From Mariniflexile gromovii (lineage in GTDB: Bacteria > Bacteroidota > Bacteroidia > Flavobacteriales > Flavobacteriaceae), in assembly GCF_017814435.1 (NCBI RefSeq), contig NZ_JAGJCB010000011.1, positions 1-64,000 of the forward strand: DNA of 64,000 nt, given 5' to 3'. Below the pieces are notes generated by a model. It made no database searches, was not told the origin of the DNA, and saw only the letters and a list, made by a program, of their open reading frames with translations. Position 1 is the stretch's first letter; each line of letters begins with the position of its first letter. Positions 1 to 64,000 of the stretch are shown here, piece by piece. Made by a program: the position numbers and the translations under genes.

Positions 1-38
1 GAACAAAATCAATTGAAAAGAAAACAATACAAATCAAA

Positions 39-70
39 AAAGCTGAACAATGATAACATTGTTCAGCTTT
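39..70 (-). terminator. Hairpin terminator of the truncated lipoprotein gene
   Basis: A perfect 14-bp stem (39-52 with 57-70) closes a 4-base ATAA loop. Read on the minus strand it is followed by a run of T, so it best serves the small minus-strand gene ending at 107. It could also work weakly in the other direction. Confidence 0.75.
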
Positions 71-106
71 AATTTATAAATTTAATCCTTTAATAATCTG
101 TATCGG

Positions 107-316
107 TTATTTAGGACTAGACAAATCTAACAAAGGTTGTAGCGCACTTTCATTCCAACCTAATTCGGTTATAGAAGCTGTTTCCCAAGTTTCAGAATTT
201 ATTGGGGGGAAATAAAGAGTATCAGGATTTGGTTCTGGGTCAACAGGAGTATCATCTTTAGCGCAATTAAAAAACGATATCGTTACAATAAACAAGATAA
301 AGAAAATACGTTTCAT
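107..316 (-). pseudogene. Truncated N-terminus of a beta-lactamase-type serine hydrolase lipoprotein
   Basis: The 69-aa product starts with a lipoprotein signal (hydrophobic residues 4-16, then NCAKDD with the lipobox Cys at 18). A Pro/Asp linker follows, then the segment YFPPINSETWE...LGWN...LQPLLD. From memory this segment begins many flavobacterial class C beta-lactamase-like serine hydrolases, which are usually several hundred residues long. Here the frame ends a few codons after LLD, before any catalytic SxxK motif, so the enzyme is lost. A TATATTTG promoter lies 27 bases upstream and a hairpin terminator downstream, so the remnant may still be transcribed. It could instead be a genuine small lipoprotein. 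The family assignment rests on recognition only. Confidence 0.6.
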
Positions 317-342
317 ACAAGTAGGTTTTAATATAGGACTTT

Positions 343-350
343 CAAATATA
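343..350 (-). promoter_or_regulatory. -7 element TATATTTG for the truncated lipoprotein gene
   Basis: Exact match to the Bacteroidota TAnnTTTG -7 element on the minus strand, 27 bases before the ATG at 316. No clear TTG -33 box was seen at the usual spacing. Confidence 0.5.
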
Positions 351-522
351 TAAAAGGTTTAATAGTAAATAGTTATAAAAGTTAAAAGTTACTTCAACTA
401 AACAACTAAACAACTAAGCACCCAAAACCCAAAACCTATAACCAAAAACCCATAAACCAACCGTCGTATAATTAGCAACTCAAAAATCGTTAATCTTAAA
501 TCGTTAATCTTAAATCATTCCG

Positions 523-530
523 TATCTTTG
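523..530 (+). promoter_or_regulatory. -7 element TATCTTTG for rimO
   Basis: Exact TAnnTTTG match, 17 bases before the rimO ATG at 548. This predicts a very short leader of roughly 10 bases. Confidence 0.6.
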
Positions 531-547
531 CACACTTAAATTTTGGT

Positions 548-1852
548 ATGAGAACGAAATCGCTTAAAAAGAATAAAATCAATGTAGTAACGCTTGGTTG
601 TAGTAAAAATGTTTACGACAGTGAAGTGTTAATGGGGCAGCTAAAAGCCAGTGGAAAAGATGTGGTTCATGAAGAAGAAGGCAACATAGTTGTAATTAAT
701 ACCTGCGGATTTATTAATAACGCCAAGGAAGAAAGCATCAATACCATTTTGGAATTTATGCAGAAAAAGGAAGATGGCGAAGTAGATAAGGTTTTTGTTA
801 CAGGCTGTTTAAGTGAGCGTTACAAACCAGATTTACAAAAGGAAATACCGAATGTGGATGAATATTTTGGAACTACGGAGTTGCCTGGGTTATTGAAAGC
901 TTTGGGTGCCGATTATAAGCACGAACTTATTGGCGAACGTTTAACCACCACACCAAAAAATTACGCCTATTTAAAAATAGCCGAAGGTTGCGATAGACCT
1001 TGTAGTTTTTGTGCCATCCCGTTAATGCGTGGAAAACACAAGAGTACACCTATTGAAGAAGTAGTAATTGAAGCCGAAAAATTAGCTGCTAAAGGTGTTA
1101 AAGAATTGATTTTAATAGCACAAGATTTAACGTATTACGGACTCGACTTATACAAAAAACGAAACCTTGCTGAACTTCTTGAAGCGTTGGTGAAAGTTGA
1201 AGGTATTGAGTGGATTCGTTTGCATTATGCATTCCCAACAGGGTTTCCGATGGATGTTTTGGAGGTGATGAACCGCGAACCTAAAATTTGTAATTATTTA
1301 GATATTCCTTTACAGCATATTTCAGATGCTATTTTGAAAAGTATGCGTCGTGGTACTACCAAAGAAAAAACCACACAACTGCTTAAAGATTTTAGAGCTG
1401 CTGTACCAAACATGACCATAAGAACAACTTTGATTGTTGGTTATCCTGGAGAAACAGAAGAAGATTACCAAACCCTAAAACAATGGGTTAAAGAAATGCG
1501 TTTTGAGCGTTTGGGTTGCTTCACGTATTCGCATGAAGAAAACACGCATGCCTATAATTTAGAAGATGATGTGCCAGAAGAAGTGAAACAAGCACGTGCG
1601 AACGAGATTATGGAAATTCAATCGCAGATTTCATGGGAATTGAACCAAGCAAAAATAGGGGAGACCTTTAAAGTGGTTATCGATAGAAAAGAAGGTAACT
1701 ATTTTGTGGGGCGTACCGAATTTGATTCTCCCGATGTTGATAACGAAGTGTTGATTGATGCCAGTAAAACCTATTTAAAAACAGGAGAGTTTGCAACCGT
1801 TAAAATTACAGAAGCCGCCGATTTTGATTTATTTGCCGAGGTTGTTGCGTAA
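548..1852 (+). CDS. rimO: Ribosomal protein uS12 methylthiotransferase RimO
   Basis: Radical-SAM enzyme that adds a methylthio group to the conserved aspartate of ribosomal protein S12. The 434 residues have the family layout: an N-terminal UPF0004 domain with three cluster-binding cysteines (C18 in VVTLGCSKN, C53 in NTCGF, C87 in VTGCLSE). The radical-SAM motif CDRPCSFC follows (C148, C152, C155), and a C-terminal TRAM region sits around residues 370-434. VTLGCSKNVYDSE is characteristic of RimO rather than MiaB. Length is normal. The ATG at 548 sits just after a promoter. The gene converges with ttcA with no bases between the two stop codons. Confidence 0.95.
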   Translation: MRTKSLKKNKINVVTLGCSKNVYDSEVLMGQLKASGKDVVHEEEGNIVVINTCGFINNAKEESINTILEFMQKKEDGEVDKVFVTGCLSERYKPDLQKEIPNVDEYFGTTELPGLLKALGADYKHELIGERLTTTPKNYAYLKIAEGCDRPCSFCAIPLMRGKHKSTPIEEVVIEAEKLAAKGVKELILIAQDLTYYGLDLYKKRNLAELLEALVKVEGIEWIRLHYAFPTGFPMDVLEVMNREPKICNYLDIPLQHISDAILKSMRRGTTKEKTTQLLKDFRAAVPNMTIRTTLIVGYPGETEEDYQTLKQWVKEMRFERLGCFTYSHEENTHAYNLEDDVPEEVKQARANEIMEIQSQISWELNQAKIGETFKVVIDRKEGNYFVGRTEFDSPDVDNEVLIDASKTYLKTGEFATVKITEAADFDLFAEVVA

Positions 1853-2647
1853 TTAAATTAGGGTATCATTCGATACCATATCTTGTAACAGCGAAAAGTC
1901 GTAAATTTTTCGGTCCAATAAATGTGAAGGCGATACATTTTGTAGCGCATTCATCATAACAGAGGTCCTATCAGGGAAATCGGTTTCCCAATGAGCAATC
2001 ATTTCCTTAACCTTTTTACGTTGTAAATTCTCTTGAGAACCACATAAATTGCAAGGTATGATGGGGAAATTCATGTGTTGGGAATATACCTCAATATCTT
2101 CTTCTTTGCAAAGAGCCAAAGGTCTTAGTATTACTAAATCGCCCGCATCATTTTTAAACTTAGGCGGCATGGTTTCCAGTTTTCCAGCAAAAAAGAAGTT
2201 CAACAAAAACGTTTCTACAATATCATTTCTATGGTGGCCTAAAGCAAGTTTGTTGCAATTTAGGTTTTTGGCAGCTTCATAAAGCGTACCACGACGTAAT
2301 CTGGAGCAAAGGCTGCATGTTGTTTTGCCTTCGGGTGTTTTTTCCATCACCACTTTATAGGTGTTCTTTTCTATAATTTTATAGTCAACACCTAATTTGC
2401 TTAAATAATTTGGTAGAACCTCCACAGGAAAACCGGGTTGTTTTTGATCGAGATTTACGGCAATAATTTCAAAAGAAATAGGCGCTACTTTTTGGAAATG
2501 CAATAGCATGTGAAGCATGGTGTAGCTGTCTTTTCCTCCAGATAGGCAAACCATAATGCGGTCGCCTGCATCTATCATAGAAAATTGTTCTAAAGCTTCA
2601 CCTGTAGCCCGGTGTAATTTTTTTGTAATCTGTTCTAAACCCTCCAT
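1853..2647 (-). CDS. ttcA: tRNA 2-thiocytidine biosynthesis protein TtcA
   Basis: ATP-dependent PP-loop enzyme that thiolates cytidine 32 of certain tRNAs. The 264-aa product has the PP-loop SGGKDS at residues 36-41, the CxxC pair C111/C114, and a second pair C199/C202 (IPCNLC). These features identify the TtcA branch and its Fe-S-cluster type of chemistry. The perfect -7 element TACTTTTG lies only 5 bases before the ATG, so the transcript may be leaderless. The next Met, at residue 24, would leave only 12 residues ahead of the PP-loop. The gene is transcribed alone and its stop codon abuts that of rimO. Confidence 0.93.
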
Positions 2648-2652
2648 CGGTA

Positions 2653-2660
2653 CAAAAGTA
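2653..2660 (-). promoter_or_regulatory. -7 element TACTTTTG for ttcA
   Basis: Exact TAnnTTTG match on the minus strand. A TTG (-33 box) lies 19 bases upstream of it, in the run ATTGAAAAGC. Only 5 bases separate the element from the ttcA ATG. Confidence 0.6.
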
Positions 2661-2780
2661 ATATTTTAATGCTTTTCAATGCATACTTTTATGGTGAGCG
2701 CTCTAAATTTTTAAGATTTCTTAGGAGTAGAAAGGAGTTTTACGGTTTAGAAGCTAAAAAAAATGTTGTTTGAACTTATT

Positions 2781-3155
2781 TTAATTCATCCACTTCATTA
2801 AAAACTGTTGCAAGTTATTAAATTTTGAGTGGTAGAAAGTAAACCAAACCAACACCCAAAACATTAATCCTAAAAAGAAAAACACACCTGCTTGTGTGTC
2901 ATAAAGAGAGATTAAGAGACTCAGAATAATTCCTAAAACCAAGTTAAGAAATACGGCATTTTTAATGCTTGAAGGAATGATGCCCGTTAAAAAATTCCAA
3001 CCTTTTAACTTATTGGTCATTACAATGCTTTCAGGATTGGAAAAATCGACCATAACCTTTTGGGAAAATTCCATGTCAATAATCAGTGCCTTGTCACGCT
3101 TTTCATAATTATAATCAAACTTTTTCAAAAAATCTTCAGCAGTTTCAAGTTTCAT
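2781..3155 (-). CDS. Small membrane protein of unknown function
   Basis: I do not recognise a named family. The 124-aa product has a soluble, charged N-terminal half (about residues 1-55). Two hydrophobic segments follow, around 67-85 and 88-107, each long enough to span the membrane. A short basic tail ends in KWMN. There is no signal peptide, so both ends probably face the cytoplasm. It lies alone between ttcA and the divergent M23 gene, 133 bases upstream of the ttcA start on the same strand. Codon use resembles its neighbours, and the ATG at 3155 is the only sensible start. Confidence 0.7.
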   Translation of the reverse strand: MKLETAEDFLKKFDYNYEKRDKALIIDMEFSQKVMVDFSNPESIVMTNKLKGWNFLTGIIPSSIKNAVFLNLVLGIILSLLISLYDTQAGVFFFLGLMFWVLVWFTFYHSKFNNLQQFLMKWMN

Positions 3156-3313
3156 AATTTCAAAGTTTTGGTTGTTCTATAAATTTAGGGTTTATTTCAT
3201 CTTTAATAATTATTTGAATGTTAACTTATTGTAATGATTTAATAAGGATCCAATTCATATTTAATAATTTCTTTAAGTATTTTTTATATGATGAAATATT
3301 AAAACAACTTGCT

Positions 3314-3321
3314 TATTTTTG
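3314..3321 (+). promoter_or_regulatory. -7 element TATTTTTG for the M23-family gene
   Basis: Exact TAnnTTTG match, 16 bases before a GTG start at 3338. It supports that GTG as the real start, because an earlier in-frame start would lie before the predicted transcript. Confidence 0.55.
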
Positions 3322-3337
3322 ATGAAACCCTTTTTAC

Positions 3338-4030
3338 GTGCAGCCAACAAATTTCTCCAATTTTCTTTTAAACATTAGTAAAACACCACTTCGAGTATTA
3401 GATGCTTGTATTCCAAATTCAAGTTATATTGCTTTAGATCTATCGGAAAACAATATAGAATTGCAAGCTATAGATGTATCTTCATCATCCAAATTAGAAA
3501 CTTATATAACCAATTACATAAGTAAGCACCATGGTAAAATTGCTTTTGGTGGTTATAATGAAGTTCGAACTATTTATAAACGCAGCCATTATTTTAATGT
3601 AGAAACAGCTAAAGAACGCAATATTCATATTGGAATGGATTTATGGTGCGATGCAAACTCACCAATATTTGCACCATTAGATGCCACCGTGCATAGTTTT
3701 AAAAATAACACCAATTTTGGCGATTACGGACCTACCATTATTTTGAAACATTATATTAAAAATGTTGAATTTTATACGCTTTATGGTCATTTAAGTTTGG
3801 TCTCAATTGAAAATTTGAAAGTCAACCAGGTTTTTAAACAAGGTGAGCCGTTGGGTTTTTTAGGTGATTCAGTAGTGAATGGTGACTATCCACCGCATTT
3901 ACATTTTCAAATTATAAAAGATTTAGAAGGTTTTAGTGGCGATTATCCAGGAGTTTGTAATAAAGCCGATTTGGATTTTTATTTGAATAATTGCCCAGAT
4001 CCTAATTTATTGTTGAAATTAGATTTTTAA
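3338..4030 (+). CDS. M23-family (LytM-type) metallopeptidase without signal peptide
   Basis: The 230-aa product has the zinc-site residues of M23 peptidases: H97 and D101 in HIGMD, H151 in YGHLS, and H187/H189 in PPHLHF. These residues fold around a Zn ion in peptidoglycan endopeptidases. No signal peptide or membrane segment is visible, and residues 1-90 are not a known targeting domain, so a cytoplasmic role is possible. From memory, M23 domains of this type also occur fused to phosphotransferase and class III aminotransferase domains, which hints at a substrate other than peptidoglycan. The start is GTG, chosen because of the promoter at 3314 and the lack of any Met before residue 100. Confidence 0.8.
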   Translation: MQPTNFSNFLLNISKTPLRVLDACIPNSSYIALDLSENNIELQAIDVSSSSKLETYITNYISKHHGKIAFGGYNEVRTIYKRSHYFNVETAKERNIHIGMDLWCDANSPIFAPLDATVHSFKNNTNFGDYGPTIILKHYIKNVEFYTLYGHLSLVSIENLKVNQVFKQGEPLGFLGDSVVNGDYPPHLHFQIIKDLEGFSGDYPGVCNKADLDFYLNNCPDPNLLLKLDF

Positions 4031-4164
4031 TAAATTATCACAAACGTTTTAAAACCATATGTTTTTCAGGTAAATGGTAATTCTATAACACTATCCAAAA
4101 TTCTTGTAATTCCTTTTGTAGTAGATGGTTGTATCTTGCACTCATATTAATCCAAAATCAAACA

Positions 4165-4422
4165 ATGATGGAAAAAAGAACATTAATATTCAGGATATTG
4201 AAGAATTTTATAAGTTTTGCCATTTTCGCTACAATAATTTTATTGGCTTTTACAAGCTGTAGAGAAGAGAAAGCTAAAACGGAAACTGTGATTATAGAAA
4301 AGCCTGTTGAAGCTCCTAAAACGGAGGAACACGATGGTACATCCCTTAAAGTGGATGGAGATGGCGTAGAGTTTTCAACCAAAGACGGGAAGAAAAAAAC
4401 AGAAATAACTATTAAGGATTAG
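4165..4422 (+). CDS. Small predicted lipoprotein
   Basis: The product is about 85 aa. It begins MMEKRTLIFRIL, with a hydrophobic stretch FISFAIFATIILLAFTSC that ends in a lipobox-like Cys followed by REEK. The mature part is highly charged (Glu/Lys-rich) with two lysine/aspartate-rich segments and no recognisable domain. An upstream start at 4129 is also open, but the ATG pair at 4165/4168 gives a normal signal peptide. A strong terminator follows. It is probably anchored in the periplasm or outer membrane; function unknown. Confidence 0.65.
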   Translation: MMEKRTLIFRILKNFISFAIFATIILLAFTSCREEKAKTETVIIEKPVEAPKTEEHDGTSLKVDGDGVEFSTKDGKKKTEITIKD

Positions 4423-4446
4423 GTTTAGTTATATATTAGATTTGGA

Positions 4447-4478
4447 AAAAAAAACCGACATGATTGTCGGTTTTTTTT
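4447..4478 (+). terminator. Rho-independent terminator, probably bidirectional
   Basis: A 14-bp stem of A-run plus CCGACA pairs with TGTCGG plus T-run around a TGAT loop. The T-run on each strand lets it serve the lipoprotein gene on + and the dioxygenase gene ending at 4549 on -. Confidence 0.85.
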
Positions 4479-4548
4479 GTGTTTGAAAAGTAGATGTTTT
4501 TTTTGACTTCCATTGCTAATTATATAAATAGCATAATGTTTTGGAATT

Positions 4549-5379
4549 TCATTCAGAATCAATTTTAAGAGAAGTCATTGTTAACGATCCACCAACTGGC
4601 TTGTCGTTAAATATGGATACTGTTTCGTTTTTTTCTTTTAATGCCAAGGTGTATATGAGTGGCAAATAATGTTCTGGTGTAGGTATGGCTAAATCAAAAG
4701 CTTTTCCTTCATTTCTAAAATGAATTAGATTTTGATGGTTATCATCTAAAATATATTGCTTCATTTTTTCATTAGCTTCGGTTGCCCAATCGAAGGCAAA
4801 AGTATCGTTTAGTTTGTTCCAAGCTACAAGTCTTAAATTGTGTACCATGTTGCCACTGCCAATAATAAGTACGCCTTTTTGTCTTAAAGCTGCTAGTTCT
4901 CTAGCTAGTTCATAATGGTATTGTGGTGGCTTAGAATAATCAATACTCATTTGAATAACAGGAATATCGGCATTTGGATAAAGGTGTTTAATAACACTCC
5001 AAGCACCGTGATCCAATCCCCATTTATCATCGAATTCTACTTCTGTTTTAGTAATGATGCTTTTGGTCTCTTTGGCTAATTCTGGACTTCCAGGAGCTGG
5101 ATATTGCACATCAAATAAGGCTTGGGGAAATCCTCCAAAATCATGAATGGTTGGTGGGTTTTGCATAGCGGTAACAAAAGTGCCTTTGGTCTCCCAATGT
5201 GCCGATATGCAAAGTATGGCGTTGGGTTTTACAAGGTCTTTGCCCAATTGCCTAAATGATGCCACAAATTCGTTTTCTTCAATAGCATTCATGGGGCTAC
5301 CATGCCCTAAAAACAATACAGGTGTTTTCTTGGTATTGCTTAGGGATAAAGTCATTTTGTATAAACCTTCTAAATGCAT
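4549..5379 (-). CDS. Extradiol ring-cleavage dioxygenase, YgiD / 4,5-DOPA dioxygenase family
   Basis: Class III (LigB-like) metal-dependent dioxygenase of the YgiD family, whose tested members cleave catechols such as L-DOPA. The 276 residues include the expected metal-binding histidines: H26 (FLGHGSPM), H61 (SAHWET), H180 (MVHNLR) and H237 (PEHYLP). They also include LDHGAW around H124 and GSGNMVHN. Length is typical. The in-frame ATG at 5355 would shorten it by 8 residues; I keep the first ATG because homologues, as I recall them, carry about 20 residues before the PVLFLGHGS segment. It lies downstream of secA on the same strand, beyond a terminator, so it has its own transcript. The natural substrate is not known. 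Confidence 0.88.
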   Translation of the reverse strand: MHLEGLYKMTLSLSNTKKTPVLFLGHGSPMNAIEENEFVASFRQLGKDLVKPNAILCISAHWETKGTFVTAMQNPPTIHDFGGFPQALFDVQYPAPGSPELAKETKSIITKTEVEFDDKWGLDHGAWSVIKHLYPNADIPVIQMSIDYSKPPQYHYELARELAALRQKGVLIIGSGNMVHNLRLVAWNKLNDTFAFDWATEANEKMKQYILDDNHQNLIHFRNEGKAFDLAIPTPEHYLPLIYTLALKEKNETVSIFNDKPVGGSLTMTSLKIDSE

Positions 5380-5422
5380 TATAACACTATATTTCCTTTT
5401 ATAAAGGTAAACTTATTTAATG

Positions 5423-5454
5423 AAAAATCCTGACAGATAACTGTCAGGATTTTT
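5423..5454 (-). terminator. Terminator of secA
   Basis: Perfect 14-bp stem (5423-5436 with 5441-5454) with an ATAA loop and core CCTGACAG/CTGTCAGG, flanked by A and T runs. It lies 36 bases past the secA stop codon. The loop matches that of the hairpin at 39-70. Confidence 0.85.
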
Positions 5455-5489
5455 TAGATTATGCGGTTTCCGCTTTCGCAGAAATTGGG

Positions 5490-8400
5490 TTAATCTTCAA
5501 TTAAAACCCAGTCGCCTTTAGCCAATAAAGGTTCGGCTTGTTTGTATTTAAGGGTTTTGCTTTCACCATTAATAACATGTTTAATGGTTACTTGGTCGTT
5601 ACGCCCAATTTTTGGTCTGTCGCGTACAATGGTTTCTACCACTTGTTGCTGCTGTTGGGTGTTACCCGCAGCTCTGTTTTGTGCAGAACGTTCATCTAAA
5701 TTTGGAATTTCATCTTTTTGAACATTCAGTTTTTCCTGTTTGCGCTCTCTAGCTTCTTGAATGGTGTTTTGTGTTTCTTGAGGCAATTCTCCTTTAAATA
5801 AGAACGAAATCACATCTTTATTCACTTCATCAATCATGCCTTTAAACAATTCAAACGCTTCAAACTTATAAATAAGTAACGGGTCTTTCTGTTCGTGTAC
5901 CGCTAACTGTACCGATTGTTTCAGCTCATCCATTTTACGTAAATGGGTTTTCCAAGCATCATCAATAATGGCAAGGGTGATGTTCTTTTCAAAATCGGTA
6001 ATTAATTGTTTACCTGCGGTTTCGTAAGCTTTTTCAAGATCGGTAACCACATTTAAAGTTTTAATACCGTCGGTAAATGGCACTACAATACGTTTGAATT
6101 TATCGCGCTGCGTTTCATATACATTTTTAATAACAGGGAATGCTATATCGGCATTGCGTGTCATTTTTTCTTTATAATGTTCAAAGGCTGCACGGTATAT
6201 TTTACCTGTAATTTCTTGTGCTGAAAGTTTTCCAAATTCCGCTTCGGTAATAGGAGAACTCATAGAGAAATAACGGATCAATTCAAATTCATAATTTTTA
6301 AAGTCGTTTGCAGTCTTGTTAGTTTCAACAATACCTTCAGACGTGTCATAAATCATATTTGCTAAATCCACACGTAAACGCTCACCAAATAAGGCGTGGT
6401 GGCGACGTTTGTAAACCACTTCACGTTGTGCGTTCATAACATCATCATACTCCAATAAACGCTTACGAACCCCAAAGTTGTTTTCCTCTACTTTTTTCTG
6501 TGCTCTTTCAATGGATTTTGAAATCATGGAATGCTGAATTACTTCACCTTCCTTCAAGCCCATGCGATCCATCATTTTAGCAATACGCTCGCTACCAAAC
6601 AAACGCATCAAGTTATCTTCTAACGATACGTAGAATTGTGAACTACCCACATCTCCTTGACGACCTGCACGACCACGTAACTGACGGTCTACACGACGTG
6701 AATCATGACGCTCCGTACCTACAATGGCTAAACCACCGGCTTTTTTAACCTCGTCACTCAACTTAATATCGGTACCACGACCAGCCATATTGGTAGCGAT
6801 GGTTACTTGTCCCGATTTACCTGCTTGATCTACAATTTCGGCCTCTTTTTTATGTTGTTTCGCATTTAAAACGTTGTGCGGTATTTTACGAATGGTAAGC
6901 ATTTTACCAAGTAACTCACTAATTTCAACAGAAGTTGTACCAATAAGAACCGGTCTGCCTGCCTGCGAAAGTTTAGTAACATCATCAATAACCGCATTGT
7001 ATTTTTCGCGTTTTGTTTTATAAACTAAATCTTCCTTATCATCTCTAGCAATGGGTTTGTTTGTTGGAATTTCAACAACATCCAATTTATAGATTTCCCA
7101 AAACTCGCCAGCTTCTGTTACCGCAGTACCCGTCATACCAGAAAGTTTGCGGTACATTCTAAAGTAATTTTGAAGTGTTACGGTAGCAAAAGTTTGGGTA
7201 GCATCTTCAATTTTTACATTTTCTTTGGCTTCAATGGCTTGGTGTAATCCGTCTGAATAACGGCGTCCATCCATAATACGACCCGTTTGCTCATCAACAA
7301 TCATTACTTTGTTGTCCATAACCACATATTGAATGTCTTTTTCAAATAATGCGTAGGCTTTAAGTAATTGGTTAAGGGTATGGATACGCTCCGATTTTAC
7401 ACCAAAATCTTTATATAACTCTTCTTTTAATTTTGCTTCTTCCGCTAAAGGTAAATTTTGGTTTTCAATTTTGGCAATTTCAATACCTATTTCAGGCATG
7501 ATGAAAAAGTCTGGGTCGTCTTTTCCGGAAATGTATTCAACCCCTTTATCGGTAAGTTCAATTTGATTGTTTTTTTCTTCAATGACATAGTATAATTCGG
7601 CATCAACCTTTGGCATTTCGCGGTTGTTGTCCTGCATGTAGAAGTTCTCGGTTTTTTGAAGCAGTTGTTTTACGCCTTCTTCACTTAAAAACTTAATAAG
7701 CGCTTTGTTTTTAGGCATCCCACGATACACACGTAACAATTGGAAACCACCTTCTTTTGTATCACCAGCAGTAATTAATTTTTTAGCTTCAGCCAAAACA
7801 CCTGTTAAATACTTGCGTTGTACCGCAACAATATCGTCTACTTTAGGCTTCAATTCGTTAAACTCATGGCGTTCTCCTAACGGAATGGGACCCGATATAA
7901 TTAACGGTGTACGTGCATCATCCACTAATACCGAATCCACCTCATCTACAATAGCGTAGTGGTGTGGGCGCTGTACCAAATCATTTGGCGAGTGTGCCAT
8001 ATTATCACGTAGATAATCGAAACCAAACTCGTTGTTGGTACCATAGGTAATATCGACATTGTAAGCTTTTTTACGCGCTTCACTGTTTGGTTGATGGTAA
8101 TCAATACAATCAATAGTCAACCCGTGAAATTGAAAAATAGGCGCCATCCACGCGCTATCACGTTTTGCCAAATAATCATTTACGGTTACTAAATGCACGC
8201 CTTTTCCAGCTAGCGCATTTAAGTACACAGGAAGCGTAGCTACCAATGTTTTACCTTCACCTGTTTGCATCTCGGCAATTTTACCTTGGTGCATGGCAAT
8301 ACCACCAATAAGCTGAACATCGTAGTGTACCATATCCCAAGTAATGGCTTTACCGGCAGCATCCCAAGAGTTGGACCAAATGGCTTTATCATTATCTAAA

Positions 8401-8843
8401 GTAACATAATCTTTTTCGCCCGATAATTCTCTATCATAGGCATTAGCTGTTACCGTAATGTTGGTGTTATTTTTAAAACGTTTTGCAGTTTCTTTAACCA
8501 CCGCAAAAGCTTCTGGTAAAATGTTGTTTAAAACATCTTCGGTAGTTTTGTAAGCATCATCTTTTAATTTGTCAATCTCCAGATAAATATCTTCGCGCTT
8601 GTCAATATCTTCGGTGTTTTCAGCTTCTTCAAGAAGTTTTGCTATTTGGTCGTTTATAGGCTGTATGGCTTCTGCAATGCTAGCCTTAAATTGTGCTGTT
8701 TTTGCCCTAAGTTCATCGTTGGATAATCCTTCTAAAGCCGCTTCAAAAGCCTTGATTTTAGTTACAATAGGCATAATGGCCTTTACATCTTGTTTGGATT
8801 TGTCGCCAACAAATACTTTAAGTACAGAATTTAAAAAACTCAT
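5490..8843 (-). CDS. secA: Preprotein translocase ATPase SecA
   Basis: Motor of the Sec pathway that drives unfolded preproteins through SecYEG. The 1117-aa product carries Walker A in EMQTGEGKT (191-199), the DEVDSVLVDDARTPLIISG box, the second nucleotide-binding fold with TNMAGRGTDIKL and QLRGRAGRQGDVG, and the helical scaffold DDAWKTHL. It is about 200 residues longer than E. coli SecA, as is usual in Bacteroidota, with extra segments near residues 60-100 and within the preprotein-binding part. The C-terminal zinc-binding CxC tail of E. coli SecA is absent; the protein ends in a basic linker and LAKGDWVLIED. It has its own promoter and a leader of about 70 bases. Confidence 0.97.
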   Translation of the reverse strand: MSFLNSVLKVFVGDKSKQDVKAIMPIVTKIKAFEAALEGLSNDELRAKTAQFKASIAEAIQPINDQIAKLLEEAENTEDIDKREDIYLEIDKLKDDAYKTTEDVLNNILPEAFAVVKETAKRFKNNTNITVTANAYDRELSGEKDYVTLDNDKAIWSNSWDAAGKAITWDMVHYDVQLIGGIAMHQGKIAEMQTGEGKTLVATLPVYLNALAGKGVHLVTVNDYLAKRDSAWMAPIFQFHGLTIDCIDYHQPNSEARKKAYNVDITYGTNNEFGFDYLRDNMAHSPNDLVQRPHHYAIVDEVDSVLVDDARTPLIISGPIPLGERHEFNELKPKVDDIVAVQRKYLTGVLAEAKKLITAGDTKEGGFQLLRVYRGMPKNKALIKFLSEEGVKQLLQKTENFYMQDNNREMPKVDAELYYVIEEKNNQIELTDKGVEYISGKDDPDFFIMPEIGIEIAKIENQNLPLAEEAKLKEELYKDFGVKSERIHTLNQLLKAYALFEKDIQYVVMDNKVMIVDEQTGRIMDGRRYSDGLHQAIEAKENVKIEDATQTFATVTLQNYFRMYRKLSGMTGTAVTEAGEFWEIYKLDVVEIPTNKPIARDDKEDLVYKTKREKYNAVIDDVTKLSQAGRPVLIGTTSVEISELLGKMLTIRKIPHNVLNAKQHKKEAEIVDQAGKSGQVTIATNMAGRGTDIKLSDEVKKAGGLAIVGTERHDSRRVDRQLRGRAGRQGDVGSSQFYVSLEDNLMRLFGSERIAKMMDRMGLKEGEVIQHSMISKSIERAQKKVEENNFGVRKRLLEYDDVMNAQREVVYKRRHHALFGERLRVDLANMIYDTSEGIVETNKTANDFKNYEFELIRYFSMSSPITEAEFGKLSAQEITGKIYRAAFEHYKEKMTRNADIAFPVIKNVYETQRDKFKRIVVPFTDGIKTLNVVTDLEKAYETAGKQLITDFEKNITLAIIDDAWKTHLRKMDELKQSVQLAVHEQKDPLLIYKFEAFELFKGMIDEVNKDVISFLFKGELPQETQNTIQEARERKQEKLNVQKDEIPNLDERSAQNRAAGNTQQQQQVVETIVRDRPKIGRNDQVTIKHVINGESKTLKYKQAEPLLAKGDWVLIED

Positions 8844-8864
8844 GTGTATATATGTTATGTGTTA

Positions 8865-8880
8865 ACTAGGAATTCCTAGT
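8865..8880. repeat. 16-bp perfect palindrome in the secA leader
   Basis: ACTAGGAATTCCTAGT is a perfect 16-bp palindrome. It lies 22 bases upstream of the secA ATG and inside the predicted untranslated leader. It could be a dimeric protein-binding site. As RNA it would fold poorly because there is no loop. Confidence 0.5.
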
Positions 8881-8919
8881 GGTAAATTATTTTGTTTTTG
8901 ATGCTTTTTAAAAAGCAAT

Positions 8920-8927
8920 CAAAGATA
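8920..8927 (-). promoter_or_regulatory. -7 element TATCTTTG for secA
   Basis: Exact TAnnTTTG match on the minus strand, 76 bases before the secA ATG. No good TTG -33 box was found at the usual distance. Confidence 0.5.
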
Positions 8928-8964
8928 CATTTTGTTATATGTTTTATAAAGATTAAAGACAAAA

Positions 8965-8989
8965 AAAAAGCCTCAAACCGAGACTTTTT
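8965..8989 (-). terminator. Terminator of the DUF2795 gene
   Basis: On the minus strand AAAAAGTCTC pairs with GAGGCTTTTT (one U-G pair) around a 5-base loop, followed by a long T-run. It lies about 20 bases after the stop at 9009. Confidence 0.8.
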
Positions 8990-9008
8990 AACTTTTCTTT
9001 ATGCTTTA

Positions 9009-9230
9009 TTAATATTCATCCTCATTCCAAAGGTAATCTTCATCTGTTGGATAATCAGACCATATTTCGTCAATAGAGTCGTAGGCATCGCCTTCGTCTT
9101 CAATAGACTGTAAGTTTTCAACAACCTCCAAAGGAGCTCCGGTTCTAATAGCGTAATCTATCAACTCGTCTTTTGTTGCTGGCCAAGGCGCATCACTTAA
9201 ATAAGATGCTAATTCTAAAGTCCAATACAT
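9009..9230 (-). CDS. DUF2795 domain protein
   Basis: Acidic 73-aa protein. Residues 1-50 (MYWTLELASYLSDAPWPATKDELIDYAIRTGAP and on) match the DUF2795 pattern, a small fold of unknown function common in Bacteroidota. The C-terminus, DYPTDEDYLWNEDEY, is strongly acidic. There is no signal peptide or membrane segment, so it is cytoplasmic. It is a single-gene unit with its own promoter (TATTTTTG plus a TTG about 22 bases upstream) and terminator, in keeping with a conserved, independently expressed gene. No biochemical role can be read from the sequence. Confidence 0.88.
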   Translation of the reverse strand: MYWTLELASYLSDAPWPATKDELIDYAIRTGAPLEVVENLQSIEDEGDAYDSIDEIWSDYPTDEDYLWNEDEY

Positions 9231-9253
9231 TTTTTGTGCGTTTTAATTTTGTG

Positions 9254-9261
9254 CAAAAATA
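9254..9261 (-). promoter_or_regulatory. -7 element TATTTTTG for the DUF2795 gene
   Basis: Exact TAnnTTTG match, 23 bases before the ATG at 9230, with a TTG -33 box about 22 bases further upstream in CTTGTGTG. Confidence 0.6.
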
Positions 9262-9364
9262 ATTTTTTAGTTTAAACACACAAGAAAAAAATGAATTATT
9301 TAATTATTATTTTTAAGAACGTGTTGTTTTTAATTGTAAACAACTTAAATTAAGTGTTTTATTT

Positions 9365-9496
9365 GGGGCGTTACCCACCCTTCGTCTCCGCTCAGGGCAG
9401 GCGGTCGGGCTTTCCGCGCTACACGGTAGCTTGCTTCAAATGCTCAGCATTCACGATTTCTAATACAACATTAATCTCATGAGTAATCCCTAACGC
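9365..9496. repeat. GC-rich interspersed element with GCGTTA/TAACGC ends
   Basis: A roughly 132-bp block, clearly richer in G+C than its surroundings, starts GGGGCGTTACCC and ends ATCCCTAACGC. The termini are therefore short inverted repeats (GCGTTA at 9368, TAACGC at 9491). Inside are GGTCGGGCTTTCCGCGCTAC and further short inverted pieces. From memory, very similar blocks occur many times in intergenic regions of flavobacterial genomes. No coding potential was seen. It may be a mobile non-coding element or a structured RNA. Confidence 0.55.
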
Positions 9497-9518
9497 AAAT
9501 CACGTTTTCATAAAAAAA

Positions 9519-10091
9519 TTACTGCTTTTCAGGAATCCATTTAATCTCGTTTGCATGCAAGTCGTAAGACAACTTTCGTGCCAACACAAAAAGATAGTCA
9601 GAAAGGCGGTTTAAGTACATCATAGTATGCGCATCAATAGGCTCCATATCGTTAAGTGCTGTAGCTAAGCGTTCTGCCCTGCGGCATACACAACGCGCAA
9701 TATGACAGAATGACACAGTTTGGTGTCCGCCAGGTAACACAAAATGCGTCATAGGAGGTAAGGCTTCGTTCATAGTATCCATTTCAAGTTCTAAACGTTC
9801 TATATTTTCACTCGATATTTTTGGGATATTCAATCGTTCCTTACCGTTTTTTAAAATGGCTTTTTCAGGGTCGGTTGCCAAAATAGCACCAACTGTAAAC
9901 AACCTGTCTTGAATATGTATCAATAAATCTTTGTAATGGACATCTATATCTTGGTCACGAATCAATCCTAAATACGAGTTTAATTCATCAACGGTGCCAT
10001 AACTTTCAATTCTTATATGGTGTTTAGGTACACGTGTGCCACCAAATAATGCCGTGGTACCTTTATCTCCTGTTTTTGTGTAAATTTTCAT
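9519..10091 (-). CDS. Cob(I)yrinic acid a,c-diamide adenosyltransferase, PduO type
   Basis: Transfers the adenosyl group of ATP to cob(I)alamin, making coenzyme B12. The 190-aa product opens with the PduO-family ATP loop MKIYTKTGDKGTTALFGGTRVPK. It also has ESYGTVDELNSYLG (29-42) and the conserved CRRAERLATAL near 137-147, and it has the length of single-domain members. It is cytoplasmic. It stands alone with no other cobalamin genes in the window, so it may serve salvage of imported corrinoids. The start is the only Met before the conserved block. No clear promoter was found upstream. Confidence 0.93.
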   Translation of the reverse strand: MKIYTKTGDKGTTALFGGTRVPKHHIRIESYGTVDELNSYLGLIRDQDIDVHYKDLLIHIQDRLFTVGAILATDPEKAILKNGKERLNIPKISSENIERLELEMDTMNEALPPMTHFVLPGGHQTVSFCHIARCVCRRAERLATALNDMEPIDAHTMMYLNRLSDYLFVLARKLSYDLHANEIKWIPEKQ

Positions 10092-10266
10092 TCTTGATGT
10101 TTTTAGCTATTAATAAAAACCAATTTTTTTTCTTGTTAACAGGTTTTATACTTATTCCGTGTCACGAATTTAATAAGTTATAAGACAAAGAAAAACATGA
10201 TTGTAGAACTTTACACTAAGAATACTACTTTTTTAAGAATTTTAACATCTATTAACAAGAAAGGTT

Positions 10267-10274
10267 TATTTTTG
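10267..10274 (+). promoter_or_regulatory. -7 element TATTTTTG for the OmpA-family gene
   Basis: Exact TAnnTTTG match, 36 bases before the ATG at 10311. Confidence 0.55.
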
Positions 10275-10310
10275 TCTCAAAATTAAAACCAAATCTAAAA
10301 TTTAAAATTT

Positions 10311-12401
10311 ATGAAGAAAATCACATTTTTATTTTTATTCGTTATAAGCTCTATGTGTGTTGAAGCGCAGTCTTATGTCGGATTTTTAACAGACAATTAC
10401 AGCGGTGTAAATAGCGTTATTTCCAATCCCGCTAACATAACAGATTCTCGTTTTAAAACCGATATCAATCTTGCTGGGGCTAGTGTTTTTGGAGGAAATG
10501 ATTACTATGGGGTAAACATTTTTGATGCTTTTAAAGATAATTATGATTTTGATTTGGATGCAAAAAAGTCTCCAACTACAGATAATAATGCGGCTGTAAA
10601 TATTGATGTTATGGGGCCAGCATTTATGTTCAATTTAAACAATAAAAGTTCACTTGCAGTTTTTACTAGAGCACGCTCTATGGTAAATGTTAATGAAATT
10701 AATGGAGAAACTATTGATGATTTAGATAATGATACCACTGGTGATTTTAGTGTAAACGAAGGCGATTTCAATATGTTTGCGCATGCATGGGCTGAAGCTG
10801 GTATTACATATGCCAGAGTATTGTTTAATGAAGGTGAACACTTTTTAAAAGGAGGTTTAACTGCAAAATTCCTTCAAGGTGGAGGTACTGCGTATGCCTA
10901 TGGTAAAGATGTACAGATAAATTACTTAGAAAACGATCCAAATTTTGGAGGAAATGGAAGTATTGATGCACAAGGTCAAGTAACGTATGGGCGTTTTGCA
11001 GAGTTTGATAATGATAATTATGATTATGAACTTCCCGATGCTATTGGTTTTGGTGGTGATTTAGGTTTTGTTTACGAATGGAGGCCAAACCATGCCGATT
11101 ATACAACTACAAATGCAGATGGTGAATCATTTACTCCAAAAGATAAAAACAAATACAAATTAAAAATAGGTTTATCTATTACTGATGTTGGAAGCATTAA
11201 ATATAAAGAAGGATTTGTAGACACATATGCTATCCCAGATAATTTTGGAGCTGTTAATGAGCAAGATTTTGATGATGCAGAGGATATTAATCAATTTTTG
11301 GAAGATACTTATGCCTCATTTCTAACAAGTTCTTCAAATGGAATGACGATTACATTACCAACGGCACTTCATTTTAATGCAGATTGGAGTTTCACTAGCA
11401 AATTATATGCAAATTTAAATACAGATTTTTCATTGGTAGCTAAAGGTAAAGAAAACGCTAGCCGTATTTCAAACATTGTGTCGTTAACACCACGTTTTGA
11501 AAGTAAATGGTTTAGTTTTTATGTGCCACTTAGCATGGTGGAAAATAACGGATTTCAAGCTGGAGCAGGTTTAAGAGCTGGACTATTATATATTGGATCA
11601 GGATCTGTTATTACAGCATTAGCTGGCGATAATAGTAAAGGTGCCGATGTGTATGCAGGTTTAAAAATACCTATTTACCAAAGCAGCCCTAAAGATAAAG
11701 ATGGTGATGGTATTATTGATAAATTGGATGGATGTCCAAATGAATCTGGCCCAATGGAAAATAATGGTTGCCCATGGTTAGATAGAGATGTGGATGGTAT
11801 AATGGATAATTTGGATGCATGTCCAGATAAAAAAGGACCTAAAGAAAATAATGGATGCCCTTGGGGAGATAAAGATGGGGACACCGTATTAGACAATGTT
11901 GATGCATGTCCAGATGAGGCAGGTCCCATTGAAAATAGTGGGTGCCCATGGAAAGATTCCGATAAAGATGGTGTTTTAGATAAAGATGATAAATGTGTTG
12001 ATGTACCAGGTACTGTTGCAAACAATGGCTGTCCTGAAGTAACTGAGGAAATTCAAAAAACTTTAAATGCTTATGCAAAAACAATTTTGTTCGATTCTGG
12101 TAAATCGACTATCAAATTAGTTTCTAATGGTATTTTAAATGAAATTGTTACCATTTTAGGTAAATATCCAAATGCTAAGTTTGCGATTGAAGGTCACACC
12201 GATAGCGTTGGAAGTGATGCTTTAAACCAAAAATTATCAGAAGAAAGAGCCAGTGCGGTAATGACTTACTTAATTGAAAAAGGAGTAGCTTCTAGCAGAT
12301 TAACATCGGCTGGTTTTGGTGAAAGCAAGCCTATTGCAACTAATACAACAAAAGCAGGTCAAGCTCAAAACAGACGTGTTGAAATTAATTTAGTGAAATA
12401 G
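10311..12401 (+). CDS. Outer-membrane protein: DUF5723-type barrel, thrombospondin type 3 repeats, OmpA peptidoglycan-binding domain
   Basis: The 696-aa product has a signal peptide (residues 1-20, cleavage after VEAQ). Next comes a region of about 430 residues resembling the DUF5723 outer-membrane domain. Four tandem Asp/Asn-rich thrombospondin type 3 repeats follow (about 460-585, pattern DKDGDGIIDKLDGCPNESGP), which bind calcium in known members. Residues about 590-696 form an OmpA/MotB domain with FAIEGHTDSVGS and AQNRRVEINL, expected to grip peptidoglycan. It probably tethers the outer membrane to the wall. It has its own promoter and terminator. The repeats create long but meaningless open frames on the other strand. 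Confidence 0.9.
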   Translation: MKKITFLFLFVISSMCVEAQSYVGFLTDNYSGVNSVISNPANITDSRFKTDINLAGASVFGGNDYYGVNIFDAFKDNYDFDLDAKKSPTTDNNAAVNIDVMGPAFMFNLNNKSSLAVFTRARSMVNVNEINGETIDDLDNDTTGDFSVNEGDFNMFAHAWAEAGITYARVLFNEGEHFLKGGLTAKFLQGGGTAYAYGKDVQINYLENDPNFGGNGSIDAQGQVTYGRFAEFDNDNYDYELPDAIGFGGDLGFVYEWRPNHADYTTTNADGESFTPKDKNKYKLKIGLSITDVGSIKYKEGFVDTYAIPDNFGAVNEQDFDDAEDINQFLEDTYASFLTSSSNGMTITLPTALHFNADWSFTSKLYANLNTDFSLVAKGKENASRISNIVSLTPRFESKWFSFYVPLSMVENNGFQAGAGLRAGLLYIGSGSVITALAGDNSKGADVYAGLKIPIYQSSPKDKDGDGIIDKLDGCPNESGPMENNGCPWLDRDVDGIMDNLDACPDKKGPKENNGCPWGDKDGDTVLDNVDACPDEAGPIENSGCPWKDSDKDGVLDKDDKCVDVPGTVANNGCPEVTEEIQKTLNAYAKTILFDSGKSTIKLVSNGILNEIVTILGKYPNAKFAIEGHTDSVGSDALNQKLSEERASAVMTYLIEKGVASSRLTSAGFGESKPIATNTTKAGQAQNRRVEINLVK

Positions 12402-12461
12402 GAAGTTTTGGTTTCTGCTATAAGGTAGTTTGCCAATTACTATAAATTATTTATTATAAAG

Positions 12462-12490
12462 ACCTCACAAGTTTTCAAAACCTGTGAGGT
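12462..12490 (+). terminator. Terminator of the OmpA-family gene
   Basis: A stem of ACCTCACA/TGTGAGGT extends through GTTTT/AAAAC with one mismatch and a minimal loop, then TTTTG. It lies 60 bases after the stop codon. Confidence 0.75.
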
Positions 12491-12645
12491 TTTGTTTATT
12501 TATAAGGTTTTCAATTTTATAAATAAATCAATAGTCTCATATATATAATCTCATTTAGAGGAAAATCTTAGTTTCAAGAATGAAAACTTCAAAATAGATT
12601 AGCTACGCTGAATCTTCTATTTCCAGCCTTCGCAGGAATAACAGA
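12491..12645. other. Intergenic region with a solo half copy of the CCTTCGCAGGAAT repeat
   Basis: The block around 12616-12643 (CCAGCCTTCGCAGGAATAAC) is a degenerate copy of the palindromic repeat that brackets the GIY-YIG gene at 61744. Nothing else is evident here. Confidence 0.5.
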
Positions 12646-13416
12646 CTAAACCCTGATAGTAAAATGTTCCTTAGCCTGTTCTTTTCTAAAAAAAACAAAT
12701 CCCCAAAAGAAGGTGTCAATAGTAACCGTTACTTGTGGATGCTGTTTAATGGTTTCCCAAGCTTCGGTCATGCCATCAGACCAATGAATGTCATCAAAAA
12801 TAAAAACAGAGTCGTTATGCGCCGTTCTAAGAAGGGTTTCAAAATAATATAAAGTGGCTTCTTTTTGGTGATTCCCATCAAAGAAAATGAGGTCGTAGGT
12901 TGTGGGTTTTAGGTTTTTAATAACATCATTGAAATCTCCTGTTATTAGGTCGATATGCTCTAACGAATGGTTTTCTAAATTAGTTTTTGTAAAATCAGAA
13001 ATATTGGGGCAACCTTCAATGGTTGTTATGTTGGAATTTGGATATCCTAAATGCATGGCATGGGTTGCAACACCTAAAGAAGTGCCTAACTCTAATATGT
13101 TTTTAAAATTAAAATAAGTGGTAAGCCTGTATAAAAGTTTGGCTCTTTTGTTGGTTGTACCTGCGTTTTTAGCTATTTCGGAAACATAACGTTCATGCAG
13201 TTTGGTAACATGAGAACCTACGCCCAAATCGGTTATTGCAATTTTGTTTTTGTTTTCAAGAAGCTGTTTTTTATAATTGTAAATACTTTTGTAAGCTTTA
13301 TAATCTGTTTTGTCATAAAAACACTTCGTAACTAAATTATATACAAAAGGGGAGTGCACTCCGTGTTCATTAGTGGATTTTGTTAAGAATTTTATGTATG
13401 ATTTAATTTGATGCAT
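12646..13416 (-). CDS. SAM-dependent class I methyltransferase
   Basis: The 256-aa product has a Rossmann-type motif I, ILELGTSLGVATHAM (about 107-121). An acidic residue follows at the end of strand 2 (TTIEGCP), and a motif with YDLIFFDGNHQ (about 174-184). This layout resembles the Methyltransf_24 / O-methyltransferase-3 group. The first 95 residues are a helical extension (HGVHSPFVYNLV) that I recall as common in Bacteroidota members. It lies 84 bases downstream of the ABC-F gene on the same strand, and the two may be co-transcribed. The substrate cannot be inferred. Confidence 0.8.
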   Translation of the reverse strand: MHQIKSYIKFLTKSTNEHGVHSPFVYNLVTKCFYDKTDYKAYKSIYNYKKQLLENKNKIAITDLGVGSHVTKLHERYVSEIAKNAGTTNKRAKLLYRLTTYFNFKNILELGTSLGVATHAMHLGYPNSNITTIEGCPNISDFTKTNLENHSLEHIDLITGDFNDVIKNLKPTTYDLIFFDGNHQKEATLYYFETLLRTAHNDSVFIFDDIHWSDGMTEAWETIKQHPQVTVTIDTFFWGFVFFRKEQAKEHFTIRV

Positions 13417-13424
13417 CTCTAAGT

Positions 13425-13500
13425 TTCAGAGTTTCAAAGTTTCAGAGTTTCAAAGCTACAGAGTTTTTTTGCTTTGTCACTTTGCAGCTTTGTCACTTAA
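13425..13500. repeat. Short tandem repeats between methyltransferase and ABC-F genes
   Basis: Two to three copies of a 16-base unit (AGTTTCAGAGTTTCAA) are followed by two copies of CTTTGTCACTT separated by TGCAG. This is simple low-complexity DNA with no coding role. Confidence 0.6.
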
Positions 13501-15360
13501 TTACTCTAATTTCTCGTGTAATTCCAACCAACGCAGTTCCTTTGCTTCCAAATCATCAATAATTTGTTGTAATTTTTCTGATAATTTATTTATTTCTTCG
13601 GGTTTTAAATCGGGGTTGTTAAACTTAGCTTCTAGTTCTTTTTTATCAAAAGCCAATGAATTTAGTTTGCTTTCAATGTTTTTAAGTTCTTTTTCTTCGT
13701 TGTAAGAAAGCTTATTTTCCTCAGTTTTTTTCCAAGCATTTTTTTCTTTTTTGTCTTCGGAAGTATTTGAAATGACAGGTTGACTATCATCATAAATTCG
13801 GAAATCGGTATAGTTTCCAGGGAAATCTTCAATAACACCATCACCTCTAAAAACAAAAAGATGATCCACAACTTTATCCATAAAATAACGGTCGTGGGAT
13901 ACCACAATAACGCACCCAGGAAAATCCATCAAGAAGCTTTCCAATACATTTAGGGTTACAATATCTAAATCGTTTGTAGGCTCATCCAGAATTAAAAAAT
14001 TAGGGTTCTGTATTAAAACGGTACACAAATACAAACGTTTACGTTCGCCACCACTTAATTTTTCAACAAAATCATATTGTTTTTTTCTACTGAATAGAAA
14101 GCGTTCCAAAAGCTGTTGGGCACTTATTTGTTTTCCTTTTTTAAGTGGAATGTAATCACCAAACTCTCGAATCACATCAATAACCTTTTGTTCGGGTTTA
14201 ATAGTAATGCCCTTCTGAGTGTAATAACCAAATTTTACGGTTTCACCAATGATAACTTTCCCAGAATCAGGTTGCGATGTTTGTGTTAACAGGTTTAAAA
14301 ATGTGGTTTTTCCTGTACCATTTTTTCCAATAATACCAACACGTTCCCCGTTTTTAAATAAATATTCAAAACCATCAAGTATCACTTTATCTTTAAAAGA
14401 TTTTGATACTTTATGAAACTCTACCACTTTGCTGCCCAAACGCTCCATGTTAAGTTCTAATTGTACTTCGTGGTCGTTTCTGCGTTGGCTGGCACGGTGT
14501 TTTATATCGTGAAAATCGTCTATACGCGATTTTGATTTGGTAGTTCTAGCTTTGGGTTGTCGGCGCATCCATTCCAACTCTTTTTTGAAAAGTTGTTTGG
14601 CTTTACCCGTTTCTACTTCGGTTTGTTCAATCCTAGCTTCACGTTTTTCCAGATAATAGGAGTAGTTCCCTTTATAACTGTATAATTGTCCCTCATCCAA
14701 TTCTATAATTTCATTACACACACGCTCCAAAAAATAACGGTCGTGCGTTACCATAAAAAGCGTAATATTTTCTTTGGCAAAAAAGGCTTCAAGCCATTCA
14801 ATCATTTCTAAATCCAAATGGTTGGTAGGCTCATCTAGAATTAATAGATCCGGTTTATTTATTAAAGCATTAGCTAATGATAAACGTTTTTTTTGCCCGC
14901 CTGAAAGTGCACCCACTTTCATATTCAAATCTTCAAGTTTTAATTTGAAAAGAATTTGTTTGTATTGTGTTTCAAAATCCCAAGCTTGGTATTGTTCCAT
15001 TTGTTCGAATGCTTTTTGGTAGGCATCAGCATCTTCCGGATTTAAAAGCGCATGTTCGTAATCTAAAATAACCTTTAAAATAGGGTTGTCGCTTGCAAAA
15101 ATGGTTTCTTCAACCGTTAAGGCATCATTAAATTTAGGATCTTGTGATAAAAAAGATACCACAATACCATTTCTGTACGTTATAGTACCAGAATCGGCTT
15201 CATCATCACCTGAAATAATATTTAGAATAGAGGTTTTTCCAGTACCATTTTTCGCAACGAATGCTATTTTTTGGTCTTTATGGATGCTAAATGAAATATT
15301 TTCGAAAAGCGTTAACTCTCCGTAAGATTTCGATATATTTTCAACAGTTAAGTAATTCAA
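13501..15360 (-). CDS. ABC-F family ATPase, Uup-like
   Basis: Cytoplasmic protein with two ABC ATPase domains and no membrane part, as in ribosome-associated ABC-F proteins. Domain 1 has Walker A AKNGTGKTS (36-44), LSGGQKKR (152-159) and ILDEPTNHLD. Domain 2 has IGKNGTGKTT (near 340), LSGGERKR and ILDEPTNDLD. A basic linker (RRQPKARTTKSKSR) sits between them, and a charged coiled-coil tail covers about 545-619 (KLSYNEEKELKNIESKLNSL). That tail is the Uup hallmark, and 619 aa fits Uup. Uup proteins act on ribosomes and genome stability in E. coli; the exact role here is inferred. The start at 15360 gives the normal N-terminus. Confidence 0.9.
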   Translation of the reverse strand: MNYLTVENISKSYGELTLFENISFSIHKDQKIAFVAKNGTGKTSILNIISGDDEADSGTITYRNGIVVSFLSQDPKFNDALTVEETIFASDNPILKVILDYEHALLNPEDADAYQKAFEQMEQYQAWDFETQYKQILFKLKLEDLNMKVGALSGGQKKRLSLANALINKPDLLILDEPTNHLDLEMIEWLEAFFAKENITLFMVTHDRYFLERVCNEIIELDEGQLYSYKGNYSYYLEKREARIEQTEVETGKAKQLFKKELEWMRRQPKARTTKSKSRIDDFHDIKHRASQRRNDHEVQLELNMERLGSKVVEFHKVSKSFKDKVILDGFEYLFKNGERVGIIGKNGTGKTTFLNLLTQTSQPDSGKVIIGETVKFGYYTQKGITIKPEQKVIDVIREFGDYIPLKKGKQISAQQLLERFLFSRKKQYDFVEKLSGGERKRLYLCTVLIQNPNFLILDEPTNDLDIVTLNVLESFLMDFPGCVIVVSHDRYFMDKVVDHLFVFRGDGVIEDFPGNYTDFRIYDDSQPVISNTSEDKKEKNAWKKTEENKLSYNEEKELKNIESKLNSLAFDKKELEAKFNNPDLKPEEINKLSEKLQQIIDDLEAKELRWLELHEKLE

Positions 15361-15436
15361 GAGGCTATTTTTTATGCAAAGAACGGATAAAAAACCAAAA
15401 AATCAGTTATAAGTTTTATTGTTCCCTATGAAAAGT

Positions 15437-15444
15437 TATATTTG
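15437..15444 (+). promoter_or_regulatory. -7 element TATATTTG of the wza-wzc-cysQ-cysC operon
   Basis: Exact TAnnTTTG match with a TTG box 18 bases upstream at 15419-15421. It lies inside the longest open frame, so the transcript begins after the first possible ATG (15422-15430 region). This makes ATG 15464 the real wza start. Confidence 0.65.
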
Positions 15445-15463
15445 TGATAAATCAATTACCCCT

Positions 15464-16252
15464 ATGACGAAATGTAAATCCCTGCTTATTTACTTGTTTA
15501 TCAGTGTTTTGTGTGCTTCATGTATCACCAATAAAGATGTGGTTTATTTACAGGATAAAGGAACTTCTAAACTAGATTCTTTATCAATAAAAGAATTATC
15601 GAAGCCTTATAGAGTTCAAGTTAACGATATTTTAAGTATTAATGTAAAAGCTTTAGATAATGAACTTACGGCTATTTTTAACCCAGTAGGGAATAATAGT
15701 TCAGGAGCTCAAGGAGGTTTGTACTTTAGTGGGTTTACGGTTGACTTACATGGAAACATAAAGTTTCCCATTTTAGGAGAAATTAATGTTTTAGGTTTCA
15801 CCATTACGGAAATAGAGGATAAGGTAAAAAGTGAATTATTGGCGCAATATTTTAAAGAATCGGCAGAATTGTTTGTAACAGTTAAATTGGCTGGTTTAAA
15901 ATATACCACAATAGGAGAGGTTGGTACTGGGGTGCACACACTTTTTCAAGATCGTGTTAATATTATTGAAGCATTAGCAAATGCGGGTGATATAGCATTA
16001 ACAGGAGATAGAAAAGATGTTTTGGTAATACGGCAATACCCAGATGGTCAAAAAATACATCATATAGATTTAACCGATATTGCTGCTATGCAATCGCCCT
16101 ATTATTATATTCAACCTAATGATATAATACTAGTGAAGCCACTAAGACGTAAATCGTTAGGGGCGGGACAAACAGCTATTCAAAATATAACAACCATCGC
16201 ATCCATATTATCGGTTCTGGTATCCACTTATTTTTTAACTAAAAATTTATAA
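15464..16252 (+). CDS. Polysaccharide export lipoprotein, Wza/BexD family
   Basis: Outer-membrane secretion component for surface polysaccharide. With the start at 15464 the 262-aa product begins MTKCKSLLIYLFISVLCASC, a clear lipoprotein signal. Then come the Poly_export region (YRVQVNDILSINV, VDLHGNIKFPILGEINVLG) and a SLBB-like part (TIGEVGTGVHTL...VNIIEALANAGD). A C-terminal hydrophobic segment, TTIASILSVLVSTYFL, could cross the outer membrane as the amphipathic helix does in Wza. Nine bases separate it from wzc. The upstream in-frame Met at 15419 is rejected because the promoter lies after it. It could serve capsule or EPS export with the Wzc-like kinase. Confidence 0.9.
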   Translation: MTKCKSLLIYLFISVLCASCITNKDVVYLQDKGTSKLDSLSIKELSKPYRVQVNDILSINVKALDNELTAIFNPVGNNSSGAQGGLYFSGFTVDLHGNIKFPILGEINVLGFTITEIEDKVKSELLAQYFKESAELFVTVKLAGLKYTTIGEVGTGVHTLFQDRVNIIEALANAGDIALTGDRKDVLVIRQYPDGQKIHHIDLTDIAAMQSPYYYIQPNDIILVKPLRRKSLGAGQTAIQNITTIASILSVLVSTYFLTKNL

Positions 16253-16261
16253 GCTTTTAAT

Positions 16262-18727
16262 ATGAATGATGAATTTGAAGCATCGGAATCGCAATTTCAA
16301 TCGGTATTCGATTTTAAGGCTTTTTTGTACAGAGCTTTAAGCTATTGGAAGCTTTATATACTTTTTATTGGTATTGGTGTTTTTATAGTGTACCAACAGA
16401 ATATTAGAAAACAACAATCATACAGGTTAGCTACCCAAATTTCTATTGAAGAAGAATCAAATCCTTTATTTACTTCTACTACCAGCTTAACATTTAATTG
16501 GGGAGGCGTTTCAGGTAAAGTACAAACCATGATGACCTCCTTAAGATCGCGTTCCATTCATGAAAAAGTTGTTGATAATCTTCAATTTTATATTTCATAT
16601 TTAAAACAAGCGCGCTTTAGAAAAGACGATGTTTACAAAGAAGCACCTTTTAGAGTAAAGTTAATCCCCAACACCAATCAGGTTTTAAACGTTCCCGTGA
16701 AAATTGTTTTCATAGATAAAGATACTTTTGAATTAACGTTCAATTTCGAAACCAATGTTGTAAATGCACAAAATTTTACTACCAAAGAGACACTGAATTT
16801 AGATGTACCTATTCAAGAAATAAAAGTAAAATATGCTTTAGGCGAGCCCGTGATACTTCCGTATTTTAATGCTACTATTGAATTAGCAGATAAAAGAACA
16901 GCGTATCCTGGCGATGAATATTTTATACAATTTAGCAATTTTGATGCTGTTGTAGCCAATTATAAAAATCGATTATCTATTGATAACCCAAGAAATTCAG
17001 CCATATTAAATTTAAGTATGGTTGATGTGAACAAGGGTAAAATTGTAGATTATTTAAATGAAACGGTTCAAGTTTTAAGTGAAGATCAATTAAACAGAAA
17101 AAACCAGTTTGTTACCAATACCATTAACTTTATTGATGCACAGTTAGAAAGGGTAAGATCACAACTTACATTAAATGCCGATTCTTTAAACAATTATAGA
17201 GAGCAAAACAAAATTTACAATCTGGATGGGGAAAGTGCCACTATAAACAATAAATTAACGGATTTAGAATTAAATAAGGATAATATGAATAGGAAACTGG
17301 CTTATTATGCCAGTTTAAAAACCTATTTAGAAACAAGCAATAGTTTTACAGATGTTCCAGCGCCATCCATTGCTGGGATTGATGATAGTAATATACTTTC
17401 CAATATTGGGAAGATTAATCAGTTATCAGTCCAAAAATCCAAGTACGAATCTACAGTAAGAAAGGATGCTTTAATTTTTGATGATCTTAATAGGCAAATA
17501 GAAGGTATTAAAACCGTACTTCTGGAAAATATAAGTTCTGCAACCAACGGAATTAAAAGAGAGATTCAAGCTGTAAATTCTAAAATTGCAACTGCCGAAT
17601 CGGAAATAAAAAGACTTCCTAAAGCACAACAAAAATTATTGGGTATTAAAAGGCAATATGCTTTAAGCGAACAAACGTATAATGTGTTTTTGGCAAAACG
17701 AGGAGAGGCTGACATTATTAAATCGGCAAGTGTTTCCGATGTTTTAGTAATAGACCCTGCCAAAGATACGGGAGCTATTCCCATAGATTTAAAATTAAGT
17801 TCCAGATATTTATTTGCAATAATTGGTGGTTTATTATTACCACTCATGCTCGCTTTAATATTAACTTTTTTAGATAATAAAATCCACAGTCCGCAAATCT
17901 TAGAGAATTTATCTAAAATACCATTATTAGGAGTGGTTGGAAAAAGTAGTATTGAGAGCAATTTAATTGTGCATTTAAAGCCAAAATCGGTAGTAGCCGA
18001 GTCCTTTAGAGGTATTAGGTCGAGTTTACAATACATGTACAATAAGCGTGACTTAAATAGTTCGAAAATTGTGACTGTAACTTCATCCGTAAGTGGTGAA
18101 GGCAAAACGTTTTGCTCTATAAATATAGCCACCGTTTTTGCACTAAGCGGTAAAAAAACAGTGTTGGTAGGATTGGATTTAAGAAAGCCGAAAATTTTTG
18201 GCGATTTTCAAATAAAGAATGATATAGGAGCTGTAAATTACTTAATAGGTCAAGAGGAGCTTGAAGGCATTGTTCAGCAAACCAATGTGCCCAATTTAGA
18301 TGTGATTACCTCAGGCCCTATACCACCCAATCCATCGGAGTTGTTAATAGGAGAAAAAACAGATGCTTTAATGGCTGCATTAAAGGAAAACTATGATTTT
18401 ATAGTACTAGATACACCTCCTATTGGTTTGGTTGCTGATGCTTTTGAATTGTTAAAATATACAGATGCTACTATTTATGTAATTAGACAAGATTATACCG
18501 AAAAGGGGATGCTGAATCTTATTAACGATAAGTACGAAAAAGGAGAGGTTAAAAATATAAGTTTCCTATATAATTATTACGACCAAAAAGGAAAATATGG
18601 CTACGGCTACGGTTATGGCTACGGTTACGGCTATGGTTACGGACATTACGCCAATGGGTATCATGAAGATGATCATTCTAAAAAAGGGTTGATGGGTAAA
18701 TTAAAAAAGATATTTAAAAAGGGTTAA
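16262..18727 (+). CDS. Polysaccharide co-polymerase and BY-type tyrosine kinase, Wzc-like
   Basis: Inner-membrane protein that controls polymer length and export, cycling through tyrosine autophosphorylation. The 821-aa product has an N-terminal transmembrane helix (about 28-45), a large periplasmic Wzz/GNVR part with coiled coil (about 260-470), and a second helix (about 518-540). The cytoplasmic kinase follows, with Walker A SSVSGEGKT (near 606-614), Walker A' VLVGLDLRKP (near 633-643) and Walker B IVLDTPP (near 713-719). The C-terminal tail carries a tyrosine cluster with eight YG dipeptides in a row (779-794), then HYANGY, and a basic end. Such clusters are the phosphorylation sites in Wzc. 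The DNA of the cluster is a 6-bp tandem repeat. Confidence 0.93.
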   Translation: MNDEFEASESQFQSVFDFKAFLYRALSYWKLYILFIGIGVFIVYQQNIRKQQSYRLATQISIEEESNPLFTSTTSLTFNWGGVSGKVQTMMTSLRSRSIHEKVVDNLQFYISYLKQARFRKDDVYKEAPFRVKLIPNTNQVLNVPVKIVFIDKDTFELTFNFETNVVNAQNFTTKETLNLDVPIQEIKVKYALGEPVILPYFNATIELADKRTAYPGDEYFIQFSNFDAVVANYKNRLSIDNPRNSAILNLSMVDVNKGKIVDYLNETVQVLSEDQLNRKNQFVTNTINFIDAQLERVRSQLTLNADSLNNYREQNKIYNLDGESATINNKLTDLELNKDNMNRKLAYYASLKTYLETSNSFTDVPAPSIAGIDDSNILSNIGKINQLSVQKSKYESTVRKDALIFDDLNRQIEGIKTVLLENISSATNGIKREIQAVNSKIATAESEIKRLPKAQQKLLGIKRQYALSEQTYNVFLAKRGEADIIKSASVSDVLVIDPAKDTGAIPIDLKLSSRYLFAIIGGLLLPLMLALILTFLDNKIHSPQILENLSKIPLLGVVGKSSIESNLIVHLKPKSVVAESFRGIRSSLQYMYNKRDLNSSKIVTVTSSVSGEGKTFCSINIATVFALSGKKTVLVGLDLRKPKIFGDFQIKNDIGAVNYLIGQEELEGIVQQTNVPNLDVITSGPIPPNPSELLIGEKTDALMAALKENYDFIVLDTPPIGLVADAFELLKYTDATIYVIRQDYTEKGMLNLINDKYEKGEVKNISFLYNYYDQKGKYGYGYGYGYGYGYGYGHYANGYHEDDHSKKGLMGKLKKIFKKG
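18596..18643 (+). repeat. 6-bp coding tandem repeat for the Wzc tyrosine tail
   Basis: Eight consecutive TAY-GGN units (TATGGC, TACGGC, TACGGT and so on) encode eight Tyr-Gly pairs. Codon alternation is limited to the third base, so the DNA remains a near-perfect hexanucleotide repeat. It could change length in frame by slippage. Confidence 0.8.
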
Positions 18728-18767
18728 GTACTTAAAAGCTTTTTGACAATTTTTGGATGAACACACC

Positions 18768-19556
18768 ATGAATACATTGCTTATAACAGCCATAAAAGGC
18801 GCTATCTATGCAGGTGCAGAAATAATGAAAATTTATTCTGAAGCGTTTGAGGTCACTTTAAAACAGGATAATTCGCCATTAACAATTGCTGATGAAAACG
18901 CCAATGCTGTTATAAACGCTTATTTAGAAAAAACAGAAATTCCAATTATAAGTGAAGAGAATAAACAAGCTTCATTTGCCGTTAGAAAACATTGGGATAC
19001 GTGTTGGATGGTAGATCCACTAGATGGAACCAAAGAATTTATAAAGAGAAATGGTGAATTTACCGTGAACATAGCACTTATAAAAAACAACACACCTGTT
19101 TTAGGTGTTATTTATATTCCTGTAACAAAAACGCTATATTATGCCACTGTATCCGATCATAAAGCCTATAAATGTGAGTTAAGTTCGCATGAGTTTTCAG
19201 CAAATATTTTTCAGAATAGTGAAGTAATAGTACCTCAAAAGCAAGAAAGCAATCCAATAAAAGTAGTTGGTAGTCGTTCCCATAGAAGTGAAGAAACCGA
19301 TGCTTTTATTAAAAACTTAGAGTTACAAGGTAAAAACGTTCACTTGGTTTCTAAAGGAAGTTCTTTAAAGTTTTGTTTAATGGCTGAAGGAAAGGCTCAT
19401 ATTTATCCACGGTTTGCTCCAACCATGGAATGGGATACGGCGGCAGGACATGCCATTTGCAATGCGGTAGGTTTAAATGTAACACAGTTAAATAAGAACG
19501 AAGCTTTGCAATACAATAAAGAAAATTTGTTAAATCCTTATTTTATAGTACAATAG
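18768..19556 (+). CDS. cysQ: 3'(2'),5'-bisphosphate nucleotidase CysQ
   Basis: Inositol-monophosphatase-superfamily enzyme that removes the 3'-phosphate from PAP (and PAPS), the by-product of sulfotransferases. From the ATG at 18768 the product is 262 aa. It has the Mg-binding motif WMVDPLDGTKEF (about 80-91), ISEEN near 60-65, and a second metal motif near MEWDTAAGHAI in the C-terminal half. An earlier TTG at 18753 is in frame but not needed. It lies 40 bases after wzc and 5 bases before cysC. Together with the sulfotransferase at 25606, this points to sulfated polysaccharide, as PAP must be removed while sulfotransferases run. Confidence 0.93.
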   Translation: MNTLLITAIKGAIYAGAEIMKIYSEAFEVTLKQDNSPLTIADENANAVINAYLEKTEIPIISEENKQASFAVRKHWDTCWMVDPLDGTKEFIKRNGEFTVNIALIKNNTPVLGVIYIPVTKTLYYATVSDHKAYKCELSSHEFSANIFQNSEVIVPQKQESNPIKVVGSRSHRSEETDAFIKNLELQGKNVHLVSKGSSLKFCLMAEGKAHIYPRFAPTMEWDTAAGHAICNAVGLNVTQLNKNEALQYNKENLLNPYFIVQ

Positions 19557-19561
19557 AGGAA

Positions 19562-20146
19562 ATGAAAAACAATAAAAAGCAACATTACACTATAAAAGGA
19601 CAGGATAGAGCATTAATTAATAAACATAAACCTTGCTTAATTTGGTTTACAGGTCTCTCAGGTTCAGGTAAATCTACCATCGCTAATTTATTGGAAAAAG
19701 AATTGTATAAGCAAGGCATACATACATATACTTTAGATGGTGATAATTTAAGACGAGGTTTAAATAAGGATTTGCTTTTTACTAAAGAAGACCGTATAGA
19801 AAATTTGAGACGTACCGCTGAAGTTGCCAAATTGTTTATTGATGCAGGTTTGGTTGTTATAGCTGCCTTTATTACACCTTACAACAAAATACGGGAAGAT
19901 ATTAAAGCCATTGTAGGTAGTGATTATTATATTGAAGTATTTGTAAATACTCCTTTAGAAGTCTGTGAAGAACGAGATGTAAAGGGATTATATAAAAAAG
20001 CACGTGCAGGTGAAATAAAAAACTTCACGGGCATTAGTTCTCCTTTTGAAACACCTATACACCCAACAATAGAAATAGAAACCGTTAAGGAAAGTACTGA
20101 AGTGGCAGTAGCTAAAATTTTAGCATTTTTAGAGGGGCGGTTGTAA
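19562..20146 (+). CDS. cysC: Adenylyl-sulfate kinase CysC
   Basis: Phosphorylates adenosine 5'-phosphosulfate at the 3' position to give PAPS, the donor for sulfotransferases. The 194-aa product has the P-loop GLSGSGKST (31-39), the DGDNLRRGLN motif (59-68), FITPYNKIRED, and the family block VNTPLEVCEERDVKGLYKKAR with FTGISSPFE. Length is typical of stand-alone CysC. ATP sulfurylase (cysD/cysN) is not in the window. Because it follows wzc and cysQ and precedes a polysaccharide cluster with a sulfotransferase, PAPS here is likely made for glycan sulfation. Assimilation is less likely. Transcription then runs into the repeat array at 20150. Confidence 0.94.
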   Translation: MKNNKKQHYTIKGQDRALINKHKPCLIWFTGLSGSGKSTIANLLEKELYKQGIHTYTLDGDNLRRGLNKDLLFTKEDRIENLRRTAEVAKLFIDAGLVVIAAFITPYNKIREDIKAIVGSDYYIEVFVNTPLEVCEERDVKGLYKKARAGEIKNFTGISSPFETPIHPTIEIETVKESTEVAVAKILAFLEGRL

Positions 20147-20149
20147 GCT

Positions 20150-21110
20150 GTAATCTTACTGGAATACAAGCCTGAGAAGACCTTGAAATGAATTCAGGGT
20201 GACATGTCTGAGTGGATAAGGGTGACAATATGTGATTGATTTGTATTGCAAAACCCGAACCCTTGTCCTGTTGAACTTGTTTCGGAATCTAGTTGATTTA
20301 GAACTTTGTTTTCATAAGGTGTAGATTCCGAAACAAGTTTGGAATGACAAATGAGAGGATGTTTGGAATGATTAAAGTAAATTGCTTTGTCTTGCTGAAT
20401 TTATACCAGCATCTAGTTGATTTAGAACTTTGATTTCATAAGGTGTAGATTCCGAAACAAGTTCGGAATAACAAAAGAGAGCTTGTTTTGAATGACAAAA
20501 GTAAATTGATTTGTCATGCTGAGTTTATTTCAGCATCTAGTTGATTTAGAACTTTGTTTACATAAGATGTAGATTCCTAAACAAGTTCGGAATAACAAAA
20601 GAGAGCTTGTTTGGAATGACAAAAGTAAATTGATTTATCATGCTGAATGTATTTCAGCATCTAGTTGATTTAGAACTTTGGTTTCATAAGGTGTAGATTC
20701 CGAAACAAGTTCGGAATGACAAAAGAGAGCGTGTTTGGAATGACAAAAGTAAATTGATTTGTCATGCTGAATGTATTTCAGCATCTAGTTTATTTAGAAC
20801 TTTGGTTTCACAAGATGTAGATTCCGAAACAAGTTCGGAATGACAAAAGAGAGCGTGTTTGGAATGACAAAAGTAAATTGATTTGTCATGCTGAATTTAT
20901 TTCAGCATCTAATTTGGGGTTATCAGAGATTTTGAAATACAGACCAAAACCCTGAAATACTGAAACAAGTTCAGCACCAGCAAGTTCAGGGTGACAAATA
21001 TCTTAGTGTAAGACCCTGAAACAAGTTCAGGGTGACAAGTCCGAAGGGACAAGGGTGACAAGTTTATAGGGATAAGGGTGACAAGTTTAAGGGCTTCAGG
21101 ATGACAAAAA
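20150..21110. repeat. Repeat-rich gap with 124-bp tandem array and GTTCAGGGTGACA hairpins
   Basis: No gene lies in this 960-bp gap. Its core is a tandem array (annotated separately). On each side are shorter copies of the palindromic unit TGAAACAAGTTCAGGGTGAC and of its truncated form GATAAGGGTGACAAG. Several copies can fold because TGAA pairs with TTCA around ACAAG. The same unit recurs at 22742-22850, beyond the two small unknown genes, in the same orientation. Confidence 0.75.
20291..20910 (+). repeat. Five tandem copies of a 124-bp unit
   Basis: The marker AGTTGATTTAG (AGTTTATTTAG in the last unit) starts at 20291, 20415, 20539, 20663 and 20787, exactly 124 bases apart, and the last unit ends at 20910. 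Each unit holds two potential hairpins. One is ATTCCGAA-ACAAG-TTCGGAAT, with small changes between copies. The other is ATGCTGAA-TTTAT-TTCAGCAT, which is weaker in the first copy. Only scattered substitutions separate the units by eye. It is not a CRISPR array because there is no alternation of constant repeat and variable spacer. Confidence 0.85.
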
Positions 21111-21143
21111 AGCACCACCTTTTTAAAATATGAAGATGGTGCT
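21111..21143 (-). terminator. Terminator of the 249-aa protein gene
   Basis: AGCACCAcCT pairs with AGaTGGTGCT (one mismatch) around an A/T-rich loop, with T-runs on both sides. It lies just past the stop at 21152 on the minus strand. Confidence 0.6.
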
Positions 21144-21151
21144 AATTTTTT

Positions 21152-21901
21152 TTAAAGAATATCCACAAGTTTTAAGGCATTAAATGTACCATTGTTTAGG
21201 GCATATTGTAAACCATTTACTTCTTGATAAAATGCCACTTTAAGAAAATACATTTTACTACCTGTTCCAGAGGGTATTCCGGATGGTGTTAATGTTACGG
21301 GCGTGTTTGTATTGTCGATAGGTAGATTAACTGTTGGGCTAACCTGTAGGTCTTTTATATCTGTGCTGAAATCGATATCTAAAAACCCGGCTATTAAACT
21401 TACATGTGTGCTGCCTTGGGGTGCATTTAGATTTTGAGAAGGAATAAATTCTGCCATACTTATGGCTCCAGTGGTGGTGTTCAACGTAAAGTCTGAGAGT
21501 AGCACACTACTTAAAATGGCATTGCTGTTAAAGTTGAATCCGTTTAATGCCAATTTACCAAGTGGTGTTGCAAGACCTATCGCTACTTGACGTTGGCCTC
21601 TAGGCGACGTGGTGTCTGCATCTTTAACTTTTGTCATAGTTTGGGTTAATCGCGATGTGACTAAATCGTCTTTAGCATCAGTTAACAGGTCTAAAATGCT
21701 ACGACGCAGTTGTTTTCCGCTAGTGGCTGCATGTCCAAATTCGGCTCCGTTTTCCCTAGTTCGCGCATAAGCGGGGTCGTTTTTAATTCGTTTGGCGCTC
21801 ACGCTACTTTTTGTTTTTACTAAATACCCTTCTTTGCCCTTGTAAAAGGTAAGATTGTCTAGGGTGCCTTCAATCTTAATAATGCTGTTTAATTTTGCCA
21901 T
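21152..21901 (-). CDS. Conserved hypothetical protein
   Basis: I recognise the sequence type but no function. The 249-aa product opens with a basic block, YKGKEGYLVKTKSSVSAKRIKNDPAYARTRENGAEFGHA (about 20-58), that I recall from many Bacteroidota hypothetical proteins. A helical stretch with repeated Lys/Arg follows, then a C-terminal half rich in beta-strand-forming and Thr/Gly/Pro residues. There is no signal peptide or transmembrane helix. It has its own terminator. The divergent 67-aa gene begins 593 bases away, and both lie between copies of the same palindromic repeat. A phage-like or mobile origin is possible but not shown. Confidence 0.55.
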   Translation of the reverse strand: MAKLNSIIKIEGTLDNLTFYKGKEGYLVKTKSSVSAKRIKNDPAYARTRENGAEFGHAATSGKQLRRSILDLLTDAKDDLVTSRLTQTMTKVKDADTTSPRGQRQVAIGLATPLGKLALNGFNFNSNAILSSVLLSDFTLNTTTGAISMAEFIPSQNLNAPQGSTHVSLIAGFLDIDFSTDIKDLQVSPTVNLPIDNTNTPVTLTPSGIPSGTGSKMYFLKVAFYQEVNGLQYALNNGTFNALKLVDIL

Positions 21902-22494
21902 GATTTGGGGGTTTTATGTTCCGTAATTTTTTAGGAACTGGTTTAGGCTTTACTACCGCTTTGGTAGTTTTCATAAGTTAAACATACTGAGTTTTTTCTT
22001 TTCATGTTTTTTGATATGGCTTTAAACTGTCTTTTTTTCGTAAATAAGTCTTTTTGGTTTTTTTGTAGGTTTTTTAGCGGTTTTTTCTGTTTTTTTAACA
22101 ATTTGTAGGTTTGTGCATTATTCTTGTGGACATGCCTCATCTATACTTTAGCTATACATGAGCTATATGGGTGTTGTTTAGTAGTTGAGTTGTTTAGTTG
22201 CTTGTGTTTATTGGTTTTGAGTGGATCACTTGCCTTCGCAGGGATAATAAAAAAGGGTGCATGATGAATATTAGTTTAGTTGTTTCGTTGATTGTTGTTT
22301 CGTTGATTGTTGTTTCGTTGGTTGGCTTGTGTTTTGCTATTTTTTACTCACAATAATTGTTTTTTTGTATTAAAAATTATATTATTATTGTAAAGTGATA
22401 TATATGCGTTTGTAGGTTATTGAATTGTATGTAACCCTCTTCTAATTTAATATACCTCTTCTGTTTAGTGTATTGTTTAATCATTATTTGTTTT
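21902..22494. other. Intergenic region between two small unknown genes
   Basis: A 593-bp stretch with no convincing gene. It holds a Lys-rich 65-codon open frame (21943-22140, minus) that I consider unlikely to be real. It also has a degenerate solo copy of the GCCTTCGCAGG repeat near 22230-22246 and three tandem copies of a 15-base unit, GTTGTTTCGTTGATT, near 22277-22320. Confidence 0.55.
22277..22320 (+). repeat. 15-bp tandem repeat, about three copies
   Basis: The unit GTTGTTTCGTTGATT is repeated about three times with the last copy ending GTTGG. It lies in the gap before the 67-aa gene and has no coding role. Confidence 0.7.
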
Positions 22495-22698
22495 ATGCAT
22501 CGAATTTGTATTTATTCCCAAGACATTATTTGGATTACGGGACGAAGTGAACGATATGCGCAAGAAGTGATGCGCGATATTCGATTATTGTATCATAAAG
22601 ATCGCCACCAACATGTTACCATTGCCGAAGCTTGTGCCTATTTGGGCTTGCCTTATGAGGATGTTTTTAATATGATTAATGGTATTAAGGTAGGTTAG
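22495..22698 (+). CDS. Small conserved protein, helix-rich, unknown function
   Basis: The 67-aa product MHRICIYSQDIIWITGRSERYAQEVMRDIRLLYHKD and on is rich in helices. It ends HVTIAEACAYLGLPYEDVFNMINGIKVG, a segment resembling short helix-turn-helix or excisionase-like modules (residues about 34-62), but this is a visual impression only. I recall similar short Bacteroidota proteins in accessory regions. An in-frame start 9 codons earlier is open; the ATG at 22495 is favoured because the upstream residues look non-coding. It lies divergent from the 249-aa gene and is followed within 45 bases by the GTTCAGGGTGACA repeats. The pair may travel together. Confidence 0.55.
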   Translation: MHRICIYSQDIIWITGRSERYAQEVMRDIRLLYHKDRHQHVTIAEACAYLGLPYEDVFNMINGIKVG

Positions 22699-23044
22699 TT
22701 GTTGAGGTGTTTGTTGTTTAGTTGTTCTACAGTCTCTTCTTTTGTCGTGCTGAACTTTGTTTCAGTATCTCGTTTAAGTTGGAGGAGACCCTGAAACAAG
22801 TTCAGGGTGACAAGTAGGGGTTCAGGGTGACAAGTAGGGGTTGGGGGTTCGAGACGATAAATTTGAGGGAGTTTAAGGTGATAAATTTCAAGTTCGGAAT
22901 ACCAAGCACAACCCAAATAACACAAAAAAGAAAGAAATCTGCATCAATCATTTTTTTGAACGCCATTACCTTATTATATTTACTCTTTCTAGCAGAAATC
23001 ATCAATTAAATTGCCAGACAGCCAGCAAATTCCCCAAAGAATCT
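22699..23044. repeat. Intergenic repeats upstream of wzm
   Basis: A 346-bp gap. Bases 22742-22850 hold copies of the palindromic family seen at 20150-21110: GCTGAACTTTGTTTCAG, then GAAACAAGTTCAGGGTGACA, then two short partial copies TTCAGGGTGACAAGTAGGGG. The rest is A/T-rich. No consensus promoter for wzm was found; TATATTTA near 22974 is one base off. Confidence 0.65.
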
Positions 23045-23890
23045 ATGCCATTGGAAACCAGAATATATCAAAAAGAAAACAACTTAAAAATTGGCAAATT
23101 ACTTAAAGATTCTGCTAAAGATTTTTTCGGTTCTCATTTTTTGGCAAAACAGTTGGCAACAAGAGACATTAAATCTCAATATAGACAGTCCTATTTGGGT
23201 ATCATATGGGCTTTTATCATGCCCGTTACTTCAGCTTTGGTTTGGATATTTTTAAACCTTACAGGTACTATTAAGCTATCAGATACTGGCGTTCCATACC
23301 CAGTTTATGCATTTTCGGGCACGTTAATTTGGTCCATCATTACTGAAGCAATTAACTCGCCAACCAGTAGTACGAACTCAGCTAGGGGTATTATGTCTAA
23401 AATAAATTTCCCAAAAGAAGCACTTATACTTTCAGGTATTTACAAACTTCTTTTTAATAGCTTCATAAAAATAATGCTATTATTGGTTTTTATTTTTGTT
23501 TTCGGTATTGGGTTTCATGTGTCGTTAATGCTATTCCCTTTTGCGATATTAGCAGCTATATTATTTGGTACGACGTTAGGGTTGTTTATGACGCCTATAG
23601 GTTTAATTTATAATGATGTTGCCAAAATAATAAGTATGGGTTTAAGTTTCTTAATGTACATAACACCCGTAGTATATGCCATTCCAAAAGATGGCATCAT
23701 GAAAACCATAATGGAAATCAACCCATTTACAGCATTAATTCTTACTTCACGTAGTCTAGCTTTGGGAACAACTCCAGAGTATTTAGGTTATTTCTGTTGG
23801 ATTTTAGCAGCAAGTGTAGCTTTGTTTTTTATAGCCTTATTATTTTACCGAATATCCATTCCTGTAATTGTTGAACGTTTGAGTGCTTAG
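23045..23890 (+). CDS. wzm: ABC-2 type transporter permease for polysaccharide export, Wzm-like
   Basis: Inner-membrane half of an O-antigen/teichoic-acid type ABC exporter. The 281-aa product has a cytoplasmic N-terminus (about 1-45) with RDIKSQYRQSYLGIIWAFIMP, the typical entry to the first helix of ABC-2 permeases. About six transmembrane segments follow, with the conserved NDVAKI...LMYITPVVY region before the last two. Length matches Wzm/TagG/KpsM proteins. The partner ATPase wzt starts 477 bases downstream, which is unusually far; the gap is filled by repeats and a broken gene. The pair carries undecaprenyl-linked glycan across the inner membrane. Confidence 0.92.
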   Translation: MPLETRIYQKENNLKIGKLLKDSAKDFFGSHFLAKQLATRDIKSQYRQSYLGIIWAFIMPVTSALVWIFLNLTGTIKLSDTGVPYPVYAFSGTLIWSIITEAINSPTSSTNSARGIMSKINFPKEALILSGIYKLLFNSFIKIMLLLVFIFVFGIGFHVSLMLFPFAILAAILFGTTLGLFMTPIGLIYNDVAKIISMGLSFLMYITPVVYAIPKDGIMKTIMEINPFTALILTSRSLALGTTPEYLGYFCWILAASVALFFIALLFYRISIPVIVERLSA

Positions 23891-23999
23891 GTGTGTAAAG
23901 GGTGAAAGGTGAATTGTGAAACGTGAAAGGTGAATCGTGAAAGGTGGATGTCGTTTCACGTCTCCCGAATCACGCTTCCCGTAAAAAAAAAAAGAAATT
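23891..23999. repeat. GTGAAAGGTGAA-type repeats, upstream copy
   Basis: Several copies of GTGAAAGGTGAA / GTGAAACGTGAA are followed by their approximate reverse complement (CGTTTCACGTCTCCCG), so the block can fold into a long imperfect hairpin. The same arrangement recurs at 24257-24360 on the other side of the four-helix-bundle remnant. Confidence 0.75.
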
Positions 24000-24262
24000 A
24001 TGGAACATAAAGATTTAGATGCTTGGAAGTATAGTATGGATTTGGTTGAAAAAATCTATATTATGTCATCTAAATTTCCAGAAGAGGAACGTTATGGATT
24101 AAAAAGCCAAATTAGGAGAGCAGCCATATCGATACCTTCGAACATAGCAGAGGGCTCAGGTAGAAATATGTAGATAAGAATGATGAATTAATGACGTTAA
24201 TATTAAAAGTAAAACAATTGTTATTGGGATTTAGGAATTATTTGGAACGGAAAAATGCGTGA
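24000..24262 (+). pseudogene. Four-helix-bundle protein (S23/IVP family), internally deleted and frameshifted
   Basis: The first frame (24000-24173) gives 57 aa beginning MEHKDLDAWKYSMDLVEKIY and including GLKSQIRRAAISIPSNIAEGSGR, the hallmark of the four-helix-bundle family first seen in 23S rRNA intervening sequences. It stops right after GSGR. The C-terminal helix (LILKVKQLLLGFRNYLERKN) continues in another frame from about 24173 to 24262. Normal members have about 115-125 residues, so roughly 30 are missing as well as a frameshift. It sits between wzm and wzt, bracketed by matching hairpin-forming repeats. Intact relatives include the Avd accessory proteins of diversity-generating retroelements. 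Confidence 0.8.
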
Positions 24263-24360
24263 AACGTGAAGCGTCGATCGTGAAAGGTGATATGTGAAAG
24301 GTGAAGCGTGAAATTTATTTCGTTTCCCGTCTCCCGTCTCCCGTTTTCCGTTTCACGAAC
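24257..24360. repeat. GTGAAAGGTGAA-type repeats, downstream copy
   Basis: Second block of the family: GTGAAACGTGAAGCG, GTGAAAGGTGA and GTGAAAGGTGAAGCG, then GTTTCCCGTCTCCCGTCTCCC and CGTTTCACG. The first half pairs with the second half. An in-frame extension of wzt into this block (from 24308) encodes only repeat-derived residues. Confidence 0.75.
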
Positions 24361-24367
24361 AAAATAT

Positions 24368-25597
24368 ATGATAGAAAAACAAAACATACAAACCGATGCC
24401 GAAGTCTTAGTGAAAGTAGAAGGGCTTTCAAAAAAATTCTGTAAAGATTTAAAAACAAGTCTGTGGTATGGCGTTAAAGATCTAGCTTATAATATTAGTG
24501 GCAACAAAAATGAACGCTTACTTCGAGATAAAGAATTTTGGGCCGTAAAAGATATTAATTTTGAATTGCGCCGTGGTGAATGTTTAGGTTTGATAGGGCA
24601 TAACGGAGCCGGAAAATCTACCTTACTAAAAATCTTAAATGGTTTGATTAACCCTGATGCTGGAAAAGTAACCATAAAAGGACGTGTTGGTGCCCTTATA
24701 GAATTAGGAGCAGGGTTTAACCCTATTTTAAGTGGCCGCGAAAATATTTATAATAACGGAGCTGTTTTAGGATTTACAAAAAAAGAGATTGAAGCTAAAA
24801 TTGAAGACATTATAGATTTTTCTGAAATACGTGAGTTTATCGATATGCCTGTGCAAAATTACAGCTCCGGTATGAAAGTACGTTTGGGCTTTGCCGTGGC
24901 AGCACAAATGGAACCCGATGTATTGATTATTGATGAGGTTTTAGCGGTGGGAGATATGGGATTTGTTTTAAAATGTTTTAAAACTATTGATACTATTTTG
25001 CCAAATACGGCAATTATATTTGTTTCCCATAGTATGCCCATGGTATCTCGTATTTGTAGCCAGATTATCTTGTTGGAACATGGAAAAGCACAGTTTCAAG
25101 GTTATGATATAGGAAAGGCTATAGATTTATATTATATGCGTTTTGCTCAAAACGAAAGTAATGTGGTATTTGACGATGGAAGTATAATTTTAGAGAGTGT
25201 GAAATTTTTGAATATTTCAAATGTTGTTAATAATGTTCCTCAATTTAAATGGAAAGACAATATTGAATTAGAATTAGTTTTGTACAATAAATTATTAACA
25301 ACAATTCCTTATATTACTCTGAGTATTTTTGACAAAGAACAGCGAGGGGTTGCCATTTTTAATTATGAATTTATTAAGGTTAATATCACAAAAGGTAACA
25401 TTAAATTAAATTTAAAACACTCAAATTTACAATTGTCAAAAGGGACTTATTCTTTAAATTTAATTATTTACGAAAAACAAAAATTACAAAACCCCATACT
25501 AAGAATGAATAATATAATTTCTTTTCAAGTATTATATGAAATTGAAACTTGGCCTCCATTTTTATTAGATTGCGAATTGATTGTTAAACAAATTTAG
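24368..25597 (+). CDS. wzt: ABC transporter ATP-binding protein for polysaccharide export, Wzt-like
   Basis: ATPase partner of Wzm. From the ATG at 24368 the product is 409 aa: Walker A GHNGAGKST (77-85), signature YSSGMKVRL (165-173), Walker B VLIIDE (185-190), then a C-terminal extension of about 140 residues (about 270-409). In some Wzt proteins this part is a beta-sandwich that recognises the non-reducing end of the finished glycan, so chain end recognition is a reasonable inference. The frame is open back to 24308, but that part comes from the repeat block, so I reject it. The sulfotransferase gene follows 8 bases later. Confidence 0.93.
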   Translation: MIEKQNIQTDAEVLVKVEGLSKKFCKDLKTSLWYGVKDLAYNISGNKNERLLRDKEFWAVKDINFELRRGECLGLIGHNGAGKSTLLKILNGLINPDAGKVTIKGRVGALIELGAGFNPILSGRENIYNNGAVLGFTKKEIEAKIEDIIDFSEIREFIDMPVQNYSSGMKVRLGFAVAAQMEPDVLIIDEVLAVGDMGFVLKCFKTIDTILPNTAIIFVSHSMPMVSRICSQIILLEHGKAQFQGYDIGKAIDLYYMRFAQNESNVVFDDGSIILESVKFLNISNVVNNVPQFKWKDNIELELVLYNKLLTTIPYITLSIFDKEQRGVAIFNYEFIKVNITKGNIKLNLKHSNLQLSKGTYSLNLIIYEKQKLQNPILRMNNIISFQVLYEIETWPPFLLDCELIVKQI

Positions 25598-25605
25598 GAA
25601 ATTAT

Positions 25606-26331
25606 ATGATGAGATTATTGTCTAAAAAAAAAGTGCCCAAAGTAACTTTTATTTTTGGATCGCCCAGAGGAGGAACTACTTTTTTGTGGTCTCTTTTGGA
25701 ATCTTCAAAAGGAGTTGTTCCATTTATTAAGGACTTATCCAAAAATACTGAAGGGAAATATAAGACAAGTGAATCAGGTATTTACATTAATGATGAAAAG
25801 GAGGCAAGTAACAAAATAATTGCTTTTTGTAAAATGTATTCTAACTACAGAATTATTGAAAAAACTCCTTCACATACATTAATTTATAAAAAAATTATTA
25901 AAGATTTTCCAAAAAGTAAAAACTTAGTGATTTTTAGACATCCTTTAGCAATTGCTAATTCAATAATTAATTCCGAAATGGATGTGTTTAGAGGACATAC
26001 AATAGATTCCGCTGTTCAGTTGATTAAAGATTATTATTTTAATTTAATAGAGTTAAGCAGGTTAAATAATAGCATTGTTATAACTTATGAAAATTTGCTA
26101 TCAAATACACAATCGGTTTTAAATGATGTTTTTAAGAAATTAGAATTGGACAGTTCTGATTTAACTACTATTGTAGAATCAAATAAAGGACAATCTAAAA
26201 TAGATGTAAAAGGTGTTTTTAGAAAAGGAGAGGCTTTTTCCTTTCAGTACGAGCTAGATGAGTGTCTTAAAGAAAAACTTAACGAATTCTTGTCAGCAGA
26301 AATTTGTTTTTATAAATCTCTAACAATCTAA
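25606..26331 (+). CDS. Sulfotransferase
   Basis: Transfers the sulfuryl group of PAPS to an acceptor, here presumably a sugar. The 241-aa product has the 5'-phosphosulfate-binding loop at its start, FIFGSPRGGTTFLW (15-28), and the 3'-phosphate site with R111 and S119 in VIFRHPLAIANSI (108-120). These are the two PAPS contacts of the cytosolic and Golgi sulfotransferase fold. There is no signal peptide or membrane segment, so it works in the cytoplasm. It is the first gene after wzt. CysC and CysQ, which make PAPS and clear PAP, lie about 5 kb upstream, supporting sulfated polysaccharide. Confidence 0.85.
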   Translation: MMRLLSKKKVPKVTFIFGSPRGGTTFLWSLLESSKGVVPFIKDLSKNTEGKYKTSESGIYINDEKEASNKIIAFCKMYSNYRIIEKTPSHTLIYKKIIKDFPKSKNLVIFRHPLAIANSIINSEMDVFRGHTIDSAVQLIKDYYFNLIELSRLNNSIVITYENLLSNTQSVLNDVFKKLELDSSDLTTIVESNKGQSKIDVKGVFRKGEAFSFQYELDECLKEKLNEFLSAEICFYKSLTI

Positions 26332-26346
26332 AAATTAGATTTTAGC

Positions 26347-27339
26347 ATGACAAATATTTTAGTAGCAACAAATCATTTAAAAGATTTAGGTGGGTCTGAA
26401 ACATTTACATATTCTCTAATTGATGAACTTAAAAACAGACCAAATTTTAATGTAGAATATTTCACGTTTTATAAAGGACTTACTTCAGAAAAAATAGAAT
26501 CAGAACTAGATGTAAAATTCATGTCTAAGAAAAGATATGATTTAATTTTGGCCAATCACAATACTTGTGTTGACCATCTTTATAAAAATGGGTTTATTAT
26601 ACAAACCTGTCATGGAGTATACCCAAAATTAGAACAACCATCCGATAAAGCAAACGCTTATGTAGCCATTTCCCTTGAAGTTCAAAATCATCTTGCTTTA
26701 AAAGGTTATAATAGTGTTGTGATTTATAATGGAATCAATTTAAAAAAATTTAATTGTCACAATGAATTAAATGAGAAATTAACTACTGTTTTAAGTTTAT
26801 GCCAATCTGCTAAAGCAAATGAGTTTATTAAGAAAGCTTGTGATGAAATGATAATTGAATTTATCATCGCAGATAAGAATAATAATCCAACTTGGAATAT
26901 CAGTAAATTGATAAATAAGTCGGATTTAGTTATTGGTTTAGGAAGAAGTGCTTATGAGGGGATGGCTTGTGGAAGACCAGTTATCATCTATGATAATAGA
27001 GATTATTTGGATGATTTTGGAGATGGATATGTGAAAAATATTTTAGGATTAAGTTTGCAAAACAATTGCTCTGGAAGGTATTTTAAAAAGAATTTTTCAT
27101 TAGCTCAATTTATTGAAGAATTAGGTAAATACCAAAAGAAAGATGGTTTGTTTTTCAGAAGTTTTGCAGAGAAAGAACTTGACATTGAAAAAAACACAAA
27201 TAAATATTTACAATACTGGGCCACCATAAAAAAAATAGATAAAAAGCGTAAATTGAGTAAAATGGAACGTATTGTTGGAAAAAAAGTGTTAACTGTATTG
27301 ATTAAAATATATCGTCAAATAAAAAAAAATGTAAATTGA
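26347..27339 (+). CDS. Glycosyltransferase, GT-B fold, GT4-like
   Basis: The 330-aa product starts MTNILVATNHLKDLGGSETFTYSLIDEL, the N-terminal GT-B pattern of GT4 enzymes with the GG loop. The C-terminal half has GLGRSAYEGMACGRPVIIYD (about 198-216), the nucleotide-sugar-binding region with its conserved Glu. It is shorter than many GT4 proteins, with a compact central part. A basic tail (KKIDKKRKLSKMERIVGKK) may touch the membrane. It lies 15 bases after the sulfotransferase and 74 bases before the next gene. Donor and acceptor sugars cannot be read. Confidence 0.8.
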   Translation: MTNILVATNHLKDLGGSETFTYSLIDELKNRPNFNVEYFTFYKGLTSEKIESELDVKFMSKKRYDLILANHNTCVDHLYKNGFIIQTCHGVYPKLEQPSDKANAYVAISLEVQNHLALKGYNSVVIYNGINLKKFNCHNELNEKLTTVLSLCQSAKANEFIKKACDEMIIEFIIADKNNNPTWNISKLINKSDLVIGLGRSAYEGMACGRPVIIYDNRDYLDDFGDGYVKNILGLSLQNNCSGRYFKKNFSLAQFIEELGKYQKKDGLFFRSFAEKELDIEKNTNKYLQYWATIKKIDKKRKLSKMERIVGKKVLTVLIKIYRQIKKNVN

Positions 27340-27413
27340 TTTATGGATTTATTCTTGAATATGTTTTGGGAGATAACTTAAAGTAGTATAGTCAATTTTT
27401 AAATTGTATTAAA

Positions 27414-28409
27414 ATGAGCATAGCATTCACGATTTGTTCCAATAATTATTTGGCTCATGCAAAAACGTTGGGGGATTCTTATTTAGCACATCATCCAGAT
27501 TCTAAGTTTATTATTGGTTTAGTAGATAAGTTTGATGCGTCTTTTGATTATGGCGTTTTTTCATCATTTACAATAATACCTGTAGAGGAAATACAAATTA
27601 AATGCTTTAAGGAATTAAACACTAAGTATAATCTTGTAGAATTAAATACAGCGGTTAAACCTTTCTATTTTCATCATATATTTTCTGTTTTTAAGCCAAG
27701 TAAATTACTGTATATAGACCCAGATGTTTTAGTTACAAGTAATTTTGAAGAGGTGTTAAATGTTTTAGACAAAAAAAACATCCTATTAACACCACATATA
27801 TGTACACCAATAGATGACGATTATGCACCCACAGACTATCATACTTTAAGAGGCGGCATATTTAATTTAGGTTTTATTGCTTTAAGTCAATATGAAAAAG
27901 TCAAAGACTTTTTAGATTGGTGGGAGGCTAGAGTGGTAAAATATGGTTTTGCTGATTTTTCTAAAAGCATGTTTTATGACCAATTGTGGATTAATTATGT
28001 ACCTGCTTTATATGATAATTACTTTATATTAAAACATCCAGGGTACAATGCAGCAAATTGGAACCTTCATGAAAGAACCCTTTCTATTAGCAATAAAACT
28101 TATGTTGTAAATAAAGCTTATCCACTTCGTTTTTTCCATTTCAGTAGTTACAAATTCGATAAACCAAACGAAATTTGCTCTTATTTAACACGGTTTGATT
28201 TTAATAGTAGACCAGATTTAATATCTTTATTTAAAGACTATAATAAAAAACTTCTAGATAATAATGTATTAACAATATCTAACTTAAATATTTTTTATTA
28301 CCCTAAAAAATCAACTGTTGAAACGGTAAAAAGGAAAAAAAATAAATCGATTTTGTTTAAAGTTGGACATAGAATAAAAAAGGCAATTAAAGTATTAGCT
28401 TATGGTTAA
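27414..28409 (+). CDS. Glycosyltransferase, GT8-like
   Basis: The 331-aa product begins SIAFTICSNNYLAHAKTLGDSYLAHHPDS, as in GT8-type GT-A transferases that work on sugar nucleotides. It has the metal-binding DxD in LLYIDPDVLVTS (D102/D104) and a later block with DQLWINYVPAL and the HPGYNAANWNLHER segment that should form the acceptor side. The C-terminus is basic. It overlaps the next gene by 8 bases, so the two are translationally coupled. Specificity is unknown. Confidence 0.8.
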   Translation: MSIAFTICSNNYLAHAKTLGDSYLAHHPDSKFIIGLVDKFDASFDYGVFSSFTIIPVEEIQIKCFKELNTKYNLVELNTAVKPFYFHHIFSVFKPSKLLYIDPDVLVTSNFEEVLNVLDKKNILLTPHICTPIDDDYAPTDYHTLRGGIFNLGFIALSQYEKVKDFLDWWEARVVKYGFADFSKSMFYDQLWINYVPALYDNYFILKHPGYNAANWNLHERTLSISNKTYVVNKAYPLRFFHFSSYKFDKPNEICSYLTRFDFNSRPDLISLFKDYNKKLLDNNVLTISNLNIFYYPKKSTVETVKRKKNKSILFKVGHRIKKAIKVLAYG

Positions 28410-29235
28410 ATATTATAAAAAAGTTGTTGTAGTTATTCCTATACACAATGATTCTCCATCAACTTTTGAGTTGGTCTCATTTCAACAGTGCTTTAATGTG
28501 CTGGGAAAACATCCCATTAAAATAATAGCACCATATGGATTAAGTTTAGATAAGTATCAAGAGATAGTACCAAATTTAGATGTTGTTTTTATTGATAAAA
28601 TTTGGCAATCATCTATTGAAAAATATAATAAACTTAAGCTAAGTAAATTTTTCTATAAATTATTTGATAATTATCAATACTTACTTACATATGAATTGGA
28701 TGCATTTGTATTTAAAGATGAACTTATACACTGGTGCAATAGAGGCTATGATTATATTGGTGCACCATGGTTTGTAGGATATGAAACTGCTGAAAATAAG
28801 TTTTTAGGGGTTGGAAATTCCGGATTTTCTTTAAGAAAAATAAAAGCTATGCAAAATGCTATAAAAAAAGTATATCTTAAAGATGCTGCCTATCATACTT
28901 TTGGAAAGAAAACTATAATAGCACTTAAATTGTCTGTATGGCTTAACTATATACGGATCTATTTTGGAGAAAATTATACTATTCAATATGCAGATCATAT
29001 TAATGAAGATGTATTCATATCAGAAGTAATTGCCATAAAAATTAAAAAATTTAAATTAGCTCCTATTGATGAAGCAATCTCATTTGCATTTGAGGTTAAA
29101 CCAAAAGATCTTTATCAATTAAATCAAAAGAATTTGCCAATGGGATGTCATGGGTGGTGGAAGTATGATTTTAAATTTTGGCAACCATTTATTGAAAATT
29201 TTGGTTTTAAAATAGATTTACCTAATGTAAATTAA
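28402..29235 (+). CDS. DUF5672 family protein, probable glycosyltransferase
   Basis: The 277-aa product has the DUF5672 pattern: KKVVVVIPIHN at the start, YLLTYELDAFVFKDEL (about 93-108, acidic residues where GT-A enzymes bind metal), YDYIGAPWF, LGVGNSGFSLRK and a late EDVFISEV. I recall DUF5672 genes sitting in capsule and O-antigen clusters, and they are believed to be transferases; the activity is not proven here. It overlaps the previous gene and is followed 28 bases later by a GT2 gene. Confidence 0.78.
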   Translation: MVKYYKKVVVVIPIHNDSPSTFELVSFQQCFNVLGKHPIKIIAPYGLSLDKYQEIVPNLDVVFIDKIWQSSIEKYNKLKLSKFFYKLFDNYQYLLTYELDAFVFKDELIHWCNRGYDYIGAPWFVGYETAENKFLGVGNSGFSLRKIKAMQNAIKKVYLKDAAYHTFGKKTIIALKLSVWLNYIRIYFGENYTIQYADHINEDVFISEVIAIKIKKFKLAPIDEAISFAFEVKPKDLYQLNQKNLPMGCHGWWKYDFKFWQPFIENFGFKIDLPNVN

Positions 29236-29263
29236 AAGTGCCAATTTGTGAAACACTTACATA

Positions 29264-30043
29264 ATGCTTAAATTATCCATCATAACAATTAATTACAATA
29301 ATCTTTCTGGTTTAACCAAAACAGTTGCTAGTGTTTTAAATCAATCAAGAAAAGCGTTTGAGTTTATTGTTATAGATGGAGGATCTACAGATGGTAGTAA
29401 AGAATATTTAGAAAGTAGTAAAGAAAAAATAAATTATTGGGTAAGCGAACCAGATAATGGTATTTATAACGCCATGAACAAAGGCATTGCAAAAGCATCT
29501 GGTGAATATTTGTTTTTCCTAAATAGTGGCGACCATTTTATTGATGAAAATTCATTGGAAAAAGTTCAATTCCATTTAAATCAAATAGATGTTGTTTATT
29601 TTAACGTTAATGTTGTTAAAAACGGTGTTTCTAATATTTTGGAAAACCCCAAAGAAATATCTTTTGAATATATCCATAATAATTTACCATGCCATCAATG
29701 TACTTTTATACGTAAAACTGTGTTCGATAAAATAGGCTGTTATGATGAAAATTTGAAAATTGTTGCCGATTGGAAGTGGTTAATTATTGCGTTGCTTAAG
29801 CACAACGTATCCTATCAATACGTTAATGATGTTTTTTCAACTTTTTATAATGATGGTGTAAGCTCTTTAGAAGAAAATCAGCAATTAATTCAAGAAGAAC
29901 GGCAACAAGTGTTAAATACCGAGTTTCCGATTTTAATGAACGATTTAAAAACGATATATACGTTAAAAAGAGTTTTAAGAAATTTAAGAAAATCTAAAAA
30001 AATTAACTTATTAATTAAACTGGGGTTATTAGACAAATTTTAA
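29264..30043 (+). CDS. Glycosyltransferase family 2, copy A of a paralogous pair
   Basis: The 259-aa product is a GT-A transferase: KLSIITINYNN (3-13), IVIDGGSTDGS (35-45), NYWVSEPDNGIYNAMNKGI (57-75) and FFLNSGDHF (84-92), in which the usual DxD is replaced by NSGD. The C-terminus ends KLGLLDKF. The gene at 32560 has the same framework, including WVSEPDxGxYxAMNKGI and the same ending, so the two are paralogues. The next gene starts 2 bases after the stop. Confidence 0.88.
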   Translation: MLKLSIITINYNNLSGLTKTVASVLNQSRKAFEFIVIDGGSTDGSKEYLESSKEKINYWVSEPDNGIYNAMNKGIAKASGEYLFFLNSGDHFIDENSLEKVQFHLNQIDVVYFNVNVVKNGVSNILENPKEISFEYIHNNLPCHQCTFIRKTVFDKIGCYDENLKIVADWKWLIIALLKHNVSYQYVNDVFSTFYNDGVSSLEENQQLIQEERQQVLNTEFPILMNDLKTIYTLKRVLRNLRKSKKINLLIKLGLLDKF

Positions 30044-30045
30044 AT

Positions 30046-30993
30046 ATGGATTTTAAGGTATCGGTAATCATTCCAGTTTATAACTGTGAACTATTTATAG
30101 AAAAGGCTGTCAGGTCAGCATTAATGCAACCAGAGGTTTGTGAAGTCGTTGTAGTAAACGATGGCAGCACCGATGCTAGCGAAACCATTATAAAACAACT
30201 GCAAGCACAATACCCCAAAATAAAATTATACAATCATAAAAATAACCTTAATAAAGGGCGTTCAGCCACCAGAAATTTAGGTATACAAAAAGCTACAGGA
30301 GCCTATATCGCATTTTTAGACGCTGATGATTTTTATTTAGAACACCGATTTAAGAATGACCAATTAATTTTTGAGAAGAGCCAAGAGGTAGATGGTGTTT
30401 ATAACGCTATTGGAGCTCGCTTTTATAGAGAAACCAACTCGGTTGAAATAGAAAAATTAAAACTAACCACGGTTACTGAAAAAATAAATCCAAAAAATCT
30501 TTTTGAAGAATTATTATACTACAGGAAAGGACATTTTTCAATTGATGGCTTAACCTTAAAAAAAACAATTTTTAATGATGTTGGTTATTTTGATGAGTCA
30601 TTATTGGTTTCAGAAGACACAAATTTAATACTTAAAATGGCTTTGAAATGTCATTTAGAAGCTGGAATTATTAATTTGCCTGTAGCAATAAGAGGTGTAC
30701 ATGATTATAACGTCTTCAACAAAGAACATATCTATAAAAAGTATAGACCTAAAGTTTACGAATCGCTTCTATTTTGGACAAACAAAAACAAAATTGATAC
30801 AACCCAAATAGATCATTTATTGAATGTATTATGGATATTTAAATACAGGCAAACTAATAGTTTACTTAATAATATAGCATATTGGTTTTTTATATTTTTT
30901 AAAAGCCCTCAACTGCTGTTTTCTAAACTCAGTATAAAATACTTTCCCTTGGTTAGGCTTAGACAGAAACTTTTCCCATTTTTGTATAAATAA
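30046..30993 (+). CDS. Glycosyltransferase family 2
   Basis: The 315-aa product has the GT2 signature: VSVIIPVYNCE (5-15), VVVNDGSTDAS (35-45) and the metal motif FLDADDF (90-96). It also has SEDTNLILKMALK around 186-198, where the catalytic base (usually ED) is expected. A basic, hydrophobic C-terminal stretch (WFFIFFKSPQLLFSKL) could associate with the membrane. It is separated from the preceding GT2 by 2 bases. The transferred sugar is unknown. Confidence 0.88.
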   Translation: MDFKVSVIIPVYNCELFIEKAVRSALMQPEVCEVVVVNDGSTDASETIIKQLQAQYPKIKLYNHKNNLNKGRSATRNLGIQKATGAYIAFLDADDFYLEHRFKNDQLIFEKSQEVDGVYNAIGARFYRETNSVEIEKLKLTTVTEKINPKNLFEELLYYRKGHFSIDGLTLKKTIFNDVGYFDESLLVSEDTNLILKMALKCHLEAGIINLPVAIRGVHDYNVFNKEHIYKKYRPKVYESLLFWTNKNKIDTTQIDHLLNVLWIFKYRQTNSLLNNIAYWFFIFFKSPQLLFSKLSIKYFPLVRLRQKLFPFLYK

Positions 30994-31002
30994 TACTTTT
31001 AA

Positions 31003-32544
31003 ATGAGTTTTGCTCCCATAACACTTTTTGTTTACAACAGACCAACACATACTAAAAGAACGTTGGATGCATTAGCTTTAAATCTTGAAGCGCCTGAAAG
31101 TGAGTTATATATTTTTTGCGATGGACCTAAACCAAACGATAATATAGAAAACCTAAAAAAAATTAGTGAAGTTGTTGGTTTAGCCAAAAAGGAAAATAGG
31201 TTCAAGAAAGTATATGTGCAAATAAGTAAAAAAAACAAAGGTTTAGCAGAATCTATAATCTATGGGGTTACAACGATTGTAGAGAAATATGGACGTGTAA
31301 TTGTACTTGAAGATGATATAGAAACATCAAAAGGGTTTTTAAAGTATATGAATGATGCTTTAAGTTTATACGAAAATAATGACGAGGTAATGCACATTTC
31401 TGGATATATGTATCCCCATAAAGAAGTGTTGCAGGAGACATTTTTTTTTAATGTCCCTCTATGCTGGGGGTGGGCTACATGGAAAAAATCATGGAAATAT
31501 TTTAATAATAACCCTATTCAACTTTGGAATGAATTAAAACAAAAAAATTTGCTAAGTGATTTGGATAAGTTTGGCGGCAACTATTTAAGTAGTCAGTTAG
31601 CTTATAATATTACAGGAAAATTAGACACCTGGTTTATTAAATGGCATGCATCGGTTTTATTGCAAAATGGTTTTACACTGTTTCCTAAAACGTCTTTGGT
31701 ACAAAATTTTGGTTTTGATAATACAGGAGTTCATAATGGCGTACACACAGAGTTTCATAATAGTGTTTTAGCTGAAAAAATAGCTGTAAACAGTATAGCT
31801 TTTTTTGAAGATATGAAGGTTGAGACCGTAATAAAAGATTTTTATAAAGTATTGAATCATAGATATGAAAAGAAGACTTTAAAAAAGAACATTAAAGATA
31901 AGATTAGAAATTTGGTTTTTCTTATGTTTCCTGATTTAAAACGGGTTTTAAAATACAATCAAAAAAATAACCATGTAGAGAGTTATTTTGGTAATAATAT
32001 TAAGATTTATCCAGCTTCAAGAATTTCTAATACCATCATTGGAAATTACACATATATTTCAGAAAACTCGGTAATTAATAATACTATTATAGGTAAGTTT
32101 TGTTCTATTGGGGCTAATTTTATGGCAGGTAGAGGAATTCATCCAACAAACGGTATATCAACGCATCCTATGTTTTATTCGAAGAATAAGCAAAACGGTA
32201 TAACATTAACATTAAAAAATAAGACAAATGAATTTATGCCTATTACTATAGGTAGTGATGTTTTCATAGGAATGAATGTTACAGTACTAGATGGTATTAC
32301 AATTGGTGATGGTGCGATTATTGGTGCAGGAGCTGTTGTTTCCAAAAACATTCCTGCTTATGCAATTGCGGTGGGCAATCCTATCAAAGTTATAAATTAC
32401 AGGTTTGAAGATGAAATTATAAGTAAACTACTAAAAACTCAATGGTGGAATTTAAAACATGAAGACTTAACTTTGGTAGAGAAATATTTTTTTAACATTG
32501 AAGAATTCATTAAAATTTTTGAAGAAAAAATTGAAGAACAATAA
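31003..32544 (+). CDS. Fusion of a glycosyltransferase-like domain and a left-handed beta-helix acyltransferase
   Basis: The 513-aa product has two parts. Residues 1-320 are a GT-A-like domain: PITLFVYNRPTHTKRTLDAL, IFCDGPKP and VIVLEDDIETSKGFLKYM (EDD at 103-105). CWGWATWKKSW is also present, a pattern known in GNT-I-like and capsule transferases. Residues about 330-500 are hexapeptide repeats of the CatB/xenobiotic acetyltransferase type, with IGKFCSIG, HPTNGISTHPMFY and AVGNPIKVI. One protein may therefore both transfer and acetylate a sugar. The join falls in one continuous frame of normal codon use, so it is unlikely to be a sequencing artefact. Confidence 0.82.
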   Translation: MSFAPITLFVYNRPTHTKRTLDALALNLEAPESELYIFCDGPKPNDNIENLKKISEVVGLAKKENRFKKVYVQISKKNKGLAESIIYGVTTIVEKYGRVIVLEDDIETSKGFLKYMNDALSLYENNDEVMHISGYMYPHKEVLQETFFFNVPLCWGWATWKKSWKYFNNNPIQLWNELKQKNLLSDLDKFGGNYLSSQLAYNITGKLDTWFIKWHASVLLQNGFTLFPKTSLVQNFGFDNTGVHNGVHTEFHNSVLAEKIAVNSIAFFEDMKVETVIKDFYKVLNHRYEKKTLKKNIKDKIRNLVFLMFPDLKRVLKYNQKNNHVESYFGNNIKIYPASRISNTIIGNYTYISENSVINNTIIGKFCSIGANFMAGRGIHPTNGISTHPMFYSKNKQNGITLTLKNKTNEFMPITIGSDVFIGMNVTVLDGITIGDGAIIGAGAVVSKNIPAYAIAVGNPIKVINYRFEDEIISKLLKTQWWNLKHEDLTLVEKYFFNIEEFIKIFEEKIEEQ

Positions 32545-32559
32545 AGAACGAGCTAAAAT

Positions 32560-33342
32560 TTGACACCTAAAATCACCATTATAACAATCAATTTTAATAA
32601 CTTCCAAGGCCTTAAAACAACTTTTGAAAGTGTTAAAAATCAAACCTTCCAGGATTTTGAGTATATTGTTATTGATGGCGGTTCAAGTGATGGAAGTTTA
32701 AAATTACTAAAAGAGCATACTAATTATATTGATTATTGGGTAAGCGAACCAGATAAAGGTGTTTACCATGCCATGAATAAAGGCATTTTAAAAGCCACTG
32801 GAGAATATCTTTTGTTTTTAAATAGTGGAGACCATTTTTATAGTAATGTTGCATTGCAAGAAAGCCTTGATCATTTAACTGAAGAGGATATTATTTATTT
32901 TAATCTTCAAGTAACTGAGGAAGATAAGTCATTTATAAAATCATATCCAAAAATACTGTCCTTTTCGTATTTCGTTGAAGATACTTTACCGCATCCTGCA
33001 ACCTTTATAAAACGAGTAGCATTTTTAAAAACCAATATTTACAAAGAAGATTTTAAAATTCTGTCTGATTGGAAATTTTTTATCGATGCTATTTGTAAAT
33101 ATAATTTAACATATAAAAAAATTGATAAACCATTATCTACGTTTTATATTGGAGGCATGAGTTCGAACCCAGCCAATAGAGCTCTTAAGCATTCTGAACG
33201 AAGTCAGGTGTTAGAACAAGAATATGCTGCATTTATGAAAGATATGAGTGATACTTTATTGTATAAGCATATTATAGAAAATTTTAGAAAATCTAGAATT
33301 ATAAAAATATTGGTAAAATTTGGCTTTTTGAATAAATTTTAA
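32560..33342 (+). CDS. Glycosyltransferase family 2, copy B of a paralogous pair, TTG start
   Basis: The 260-aa product TPKITIITINFNNFQ and on shows the same pattern as the gene at 29264: IVIDGGSSDGS, WVSEPDKGVYHAMNKGI, LFLNSGDHF and a C-terminal KFGFLNKF. No Met occurs before the conserved block, and the only good start is the TTG at 32560, 15 bases after the previous stop. It lies 1 base before the next GT2 gene. Confidence 0.87.
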   Translation: MTPKITIITINFNNFQGLKTTFESVKNQTFQDFEYIVIDGGSSDGSLKLLKEHTNYIDYWVSEPDKGVYHAMNKGILKATGEYLLFLNSGDHFYSNVALQESLDHLTEEDIIYFNLQVTEEDKSFIKSYPKILSFSYFVEDTLPHPATFIKRVAFLKTNIYKEDFKILSDWKFFIDAICKYNLTYKKIDKPLSTFYIGGMSSNPANRALKHSERSQVLEQEYAAFMKDMSDTLLYKHIIENFRKSRIIKILVKFGFLNKF

Positions 33343-34188
33343 ATGAATACACTGGTTTCCATTATAGTTCCATGCTTCAAACAGGCTCATTTTTTAAATG
33401 AATCGTTACAATCTGTTTTAAATCAAACATATCCTAATTGGGAATGCATTATTGTGAACGATGGAAGTCCAGATAATACGGAAATCGTTGCAAAACAATG
33501 GTGTACTAAAGACAAAAGATTTAAGTATTTATACAAAGAAAATGGTGGTTTAAGTAGTGCTAGAAATGCAGGAATTACTGTAGGTACAGGTGAATTTATT
33601 TTACCATTAGATGCCGATGATTTGATTCATGAAACATTTTTAGAAAAGTTAGTGCCTGTTCTAAATAATGATAAAGCATTGGCAATAGTATCTTGTTATA
33701 GTAAATTTTTTGAAAAAAATATAAATAATATTGTTAAGGAATTAAAACCAAAAGGAAATGATTATCGTTTTCTACTTTATGTAAATCAACTAATAGCAAC
33801 TTCTTTATATAGAAAAGAATGTTGGGAAGCAGTTGGAGGTTATGATGAAAGTATGAAAGCAGGTTTTGAAGATTGGGAGTTTTGGCTAGCTATAACTAAA
33901 ACTGGACGGAAGTATAAAATAATTGAAGAGTTTTTGTTTTATTACAGAAGAGCTAAAAAATCAATGTTAGTTGATACTATTTCAAATTATGCTGAAAATA
34001 ATAAAGAGTATATTTTTAAAAAGCATAGCGATATTTATATTAAGGATTTTGAAAACTGTATGACAGTTCTTTTTTATCACATCAAAACCCATAGGGATAG
34101 TGAGATAAAATTAAAAAACTCCTTAGAATATAAAATAGGTAAAATACTATGTAAGCCTTTTAGAATGTTTAAAATAAAAGGAAAATAG
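33343..34188 (+). CDS. Glycosyltransferase family 2
   Basis: The 281-aa product has VSIIVPCFKQ (5-14), IIVNDGSPDNT (36-46), SSARNAGITVG and the metal motif LPLDADDL (88-94). FEDWEFWLAIT near 171-181 is the place where GT2 enzymes hold the catalytic ED. Its ATG directly follows the TTG-started gene without a spacer. It is probably cytoplasmic and associated with the inner leaflet through a basic C-terminus. Confidence 0.88.
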   Translation: MNTLVSIIVPCFKQAHFLNESLQSVLNQTYPNWECIIVNDGSPDNTEIVAKQWCTKDKRFKYLYKENGGLSSARNAGITVGTGEFILPLDADDLIHETFLEKLVPVLNNDKALAIVSCYSKFFEKNINNIVKELKPKGNDYRFLLYVNQLIATSLYRKECWEAVGGYDESMKAGFEDWEFWLAITKTGRKYKIIEEFLFYYRRAKKSMLVDTISNYAENNKEYIFKKHSDIYIKDFENCMTVLFYHIKTHRDSEIKLKNSLEYKIGKILCKPFRMFKIKGK

Positions 34189-34198
34189 ACAAACTAAT

Positions 34199-34981
34199 AT
34201 GATGGTTTCAGTTGTAATTAGAAATAAAAATCAAGCAGACGTTTTATCGTTTTTGTTGAAGAATTTAACAGGACGTTATTCCGATGATATTGATGAAATT
34301 ATTGTAATAGATAACTTATCAACGGACAGTAGTAAAAAAGTAACAGAAAAATTTGGAGCAAGGTTTGTAACCATTAAAAATTTTAGCTTTGGGGGTAGTG
34401 CAAACGTATGTGCCAAAGAAGCTAAAAACCCTATCATAGTAATTTTTAGTGCACATTCTTATCCAGTAAGTCATGATTTTTTTAAGTTGATAAAAACTAA
34501 ATTTCAAGAAAACTCTAATTTGGCTGGGTTACGATGCCTGCATCAACCTAACGATTATAAAAATTATATCAATAACATTCCAGCAAGGCAAGATCCCAAT
34601 AAATCAGGATTGATATTTTCGGGTGCTGCCTTTAGTAGAACTGTGTGGGAACAACATCCTTTTAGGGAAGATGTACCAACTTTTGAGGATAAGGAATGGA
34701 CAGTAAGGGTTTTAAAAGCGGGGTACGATATCGATTTTGTGCCATCTATTTTTGCTTACGATATTAAGCGCAGCTATAAACAATTGTTTTTTAGATTTAA
34801 AAACGATGTGGCAGGTAATTATCAATTATGGCATCAAGATATTAGTTTTTGGAATGCTTTAAAAGGATTAATTGGTTCGGTATTTAAAATATTAAAATCG
34901 TTTTTAATAGAGCTATGGTATGCATTGTTGAGATTTATCTTTTTAATAAAATTCATTTGCAACAAACCCAATAAATTCTAG
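34199..34981 (+). CDS. Glycosyltransferase family 2 with a variant metal site
   Basis: The 260-aa product begins VSVVIRNKNQADVLSFLLKNL and has IIVIDNLSTDSS (34-45). The position of the DxD holds FSAHSYP (83-89) instead, a variant I recall from rhamnosyltransferase-like GT2 proteins. It has FEDKEWTVRVLKAG further on, and a C-terminal hydrophobic pair of segments (LIELWYALLRFIFLIKFIC) that may anchor it. A 177-bp gap follows, one of the few gaps in this cluster. Confidence 0.8.
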   Translation: MMVSVVIRNKNQADVLSFLLKNLTGRYSDDIDEIIVIDNLSTDSSKKVTEKFGARFVTIKNFSFGGSANVCAKEAKNPIIVIFSAHSYPVSHDFFKLIKTKFQENSNLAGLRCLHQPNDYKNYINNIPARQDPNKSGLIFSGAAFSRTVWEQHPFREDVPTFEDKEWTVRVLKAGYDIDFVPSIFAYDIKRSYKQLFFRFKNDVAGNYQLWHQDISFWNALKGLIGSVFKILKSFLIELWYALLRFIFLIKFICNKPNKF

Positions 34982-35158
34982 TAACAAACATAAATAATGC
35001 ATAAAAGCAATAACTCTAGGAGCAATCCGATATGGTTTATTTACGATTCAATATTAATTTTAATTACTTTTTATTCATATCAAATTTGTATTTATACACT
35101 TAAAATTCTAAAGGCAATATGATAATTTATTATTAAAGTTTGTAAAAATTAAGTTAGT
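34982..35158. other. Intergenic gap within the glycan cluster
   Basis: 177 A/T-rich bases with no gene, no strong hairpin and no exact TAnnTTTG. The near match AAAGTTTG at 35138-35145 differs at the first base. Confidence 0.4.
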
Positions 35159-35974
35159 ATGATAATAAGGCTTTTTTGGTGGAACGATTCAGAAAACTAT
35201 AATGGATTGTATAATTATGGCGATTTAATGTCTAAATACTTAGTTGAAAAAATTTCAACTAAAAAAGTTATATCATCTAACCATAAATATAACCGAATCA
35301 TAACTAAGTTTATAAAAAAATATTATCTGTGCATTGGAAGTATTCTTTCGGCAGCTTCAGAAAATTCTATAGTTTGGGGAAGTGGTATTTTAAACAAAAA
35401 TGAAAATGTGAAAAGAGCAAAATTTTGTGCAGTAAGAGGTCCTGAAACAAGAAAACGTCTTTTAGAATTAGGGTGCAGTGTACCGGAAATTTATGGGGAT
35501 CCAGCTTTGCTTTTACCACTTTATCTAAAAAATACTGTGGATAAAAAATATGAGTTAGCAGTAATACCACATTTTGTAGACTACGATATTGTTAACAAAA
35601 TTTTAAAAGAAGATAATAGAATAAAAGTTATCAATTTATTGACGAATGATATAGAGCGCACAACTAAAGAAATATTAGAATGTAAACAAGTTATATCTTC
35701 TTCACTGCATGGTGTTATAGTTGGCCAAGCATATAACATACCTGCACTTTGGGTTAAATTTTCAAACAAACTATCTGGCGATAATATTAAATTTTACGAT
35801 TATTACAAATCTGTAAGCATTAATTTTTTGGAAGAGATAGAAATCAGTCCAATGGATTTGTCTTTTGATTTATTATTCTCAATTTTGGATAAAAATAGAG
35901 ATGTCTTATTACCACAAAAAGCACATATCCAGAATATGCAATCTAAATTATTAAAAGCTTGTCCATTTAATTAA
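35159..35974 (+). CDS. Polysaccharide pyruvyl transferase family protein
   Basis: Members use phosphoenolpyruvate to add a pyruvate ketal to a sugar, making the glycan acidic. The 271-aa product shows the family blocks: NYGDLMSKYL (19-28), FCAVRGPETRKRLLELGC and EIYGDPALLLPL. It also has SSLHGVIVGQAYNIPALWVKF near residues 180-200, which in relatives lies at the catalytic cleft. No signal peptide or membrane helix was seen. The gaps before (177 bp) and after (74 bp) suggest a separately inserted piece. Confidence 0.85.
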   Translation: MIIRLFWWNDSENYNGLYNYGDLMSKYLVEKISTKKVISSNHKYNRIITKFIKKYYLCIGSILSAASENSIVWGSGILNKNENVKRAKFCAVRGPETRKRLLELGCSVPEIYGDPALLLPLYLKNTVDKKYELAVIPHFVDYDIVNKILKEDNRIKVINLLTNDIERTTKEILECKQVISSSLHGVIVGQAYNIPALWVKFSNKLSGDNIKFYDYYKSVSINFLEEIEISPMDLSFDLLFSILDKNRDVLLPQKAHIQNMQSKLLKACPFN

Positions 35975-36048
35975 AGTAATGTGTGTTTGTGTAAGGTGTT
36001 TAAAGTGAGTGTGATAGTAGGGTTAAATAAAAAAACAGGTTTTTAGTA

Positions 36049-37209
36049 ATGGCCATAAAAAATAAAAAGTCTATTGTTATAATTGGATTGATAGATAATA
36101 TTGGTGGTAGAGAAATAGAAGCTAGAAATATTATAGAAGCATTATCAAAAAAATATAATGTAAGGGTGATTTCCCTTTTCTTTATGACGGGAGATTCAGA
36201 AGCTGTAAAGGGTCTAAATTGTAATTGGACCAATATTTATTATCAGCTTAATAAATCTAATATTTTTTTGCAGTTAATTAGTTTTTTGGTTAAAGTATAC
36301 CATAAGAAAAAAACACCGTCCTATTTTATGGTTGATAATAGGATAAATAGAAAGTTATTTAATCTTAATACTTTGAAAAATAACATATTAAAAAAAGAAA
36401 TAGATAAAGCCGATGCCGTTTTATATTGTGGAACACTCCATTTAAATATTTTAAATGAAATGGTAAAGTATTGTGATACAGTTAAAAAGCCAATTGTTTT
36501 AAGAACAACCGGTAAGATTAAAAGTATCCCCGATAGTTTGAAAAAACTAGTTCCATTAGTTAATACAATATTAGTTCATTCTATTAATAATGCTTCTTTG
36601 TTAAAGAAATATAATTCTAAAAATATACAAGTTATAGATCAAACAACATTGCAAGAAAAAAACTTGTTAGGGTTGCCTATACAGATGAAAAAAGAATTGA
36701 TTTTTGGATTTTTAGGTCGTTTTTCAGAAGAAAAGGGTGTAATCGATTTGTTAAAAGTGTTTAATAATTTAGATAAAAAACTAATATTATCAGGTTCAGG
36801 TCCTTTATTAAAAGATGTTGAAAAATTAATAACTCCTAATATTACTTTTTTAGGAACAATAAGTCCAGAAAAATTAACCGATTATTTTAAACAAATAGAT
36901 GTTTTGATTATACCTTCATTTGAAGAAGCAGGACCTTTAGTTGGAATTGAAGCTATGGCTGCAGGGAAAGTAATTCTTTCAACCAAAGTAGGAGCTATGA
37001 TGGATAGATTATCAAAATCGAACAACAATTTTTGGTTTGATATAAATAAGAAAGAAACTCTAATAAATCAAATTTATTTCCTTTCAAACATAGATCAAAA
37101 TGAATTAGTAAGAATTAGAGAAACCACAAGACAACATTACATTGGTAACTATTCTGTACAAAAAATATCTAAAAGCTATTTAGAAGTTTTTGATAAACTA
37201 TTATATTAA
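36049..37209 (+). CDS. Glycosyltransferase family 4
   Basis: The 386-aa product has the GT-B fold of GT4: IVIIGLIDNIGGREIEARNII at the start and FGFLGRFSEEKGVIDLLKVF around 221-240. The retaining-enzyme E(x7)E-like block PSFEEAGPLVGIEAMAAGK lies near 289-307. It is likely to work at the inner face of the membrane. It follows a 74-base gap and is 22 bases before the next GT2 gene. Confidence 0.88.
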   Translation: MAIKNKKSIVIIGLIDNIGGREIEARNIIEALSKKYNVRVISLFFMTGDSEAVKGLNCNWTNIYYQLNKSNIFLQLISFLVKVYHKKKTPSYFMVDNRINRKLFNLNTLKNNILKKEIDKADAVLYCGTLHLNILNEMVKYCDTVKKPIVLRTTGKIKSIPDSLKKLVPLVNTILVHSINNASLLKKYNSKNIQVIDQTTLQEKNLLGLPIQMKKELIFGFLGRFSEEKGVIDLLKVFNNLDKKLILSGSGPLLKDVEKLITPNITFLGTISPEKLTDYFKQIDVLIIPSFEEAGPLVGIEAMAAGKVILSTKVGAMMDRLSKSNNNFWFDINKKETLINQIYFLSNIDQNELVRIRETTRQHYIGNYSVQKISKSYLEVFDKLLY

Positions 37210-37231
37210 TTTTTTTAAATAATTCTATTTT

Positions 37232-38176
37232 TTGATTTCAATAATTATCCCAATATACAACCGCGAGTATTTAATAGAAGAAACGCTTCAATCTATTAAA
37301 ACACAAACATACCAAAATTGGGAATGTATTATTGTTGATGATGGAAGTCATGATAATACGGCAGAAGTTACAAAAAATTTAATAAAAAACGATTCCCGTT
37401 TCAGGTTTTTTGAACGGCCAAAAATAATTAATAAAGGACCGAGTGCGTGTCGAAATTATGCATTTGAAAAAGTAAGAGGAGGATATATTCAGTTTTTTGA
37501 TAGTGATGATATTATGCATCCAGAACATTTAAAACTTAAAATAGAAAACATAAAGGATAACGATTTGGTAATCTGTAAACTCAAAGAGTTTTCAGGGCCA
37601 TTTAAAAGTTATGATTTATATCAACCTACTAACGATATTTATAAACCAAAAAATAGTTTTGAAGACTTTGTAATAGGTGAATTTCCAATGATGATGGTTG
37701 CACCATTATGGAAAAAATGTGTTTTACAAAAGTATATGCCTATGCGCGAAGATTTGCACATTCTTGAAGATCATGAGTTATATGCAAGAGCACTTTTTGA
37801 AAAGAAAGAGATAGCTATTATTAACCAAGACTTAATTTATTATAGAGTAGGAGAAACTTCTTCAACAAACAATTTTTATAAACAGGTTGATTTTGGTTTA
37901 AGCTCTTATTTTGAAGCTAAACGTACTGTTTTAAAACTTTCAAAAAGTAAAAAAATAAAACTGGCTATCTTAAAAATGACATTGGGTTTTTTTAGGCAGG
38001 CATTAGCAGAAAGAAATTTTAAGGCTGCAAAAAAATGTTTAGATTTTATTAAGTTTGAAAGTCTTTGTTTTAATTTGAGTTTAAAATTTAAATTTATGCG
38101 TATTAGGTTTTTTTATTTCATTTTTAAAATAGTAAAAAAGGGAGATACCAAATTTAAACCATTATTTAAGATTTAA
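37232..38176 (+). CDS. Glycosyltransferase family 2, TTG start
   Basis: The 314-aa product ISIIIPIYNREYLIEETLQSI has the GT2 features: IIVDDGSHDNT (33-43), ACRNYAFEKVRGGYIQFFDSDDIMH (72-96) and DHELYARALF near 186-195. The protein begins exactly at the beta-strand and no Met precedes it, so the TTG at 37232 is the start. Its stop overlaps the start of the next gene (TAATG). Confidence 0.86.
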   Translation: MISIIIPIYNREYLIEETLQSIKTQTYQNWECIIVDDGSHDNTAEVTKNLIKNDSRFRFFERPKIINKGPSACRNYAFEKVRGGYIQFFDSDDIMHPEHLKLKIENIKDNDLVICKLKEFSGPFKSYDLYQPTNDIYKPKNSFEDFVIGEFPMMMVAPLWKKCVLQKYMPMREDLHILEDHELYARALFEKKEIAIINQDLIYYRVGETSSTNNFYKQVDFGLSSYFEAKRTVLKLSKSKKIKLAILKMTLGFFRQALAERNFKAAKKCLDFIKFESLCFNLSLKFKFMRIRFFYFIFKIVKKGDTKFKPLFKI

Positions 38177-39330
38177 TGAAAATCCTCATGGTTGCCATAC
38201 CAAATCACCACTTTTTTCAATGGGTAAACCAATTGAAAGATTCAGGTTATGAAGTTTTTTGGTTTGATGTAACTGATGGTGGTCCAAAGTCCGATAAAAT
38301 AGCATGGGTAACGCAAATAAAAGGGTGGAAGTTACGCTGGGATTTTCCATTTAGAACTACCATAAAAAAAATCTTCCCGAAACTATATGCATTGATTCAA
38401 AAGTTAAATGAACGATCTGTTACTTCAGTTTTTAATAAGATTTTAATTGATATTAAACCAGATATAGTGCATTGCTTTGAAATGCAATTATCGGGGTTGC
38501 CCATTTTATCCATCATGGAAATTAATATGTTACCTTTTATATATTCATCATGGGGGAGCGACGTGTTTTATTATGATAAACTTGGAGTTTCAAAACAACA
38601 ATTACAACGTTTTTATAATCGCGTTAATTATGCAATAACCGACTGTAAACGCGATTACAATTTGATGGTTGAAAACAGCTTTAATTCGAAATTTTTAGGC
38701 GTTTTTCCCGGAAATGGTGGGTTAACTATCAACCAAAATAATATTCAACTTATCTCGAAAAGAAACATTATTTTAATAAAAGGATATGATGATGGTGTGG
38801 GTAAAGCTTCTGTAGTATTAAAAGCTTTTGAATTGCTGCCAAAAAGCTTTTTGGAAGCTTATAAATTGATTGTTTATAGTGCAGATAATTCGGTTGAAAG
38901 ACATATCAATAACTCTAGTTTTTTTTCAGATTTAGATATAGAAATTTATTACAGATATGCTTTTTTGCAAAATGAAAGTCTATTGAAAATGATGGGTGAA
39001 AGTTGTATTCATATAGCTAATAGTATTTCGGATGGTATGCCCAATGTTTTATTAGAAGCTATGGGTATGGGAGCGTTCCCCATACAATCCAATCCAGGAA
39101 ATGTTACTGAAGAAGTTATTACACACGGAAAAAACGGTTATTTAATTCATAACGCTTTAGATGAGATTGAAATATCAAACTTAATAAAAGAGGCACTGGC
39201 AAATGAAACACTTCGAAAATATGCTCAGAATTATAATGTAAATTTTATTGATCAACATTATAATCGTACTATCTTGCAACCTAAAATAATCACCCTTTAC
39301 GAATCTGTTTTAATCGAATCTAATAAATGA
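38176..39330 (+). CDS. Glycosyltransferase family 4
   Basis: The 384-aa product starts KILMVAIPNHHFFQWVNQLKDSGYEVFWFDV. It has WGSDVFYYD, VKGYDDG-like and YRYAFLQNESLLKMMGESCI segments, and SDGMPNVLLEAMGMGAFPI near 285-303 for nucleotide-sugar binding. Its start codon overlaps the preceding stop by one base and its end overlaps the next start by four bases (ATGA). This indicates tight translational coupling. Confidence 0.86.
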   Translation: MKILMVAIPNHHFFQWVNQLKDSGYEVFWFDVTDGGPKSDKIAWVTQIKGWKLRWDFPFRTTIKKIFPKLYALIQKLNERSVTSVFNKILIDIKPDIVHCFEMQLSGLPILSIMEINMLPFIYSSWGSDVFYYDKLGVSKQQLQRFYNRVNYAITDCKRDYNLMVENSFNSKFLGVFPGNGGLTINQNNIQLISKRNIILIKGYDDGVGKASVVLKAFELLPKSFLEAYKLIVYSADNSVERHINNSSFFSDLDIEIYYRYAFLQNESLLKMMGESCIHIANSISDGMPNVLLEAMGMGAFPIQSNPGNVTEEVITHGKNGYLIHNALDEIEISNLIKEALANETLRKYAQNYNVNFIDQHYNRTILQPKIITLYESVLIESNK

Positions 39331-40205
39331 AACTGTCGTTTCTTATCGTTACAAAAAATAGGCCAGACGATTTGGTTTTTACCTTGAATAAATTAAAAAA
39401 TTTGATAGATAGTTCTATTCATGAAGTTTTGGTATTTATTGATGGGTGTGCAAAAACCGAAGCTGTAATTGATGGATTTAATTGGGTAAATTGGACAGTT
39501 TCTAAAGAGAGCATTAGTGCTTCACCTGCAAGAAACATTTTATATAAAAAGGCAAAAGGAACTATTTTTATTGGTCTTGATGATGATGCGCACCCCATAA
39601 GCAATGATTTTATTACCAATGTAGTTTCCGAATTTGATGAAAATCAAAATTTAGGTATCATTGCTTTTCAAGAAATTCGCGGCTTGTTTAAATCGGATAT
39701 TGAAGCGTTAAAACTAGCCAAACCCTCTCCATCTTTTTTTACAAATGATTTTGTGGGTTGTGGTTTCGCAATTAAAAATGAGGTGTATAATGCCACAAAT
39801 GGTTTTCCTATTTGGATGGATATTTATGGAGAAGAATCGGCCTTAGCAATCGAGGTTTTAGATTTAGGATTTGATATTAAGTATAACAACAACATCATAG
39901 TAAACCATCGGGTTGATGTTGAAAAACGAAAACTTCAAGGGAGAAACTACTTTCGGTTTGAAAAGCAGTTGGTAAATTCCATAAAGTATTATTTAATCTA
40001 TCATAAATACCCAATGATTAAAATTTTAAAACTTTTGTCTCATAATTTTAAAAAATATGCACTTTCAGATATTTCATATTTTAGACTGTTCTTTAAAGCG
40101 ATTTTTACGGTGTTTTTTAATTTGTTTACTGTTTTAAAATATAGAAAACCCGTTAAAAAAAGCACCCTCAATAAAAAAGTAAGTTTTCAATTATTACCAT
40201 ATTAA
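39327..40205 (+). CDS. Glycosyltransferase family 2
   Basis: The 292-aa product LSFLIVTKNRPDDLVFTLNKL has the metal motif IGLDDDAHP (82-90). It also has FVGCGFAIKNEVYNATNGFP and GEESALAIEVLDLG near 170-183, a pattern of GT2 transferases in which the Glu acts as base. Overlaps the previous gene by four bases. Its basic, hydrophobic C-terminal part (YFRLFFKAIFTVFFNLFTVLKY) may sit on the membrane. Confidence 0.85.
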   Translation: MKLSFLIVTKNRPDDLVFTLNKLKNLIDSSIHEVLVFIDGCAKTEAVIDGFNWVNWTVSKESISASPARNILYKKAKGTIFIGLDDDAHPISNDFITNVVSEFDENQNLGIIAFQEIRGLFKSDIEALKLAKPSPSFFTNDFVGCGFAIKNEVYNATNGFPIWMDIYGEESALAIEVLDLGFDIKYNNNIIVNHRVDVEKRKLQGRNYFRFEKQLVNSIKYYLIYHKYPMIKILKLLSHNFKKYALSDISYFRLFFKAIFTVFFNLFTVLKYRKPVKKSTLNKKVSFQLLPY

Positions 40206-40223
40206 GCCTATAATCAAGCCAGA

Positions 40224-41663
40224 ATGTTATTCAATTCTTTAGATTTTGCCATGTTTTTACCAATAGTGTTTGTGCTTTATTGGTTTGTGGCAGCAAAAGA
40301 CCTAAAATATCAAAACTTACTTTTGGTAGTAGCTAGTTACGTGTTTTATGGCTGGTGGGATTGGCGCTTTTTAACTCTTATTGCGTTTAGTTCTATATTA
40401 GACTATGGTATTGGTTTGCGTTTGTTGCATGAAGAAAACGAACTAAAACGAAAAGCTTTCTTATGGTTAAGTATTTGTGTAAATATTGGATTTTTAGGAT
40501 TTTTTAAATACTACAATTTCTTTGTCGAAAATTTTATCGATGCGTTTTCACTTTTTGGAACTAAAATTTCAGCGAATACTTTGCATATTATTTTACCAGT
40601 GGGTATTAGCTTTTATACCTTCCAAACATTAAGTTACAGTATTGATGTTTATAGACGAAAATTAGAGCCCACAAAAGATGTAATATCATTTTTAGCCTTC
40701 GTGAGCTTCTTTCCGCAATTGGTGGCTGGTCCGATTGAACGTGCCACAAATTTATTGCCGCAATTTTATAAGAAACGCCAGTTTCATTACTCGCAAGCTG
40801 TAGATGGTTGTAAACAAATACTTTGGGGTTTATTTAAAAAAATAGTAATAGCCGATAATTGTGCTCAATATGCGAATACCATATTTAATAACTCCGATAA
40901 TTATTCTGGAAGTACTTTAGTAATGGGTGCTTTGTTCTTCACATTTCAAATTTATGGTGATTTTTCTGGGTATTCTGATATTGCTATTGGGATTTCAAGG
41001 TTGTTTGGTTTCAATTTAAAACAAAATTTTGCATTTCCTTATTTTTCAAGAGATATGGCTGAGTTTTGGAGGCGTTGGCATATATCCTTGTCTACTTGGT
41101 TTCGAGATTACTTATATATTCCACTAGGCGGAAGCAGAGGCGGAACATGGATGAAAGTTAGAAATACGTTCATTATTTTTTTAGTCAGTGGTTTTTGGCA
41201 TGGAGCGAACTGGACTTTTATTGTTTGGGGACTTTTAAATGCGCTTTATTTTTTGCCATTATTGCTCACCAAATCCAATCGAAATAATTTAGATGTGGTT
41301 GCTGAAAATGCCAATGTACCTTCCGTTAAGGAATTTCTGCAAATGGTATTAACATTTAGTCTCTCGGTGTTTGCATGGATATTTTTTAGAGCTGAAAATG
41401 TTACACAAGCCTTTTTGTATATAAAAAGCATTTTTCAACCAAGTTTAATAGCTTTACCAACTATTAGACCTACAAATGTAATTGTGTTGGTTATTTTTTT
41501 TATTTTGTTAGAATGGTTTGGAAGAAGAAATCAATATGCCATAGAAACGTTTTTTATAAACAAACCCAGAATTGTAAAATGGGGTTTTTATATGTTTATT
41601 ATTTCCTTGTTATTTATATTTAGGGCAGAAGAACAACAAGAATTTATTTACTTTCAGTTTTAA
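40224..41663 (+). CDS. MBOAT-family O-acyltransferase
   Basis: Multi-pass membrane enzyme that moves acyl groups (acetyl in AlgI-type members) to the outside of the inner membrane. The 479-aa product has about 10 hydrophobic segments, LPVGISFYTFQTLSYSIDVYR and FFPQLVAGPIERATNLLPQF. The catalytic His is H326 in SGFWHGANWTFIVWG. This matches AlgI/PatA-like proteins. The gene directly after it (41665) encodes an SGNH-like partner, as in alginate and peptidoglycan acetylation systems. It probably O-acylates the glycan after or during export. Confidence 0.92.
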   Translation: MLFNSLDFAMFLPIVFVLYWFVAAKDLKYQNLLLVVASYVFYGWWDWRFLTLIAFSSILDYGIGLRLLHEENELKRKAFLWLSICVNIGFLGFFKYYNFFVENFIDAFSLFGTKISANTLHIILPVGISFYTFQTLSYSIDVYRRKLEPTKDVISFLAFVSFFPQLVAGPIERATNLLPQFYKKRQFHYSQAVDGCKQILWGLFKKIVIADNCAQYANTIFNNSDNYSGSTLVMGALFFTFQIYGDFSGYSDIAIGISRLFGFNLKQNFAFPYFSRDMAEFWRRWHISLSTWFRDYLYIPLGGSRGGTWMKVRNTFIIFLVSGFWHGANWTFIVWGLLNALYFLPLLLTKSNRNNLDVVAENANVPSVKEFLQMVLTFSLSVFAWIFFRAENVTQAFLYIKSIFQPSLIALPTIRPTNVIVLVIFFILLEWFGRRNQYAIETFFINKPRIVKWGFYMFIISLLFIFRAEEQQEFIYFQF

Positions 41664-41664
41664 T

Positions 41665-42579
41665 ATGAAACTTTTTTTTAAGCATATAATAATTTTTGCA
41701 CTTGCCTTTTTTATTGTTGAAAAAGGGGTTTGGTTTATTTTAAACGAAACTCCAAAAAAGCAATATGATAAGCGTTTGGAACTTTTGATAAAAGGGAAAA
41801 TTAACAAAGATATTATTGTTTTAGGGTCGTCTCGAGGGGCGGGTAATATTTTAGCGGGACAATTGGAAAAGGAAACAGGATTAACAGCTTACAACTTATC
41901 TTACCAAGGTTCTAATGTCGATTTTCATAAATTTATTTTAGAAACCTTACTTAAATTTAATAAAGCACCTCAATATGTATTACTAAGTATTGATAATTCA
42001 AGCCAATTTATTAAGGACGAAAGCTTAAATTATAGAGAAGATGCCGTGCTTCCTTTAACAAAATATAATTATATAAATAATGAATTGGTTAATGAAAAAA
42101 TAAATAGTCCATTATCTTATGCTTTCTTTCTGGGTAGGTACAATAAATTTCATTCGTTGTTTAGAGATGCTTTTGTAAACACAAGAAATCCTATAGATAG
42201 TTTTGGATCTATGGGTATTTTAAAAAAAAATGATGTTAAACTAAATTACGTTGAAAAAACAGAAAAATATAATCAAAATTTTGAAAAAGCATCAAGAATC
42301 AAAGCGTTTAAAAACATTCAAAAACTTTGTAAATTGAATAACATAAAGTTGGTTTTTGTGTTTTCTCCAAGTTTTTATAATTTCGAAAGTAGTTTTTATA
42401 CGAGATTCAAAAAATTAGATGAATCAGAAAATGGAATATTTGTTTATGATTCAACGAATAATATTTATAGGAATCAAGAATATTTTTACGACAAAACCCA
42501 TCTTTTTATAAATGGTGCTAAAATATTTTCAACTGAGATCAGTAACTTTATAAATACAGAACTTAGTTTTAATCGCTAG
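41665..42579 (+). CDS. SGNH-like partner of the MBOAT acyltransferase
   Basis: The 304-aa product has an N-terminal membrane anchor (HIIIFALAFFIVEKGVWFIL, about 7-26). A periplasmic domain follows with IIVLGSSRGAGN (50-61, SGNH block I), VLLSIDNSS, and the late DKTH motif (D276/H279 in YDKTHLFINGAKIF). In AlgJ/AlgX and DltD-type systems such proteins take the acyl group from the MBOAT protein and place it on sugar. It starts one base after the MBOAT stop. No name is assigned because overall similarity to a specific family cannot be judged by eye. Confidence 0.75.
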   Translation: MKLFFKHIIIFALAFFIVEKGVWFILNETPKKQYDKRLELLIKGKINKDIIVLGSSRGAGNILAGQLEKETGLTAYNLSYQGSNVDFHKFILETLLKFNKAPQYVLLSIDNSSQFIKDESLNYREDAVLPLTKYNYINNELVNEKINSPLSYAFFLGRYNKFHSLFRDAFVNTRNPIDSFGSMGILKKNDVKLNYVEKTEKYNQNFEKASRIKAFKNIQKLCKLNNIKLVFVFSPSFYNFESSFYTRFKKLDESENGIFVYDSTNNIYRNQEYFYDKTHLFINGAKIFSTEISNFINTELSFNR

Positions 42580-42651
42580 GCTTTATTTAAAAATTTCATC
42601 TTAAAAAACGTATTTTAGCCACTGCAATAAATCAACTTGATAAATTTAATA

Positions 42652-43806
42652 ATGAAAAAAATCGGTTTCATTCCCCTTAGAAAGAACTCTAAGGGCATTG
42701 TAAATAAAAACAAACGCAAAATGGTAGGAAGACCCTTGTTTACTTGGGTTTTAGGTGAAGCAGTTTTTTCTGATTTAGACATGGTTTATGTGTATACCGA
42801 TGATTCTGAAATTATCGATTTTATAAATAAAGAATACCATTGGACTTCTAAAGTGAAAGCGGTCTTACGAAGTGATGAAAGTGCTACCGATACGGCATCT
42901 ACCGAATTCGCGATGCTTGAATTTTGTGATAGTATAGATTATGATTTTGATGTATTTTGTTTACTTCAAGCTACATCGCCATTCACTAAAAGAGAAGATA
43001 TTAATGCCTGTTTAGATACATTAAATGATGGTTATGATTCTTCTTTAACAGTAGTAAATACTCATCGTTTTTTATGGAACAGCAACGGAACCGCCATTAA
43101 TTACAATCCACATAAAAGACCACGTAGACAAGATTTTGAAGGTTTGTTGGTTGAAAACGGATCTGTTTATGTCACAACCAAACAAGCATTACAGAAACAT
43201 GAAAACAGAATAGGAGAAAAGGTAGCAGTCGTTAAAATGCCTGAAGATACCTTGATGGAAATAGATTCTGAAACCGACTGGATTGCTGTTGAAACCTTGC
43301 TAATTGAACGCCAAAAACGTGCAAAAGAGTCGAAAAAAATTACTCATATTGTTTTAGATGTGGATGGGGTTTTTACCGATGGCACCATAACATACACCAA
43401 AGATGGTGAGCACACCAAAAGCTTCGATATGCGCGATGGGATGGGGCTGGAAATATTGCGTCAGTTTAATATCGAGGTGATGATTATGACATCAGAAAAT
43501 TCAGAATTGGTAGCCAAACGCATGGAGAAACTAAAAATCAATCATGTGTTTTTAGGCGTGAAAGATAAATATAGCCTATTACAGCATGTTTTAAATGAAC
43601 AAAACATATCACTTAACAACGTTGCATATTTAGGTGATGATGTGAACGATTTAACCAATATTTGCAGTGTAGGTTGGTCTTTAACCCCAAATAATGCTAC
43701 CGATGTTGTGAAACAACATGCGGATATTGTACTTTCCAAAAATTCTGGAGCTGGTGCCATCAGAGAAGCTTGCCAGTTCATTTTTAATTATAATAAACGA
43801 TTTTAA
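42652..43806 (+). CDS. Fused nonulosonate cytidylyltransferase and KdsC/NeuA-like HAD phosphatase
   Basis: From the ATG at 42652 the product is 384 aa. Residues 1-220 form a CMP-sugar synthetase of the NeuA/KdsB fold (GFIPLRKNSKGIVNKNKRKMVGRPLF, VFCLLQATSPF, NGSVYVT). Residues about 230-384 are a HAD phosphatase: LDVDGVFTDG (D236/D238), DMRDGMG, MIMTSENSELV and AYLGDDVNDL. Together they would dephosphorylate a 9-phosphate sugar and activate it with CTP. A TTG-started extension (42637) is rejected. It precedes a NeuB-like synthase by 15 bases, so the two genes form one module. Confidence 0.9.
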   Translation: MKKIGFIPLRKNSKGIVNKNKRKMVGRPLFTWVLGEAVFSDLDMVYVYTDDSEIIDFINKEYHWTSKVKAVLRSDESATDTASTEFAMLEFCDSIDYDFDVFCLLQATSPFTKREDINACLDTLNDGYDSSLTVVNTHRFLWNSNGTAINYNPHKRPRRQDFEGLLVENGSVYVTTKQALQKHENRIGEKVAVVKMPEDTLMEIDSETDWIAVETLLIERQKRAKESKKITHIVLDVDGVFTDGTITYTKDGEHTKSFDMRDGMGLEILRQFNIEVMIMTSENSELVAKRMEKLKINHVFLGVKDKYSLLQHVLNEQNISLNNVAYLGDDVNDLTNICSVGWSLTPNNATDVVKQHADIVLSKNSGAGAIREACQFIFNYNKRF

Positions 43807-43821
43807 TTGCCCTAATAACTC

Positions 43822-44697
43822 ATGAACACTTATAAAAAACCCTACATCATAGCCGAAATTGGTTGTAACCATAAAGGCGACATGGAAATTGCCAAAGAAC
43901 TCATAAAGGTTGCGAAAATATTTTGTAATGCCGATGCCGTTAAGTTTCAAAAACGAAATAATAAAGAATTATTAACGGAGGAACAATACAATCAACCACA
44001 TCCAAATCCTGCCAATTCTTATGGAGATACGTATGGGGAACATCGCGAGTATTTAGAGTTTGATGTGCAGCAGCATCAAGAATTGAAAGCATATTGCGAA
44101 GAAATAGGTATTACATACTCAACATCAGTTTGGGATGTTACTTCTGCAAAAGAAATTGCATCATTAAATCCAGAATTTATTAAAATACCATCAGCATGTA
44201 ACAATAACATCAAAATGTTGGAGTGGCTATGCGAAAATTATCAAGGTGAACTTCATATTTCAACAGGAATGACAACCAAAAATGAAATTTATGACTTGGT
44301 TCAGTTTTTTAAAAAATTCAATAGAAATAAAGATTTAGTACTTTATAATTGTACATCAGGGTATCCTGTTCCATTTGAAGATGTCTGTCTTTTAGACATC
44401 AATTTACTCATTGAAAAGTATAAAAATGAGGTAAAGCATATTGGTTTTTCTGGGCATCATTTGGGAATTGCGGTAGATGTTGCAGCTTATACTTTAGGGG
44501 CTAACATTATTGAACGCCACTATACAATCGATAGAACTTGGAAAGGCACCGATCATGCTGCTTCGTTAGAGCCTATGGGACTTCGTAAACTGTCAAGAGA
44601 CTTAAATGCGGTGTATAAAGCGCTTAATTTTAAATCAAAAGATATTTTGCCTATTGAGCAAGTTCAGCGCGATAAACTTAAAAATCAAAAAGGATAA
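43822..44697 (+). CDS. NeuB-like sialic/nonulosonic acid synthase without C-terminal SAF domain
   Basis: Condenses PEP with a 6-carbon amino or neutral sugar (ManNAc, mannose or their phosphates) to a nine-carbon acid. The 291-aa product has the TIM-barrel marks: PYIIAEIGCNH (E12), AVKFQKR, SVWDVTSAKEIA and GFSGHHLG (H212). ERHYTIDRTWKGTDHAAS follows (H233). Classical NeuB has about 340-350 residues because it ends in a SAF/antifreeze domain; here the chain ends shortly after the barrel with a basic tail, so that domain is missing. No neuC epimerase is present. The substrate may thus be a phosphate sugar. Confidence 0.88.
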   Translation: MNTYKKPYIIAEIGCNHKGDMEIAKELIKVAKIFCNADAVKFQKRNNKELLTEEQYNQPHPNPANSYGDTYGEHREYLEFDVQQHQELKAYCEEIGITYSTSVWDVTSAKEIASLNPEFIKIPSACNNNIKMLEWLCENYQGELHISTGMTTKNEIYDLVQFFKKFNRNKDLVLYNCTSGYPVPFEDVCLLDINLLIEKYKNEVKHIGFSGHHLGIAVDVAAYTLGANIIERHYTIDRTWKGTDHAASLEPMGLRKLSRDLNAVYKALNFKSKDILPIEQVQRDKLKNQKG

Positions 44698-44710
44698 TTA
44701 ACGATAGATA

Positions 44711-46105
44711 ATGAAAAAAAAAGTATTCGTTTTTTTTCCAGATGGTGTTGGTTTAAGAAATTTTGCATTTACAGATTTTAAACAAATTGGTGAAAATATG
44801 GGTTTTGATATCCATTACTGGAACAATACCGTTTTTTCATTGAAAGACAACTTGGGTTTTAATGAGGTTAAGATTGAAAATCATAAAACACACCCATTAA
44901 CGCCATTATATTTAAGAGCCAGAAAGCATGTAGAACTGAATGTGTCTCAAAAAAAGTTTAATGATAATGTGTATCCAACTTATAAATTCCCGTTTAATTA
45001 TAATGGGTTGAAGAATACGCTTAAAACTTTATATATAAGTCAGTTAATTGCTTTAAATAATTCTGAGAAAGGGATTGAGCGCATTCGAAAGAAAATAAAT
45101 GATTTAGAACGTTCAACCTCAAAATACAGTTACTGCAAAGCGCAACTTTTCGAGCATAAACCACATGTGGTATTTTGTACCACGCAGCGCGCATCGCAGT
45201 CTATTAGCGCTTTATTGGCGGCAAAGGATTTAGGGATTCCAACGGTAGCTTTTGTATATTCTTGGGACAATGTGCCAAAAGCCATGCAAGTAGTAGAAAC
45301 CGATTACTATTTTGTATGGAGCGATTTAATGAAACAACAAGTGCTTCAATACTATCCCTTTGTTAAAGAATCTCAGGTTTTTGTTACAGGAACACCGCAA
45401 TTTGAACCCCATTTTGATACAACGTTATTAGAATCAAGAGCCACTTTTTTCAAACAATATGGTTTAGATGTAAATAAAAAATACATCTGTTATTCAGGTG
45501 ATGATGAAACCACATCGCCATTGGACCAATATTATTTAGAAGATTTGGCAAACGCGGTTAGAAGTTTGAATAACAAAGGCTATAATTTAGGTATTATTTA
45601 TAGAAAATGTCCGGTTGATTTCACCAAAAGATACGACGCCGTTATTGAAGCGAATAAAGATATTATTGAAGTTTTAGACCCCATCTGGAAACAGGTTGGT
45701 AGTATGTGGAACGAAGTGTTGCCCGCCAAAGAAGATTTTAAAATGTTATACAATGTATGCGAACATAGCGAATTTGTTACCAATGTATGCTCCTCTACCG
45801 TATTCGATTTTGTGACACATAATAAACCATGTATATATTACAATTACGAACAACCTCAGTTAAAAAAGGGTATTCGCGATATTGGTCAGAATTACAAATA
45901 CGTTCATTTTAGAAGCATGCCAAGTGATAAAGCAGCTGTTTTTTGCACCAATAAAAACGAATTGGAAGGTTTGGTACAACAAATTTTGGATGGTAAATTG
46001 AGTAATGTTGAAGAAGGTTTAGAATGGTTTGAAATTGTGGCTGGTAAAACACCAATCAAAGCATCGGAAACCATTTGGGAAACCATTAAACAGATTTTAA
46101 AATGA
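44711..46105 (+). CDS. GT-B-fold glycosyltransferase, CDP-glycerol glycerophosphotransferase-like
   Basis: The 464-aa product has a GT-B outline: VFVFFPDGVGLRNFAFTDF at the start and FCTTQRASQSISALLAAKDLGIPTVAF. It also has DYYFVWSDLMKQQVLQYYP, VFVTGTPQFEPHF, and a C-terminal half with SEFVTNVCSSTVFDFVTHNKPCIYYNY, reminiscent of TagF/teichoic-type and polysialyl-like transferases. It follows the nonulosonic acid genes by 13 bases, so it may transfer that sugar, but this is inference from position. It overlaps the next gene by four bases. Confidence 0.6.
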   Translation: MKKKVFVFFPDGVGLRNFAFTDFKQIGENMGFDIHYWNNTVFSLKDNLGFNEVKIENHKTHPLTPLYLRARKHVELNVSQKKFNDNVYPTYKFPFNYNGLKNTLKTLYISQLIALNNSEKGIERIRKKINDLERSTSKYSYCKAQLFEHKPHVVFCTTQRASQSISALLAAKDLGIPTVAFVYSWDNVPKAMQVVETDYYFVWSDLMKQQVLQYYPFVKESQVFVTGTPQFEPHFDTTLLESRATFFKQYGLDVNKKYICYSGDDETTSPLDQYYLEDLANAVRSLNNKGYNLGIIYRKCPVDFTKRYDAVIEANKDIIEVLDPIWKQVGSMWNEVLPAKEDFKMLYNVCEHSEFVTNVCSSTVFDFVTHNKPCIYYNYEQPQLKKGIRDIGQNYKYVHFRSMPSDKAAVFCTNKNELEGLVQQILDGKLSNVEEGLEWFEIVAGKTPIKASETIWETIKQILK

Positions 46106-47244
46106 AGGTAGGTTTCATCACTTCAGAATATCCACATCCTAAGGTAATCCATGCTGCGGGTATTGGAACTAGTATAAAAAACCTAGCTGTGGCTTTGGTA
46201 AATAAAGGTGTAGATGTTACCATATTTGTATACCATCAAAATGAGAATGCCGTTGTTTTAGACGAAGGTGTTGAAATTCATTTGATAAAAAAAGAATCCT
46301 TCAAATATTTTACTTGGTATTTTTACAGAAAACTGGTTCAAATCTATGTCAATAAAGTTGTGGAAGAAAAGCAAATCAACATACTTGAAGCCCCAGATTG
46401 GACTGGTATTACAGCTTTTGCAACATTTAAAGTGCCATTGGTAATACGTTTCCACGGAAGTGACGCCTATTTTTGCAAATTAGAGAAACGCAAGCAGAAG
46501 TTTAAAAATTTTGTTTTTGAAAAAAAGGCATTATTAAAAGCATCAGCGTATATAGCGCCAACCACCTTTGCAGGTAAAGAAACACAAAAGATTTTCGGTT
46601 TAAATAAAAAGAAAATTAAAACCATTCATTATGGGTTGCAATTAAAGGATTTTGAAAACGAAACACCTGCAATCTATAATAGAAATACCATGCTTTATAT
46701 TGGAACCATCATTAGAAAAAAAGGTGTTTTTGAATTGGCAGAAATATTCAATAAAGTAGTGGAAACAAATCCAGAAGCCCAATTAATTTTAATAGGAAAC
46801 GATGCATTTGATATACAAACAGGTTCAGCTTCAACGTATAAACTGGTAGAAAGTTTATTTTCAAATAAGGCTAAAAAGAAGGTTAGCTATTTAGGGAAGG
46901 TACCTTATTCCGAAGTGAAAAATCATATTAAAAATGCCCATGTATGCGTGTTTCCTAGTTTTGCTGAAACTTTAGGGATGGTAACCATTGAAAGTATGGC
47001 ATTGCAAAAACCCGTAATTAACACGAGCATAGGTTGGGCACAAGAATTGATTGATGATAGTGTAAATGGTTATTTGGTACATCCGTCAGATATCGATTTG
47101 TACGCACAACGCATTTTAACCCTATTGAATGATGAAAACCTATGTGCTAAAATTGGTAAAGCAGCAAGAAAAAAGGTTGAAACGACGTTTGATATTGAAA
47201 TGTTGGCAGACCAAAATCTAGCTTATTACAAGTCCGTTTTATAA
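46102..47244 (+). CDS. Glycosyltransferase family 4
   Basis: The 380-aa product has GFITSEYPHPKVIHAAGIGTSIKNLAVALVNKG at the start, then VIRFHGSDAYFCKLE and KKIKTIHYGLQLKDFE. IGTIIRKKGVFELAEIF and PSFAETLGMVTIESMALQKPVI (about 284-305) complete the GT4 pattern. It overlaps both neighbours (ATGA at 46102; one base at 47244). No membrane helix. Confidence 0.88.
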   Translation: MKVGFITSEYPHPKVIHAAGIGTSIKNLAVALVNKGVDVTIFVYHQNENAVVLDEGVEIHLIKKESFKYFTWYFYRKLVQIYVNKVVEEKQINILEAPDWTGITAFATFKVPLVIRFHGSDAYFCKLEKRKQKFKNFVFEKKALLKASAYIAPTTFAGKETQKIFGLNKKKIKTIHYGLQLKDFENETPAIYNRNTMLYIGTIIRKKGVFELAEIFNKVVETNPEAQLILIGNDAFDIQTGSASTYKLVESLFSNKAKKKVSYLGKVPYSEVKNHIKNAHVCVFPSFAETLGMVTIESMALQKPVINTSIGWAQELIDDSVNGYLVHPSDIDLYAQRILTLLNDENLCAKIGKAARKKVETTFDIEMLADQNLAYYKSVL

Positions 47245-48797
47245 TGATTATACTGGTTCATAAAAATAATAAACCCATGGCACTTTATAGTGCTACCAGT
47301 GGCAATGCTATTGATTTTGATGCCCAAAAACCAATAGGTATTTTATTATTTGAATTGGCAAAAAATCATCCTGAATCACTTTTAATTTGGGTACATCAAG
47401 ATTATAAAGACCACATAAACCTTGATGCTATAAAAAGCATTTTTCACCATAAACTAATTATGGCCTCCTTTCCTGTTTCAGGTAAATATATAATTCCTGA
47501 ACAAGTAGGGTATGTAGAGCAGAAACCCTACACCAATGTTTCTCATGCTGTCACGTATCCCACATGGTTAATGAGTAGTGATATAGGTGGCATTTATGCC
47601 GAAACGCTCCAAAATATCAAATGTGAACATGCTAAAGAAAAGAATTTCGATTATCTATTATGTTCATTGGCAAAACAGGCAATGCCTAAAGGTTTGTTTT
47701 GTTATTCCAACCCGAATTTACTATTACACAAAGAAGCGTTAAAGGTTAAAAATACAGAAGTCTCCACGTTTCAATTGTTCAAATTTGTAAAGCAGCATTA
47801 TAAAGCTGTTTGGATATTCAATTTGTTGTTTTGTTATTTGTTTTTTGAAAAGAAATTACAATTGCTACCATTCTTTAGAAGCTTATTTTATAAAAGGTTA
47901 CATGCTGACATTGATTTCAGTTTCATGGAAGTATCATCAAATATTGAAGCACATATACAGGAAAACGTAGATGTTATTATTCCAACTTTGGGAAGAAAAG
48001 CGTGTTTGTATGATGTATTAAAAGATTTGTCAAACCAAACCATCCTTCCTAAAAACGTGATTATTGTAGAGCAAAACCCTATAAAAGACGCCGTTTCAGA
48101 ATTGGATTATTTATCAAATCAAACCTGGCCGTTTACTATTAAGCATCATTTTATACACCAAACGGGGGCTTGTAATGCGCGTAATTTGGCCTTGTCAAAA
48201 GTAACAAGTGAATGGGTGTTGTTGGGTGACGATGATAATAGGTTTGACTCTGATTTAATCGAAAAATTTTTCAAAAGAATTAAAGATTTTCAATGTTCAG
48301 TGTTAACAACTGTTTATCTTCAACCCCATGAATCAGCTAAATATTTTTTTGTTAGCCAAACAGATATTTTTGGTTCGGGTAACACACTATTAAAATCGTC
48401 TTTATTAGAACAAGTAACATTTGATACTGCTTTTGAATTTGGTTATGGTGAAGATTCCGATTTTGGGATGCAACTAAGAAAAACAGGTAACGATGTTATC
48501 TTTTTTCCAGACATTAAAATAATACATTTAAAAGCGCCTATAGGTGGTTTTAGAACCAAAGTAAAACAACTTTGGGAAGAAGATGCTATTCAGCCTAAAC
48601 CTTCGCCAACCATCATGTTATTTGCAAAAAAGCATTATAATGCGTTTCAATTAAGTGGTTATAAGTATAATTTATTTGTTAAGTTTTATAAAAAGCAACA
48701 CATTAAAAATCCTTATAAATATTTAAAAATGATGCAGATGCAATGGGGACGCAGCGTGTTTTGGAGTGAACAATTAAAAGGGAAACAACATGCTTAA
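47244..48797 (+). CDS. Two-part glycosyltransferase with C-terminal GT2 domain
   Basis: The 517-aa product has an N-terminal half of about 230 residues with no clear motif (KPMALYSATSGNAIDFDAQKPIGILLFELAKNH). A short basic/hydrophobic linker is followed by a GT2 domain: VDVIIPTLGRK, WVLLGDDDNRF (near 325-335) and FGYGEDSDFGMQLRKTG near 393-409. The first half may bind an acceptor or be a second, degenerate transferase. It overlaps the previous gene by one base and the next by eight. Confidence 0.78.
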   Translation: MIILVHKNNKPMALYSATSGNAIDFDAQKPIGILLFELAKNHPESLLIWVHQDYKDHINLDAIKSIFHHKLIMASFPVSGKYIIPEQVGYVEQKPYTNVSHAVTYPTWLMSSDIGGIYAETLQNIKCEHAKEKNFDYLLCSLAKQAMPKGLFCYSNPNLLLHKEALKVKNTEVSTFQLFKFVKQHYKAVWIFNLLFCYLFFEKKLQLLPFFRSLFYKRLHADIDFSFMEVSSNIEAHIQENVDVIIPTLGRKACLYDVLKDLSNQTILPKNVIIVEQNPIKDAVSELDYLSNQTWPFTIKHHFIHQTGACNARNLALSKVTSEWVLLGDDDNRFDSDLIEKFFKRIKDFQCSVLTTVYLQPHESAKYFFVSQTDIFGSGNTLLKSSLLEQVTFDTAFEFGYGEDSDFGMQLRKTGNDVIFFPDIKIIHLKAPIGGFRTKVKQLWEEDAIQPKPSPTIMLFAKKHYNAFQLSGYKYNLFVKFYKKQHIKNPYKYLKMMQMQWGRSVFWSEQLKGKQHA

Positions 48798-49821
48798 ATT
48801 ATTCACAGATCAAACATTTTTAACAGAGGCCCATCGCAAATCGGTATTCCCATTATTGTTTGATTTGCACTATTTAAAAAACAAGGAGCTGTCTGATTAT
48901 TATGTTTTAAGCAACCATGTTTCAAGCTGCGATGTTTTAGTGTTTCCTATAAATTATTCACAGTTTATTAAATTTCCCAAAGCCTTTAAAAGTCTACTTC
49001 AATTAGCCAAAAAACACAACAAACCCATTTGGATGTATACCGGTGGGGACTATGGTTTTACAACATACATAAAAAATAGTTATACCTTTAGGTTGGGTGG
49101 GTTTGATAGTAAATTAGATGCTTCAACCTTTATTATACCATCCTTTGTGAACGACCCATACCAAGATATGTTGCATCAAGGTTTTTCTACATTAAAAAAA
49201 GATAAGGAACCCACCATTGGTTTTGTTGGACATGCAAAATCGGGTGTTTTTAAATATACTAAAGAAGTATTAAGCCATTTTAAATTTAAGTTTAGAAGAA
49301 CTATGGGATTTGTTCTGGCAGATAAACAACCCTTTTACCCATCTAGTATAAAACGTGCAGGGTATTTGCATAAATTACGCTTGTTAAAGGGCTTAAAAAC
49401 CAATTTTATTTTAAGAAACCATTATAGAGCAGGTGTACAAACCGAAGCTGATAAACAAACATCCACCCAAGAGTTTTACAATAACATTTTTAATAATGCC
49501 TATACATTTTGTAGTCGGGGTGTTGGTAATTTTTCGGTACGGTTTTATGAAACGTTGGCGGTTGGACGCATTCCTATTTTGTTGAATACTGATTGCAGAT
49601 TACCATTAAATGATCTTATAGATTGGTCAAAACACATTGTTGTTTTAGATACCAAAAAAAAGGAGTCTTTTGAGCAGCAAATTTTGGAATTTCATAATGC
49701 TTTAAACGATTTGGAGTTTGAAAAGCTTCAAGAAAGCAATAGAACACTATGGGAAACCCATTTAGTACGACCTTCGTATTTTATTAAAATACATGACGCA
49801 TTTCTAAATAAAGTGAGTTAA
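48790..49821 (+). CDS. Exostosin-family glycosyltransferase (GT47-like)
   Basis: The 343-aa product shows the exostosin pattern: CDVLVFPINYSQF, NKPIWMYTGGDYG, KEPTIGFVGHAKS and FCSRGVGNFSVRFYETLAVGRIPILLNTDCRLPL near 240-275, the donor-binding region. I recall this bacterial version from O-antigen clusters of marine bacteria. It overlaps the preceding gene by 8 bases. The linkage it forms is unknown. Confidence 0.82.
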   Translation: MLKLFTDQTFLTEAHRKSVFPLLFDLHYLKNKELSDYYVLSNHVSSCDVLVFPINYSQFIKFPKAFKSLLQLAKKHNKPIWMYTGGDYGFTTYIKNSYTFRLGGFDSKLDASTFIIPSFVNDPYQDMLHQGFSTLKKDKEPTIGFVGHAKSGVFKYTKEVLSHFKFKFRRTMGFVLADKQPFYPSSIKRAGYLHKLRLLKGLKTNFILRNHYRAGVQTEADKQTSTQEFYNNIFNNAYTFCSRGVGNFSVRFYETLAVGRIPILLNTDCRLPLNDLIDWSKHIVVLDTKKKESFEQQILEFHNALNDLEFEKLQESNRTLWETHLVRPSYFIKIHDAFLNKVS

Positions 49822-49822
49822 T

Positions 49823-50824
49823 ATGCATAAAATTTTTACACTTATTATCTGTACTTACATGCGGCCACAGCCGTTGCTTAAATTGTTGCAATCACTACAA
49901 AAACAAACACTTTATCCGGGTGAAATTTTAATTATTGATGGTTCAACAAATAATGAAACAAAAAACGTTTTAGATGGAAGTCCATTTCGTAATTTAAAGT
50001 ATTATAAAGTTGATAGCGCCAATAGAGGATTAACAAAACAACGGAATTATGGTATAGGTCTAGTTCAAAAAACCTCTGAAATTATTTGTTTTCTGGATGA
50101 TGATACAGTGCCTGATCCGGATTATTTTAAAGAATTATTGGACACATATACCATTTATCCAAATGCATTAGCTGTAGGAGGTTATATTTCGAATGAAGTT
50201 GAATGGCAAATGGACGATGGAACAAAAAATAAAAGCAAATTTTATTATGACGGTTGGATGCGCAATGAACCCTCTCGATTTAAAATACGCCAGGTTTTTG
50301 GGCTTTTACCAGATACGCCTCCAGGGTTTCTACCAACATTTTCACATGGTAGATCCATTGGTTTTTTTCCTCCTTCCGGTAAAATTTATGAGGTGGAGCA
50401 AATTATGGGAGGCGTTGCTAGCTATAAAAATGAAGTTTTTGAACACTTGTCATTTTCCAAATATTTTCAAGGATACGGATTATACGAAGACACCGATTTT
50501 TCATTAAGATTAGCAAAAAAGGGATCGCTTTATATAAATACAAATGCGCAATTAGCACATTATCACGAAGATTCTGGTCGTCCTAATCAATATAAATATG
50601 GTAAAATGGTGGTAAGAAACGGTTGGTATGTTTGGAGGGTTAAGTATCCAAACCCAAGTTTTAAAGCCAGCTTTAAATGGCATGCTACCTCATTTTTATT
50701 GACACTGATTAGGTTTACAAATACTATCAATACCAATAAAAAACAAGAAGCTTTCACCGAAAGTTTGGGAAGAGTGATAGGATGGTTATCTTTATTTTTT
50801 AATAAGCCTAGTATTGAAAGATAA
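49823..50824 (+). CDS. Glycosyltransferase family 2
   Basis: The 333-aa product begins IFTLIICTYMRPQPLLKLLQSLQ and has LIIDGSTNNETK (36-47), ICFLDDDTVPDPDYF (88-102) and YGLYEDTDFSLRLAKKG near 218-234. It is a typical inverting GT-A transferase. The start codon is one base after the exostosin gene and its stop abuts the acetyltransferase start. Confidence 0.87.
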   Translation: MHKIFTLIICTYMRPQPLLKLLQSLQKQTLYPGEILIIDGSTNNETKNVLDGSPFRNLKYYKVDSANRGLTKQRNYGIGLVQKTSEIICFLDDDTVPDPDYFKELLDTYTIYPNALAVGGYISNEVEWQMDDGTKNKSKFYYDGWMRNEPSRFKIRQVFGLLPDTPPGFLPTFSHGRSIGFFPPSGKIYEVEQIMGGVASYKNEVFEHLSFSKYFQGYGLYEDTDFSLRLAKKGSLYINTNAQLAHYHEDSGRPNQYKYGKMVVRNGWYVWRVKYPNPSFKASFKWHATSFLLTLIRFTNTINTNKKQEAFTESLGRVIGWLSLFFNKPSIER

Positions 50825-51376
50825 ATGGGAAAGTTTTATTCTGATATAAAAAAGTATAAAAAATACAGTAACAACAAACCCACTGTATTATTGGTGTTAT
50901 TGCATCAAGGTCTTTGGGCGCTATGGGTTTATCGTATATCCAATGCTATTTATAATAGTAAAATGCCAAAGTTATTGAAACAGATATTGCTGTCTTTTGC
51001 AGTGCTTTGTCAAAAAATGATAGAGATTCTAACTGGTATTTCAATTTCGTATGCTGCTCAAATAGGGGCGGGGTTTTATATTGGTCATTTTGGGGGCATT
51101 ATTATTAATGCATCCTCAGTTATAGGAGATAATTGTAATATATCGCAAGGAGTTACCATAGGTGTAAGTGGACGAGGAGAAAAACGAGGTGTTCCTGTAA
51201 TTGGAAACAATGTTTATATGGGTGCCAATGCCGTTGTGGTTGGCAAAATAGTAATAGGTGATAATTGTGTTATTGCGGCAAATTCTTTGGTGGCTAAAAG
51301 TGTTGAATCGAATTCGACTGTTATGGGTGTTCCAGCCATTGTAATTAATAATAATACCTCTAAAGACTATATTTAA
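50825..51376 (+). CDS. CysE/WcaB-like sugar or serine O-acetyltransferase
   Basis: Left-handed beta-helix acetyltransferase. The 183-aa product has an N-terminal helical part with a hydrophobic segment (LLVLLHQGLWALWVYRI), then hexapeptide repeats (GAGFYIGHFGGIIINASSVIGDNC, with H88 at the usual catalytic place). VIGNNVYMGANAVVVGKIVIGDNC follows, and VMGVPAIV near the end. CysE itself is longer at its N-terminus, and the neighbours are glycan genes, so acetylation of a sugar (as proposed for WcaB) is more likely than cysteine synthesis. Its last base is the first base of the next gene. Confidence 0.8.
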   Translation: MGKFYSDIKKYKKYSNNKPTVLLVLLHQGLWALWVYRISNAIYNSKMPKLLKQILLSFAVLCQKMIEILTGISISYAAQIGAGFYIGHFGGIIINASSVIGDNCNISQGVTIGVSGRGEKRGVPVIGNNVYMGANAVVVGKIVIGDNCVIAANSLVAKSVESNSTVMGVPAIVINNNTSKDYI

Positions 51377-52491
51377 TGAGGTTTTTAGTAATAACAAATG
51401 CGCCAACTTTACAGCAAAATCAAATGTATGCTGCCTATGCACCCTATGTTGAGGAAATGGATATTTGGTTTAAGTATGTAGATGATGTTACTATAATATC
51501 TCCAACATCCTTCCATCAAACGTTATTATTGAAGCCGTTTGAAAAGCAGCCAAAGGTTATTTCTATTCCATCATTAGTATTTACTTCAATTAAAAATAGT
51601 TTTTCATCAGCATTTAAAATTCCATTCATTATTTGGGCCATTTATAAAGCATGCAAAAATGCAGATCATATTCACTTACGTTGTCCAGGAAATATTGGTT
51701 TGTTGGGTTGCTTCGTTCAAATATTATTTCCAAAGAAAACAAAAACAGCAAAATATGCTGGCAATTGGGATCCCAACGCTCAACAACCTGTTAGCTACAA
51801 ACTTCAAAAATGGATTTTAAGCAATACGTTTTTAACGAAGAACATGCAAGTTTTGGTATATGGCAATTGTAAACATCAAACCAAAAACATCAAGCCTTTT
51901 TTTACAGCAAGTTATTCGAATTCTGAAATTGAAACACCCATAGAAAGGGATTATTCTAATGCATTGAACTTTGTTTTTGTTGGCAGTGTGGTTGATGGTA
52001 AAAGGCCATTATTAGCTATTCAAATAGTGGAAGCGTTGCATAAAGAAGGAAAACACGTGTGTTTGGATTTGTATGGTGATGGTGTTTTAAAAGAAACACT
52101 TCAGCATTATATTTCCAATAATAGTTTAGGTGATTTTATAAAGCTACATGGCAATCAGGAAAAAAACATTGTAAAGGATGCATTAAAAAAAGCACATTTT
52201 TTAATATTACTTTCAAAATCTGAAGGCTGGCCAAAAGTAGTGGCCGAGGCTATGTTTTTTGGAACTATACCTATTACCACATCTATTTCTTGCATTCCTT
52301 TTATGTTGAATGGAGATGAAAGAGGCATCATCATTAACCCTGAAATAGCTACAGCCGTAAATACTATTAATAAAGCAATCAATAATGTAGCATCTTTAAA
52401 AATGATGAGTAAATTAGCATCCAATTGGTCTCAACGTTATACCTTGGAGGTTTTTGATGCCGAAATTTATAAGTTGCTGAATAAAATATGA
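51376..52491 (+). CDS. Glycosyltransferase family 4
   Basis: The 371-aa product starts RFLVITNAPTLQQNQMYAAYAPYVEEMDIW. It has HLRCPGNIGLLGCFVQ, AKYAGNWDP and FVFVGSVVDGKRPLLAIQIVEAL, and the donor site LSKSEGWPKVVAEAMFFGTIPI near 277-299. The first part differs from the usual GG-loop, so it forms a distinct GT4 subgroup. It overlaps its neighbours by 1 and 4 bases. Confidence 0.85.
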   Translation: MRFLVITNAPTLQQNQMYAAYAPYVEEMDIWFKYVDDVTIISPTSFHQTLLLKPFEKQPKVISIPSLVFTSIKNSFSSAFKIPFIIWAIYKACKNADHIHLRCPGNIGLLGCFVQILFPKKTKTAKYAGNWDPNAQQPVSYKLQKWILSNTFLTKNMQVLVYGNCKHQTKNIKPFFTASYSNSEIETPIERDYSNALNFVFVGSVVDGKRPLLAIQIVEALHKEGKHVCLDLYGDGVLKETLQHYISNNSLGDFIKLHGNQEKNIVKDALKKAHFLILLSKSEGWPKVVAEAMFFGTIPITTSISCIPFMLNGDERGIIINPEIATAVNTINKAINNVASLKMMSKLASNWSQRYTLEVFDAEIYKLLNKI

Positions 52492-53558
52492 AGGTTTTAC
52501 AATTAATAGACTCTTTGGAAACTGGTGGAGCAGAACGTGTGGCTGTAAATATAGCCAATGCATTAGCCACCAAAATTGAAGGTTCTTATTTGTGTACCAC
52601 CCGTGTGGAAGGATTACTTAAAGATAGTATAGATGGCAAGGTGCATTTTTTGTTCTTAAATAAGCAATCTACATGGCATTTAAAATCTATTTTGAAGTTT
52701 AATGCCTATGTAAAAAAGGAAGAAATCCAAATTATACATGCACATGCATCTTCCTTTTTTTTAGCCAGTATTATTCGAGTTTTCAATAAGCGTGTTAAAA
52801 TTGTTTGGCACGACCATTATGGAAACAGTATGTTTTTACAAAACAGAAAGTTTAAGGTTTTAAGACTGTTTTCAGTTTATTTTAATCATATCTTCAGTGT
52901 TAATAAGCAACTGGAACAATGGGCAAAAGTAAACTTAAAAGCAAAAAGTGTGTGTTTCTTGCCTAATTTTGCTGTTATTAATAACGAGCCTTCTAAAACC
53001 AATTTATTTGGAGAAGCTGGGAAACGCATCATTTGTTTAGCCAATTTACGTGAGCAAAAAGACCATCATAATCTATTAAATGCATTTAAAACGGTGGTTG
53101 AAAATCATGGTGATTGGAGTTTACATTTAGTTGGTAAAGATTTTAATGATCCGTATTCTGAATCCATAAAATCCTTCATTATAAATAATAAATTGGAAAA
53201 ACATGTTTTTATTTATGGAAGCCAGCCAGATACGTTTCATATTCTATCTCAATGTAATTTAGCTATATTATCATCAAAATCGGAGGGATTGCCACTAGCA
53301 TTGTTGGAATATGGATTGGCTAAATTGCCAGTTATAGCTACCCAAGTGGGAGAATGTACTGAAGTGATTGATAATTATGGTTTGTTGGTGCCTCCGGAAA
53401 ATTCTAAAGAACTTTCAAAAGCAATCATTCAATGTGTTGAAGATGAGGAATTAAGAAATGTAAATGCCATGTCTTACCATGCTCACATACAAAATACTTA
53501 TTCCGAAACAGCTCAAGTAAAAACCATTTTAAAAGTTTATAACACCATCTGTAATTAA
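52488..53558 (+). CDS. Glycosyltransferase family 4
   Basis: The 356-aa product has KVLQLIDSLETGGAERVAVNIANAL, the GT4 N-terminal GG motif. IIHAHASSFFLASII, WHDHYGNS, and LSSKSEGLPLALLEYGLAKLPVIATQVGECTEVI near 260-293 follow. It resembles WbdH/WcaL-like transferases that use UDP-GlcNAc or GDP-mannose in general; the donor is not known here. Ends two bases before the polymerase. Confidence 0.88.
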   Translation: MKVLQLIDSLETGGAERVAVNIANALATKIEGSYLCTTRVEGLLKDSIDGKVHFLFLNKQSTWHLKSILKFNAYVKKEEIQIIHAHASSFFLASIIRVFNKRVKIVWHDHYGNSMFLQNRKFKVLRLFSVYFNHIFSVNKQLEQWAKVNLKAKSVCFLPNFAVINNEPSKTNLFGEAGKRIICLANLREQKDHHNLLNAFKTVVENHGDWSLHLVGKDFNDPYSESIKSFIINNKLEKHVFIYGSQPDTFHILSQCNLAILSSKSEGLPLALLEYGLAKLPVIATQVGECTEVIDNYGLLVPPENSKELSKAIIQCVEDEELRNVNAMSYHAHIQNTYSETAQVKTILKVYNTICN

Positions 53559-53559
53559 T

Positions 53560-54936
53560 TTGAAGTATAGTAATTACATAAAAGTCATCGGGTTACACGT
53601 CTTAATAGGAGTTGCTATTTATGCGTTACCAGCCTTATCTAAGCTTTATTTTTTAGGTATTTTATTTTATTATACCAACCAAATATTCAAAACAAAACCA
53701 TCCATTCGCGCCGTAAAAATATTAATGGCCTGTGCTTATGTGGTAGGGGCAGAGGTGTTTATAAGGATGACGGGTGGAAGCTTTTTATACGAAGCATCAA
53801 AATATTTAGTCATATTTTTTTGTTTAATAGGGCTTTTCACTGTGAGGCAACAAAACCAATCTTTAGTGTACATAACCTATATACTGCTGCTCATTCCCGG
53901 TATTTTCGTTGCAGCGTTTAATGTTAGTGAAAGTACCACATTGCGAACTGCCATTACTTTTAATCTAAGCGGGCCTATTTGCTTGGGTATCGTCTCTGTG
54001 TTCTGTTACAAGCTTAAAGTGAGCTATAATAACATCCATAGAATATTTTTTAGTATGGCATTACCATTAATAGCAACCACTACTTATTTGTTTTTATTTA
54101 ATCCCAGTGTTAGAGATACCATTACAGGTACAGGGTCTAATTTTGAGGCTTCTGGTGGTTTTGGCCCAAACCAAGTGGCAACCGTTTTAGGGTTGGGTAT
54201 GTTTATTTTTAGTGTTCGTTTTTTTTCTCAATCACCTTCAAGAATTTATAAAATCATCCATGTTATACTTTTCTTTTTAATAAGCTACAGAGCTATCATT
54301 ACCTTTAGCCGTGGTGGTGTCATTACTGCGTTAATTATGATTGCTGCTTTTGTTTTTTTCTATTTTAAAAAGGTGAATGTTTTTCATAAATTAAGAATTA
54401 GCAGAATGTTGGTATTATTTGTTGGTGTTGCCTTTTCAATATGGTTATATTCGTCATTACAAACAGGAGGCTTTATAGATAAACGTTACGCAAACCAAGA
54501 TGCTTTAGGAAGAGAGAAGGAAGATGTAACTACAGGTAGAAGCGATTTAATTTCTTTTGAATTGGATGAATTTTTAAACAATCCGATAGTAGGTGTTGGA
54601 GTTGGTAAAATTAAAGAGCTAAGAGAACAAAAAGAAGGATTGTTGGCAGCATCACACAACGAAATGAGCAGAATATTATCAGAACACGGCTTGCTTGGTT
54701 TAATAGCGTTGTTTATTTTGTTATTTACACCTTTAATTTGGAGGTTAAAAAACCGGACGAATATGTTTTTTTATTCATGTTATTTCTTTTGGTTCCTAAC
54801 TATCAATCACTCTTCCATGCGCATTGCTGCCCCCGCTTTTCTTTACGGACTCTGTTTGTTAAATATAACCTACGAAACCAGTAAAACTAAAAGCATCAAG
54901 CGTAATAAAGCTGTTTCAAAACAAATGCCAACATGA
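53560..54936 (+). CDS. O-antigen/exopolysaccharide polymerase, Wzy/ligase family, TTG start
   Basis: Polytopic membrane protein that joins lipid-linked repeat units or ligates glycan in the periplasm. The 458-aa product has about 11 hydrophobic segments and the Wzy_C-type region: FSRGGVITALIMIAAF, then a large periplasmic loop with VGVGVGKIKELREQKEGLLAASHNEMSRILSEHGLLGLIALF. Here ASHNEM and EHGLLGL are the conserved marks. No Met is available at the N-terminus before residue 72, so the TTG at 53560 is the start. It overlaps the next gene by four bases. Confidence 0.87.
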   Translation: MKYSNYIKVIGLHVLIGVAIYALPALSKLYFLGILFYYTNQIFKTKPSIRAVKILMACAYVVGAEVFIRMTGGSFLYEASKYLVIFFCLIGLFTVRQQNQSLVYITYILLLIPGIFVAAFNVSESTTLRTAITFNLSGPICLGIVSVFCYKLKVSYNNIHRIFFSMALPLIATTTYLFLFNPSVRDTITGTGSNFEASGGFGPNQVATVLGLGMFIFSVRFFSQSPSRIYKIIHVILFFLISYRAIITFSRGGVITALIMIAAFVFFYFKKVNVFHKLRISRMLVLFVGVAFSIWLYSSLQTGGFIDKRYANQDALGREKEDVTTGRSDLISFELDEFLNNPIVGVGVGKIKELREQKEGLLAASHNEMSRILSEHGLLGLIALFILLFTPLIWRLKNRTNMFFYSCYFFWFLTINHSSMRIAAPAFLYGLCLLNITYETSKTKSIKRNKAVSKQMPT

Positions 54937-55943
54937 AAAGCTTACTTTACATAGGAAACAAGTTATCTAAAAAAGGTAAAACCCAAACTACTATTGAAAC
55001 TTTAAGCAAAAATTTAAGCTTAGAAGGGTATGTTGTTTTTTCTTTTTCTGATAAAAAAAACAAGGTGTTTCGTCTTTTTGATATGCTTTTTGCTATTATA
55101 AAACATGCAAAAAAAGTAGATTATGTTTTAATTGATACATACAGTACATCAAATTTTTATTATGCATATTTGTGCAGTCAGTTATGCAGGCTTCTGAAAT
55201 TAAAATACATCCCTATTTTACATGGGGGCAATTTACCCAACCGGTTAAAATTAAACCCTAAACTATCTAAGGCTGTATTTAAAAATGCTTATGTGAATGT
55301 AGCGCCATCTTTGTATCTTCAATCTGAATTTGAAAAGTATGGTTATTTCAATTTAGTTCATATTCCTAATGCTATTAATCTTCAAAACTATCCTTTTAAG
55401 GACAGAACATTTGAAAGCATTAAATTGCTTTGGGTTCGGTCATTTTCAGAAATATATAATCCGTTTTTAGCTGTTGAAATTTTAAAATCGCTTTTAGATG
55501 AAGGCTTTGAAGCATCACTTTGTATGATAGGACCAGATAATGATGGTTCATTACATAAAACAAAAGACTACGCCAAAAAGATGAACCTTGAAGTAACTTT
55601 TACAGGAAAATTATCAAAACCTGAATGGATATCACTTTCTAAGAATTTCAACGTATTTATTAACACCACAAATTTTGATAATATGCCCGTAAGTGTGGTA
55701 GAGGCTATGGCATTGGGACTGCCCGTTATTTCTACAAATGTTGGAGGAATGCCTTTTTTAATTGAGAATAATAACGAAGGTATTTTGGTTAACCCGAAAA
55801 GTGCGAAAGAATTTATTGCAGCCATTAAAAAGATAAGGTCAAGCCCTGAAATAACGAATCAAATGATATTAAACGCTAGAAAAAAAGTAGAAAACTACAA
55901 TTGGGACATTGTTAAAAATTTATGGATTAGAGTGTTGAAATAG
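54933..55943 (+). CDS. Glycosyltransferase family 4
   Basis: The 336-aa product begins SLLYIGNKLSKKGKTQTTIETLSKNL. It has YIPILHGGNLPNRL, LLWVRSFSEIYNPFLAVEIL and NMPVSVVEAMALGLPVISTNVGGMPFLI near 249-276, the GT4 donor-binding part. This is a small GT-B enzyme, last in the overlapping gene string. The next gene starts after 56 bases with its own possible promoter. Confidence 0.85.
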   Translation: MKSLLYIGNKLSKKGKTQTTIETLSKNLSLEGYVVFSFSDKKNKVFRLFDMLFAIIKHAKKVDYVLIDTYSTSNFYYAYLCSQLCRLLKLKYIPILHGGNLPNRLKLNPKLSKAVFKNAYVNVAPSLYLQSEFEKYGYFNLVHIPNAINLQNYPFKDRTFESIKLLWVRSFSEIYNPFLAVEILKSLLDEGFEASLCMIGPDNDGSLHKTKDYAKKMNLEVTFTGKLSKPEWISLSKNFNVFINTTNFDNMPVSVVEAMALGLPVISTNVGGMPFLIENNNEGILVNPKSAKEFIAAIKKIRSSPEITNQMILNARKKVENYNWDIVKNLWIRVLK

Positions 55944-55966
55944 TAGTGGTTTAGGTAATTACTTAC

Positions 55967-55974
55967 TATCTTTA
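55967..55974 (+). promoter_or_regulatory. Near-consensus -7 element TATCTTTA for the initiating transferase gene
   Basis: Differs from TAnnTTTG only at the last base and lies 26 bases before the ATG at 56000. It would allow independent expression of the last gene of the cluster. Confidence 0.35.
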
Positions 55975-55999
55975 GCAACTCTCAAATTACAAATTGTAC

Positions 56000-57391
56000 A
56001 TGGACAAAAAAGGAATTCATTTCGAAATTTCAGAAAGAAAAATTCTATTGCGAATTATCGATATCGTCTCAATTTTTGTTGTTTTATACTTTGTTAGTAA
56101 TACGTTTGATTTTGATTATTTCACCATTACCAAAGAAAATTGGGGTTGGGCGTTTGTACTAATTCTATACATTTCTATATTCGGAACCATTTTTGAACTT
56201 TACGATTTACAAAAATCAAGTAAAATTGAAAAAATAGCCCCCACCATCGTTTTTACGGTTTCCATTACTGTTCTATTCTATTTTTTAACACCCTTTTTTA
56301 CACCGTTATTACCAGATAATAGGTTACAGATTATCTATTTTTACTTTGCAATGCTTCTCGCTTTATTTTTATGGCGCATTGCGTACTTAACCTTTATAAT
56401 TTCGCCTCGGTTTTATAAAAATGTGCTTATTGTTGGTGAAACTTCAAATATTCAAACCGTAATTGATACATTTAAAACCTCCGACCCAAATTATAAAATT
56501 GTAGGCTTTATAAATTGTGAAAAGAGAAAAAACGATGGCATTAAATTTAAAGGTATTGTTGAATACAGTCCTAAGCAAATTTATCAAGTGATTAAAGATG
56601 AAAAAATATCAGAAATTGTTATTGCAAGTTATAATTCAGAATCGATAACCGCCGAAATTTATAGAGATCTTATCACACTTTTAGAAGGTGGTTTTCCTAT
56701 AAAGGAATATACCCAAGTTTATGAAGATATGATGCAACGTGTTCCTGTTCAGTTTGTAGGGAAAGATTTTTACAGGTATTTTCCGTTCAGTAGAAGCAAC
56801 CATAATAGGCTGTATTTGTTTTTTCAACGCTTGTTCGATATCAATATCTCTATTTTAGGAATTTTAATAGGGCTAGTATTATTACCAGTAATTTTATTAG
56901 GAAACCTTATAGGAAATCGTGGTGCCACTTTTTATTCTCAAGAACGCATTGGGAAAAATGGTAATCTATTTAAAATTATAAAGTTTAGAACCATGGTTAA
57001 AAATGCTGAAGCTTCTGGTGCTGTTTGGGCAAAAAAGAACGATATTAGAATAACACCATTTGGAAAATTTTTAAGAAACACCCGTTTAGATGAAGTTCCA
57101 CAGTTTTTAAATATTCTAAAAGGCGATATGAGTTTAATTGGCCCCAGACCAGAACGCCCACATTTTGTTAGACAATTATCGCAATTACTTCCTTTTTATG
57201 AAACACGGCATATAATAAAACCAGGACTAACAGGTTGGGCACAAGTAAAAACAAAATATGGGGCATCAGTTGATGATAGTTTGCTAAAACTGCAATATGA
57301 TTTGTACTATATAAAACACCGTAGTTTTTTATTGGATGTCAATATTCTTATTAAAACCCTTAGCACCATCATTTTCTTTAGAGGACAGTAG
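56000..57391 (+). CDS. Exopolysaccharide polyprenyl glycosylphosphotransferase, WcaJ/WbaP family
   Basis: Starts glycan synthesis by moving a sugar-1-phosphate from a nucleotide sugar to undecaprenyl phosphate. From the ATG at 56000 the product is 463 aa. It has four or five N-terminal transmembrane segments (about 15-160), a Rossmann-like cytoplasmic domain (VLIVGETSNIQTVIDTF), and another hydrophobic segment (ISILGILIGLVLLPVILLG). The catalytic bacterial-transferase domain follows with KIIKFRTMVKNAE, RLDEVPQFLNILKGDMSLIGPRPERP and KPGLTGWAQV. A TTG two codons earlier is open but not needed. The domain order is that of WcaJ; which sugar is used cannot be told. Confidence 0.93.
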   Translation: MDKKGIHFEISERKILLRIIDIVSIFVVLYFVSNTFDFDYFTITKENWGWAFVLILYISIFGTIFELYDLQKSSKIEKIAPTIVFTVSITVLFYFLTPFFTPLLPDNRLQIIYFYFAMLLALFLWRIAYLTFIISPRFYKNVLIVGETSNIQTVIDTFKTSDPNYKIVGFINCEKRKNDGIKFKGIVEYSPKQIYQVIKDEKISEIVIASYNSESITAEIYRDLITLLEGGFPIKEYTQVYEDMMQRVPVQFVGKDFYRYFPFSRSNHNRLYLFFQRLFDINISILGILIGLVLLPVILLGNLIGNRGATFYSQERIGKNGNLFKIIKFRTMVKNAEASGAVWAKKNDIRITPFGKFLRNTRLDEVPQFLNILKGDMSLIGPRPERPHFVRQLSQLLPFYETRHIIKPGLTGWAQVKTKYGASVDDSLLKLQYDLYYIKHRSFLLDVNILIKTLSTIIFFRGQ

Positions 57392-57397
57392 CTAGAT

Positions 57398-57437
57398 TTG
57401 CCTATTGCCTATTGCCTATTGCCTATTGCCTATTGCC
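57398..57437. repeat. 7-bp tandem repeat TTGCCTA, about 5.7 copies
   Basis: Perfect tandem heptanucleotide lying between the convergent ends of the WcaJ gene and the DUF4105 gene. Its last part encodes the final NRQ residues and stop codon of the DUF4105 protein, so unit gain or loss would change that C-terminus. Confidence 0.9.
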
Positions 57438-58598
57438 AAAATACTTTATCAAATAGATATACCTAATAAACAGCGCTATTAAAAAAGGAATCAATCCAAT
57501 AGCAAATACTTGTACGCCCATAAACCAATGAAGGGTTAGTAAGCACAAAAGAATTACTAAAAGTTTCAAATACTTAACAAACCAACTGCTTGTTTTTTGT
57601 TTAAATAATTGTCCAATTACTAAAATATTCAATGCAAATGCCCAAAGTAAATTATAGTTTTGGTGTGTGCCTGTATGGTCTGTTGCAAACCAAAGTAACA
57701 AAATAAGGATGCCAATAAGTCCCGTAATAGTGAATAAAGAAAAGTCCAGCCAAACGGATTGTTTTTGCTTTTTATAATCGTTATAAGTAATAAAGAGAAT
57801 GATGAAGCCTAAAACGCCAAATACAAATAGAGGACTTGTTAAAAACTGAGTAGGAGCAGGTTCATCCATTTTTTTAAATAGCACGTTGCTTTCTTTAACT
57901 AAAGGTTTGTTGCTGTTCTTTATGGTGGCAACTTCAAAGAATTTATAAATGTTTTCGGGTAGAAACATGTGGTCTTCGGTACGTGCTTTTCTATCAATAA
58001 CTGAGCCCAATGCGATATCTATTCCAAAACTTCCCCAAGAATTTTTGTTCAAATTATTTTGAATTAAGGTTCTAAAGGTCTGGTCTTTAAAGTCTTTTGG
58101 TTTGTTGAAATCAATATTGTTTTTTAAAGAAATGTTAGCAACATCTTTTAATTTGGTAGCACAATTATCATAGAAAAACTCATATAAATAAGCCCGATTT
58201 TCTGGCTTATAATTGTTTAATAAATAATTGAACAATGTCTGTTTTTCAGAAGCAGATAAATTTAAAACCTGCTCTTTAATGCTTCTGTTTTGAGATATGT
58301 AAGCTTCAAAAAAATCTTCAAAATAATTCACCCCAATTAAATAATTGAGTTTTCCTTGAGCAAATTTCAAATAAAAATTAGGCGTATTAAAATCGTAAAC
58401 TCCATAATTAAACACCAAATCTGTACCTTTTATAGGGTCTTTTATTCGAAAGGCACTATGCCCAAATGCATCATTTAACGAAGCGCCCGGGCCTATGGTT
58501 AAAACACTAATTTCAGCCTGTTCAGAAAGTATGTTTTGTTGTGCGGTTGTTATTTGAACAATTAAAAAAAGTAATAAAAAGAGGAGTTTTTTTTGCAT
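57423..58598 (-). CDS. DUF4105 membrane protein
   Basis: The 391-aa product has a signal peptide (1-20, cleaved after TTAQ). A periplasmic DUF4105 domain follows (about 21-215, with ISVLTIGPGASLNDAFGHSAFRI, FNYGVYDFNTPNFYLKFAQG and YEFFYDNCATKLKD). Then come five transmembrane segments from about 255 to 385. From memory the domain relates to cysteine-histidine type hydrolases (NlpC/P60-like), and here the GHSAF and DNC marks fit a Cys/His pair; the activity is unknown. It starts 11 bases after the PorV/PorQ-type gene ends, so the two share a transcript. Confidence 0.87.
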   Translation of the reverse strand: MQKKLLFLLLFLIVQITTAQQNILSEQAEISVLTIGPGASLNDAFGHSAFRIKDPIKGTDLVFNYGVYDFNTPNFYLKFAQGKLNYLIGVNYFEDFFEAYISQNRSIKEQVLNLSASEKQTLFNYLLNNYKPENRAYLYEFFYDNCATKLKDVANISLKNNIDFNKPKDFKDQTFRTLIQNNLNKNSWGSFGIDIALGSVIDRKARTEDHMFLPENIYKFFEVATIKNSNKPLVKESNVLFKKMDEPAPTQFLTSPLFVFGVLGFIILFITYNDYKKQKQSVWLDFSLFTITGLIGILILLLWFATDHTGTHQNYNLLWAFALNILVIGQLFKQKTSSWFVKYLKLLVILLCLLTLHWFMGVQVFAIGLIPFLIALFIRYIYLIKYFGNRQ

Positions 58599-58609
58599 AA
58601 AAATTCAGG

Positions 58610-59710
58610 TTACCTAAAGAAGCTAAAATCAACTTTTAAAGAAAATACGTTAGAATATAAAGCCACACTTTGGTCGCCAATATCGGTAAACGCATAATCT
58701 ATTTGAATACCGTTGTATTTAAAACCTACACCAAAACTTGGTTGAAAAGTTAATTTCTCAGTAATATTATCAATTTGCAGTTCATTTTGAAAGTTCCCAA
58801 CACCGGCACGTAAATAAACCATATCAATATAGCCAAATTCAAAACCAAGTGCAGGATTGATACTTGCAAAAGATGAAGAGAAAATATCGTTGTTTTCTTC
58901 AAACCGCACATTCAAATTGGCAGCAGCTAAAAGTGAATAATCATAATGAAAATCGAATAACTTAGATATACCAATTTGTAGTTTAGGAATGGTTATTTCG
59001 GTAGTTTCGGGCAGTTCTTGGTTCTGACCTTCAACAGCATCTTGTACTTTTTTAAATTCTTCCTCATTAATAGCCCATGCATTAAAAGTGGTGGTAACAT
59101 CGCGTGCCATCACACCAAACTTCCAATTGTTATTGGTTTCAAACTGAATACCAGCATCAAAACCAAAACCCCACGACGAAGCAAAATCGCCTATAACACG
59201 ACGGATTATTTTAGCATTCACCCCGTAATTAAGCCCTCTAACGGGAAGCTCCCGTGCATAGGAAATGGTAAGTCCATAATCGGCAGTGGAAAATAGACTA
59301 ATTCTATCATAGTTTATATTTCCTTGTTCATCAATAAGTTGGGTGGTGTTTAGAATGTCATCTACTGCAAATCGAATTAAAGAAACACCTATAACACTGC
59401 TCTTGTCCAACGGTTTTGCAAATGCGATATAATCATAATTGGCAATATTTGCAAAGTAACTGGAGTGCATTAACGCCAATTGGTTATCTTCCAGTTTCAA
59501 TAAGCCGGCAGGATTCCAATAGCCTGAATTCACATCAGAGGTATTTGCGGTTACAGCACTACTCATACCCAAAGCAGCGGCATCCACACCTATATTCATA
59601 AACTCGTTGGAGTATTTCCGAACGGTTTGACTGAATACGGATGCGGTTATTACACATAGCAATGCAGTAATGTAAGTTCTCAATCGCAATTTTTTTACAA
59701 AGATGCACAT
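58610..59710 (-). CDS. PorV/PorQ-type outer membrane protein
   Basis: The 366-aa product has a signal peptide (TYITALLCVITASVFSQ) and a beta-barrel of alternating strands ending in the typical aromatic FSLKVDFSFFR. It carries the family block NIGVDAAALGMSSAVTANTSDVNSGYWNPAGLLKL (38-72). In Bacteroidota such FadL-like barrels assist type IX secretion (PorV shuttle, PorQ). The start is not certain: the ATG at 59710 lies 6 bases after a perfect -7 element (TAGGTTTG, 59717-59724), which implies a leaderless message or a later start such as the TTG codons 7-10 residues in. Confidence 0.85.
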   Translation of the reverse strand: MCIFVKKLRLRTYITALLCVITASVFSQTVRKYSNEFMNIGVDAAALGMSSAVTANTSDVNSGYWNPAGLLKLEDNQLALMHSSYFANIANYDYIAFAKPLDKSSVIGVSLIRFAVDDILNTTQLIDEQGNINYDRISLFSTADYGLTISYARELPVRGLNYGVNAKIIRRVIGDFASSWGFGFDAGIQFETNNNWKFGVMARDVTTTFNAWAINEEEFKKVQDAVEGQNQELPETTEITIPKLQIGISKLFDFHYDYSLLAAANLNVRFEENNDIFSSSFASINPALGFEFGYIDMVYLRAGVGNFQNELQIDNITEKLTFQPSFGVGFKYNGIQIDYAFTDIGDQSVALYSNVFSLKVDFSFFR

Positions 59711-59716
59711 AATTTA

Positions 59717-59724
59717 CAAACCTA
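59717..59724 (-). promoter_or_regulatory. -7 element TAGGTTTG for the PorV/PorQ-DUF4105 operon
   Basis: Exact TAnnTTTG on the minus strand immediately upstream of the annotated ATG at 59710. No -33 TTG at normal spacing was found. Confidence 0.45.
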
Positions 59725-59840
59725 TAAACTTGAAATTATAATAGATATTGCTTTAGACGAAAATTGTTTACTATTTTTACAACATTAAAAAACAACCCAT
59801 GAAATGCGCATGACCAAAAGTTGGTAGGCAATTACCAATG

Positions 59841-59848
59841 TAGATTTG
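59841..59848 (+). promoter_or_regulatory. -7 element TAGATTTG for pssA
   Basis: Exact TAnnTTTG with a TTG 21 bases upstream at 59820. It lies 44 bases before the pssA ATG at 59893. Confidence 0.6.
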
Positions 59849-59892
59849 CGAATTGCATCTGACAATTAAAAAAAAACAAACAAATACAACAG

Positions 59893-60651
59893 ATGAAACA
59901 ATATATACCAAATGCCTTAACACTTTTAAATCTTTTCTGCGGAAGTATTGCCGTTATTTTGGCAGTAAACAACAACTTTGTGGGAGCGGCACTTTTTGTG
60001 TTTTTGGGTGTGTTTTTTGATTTTTTTGACGGCTTTGCCGCCAGAAAATTGAATGTTCAAAGTGAATTGGGTGTACAATTAGATTCGTTGGCAGATATGG
60101 TTACCAGTGGCGTGGTACCTGGAATTATTATGTATAAGTTACTGGCGTTAACTTTAGGTTCAAATGAAGCATTTACAGCTTCATCTGAATGGAGCACAAC
60201 AATGTACTGGACTTCTTTTAAAGTATTACCATTGCCATTTTTAGGGTTGGGCATCACATTAGCTTCGGCATACCGTTTAGCAAAATTTAATATAGATGAA
60301 GACCAACAAACTTACTTTAAAGGCTTACCAACACCTGCAAATACCTTGTTGATTGTTTCATTGCCTTTAATTTTAGAATTTCAAAATAGCGATTTGATAA
60401 ATTCAATTATTGTAAACAAATGGTTTTTAATAGTGCTTACGGCATTAAGTTGTTATTTGTTAAATTCAAATATCAAACTATTCGCATTAAAGTTTAAAGA
60501 TTGGGGTTTCAAAGCCAACGCTACCCGCTATATTTTTATCATGCTTTGTATTATCCTTTTAATTGTACTTCAATTTGCGGCAATACCAATTATTATATTA
60601 CTTTATATCGGCATGTCTGTTTTAGATAATGTTGCTTCCAAATTAAAATAA
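59893..60651 (+). CDS. pssA: CDP-diacylglycerol-serine O-phosphatidyltransferase
   Basis: Makes phosphatidylserine, precursor of phosphatidylethanolamine. The 252-aa membrane product has the full CDP-alcohol phosphatidyltransferase motif: D46-G47, A50-R51, G60, D64 and D68 in DFFDGFAARKLNVQSELGVQLDSLAD. About six to eight transmembrane segments follow. YIPNALTLLNLFCGSIAVI at the start is typical of PssA rather than PgsA. It is followed by the DUF808 gene 15 bases downstream and has its own promoter. Confidence 0.94.
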   Translation: MKQYIPNALTLLNLFCGSIAVILAVNNNFVGAALFVFLGVFFDFFDGFAARKLNVQSELGVQLDSLADMVTSGVVPGIIMYKLLALTLGSNEAFTASSEWSTTMYWTSFKVLPLPFLGLGITLASAYRLAKFNIDEDQQTYFKGLPTPANTLLIVSLPLILEFQNSDLINSIIVNKWFLIVLTALSCYLLNSNIKLFALKFKDWGFKANATRYIFIMLCIILLIVLQFAAIPIIILLYIGMSVLDNVASKLK

Positions 60652-60666
60652 CTTACACTTTTTTCA

Positions 60667-61542
60667 ATGGCTTCAGGATTTTTTGCCCTATTAGATGATA
60701 TTGCTGCACTTATGGACGATGTTGTAGTAATGAGTAAAATTACAACTAAAAAAACAGCAGGTATTTTAGGAGACGATTTAGCAGTGAATGCCGAAAAAGC
60801 CACTGGTTTTGTATCGTCAAGAGAATTGCCTGTTTTGTGGGCCATTACTAAAGGTTCTTTTTTGAATAAGCTTATTATTTTACCTATAGCTTTTTTGCTC
60901 AGTTACTTTTTGCCTTGGGCAGTAACCGTTATTTTGGTGTTAGGTGGGGTTTATTTAGCGTATGAAGGTGTTGAGAAAATAATAGAATATTTTGTGCCTC
61001 ACAACCATGAAGTAACAAAAATTGAAGCGGTTAATCCATCAGAGGAAGATGTTTTATTGGTTGAAAAAAAGAAGATAAAATCGGCTGTTGTTACCGATTT
61101 TATTTTATCGGTTGAAATTGTAATTATAGCACTTGGTTCGGTTGTTGATCAAACGCTTATTACCCAAATATTGGTGGTTTCTATAGTTGCTATTATTGCA
61201 ACGGTTGGTGTTTATGGTATTGTGGCGCTTATTGTAAGAATGGACGATTTAGGTTTCAGACTCATCAAAAAAAGTGACAACGGTAAAGTTTTTTTAGCCA
61301 ATATTGGGAACCTTTTAGTTAAAGCATTGCCCTTGGTTATTAAAGGTTTATCAATTGTAGGAACTATAGCGCTTATTTTAGTTGCTGGTGGCATATTTAC
61401 CCATAATATTGAATTTCTTCATCATTTCATAGAAGCAATTCCAAGCTTTATAAAAGATTTTATTGTTGGATTGTTAGTTGGATTTGCAGCATTTCTAGTT
61501 GTTTTAGCGGTTAAGAAGCTTATTAAGGTTTTTAAGAACTAA
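60667..61542 (+). CDS. DUF808 family inner-membrane protein, YedI-like
   Basis: The 291-aa product starts MASGFFALLDDIAALMDDVVVMSKITTKKTAGILGDDLAVNA, the DUF808/YedI hallmark. It has about six hydrophobic segments between 70 and 290, with a charged loop (EAVNPSEEDVLLVEKKKIKSAVV) in the middle. Function is unknown in all species as far as I recall. It shares a transcript with pssA. No terminator was found; repeats begin about 60 bases later. Confidence 0.9.
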   Translation: MASGFFALLDDIAALMDDVVVMSKITTKKTAGILGDDLAVNAEKATGFVSSRELPVLWAITKGSFLNKLIILPIAFLLSYFLPWAVTVILVLGGVYLAYEGVEKIIEYFVPHNHEVTKIEAVNPSEEDVLLVEKKKIKSAVVTDFILSVEIVIIALGSVVDQTLITQILVVSIVAIIATVGVYGIVALIVRMDDLGFRLIKKSDNGKVFLANIGNLLVKALPLVIKGLSIVGTIALILVAGGIFTHNIEFLHHFIEAIPSFIKDFIVGLLVGFAAFLVVLAVKKLIKVFKN

Positions 61543-61601
61543 CTATTGGTTCTTGCTGTGAATGATTTATGTTTAGTTTAGTAGAAGAATAAGCTTTGGA
61601 G

Positions 61602-61630
61602 TTGTCATTCCTGCGAAAGCAGGAATCCAC
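61602..61630 (+). repeat. Solo copy of the GTCATTCCTGCGAAnGCAGG repeat
   Basis: A palindromic copy in the same orientation as the left inverted repeat at 61699, with GAAA instead of GAAG in the loop. It lies about 70 bases outside the GIY-YIG unit. Confidence 0.85.
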
Positions 61631-61698
61631 ATTAAAGGTGTTTAGATTAAAACTTTTAAATTGAAATAACCTTATTATTTTAAAAATCGGTCTTCGGT

Positions 61699-62084
61699 TT
61701 TGTCATTCCTGCGAAGGCAGGAATCCACTAGATAAACGCACATATGTATAAAACGATTCATCAATACTACCTTTACATTATTACCAATAAAACAAATGGT
61801 ACAATTTATATTGGTGTTACAAACAATTTAGAACGCAGAATGTTTGAACATAAAAATAAACTAATAGAAGGCTTTACCAAACAATATGGATTATATAAAT
61901 TAGTTTATTTTGAAACCTATCAATACGTGAATGATGCCATTAAAATAGAAAAGAATATGAAGAAATGGAAACGACAATGGAAAATTGACTTGATAGAAAA
62001 GGATAATCCAAATTGGAAAGATTTGTCTAAGGATTGGACTTTTCTAATAGAGTAGTGGATTCCTGCCTTCGCAGGAATGACAAA
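61699..62084. mobile_element. Putative GIY-YIG unit bracketed by 32-bp perfect inverted repeats
   Basis: The left end, 61699-61730, reads TTTGTCATTCCTGCGAAGGC and on to CCACTA. The right end, 62053-62084, is its perfect reverse complement over all 32 bases. Each end is itself a hairpin: ATTCCTGC and GCAGGAAT around a four-base loop. The GIY-YIG ATG is 13 bases after the left end, and its stop codon TAG is formed by the first three bases of the right end. The whole unit is 386 bp. No clear target duplication was seen outside it. Confidence 0.7.
61744..62055 (+). CDS. GIY-YIG nuclease family protein
   Basis: The 103-aa product has the GIY-YIG fold in short form: YYLYIITN (8-15, the GIY position), TIYIGVTNNLERRMFEH (20-36 with Tyr and Arg), and the presumed catalytic Glu E69 in AIKIEKNMKKWKR. 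It resembles the UPF0213/YhbQ group, in which DNA cleavage has been suggested. No signal or membrane part. It has no visible promoter of its own. It is exactly enclosed by inverted repeats, with further copies of the repeat nearby and elsewhere in the window. A role in moving or copying those repeats is therefore suspected but not shown. Confidence 0.88.
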   Translation: MYKTIHQYYLYIITNKTNGTIYIGVTNNLERRMFEHKNKLIEGFTKQYGLYKLVYFETYQYVNDAIKIEKNMKKWKRQWKIDLIEKDNPNWKDLSKDWTFLIE

Positions 62085-62296
62085 GAAGATGTGTAGTACT
62101 ATGAAGATTGTTTCAATAAATTTGATGATTGAAAATCAGTCAGAAATATAAATCTACGCTTTCGCAGGAATGACAAAACGTATAGTGCTATGCAGATTGT
62201 TTCAATAAATGTGATGATAGAATATCAGAAACATATACTTATGCTTTCGCAGTAATGACAAACAAAGCGTATAATCACTCCAATGGCACTTAGTGC
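62085..62296. repeat. Degenerate half copies of the GIY-YIG-associated repeat
   Basis: Two half copies (GCTTTCGCAGGAATGACAAA near 62158-62178 and GCTTTCGCAGTAATGACAAA near 62243-62263) lie outside the right end, spaced about 85 bases apart. They share short flanks such as TGCAGATTGTTTCAATAAAT, so they may be old duplicated ends. No gene. Confidence 0.7.
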
Positions 62297-63037
62297 CTAG
62301 TCCCTAATTTTCTTCTTACGCAACTCAAAATTCTGACCTAAATACACTTTACGTACCATTTCGTCATTAGCCAATTCTTCAGGTTCTCCGGCTTTAAGAA
62401 TGCTACCTTCAAACATTAAATAAGTTCTATCGGTAATGGCAAGTGTTTCCTGTACGTTGTGGTCTGTAATTAAAATACCAATATTTTTTTTGGTAAGTTG
62501 TGCCACAATACGCTGAATATCCTCAACAGCAACAGGGTCAACCCCAGCAAAAGGTTCATCCAATAAAATAAAACTTGGGTCCGTTGCCAAAGCACGTGCA
62601 ATTTCGGTACGTCTACGTTCACCACCAGATAATAAATCGCCTCTACTTTTGCGAATATGTCCCAAGCCGAATTCCTCAATAAGCGATTCCATTTTAAAAT
62701 GTTGCTCTTTTTTACTTAGCTTGGTAAGTTGTAAAACGCTTAAAATATTATCTTCAATACTCAATTTTCTAAAAACTGAAGCTTCTTGAGCCAAATAGCC
62801 AATACCATTTTGTGCGCGTTTGTACATGGGGTATTGTGTAATTTCGGTGTTATCTAAAAAAATATGACCGCTATTAGGTTTAATTAAGCCTACCGTCATG
62901 TAGAAAGACGTGGTTTTACCAGCACCATTAGGTCCTAAAAGTCCAACAATTTCGCCTTGTTCAACTTGTAAAGACACATCCTTTACCACTTTTCGTCCGC
63001 TATAGGACTTCATTAAATTTTGAGCTCTTAAAATCAT
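62297..63037 (-). CDS. lptB: LPS export ABC transporter ATPase LptB
   Basis: ATPase that drives lipopolysaccharide from the inner membrane through the Lpt bridge. The 246-aa product has Walker [10 protein letters not shown] (35-43), [15 protein letters not shown] (the Q-loop of LptB), signature LLSGGERRR (135-143), Walker [14 protein letters not shown] (156-168) and [10 protein letters not shown]. These are the LptB hallmarks. It lies downstream of tatC and the AhpD-like gene on the same strand, a gene order I recall from several flavobacteria. The 74-base gap before it may hold a promoter, but no exact TAnnTTTG was seen. Confidence 0.96.
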
Positions 63038-63111
63038 ATGCTATATACTGAACGCCAAAAATAGTAAAATCATATACACTATGGTGGCAGATGTTTTAAA
63101 TTATATTTTGT

Positions 63112-63456
63112 TTAACGCTGTTCTAAAGCATCCCAAAACTCGTAGGCACGACGTAAATGCGGAATAACAATAGTACCGCCCACCAATGTGGCAATGCTTA
63201 ATGCTTCAACTACTTCGTCTTTTGATAAGCCTAATTTATGGCTGGTTTCTAAATGGTATTTTACGCAATCATCACAACGTAATACGGCCGAAGCCACCAA
63301 ACCTAAAAGTTCTTTCGTTTTAACATCTAAAGCACCTTCCGCGTAAGCGTTCGTATCTAAATTAAAAATACGCTTTATGACTTTGTTATTATCAGCTAAA
63401 ATTTTATCATTCATTTTAGCACGATACTCATTAAATTCTGTGACGCTATTTGACAT
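63112..63456 (-). CDS. Carboxymuconolactone decarboxylase family (AhpD-like) protein
   Basis: The 114-aa product has the AhpD-like redox motif CDDCVKYH (C61, C64 and H68) in an all-helical core, LLGLVASAVLRCDDC...VEALSIATLVGGT. Family members include thiol peroxidase-type enzymes and true decarboxylases; the CxxC-H points to the former. It overlaps the end of tatC by 11 bases and precedes lptB by 74 bases. Function in this setting is unknown. Confidence 0.88.
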   Translation of the reverse strand: MSNSVTEFNEYRAKMNDKILADNNKVIKRIFNLDTNAYAEGALDVKTKELLGLVASAVLRCDDCVKYHLETSHKLGLSKDEVVEALSIATLVGGTIVIPHLRRAYEFWDALEQR

Positions 63457-64000
63457 GTTTTTTCTGTTTTCTATTTTGGTTACGAACTACAATTTTAGCA
63501 ATAAGAATGCTTACCTCATATAAAATTAAAATAGGAATGGCTACAATTACTTGGCTTGCAATATCTGGAGGGGTTATAATGGCAGATACAACCAATACAA
63601 GTATTAAAGCGTATTTACGATATTTTCTTAAGAACTCAGGCGTTACTAAACCAATTTTAGTTAAAAAATAAATGATGATTGGCAATTCGAAAATGATCCC
63701 TGAGGCCAATACCGATGAACGCACCAACCCAATAAACGAGCTAATATCTATTTGATTGTCTACACGCGATGAGATGCTATAATTGGCTAAAAAGTTAATT
63801 GATAGCGGACATATAATATAGTAACCAAATAAAGCGCCCATAAAGAACAATAAGGATGAAATGAATATAAAACCACGGGAGTGTTTACGTTCGTTTTCAT
63901 GTAAACCAGGACTGATAAATTTCCACAATTGATAAATTACATAAGGGAATGAAATGATAAATCCTGCTAAAATTGCGGTCCAAATATCGGCTGAAAACTG
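63446..64000 (-). CDS. tatC: Sec-independent protein translocase TatC, N-terminus outside the window
   Basis: Core receptor of the Tat pathway for folded proteins. The visible 184 codons run from QFSADIWTAILAGFIISFPYVIYQLWKFISPGLHENERKHS to the stop at 63446; the segment FPYVIYQLWKFISPGL with the conserved FxxPGL-type turn and the Glu of LHENE is characteristic. About five transmembrane segments remain and the tail is Lys-rich. The first part, including the start, lies beyond base 64000. An internal ATG at 63928 is not the true start because the frame stays open and TatC-like upstream of it. Confidence 0.93.
   Translation of the reverse strand, partial: QFSADIWTAILAGFIISFPYVIYQLWKFISPGLHENERKHSRGFIFISSLLFFMGALFGYYIICPLSINFLANYSISSRVDNQIDISSFIGLVRSSVLASGIIFELPIIIYFLTKIGLVTPEFLRKYRKYALILVLVVSAIITPPDIASQVIVAIPILILYEVSILIAKIVVRNQNRKQKKHVK

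Follow-up and report, generated by a model that had tools for sequence, protein, structure and literature searches.

The window analysed here is a 64,000-nt stretch of the Mariniflexile gromovii genome (assembly GCF_017814435.1, contig NZ_JAGJCB010000011.1, positions 1-64,000 of the forward strand). In it, a short open reading frame (ORF) for a GIY-YIG protein lies between two arms that, by self-comparison of the sequence, are exact reverse complements over 32 nt (Table 1). The reading frame begins 13 nt inward of the left arm and ends at a TAG formed by the opening three bases of the right arm. Each arm contains an 8-bp hairpin, and shuffled versions fold as well in only 0 of 200 and 1 of 200 cases. 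The original prediction, which had described perfect 32-bp inverted repeats around a GIY-YIG ORF, a start codon 13 bases inside one arm, a stop codon built from the other and a hairpin at each end, was therefore correct on the architecture. A chance inverted repeat was considered as an explanation of the arms and rejected. An assembly artefact was also rejected as unlikely, because paralogues and homologues show such ends.

Table 1. Features of the window element and end types of the stand-alone GIY-YIG genes in the same genome
Feature	Positions	Strand	Description
Left terminal CGTC-type REP	61699..61730	+	Exact inverted copy at 62053-62084; outer TTT; tag GTC 61702-61704; stem 61705-61712 / 61717-61724; loop GAAG; tail CCACTA
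Predicted GIY-YIG nuclease ORF	61744..62055	+	103 aa, minimal single-domain protein; PF01541 E 1.1e-16
Right terminal REP, inverted	62053..62084	-	Stem 62059-62066 / 62071-62078; tag, on the minus strand, 62079-62081
Upstream extra copy of the window REP	61602..61630	+	Oriented as the left end; 97% to the right arm
Decayed half-REP downstream	62158..62177	-	Within an 89-bp tandem unit
Second decayed half-REP downstream	62242..62262	-	
Core match to the window REP	22229..22242	-	1 mismatch
Core match to the window REP	12623..12636	-	1 mismatch
Window gene			Type A ends
Paralogue L002			Type B ends: GTCATTCCGAACTTGTTTCGGAATCT and variants
Paralogue L003			A-like pair without GTC tag
Paralogue L005			Type D ends: GTCACACTGAGCGCAGTCGAAGTGC, 35 nt, 97%
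Paralogue L004	G000:C24:1917-2825		In-frame stop; array of type-C pairs, GTCATTTCGACG..AGGAGAAATC facing GTCATGTCGAAATGAGGC..

A neighbour of the unit is an ORF for an ABC-transporter ATPase (named by eye). Allowing up to 2 mismatches, the 14-nt core of the window repeat is matched at 5 places in the window, against an expectation of 0.06. An Rfam search of positions 61400-62350 gave two matches, both to one family, with scores of 26.7 and 21.2 bits where the gathering score is 66. Directly downstream of the element, positions 62064-62273 consist of 89-bp tandem units, each opening with half of a hairpin of the window type (type A); they are a decayed local duplication at the right end of the element. 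Elsewhere in the window, positions 20263-20911 hold 5.2 tandem copies of a 124-bp unit, each with an inverted pair of type-B hairpins, the type of paralogue L002; this array is a local amplification of a REPIN-like unit.

The window protein is assigned to the GIY-YIG superfamily by domain match and by fold, from which nuclease activity is predicted. Only PF01541 and T5orf172 were matched in the profile search; against TIGR01453, the profile used to judge membership among group I intron and homing endonucleases, it scored 29.9 bits, below the curated cut-off of 56.05. Y11, Y22, R32, H36, E69 and N88 are invariant in an alignment of 27 sequences, from which rows with in-frame stops were left out, and by analogy with other GIY-YIG enzymes the catalytic Tyr, Arg, Glu and Asn are among these positions. 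With a length of about 100 aa, the protein is hardly more than a catalytic domain. The best fold match to its structure model (pLDDT 90.5) is UPF0213 1zg2 (E 4e-4), the only match under 0.001 and the closest solved relative also by sequence profile. It is followed by Slx1 in Slx1-Slx4 (E 0.03), and the folds after 1zg2 are mostly Slx1-Slx4, at E 0.03 and weaker. Slx1 works with Slx4 in repair. UPF0213 and Slx1 are the closest solved relatives of the window protein; those structures do not establish a function of UPF0213. Since the nearest folds include the branched-DNA nuclease Slx1, recognition of a hairpin or cruciform by the window protein is plausible from the model.

The type-A repeat at the ends of the gene has the form TGTC-ATTCCTGC-GAAG-GCAGGAAT-CCA, with a TGTC tag, an 8-bp stem, a 4-nt loop and a CCA tail. 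In the 4.28-Mb genome, a 24-nt version has 50 matches at up to 3 mismatches (reversed control, 0), and several copies form inverted pairs about 25 nt apart. In the accessible text of Di Nocera et al. 2013 (PMC3733652), CGTC-tagged REPs are described with a CGTC or TGTC tag (unpaired variants CGTC, or TGTC/CCTC), a stem of 8-9 bp starting AT, a loop of 4-5 and a CCA tail, occurring mostly as head-to-head dimers in five phyla. Four families are set up there, Neisseria dRS3 and Rickettsia RPE-4/RPE-6 are counted in the class, and no transposase is reported in association with it. Judged by its letters, type A fits this description directly in tag, stem, loop, tail, copy number and inverted dimers. 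The copy-number trait holds for type A with its 50 copies, but two further types found at paralogues are scarcer, with 5 copies of C and 8 of D. The four CGTC families may not cover types B, C and D or the repeat GTCATTGCGAGCG...CGAAGCAATCCAG. Unlike the 2013 description in the text accessible to us, in which no transposase appears, GIY-YIG enzyme genes lie between these CGTC-type repeats; the absence of an enzyme is a negative finding of that paper, not a defining trait of the class. The repeat was already known; its partner enzyme was not. The accessible text of a 2025 survey of REPs (PMC12306157) contains no word beginning "transpos", "nuclease" or "RAYT", and "CGTC" stands there only in the reference list.

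The association between gene and hairpins extends far beyond the window. We collected 125 loci: 5 from the own genome, 29 from family genomes, 11 from plasmid records (of 34 records matched) and 80 from genome contigs, the last being the best 80 of at least 566 confirmed relatives. The contig search was seeded with six proteins, four with hairpin flanks and two (L071 and L073) without. Viral contigs were searched for relatives as well, and none of 22 pattern matches there was confirmed. Five loci were dropped for short flanks, which left 120. The 200 nt upstream of each gene were locally aligned with the reverse complement of the downstream stretch, and a score of at least 18 was taken as an inverted flanking repeat. 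Such repeats flank 90 of the 120 homologues, in many phyla (own genome 5/5, family genomes 22/28, plasmids 9/11, contigs 54/76); the other 30 miss the threshold. By record titles, the hosts of scoring loci include alpha-, beta-, gamma- and 'delta'-proteobacteria, Nitrospirae, Planctomycetes, Anaerolineae, Rifleibacterium, Ignavibacteria, Omnitrophota, Bacteroidota and a cyanobacterium. The same score was reached by 51 of 722 shifted intervals and by 7 of 151 other genes in the same loci (odds ratio 62, P 2e-36, a P value that is too small because the loci are partly non-independent, several sharing a site, as four Pseudomonas loci do). Flanks mispaired from different loci reached it in 402 of 1500 cases, because many phyla share the GTCATTCCCGCG..CGGGAATCCAG repeat type.

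The hairpin tag gives a stronger test. We counted hairpins with a stem of at least 7 (one mismatch allowed) and a tag directly before it, near the genes (within 170 nt) and far from them (beyond 600 nt). GTC-tagged hairpins occur at 4.97 per kb near and 0.31 per kb far, a 16-fold enrichment, whereas the control tags CTG, GAC and CAG occur at 0.21, 0.26 and 0.38 per kb near and 0.20, 0.20 and 0.25 per kb far, at most 1.5-fold, with hairpin stability not matched between tags. By both measures, then, such ends are much commoner near GIY-YIG genes than elsewhere. In the 63 loci with GTC hairpins on both sides, the nearest pair is symmetrically inverted in 52 (tags outward in 42, inward in 10; binomial P 1.7e-7) and direct in 11. 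The inverted score and the presence of a tagged hairpin within 250 nt coincide at 70 of the 120 genes; at 20 genes there is just the score, at 22 just the hairpin (some of these by chance) and at 8 neither; one of the last is L073 of Rhizobium tumorigenes, a gene without a hairpin. In-frame stops interrupt the matched stretch in 9 of the 125 copies, as expected for decaying elements.

These comparisons bear on a more ordinary reading, in which a short gene simply has a transcription terminator or mRNA stem-loop at either end. REPs are intergenic, and hairpins at both ends could insulate a small gene; many REPs are plausibly transcribed, according to the accessible text of Di Nocera et al. (PMC3733652). 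Terminators, however, would leave unexplained why GTC alone among the four tags is strongly enriched (in the comparison not matched for stability), why the pattern is so seldom found at other genes of the same loci and why the two ends are copies of each other, with a sequence that follows the protein subfamily. We consider this explanation hardly credible.

The genome itself contains five stand-alone GIY-YIG genes, and a PF01541 search finds the same five plus four long proteins. Four of the five sit between their own inverted repeats, of types A, A-like, B and D, that is, at least three types. In the fifth, L004, the nearest type-C copies on both sides are in direct orientation, and the inverted score is only 19. 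The L004 array itself consists of tandem, inverted type-C pairs, with the gene between two forward copies. At up to 3 mismatches the genome holds 54 copies of type B, 5 of type C and 8 of type D, and all reversed controls gave 0. The only two exact copies of type D are the two ends of its gene, and 4 of the 5 type-C copies lie around the type-C gene, which indicates that repeats can belong to a gene without a large resident family. The type-D end makes a poor simple hairpin, as 117 of 200 shuffles fold as well. As a control we scored the four long GIY-YIG genes of the genome; the three measurable flanks gave 19, 11 and 15, and the fourth ran off the locus. The 19 is a diffuse AT-rich alignment without a hairpin, and since a control reached this value, a score near 18 is weak by itself in AT-rich genomes, and the tag test is the stronger one.

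We then asked whether each gene is matched to its own repeat. Among 64 paralogues in 18 genomes (the own five and those of 60 further stretches, less one stretch that had two matches), the ends of one and the same gene have a median score of 21.5 and reach 18 in 52 of 64 cases. When upstream and downstream ends of different paralogues within a genome are compared, the median is 13, with 32 of 194 at 18 or more. The own end is unbeaten in 47 of the 52 genes that reach 18, and the observed sum was reached in none of 5000 within-genome permutations. Between genomes, we used the 65 of 80 loci with an inverted score of at least 18. The two members of a protein pair have a common repeat in 129 of 176 pairs at 65% identity or more, 127 of 536 at 50-65%, 104 of 1131 at 40-50%, 11 of 165 at 30-40% and 0 of 3 below 30% (Mantel rank r 0.33, reached in 0 of 2000 permutations). 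Paralogues of the same genome at 40-50% identity share a repeat in only 2 of 39 cases. By these sequence comparisons, the repeat type goes with the protein subfamily and not with the host.

Type-A repeats (up to 2 mismatches) are present in all 14 family genomes with a close relative of the window protein (above 140 bits), at a median of 7.5 copies. Where a family genome has only other homologues, 44 of 94 carry the repeat; where it has no homologue at all, 10 of 41 do. Across 149 family genomes, GIY-YIG matches number up to 17 per genome, and 41 genomes have none. In the genome with 17 matches (G147), three lie within 7 kb, and another genome carries four GIY-YIG genes within about 6 kb (G074:C1:1187326-1193555). 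One genome, G075, has 27 type-A copies and no GIY-YIG match at E<=1e-3, at an assembly completeness of 94%.

Empty sites were found in several lineages. For the window gene, 3 of 5 congeners have one: the neighbouring parts, 755 bp apart in the own genome, lie 30, 101 and 118 bp apart in G149, G150 and G152, and these empty stretches contain neither a type-A repeat nor a GTC-tagged hairpin. In the other two congeners, G151 and G118, the same parts are 2.2 kb and 36 kb apart. A short inverted type-A pair of the own genome (C9:75650-75728) is absent at its site in all 5 congeners; one of them carries about 1.4 kb of unrelated inserted DNA there (L269, G149:C8, after locus base 2197). In Azospirillum lipoferum, a gene with hairpins on both sides lies between sufB and sufC. 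The corresponding spacer of A. ramasamyi, A. oryzae and strain B510 is short and lacks both a GIY-YIG gene and GTC-tagged hairpins; the B510 spacer shows, by eye, an untagged inverted repeat. In Sphingobium, the query aligns at full length with seven plasmid records, in which the unit separates fnrL from a response regulator gene (two of the records, L074 and L253, were read). All four of the other Sphingobium plasmids were read: two carry a solo palindrome GTCAC..GTGAC at the spot of the unit, and in two the pattern detects none. The solo palindromes, in L249 and L250, are tagged at both ends and stand where sister plasmids carry the whole unit; each could be a deletion scar or an unoccupied target. 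Where occupied and empty sites were aligned, the junctions have diverged so strongly that target duplications and clean junctions are unreadable there. The Sinorhizobium hflX-mazG site was rejected as an empty site, being occupied in both strains. A search of the own genome for double-tagged solo type-A palindromes as excision scars gave a single place, with 2 mismatches and itself not double-tagged, and so no scars of that kind. The original prediction had also proposed that the 386-bp unit is a minimal, self-contained mobile element that spreads its palindrome, which is borne out in part. The concentration of ends at GIY-YIG genes agrees with this, as do the empty sites in congeners, Azospirillum and Sphingobium, by which the gene is not always at one syntenic place; the 386-bp unit, however, is single-copy in its own genome, and what has multiplied there is hairpins and hairpin pairs.

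The main rival to a mobile unit with ends of its own is a homing-type gene, in which the nuclease would cut a solo REP palindrome and repair would copy the gene between the two halves, the REPs being spread by something else. Free-standing GIY-YIG homing endonucleases are known in phages, REPs outnumber the genes (and in G075 occur without one), and the type-C gene sits inside a tandem array of type-C pairs. The two Sphingobium plasmids with a solo palindrome exactly where others have REP-gene-REP would suit such a target, but the palindrome is equally explicable as a deletion scar, and the Sphingobium alleles fit either direction. Homing does not lead one to expect that the repeat type goes with protein subfamily instead of host genome, that a genome would hold only 8 type-D copies, both exact ones being the gene's own ends, or that GTC-tagged hairpins would be missing from the empty sites of three Azospirillum and three window congeners. 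We therefore judge homing to be unlikely.

Another possibility is a host-domesticated REP-processing enzyme, acting in cruciform or hairpin repair and kept next to REPs for regulation instead of mobility. Several loci are syntenic between genera (L003, L057 and L058; L054, L062 and L063; L045 and L055; L059 and L060), so that not all GIY-YIG loci are recently mobile and some units are old residents. Together with the Sinorhizobium hflX-mazG site occupied in two strains, this synteny fits stable residence. Some lineages, such as Rhizobium tumorigenes L073, keep the gene without hairpins, and the Slx1-Slx4 folds that follow 1zg2 belong to a branched-DNA repair nuclease. A core repair gene, however, would hardly vary from 17 matches per genome to none in 41 of 149, carry in-frame stops in 9 of 125 copies or have empty sites, nor would the paralogues of a host enzyme each require a repeat of their own. 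This explanation seems to us quite improbable.

What we observe directly is the architecture, its specificity, the matching of gene to repeat, the lineage-specific presence and the conserved active-site positions. Taking these together, we propose that a GIY-YIG gene and the tagged hairpins at its ends probably form one mobile system. The best reading of the sequences is a REPIN-like system that would be driven by a GIY-YIG nuclease, not by an HUH transposase (RAYT). The full unit would be [GTC-tagged hairpin - GIY-YIG gene - inverted hairpin], and the scattered single hairpins and short inverted pairs would stand to it as REPINs do to RAYTs, as non-autonomous descendants. A protein of some 95-105 aa, the nuclease would recognise its own hairpin, stem and unpaired GTC tag, in single-stranded or cruciform DNA. 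It may then cut at the tagged ends, by which the unit or a bare hairpin pair would be released or copied, and host replication and repair could join this product at a new site. Several observations count against the proposal: the repeats without a gene in G075, the direct copies at L004 and the ends without a GTC tag at L003, as well as the 30 of 120 genes below the threshold, the 8 of 120 with neither signature, the 11 of 63 direct pairs, the 402 of 1500 mispaired flanks, the poor type-D hairpin and the loci that keep their synteny between genera.

This scheme recalls the REP/REPIN-RAYT (TnpA-REP) system, in which a gene also lies between inverted tagged palindromes, with scattered single or paired copies and a gene-specific palindrome type. 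That analogy, already drawn in the original prediction, proved to be the right one, and the link between gene and hairpin is far more general than had been supposed. RAYT is an HUH tyrosine (Y1) enzyme with a GTAG tag, whereas the present system combines a GIY-YIG domain of about 100 aa with a (C/T)GTC tag; it works like a REPtron without being a member. GIY-YIG homing endonucleases (I-TevI, Seg) share the catalytic domain and the selfish spread of a nuclease gene, but they lack hairpin ends of their own and carry an extra DNA-binding region, whereas here the catalytic domain stands almost alone and the sites are diverse. We did not find one conserved target gene site; the neighbours include the suf operon, fnrL and a regulator, hflX-mazG, glycoside hydrolases and the ABC-transporter ATPase of the window. 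Penelope-like elements of eukaryotes also use a GIY-YIG nuclease, but with a reverse transcriptase and without hairpin REP ends. With the CGTC-tagged REPs as given in the accessible text of PMC3733652, the likeness extends to tag, stem length, loop, CCA tail and head-to-head dimers.

What appears new is the joining of a REP-RAYT architecture to an enzyme class of different chemistry, which a cautious reading would call a variant of REP-RAYT. We take it as new because the chemistry differs from that of RAYT and homing does not explain dispersal with own ends. Among the matches listed in a search of the open-access literature (titles, abstract starts and term counts), nothing tied GIY-YIG genes to REP, REPIN, dRS3 or CGTC repeats; bioRxiv and most subscription journals lay outside its scope, and an earlier report is possible. 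Small GIY-YIG nucleases are likely the missing partner of CGTC-tagged REPs, and if they move these widespread palindromes, the question of the mover, left open by the defining paper, would be answered, and a test would take no more than a protein of about 100 aa plus a 30-nt oligonucleotide. We also lean towards a broader view, in which stand-alone GIY-YIG nucleases would, in many phyla, serve the entire CGTC-REP superfamily as its dedicated enzymes, Neisseria dRS3 and Rickettsia RPE included. Such elements would form a class of their own: a few hundred bp long, they would consist of two tagged hairpins plus a single hydrolytic nuclease, their route of movement would resemble neither HUH nor DDE nor homing, and one genome would carry a repertoire of lock-and-key pairs of nuclease and hairpin. 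If such nucleases do move the CGTC-tagged palindromes, a second, unrelated enzyme class, convergent with RAYT, would exist in the REP world, and genes annotated only as "GIY-YIG nuclease family protein" would gain a role. It would also provide a small toolkit of nucleases in which every enzyme has a hairpin of its own. Of additional note, on a Planktothrix agardhii plasmid (L069), a GIY-YIG gene with TGTCATTCTGAGTGAAACGAAGAATCTC on both sides lies between an MmeI-type restriction-modification gene and the DISARM gene drmA.
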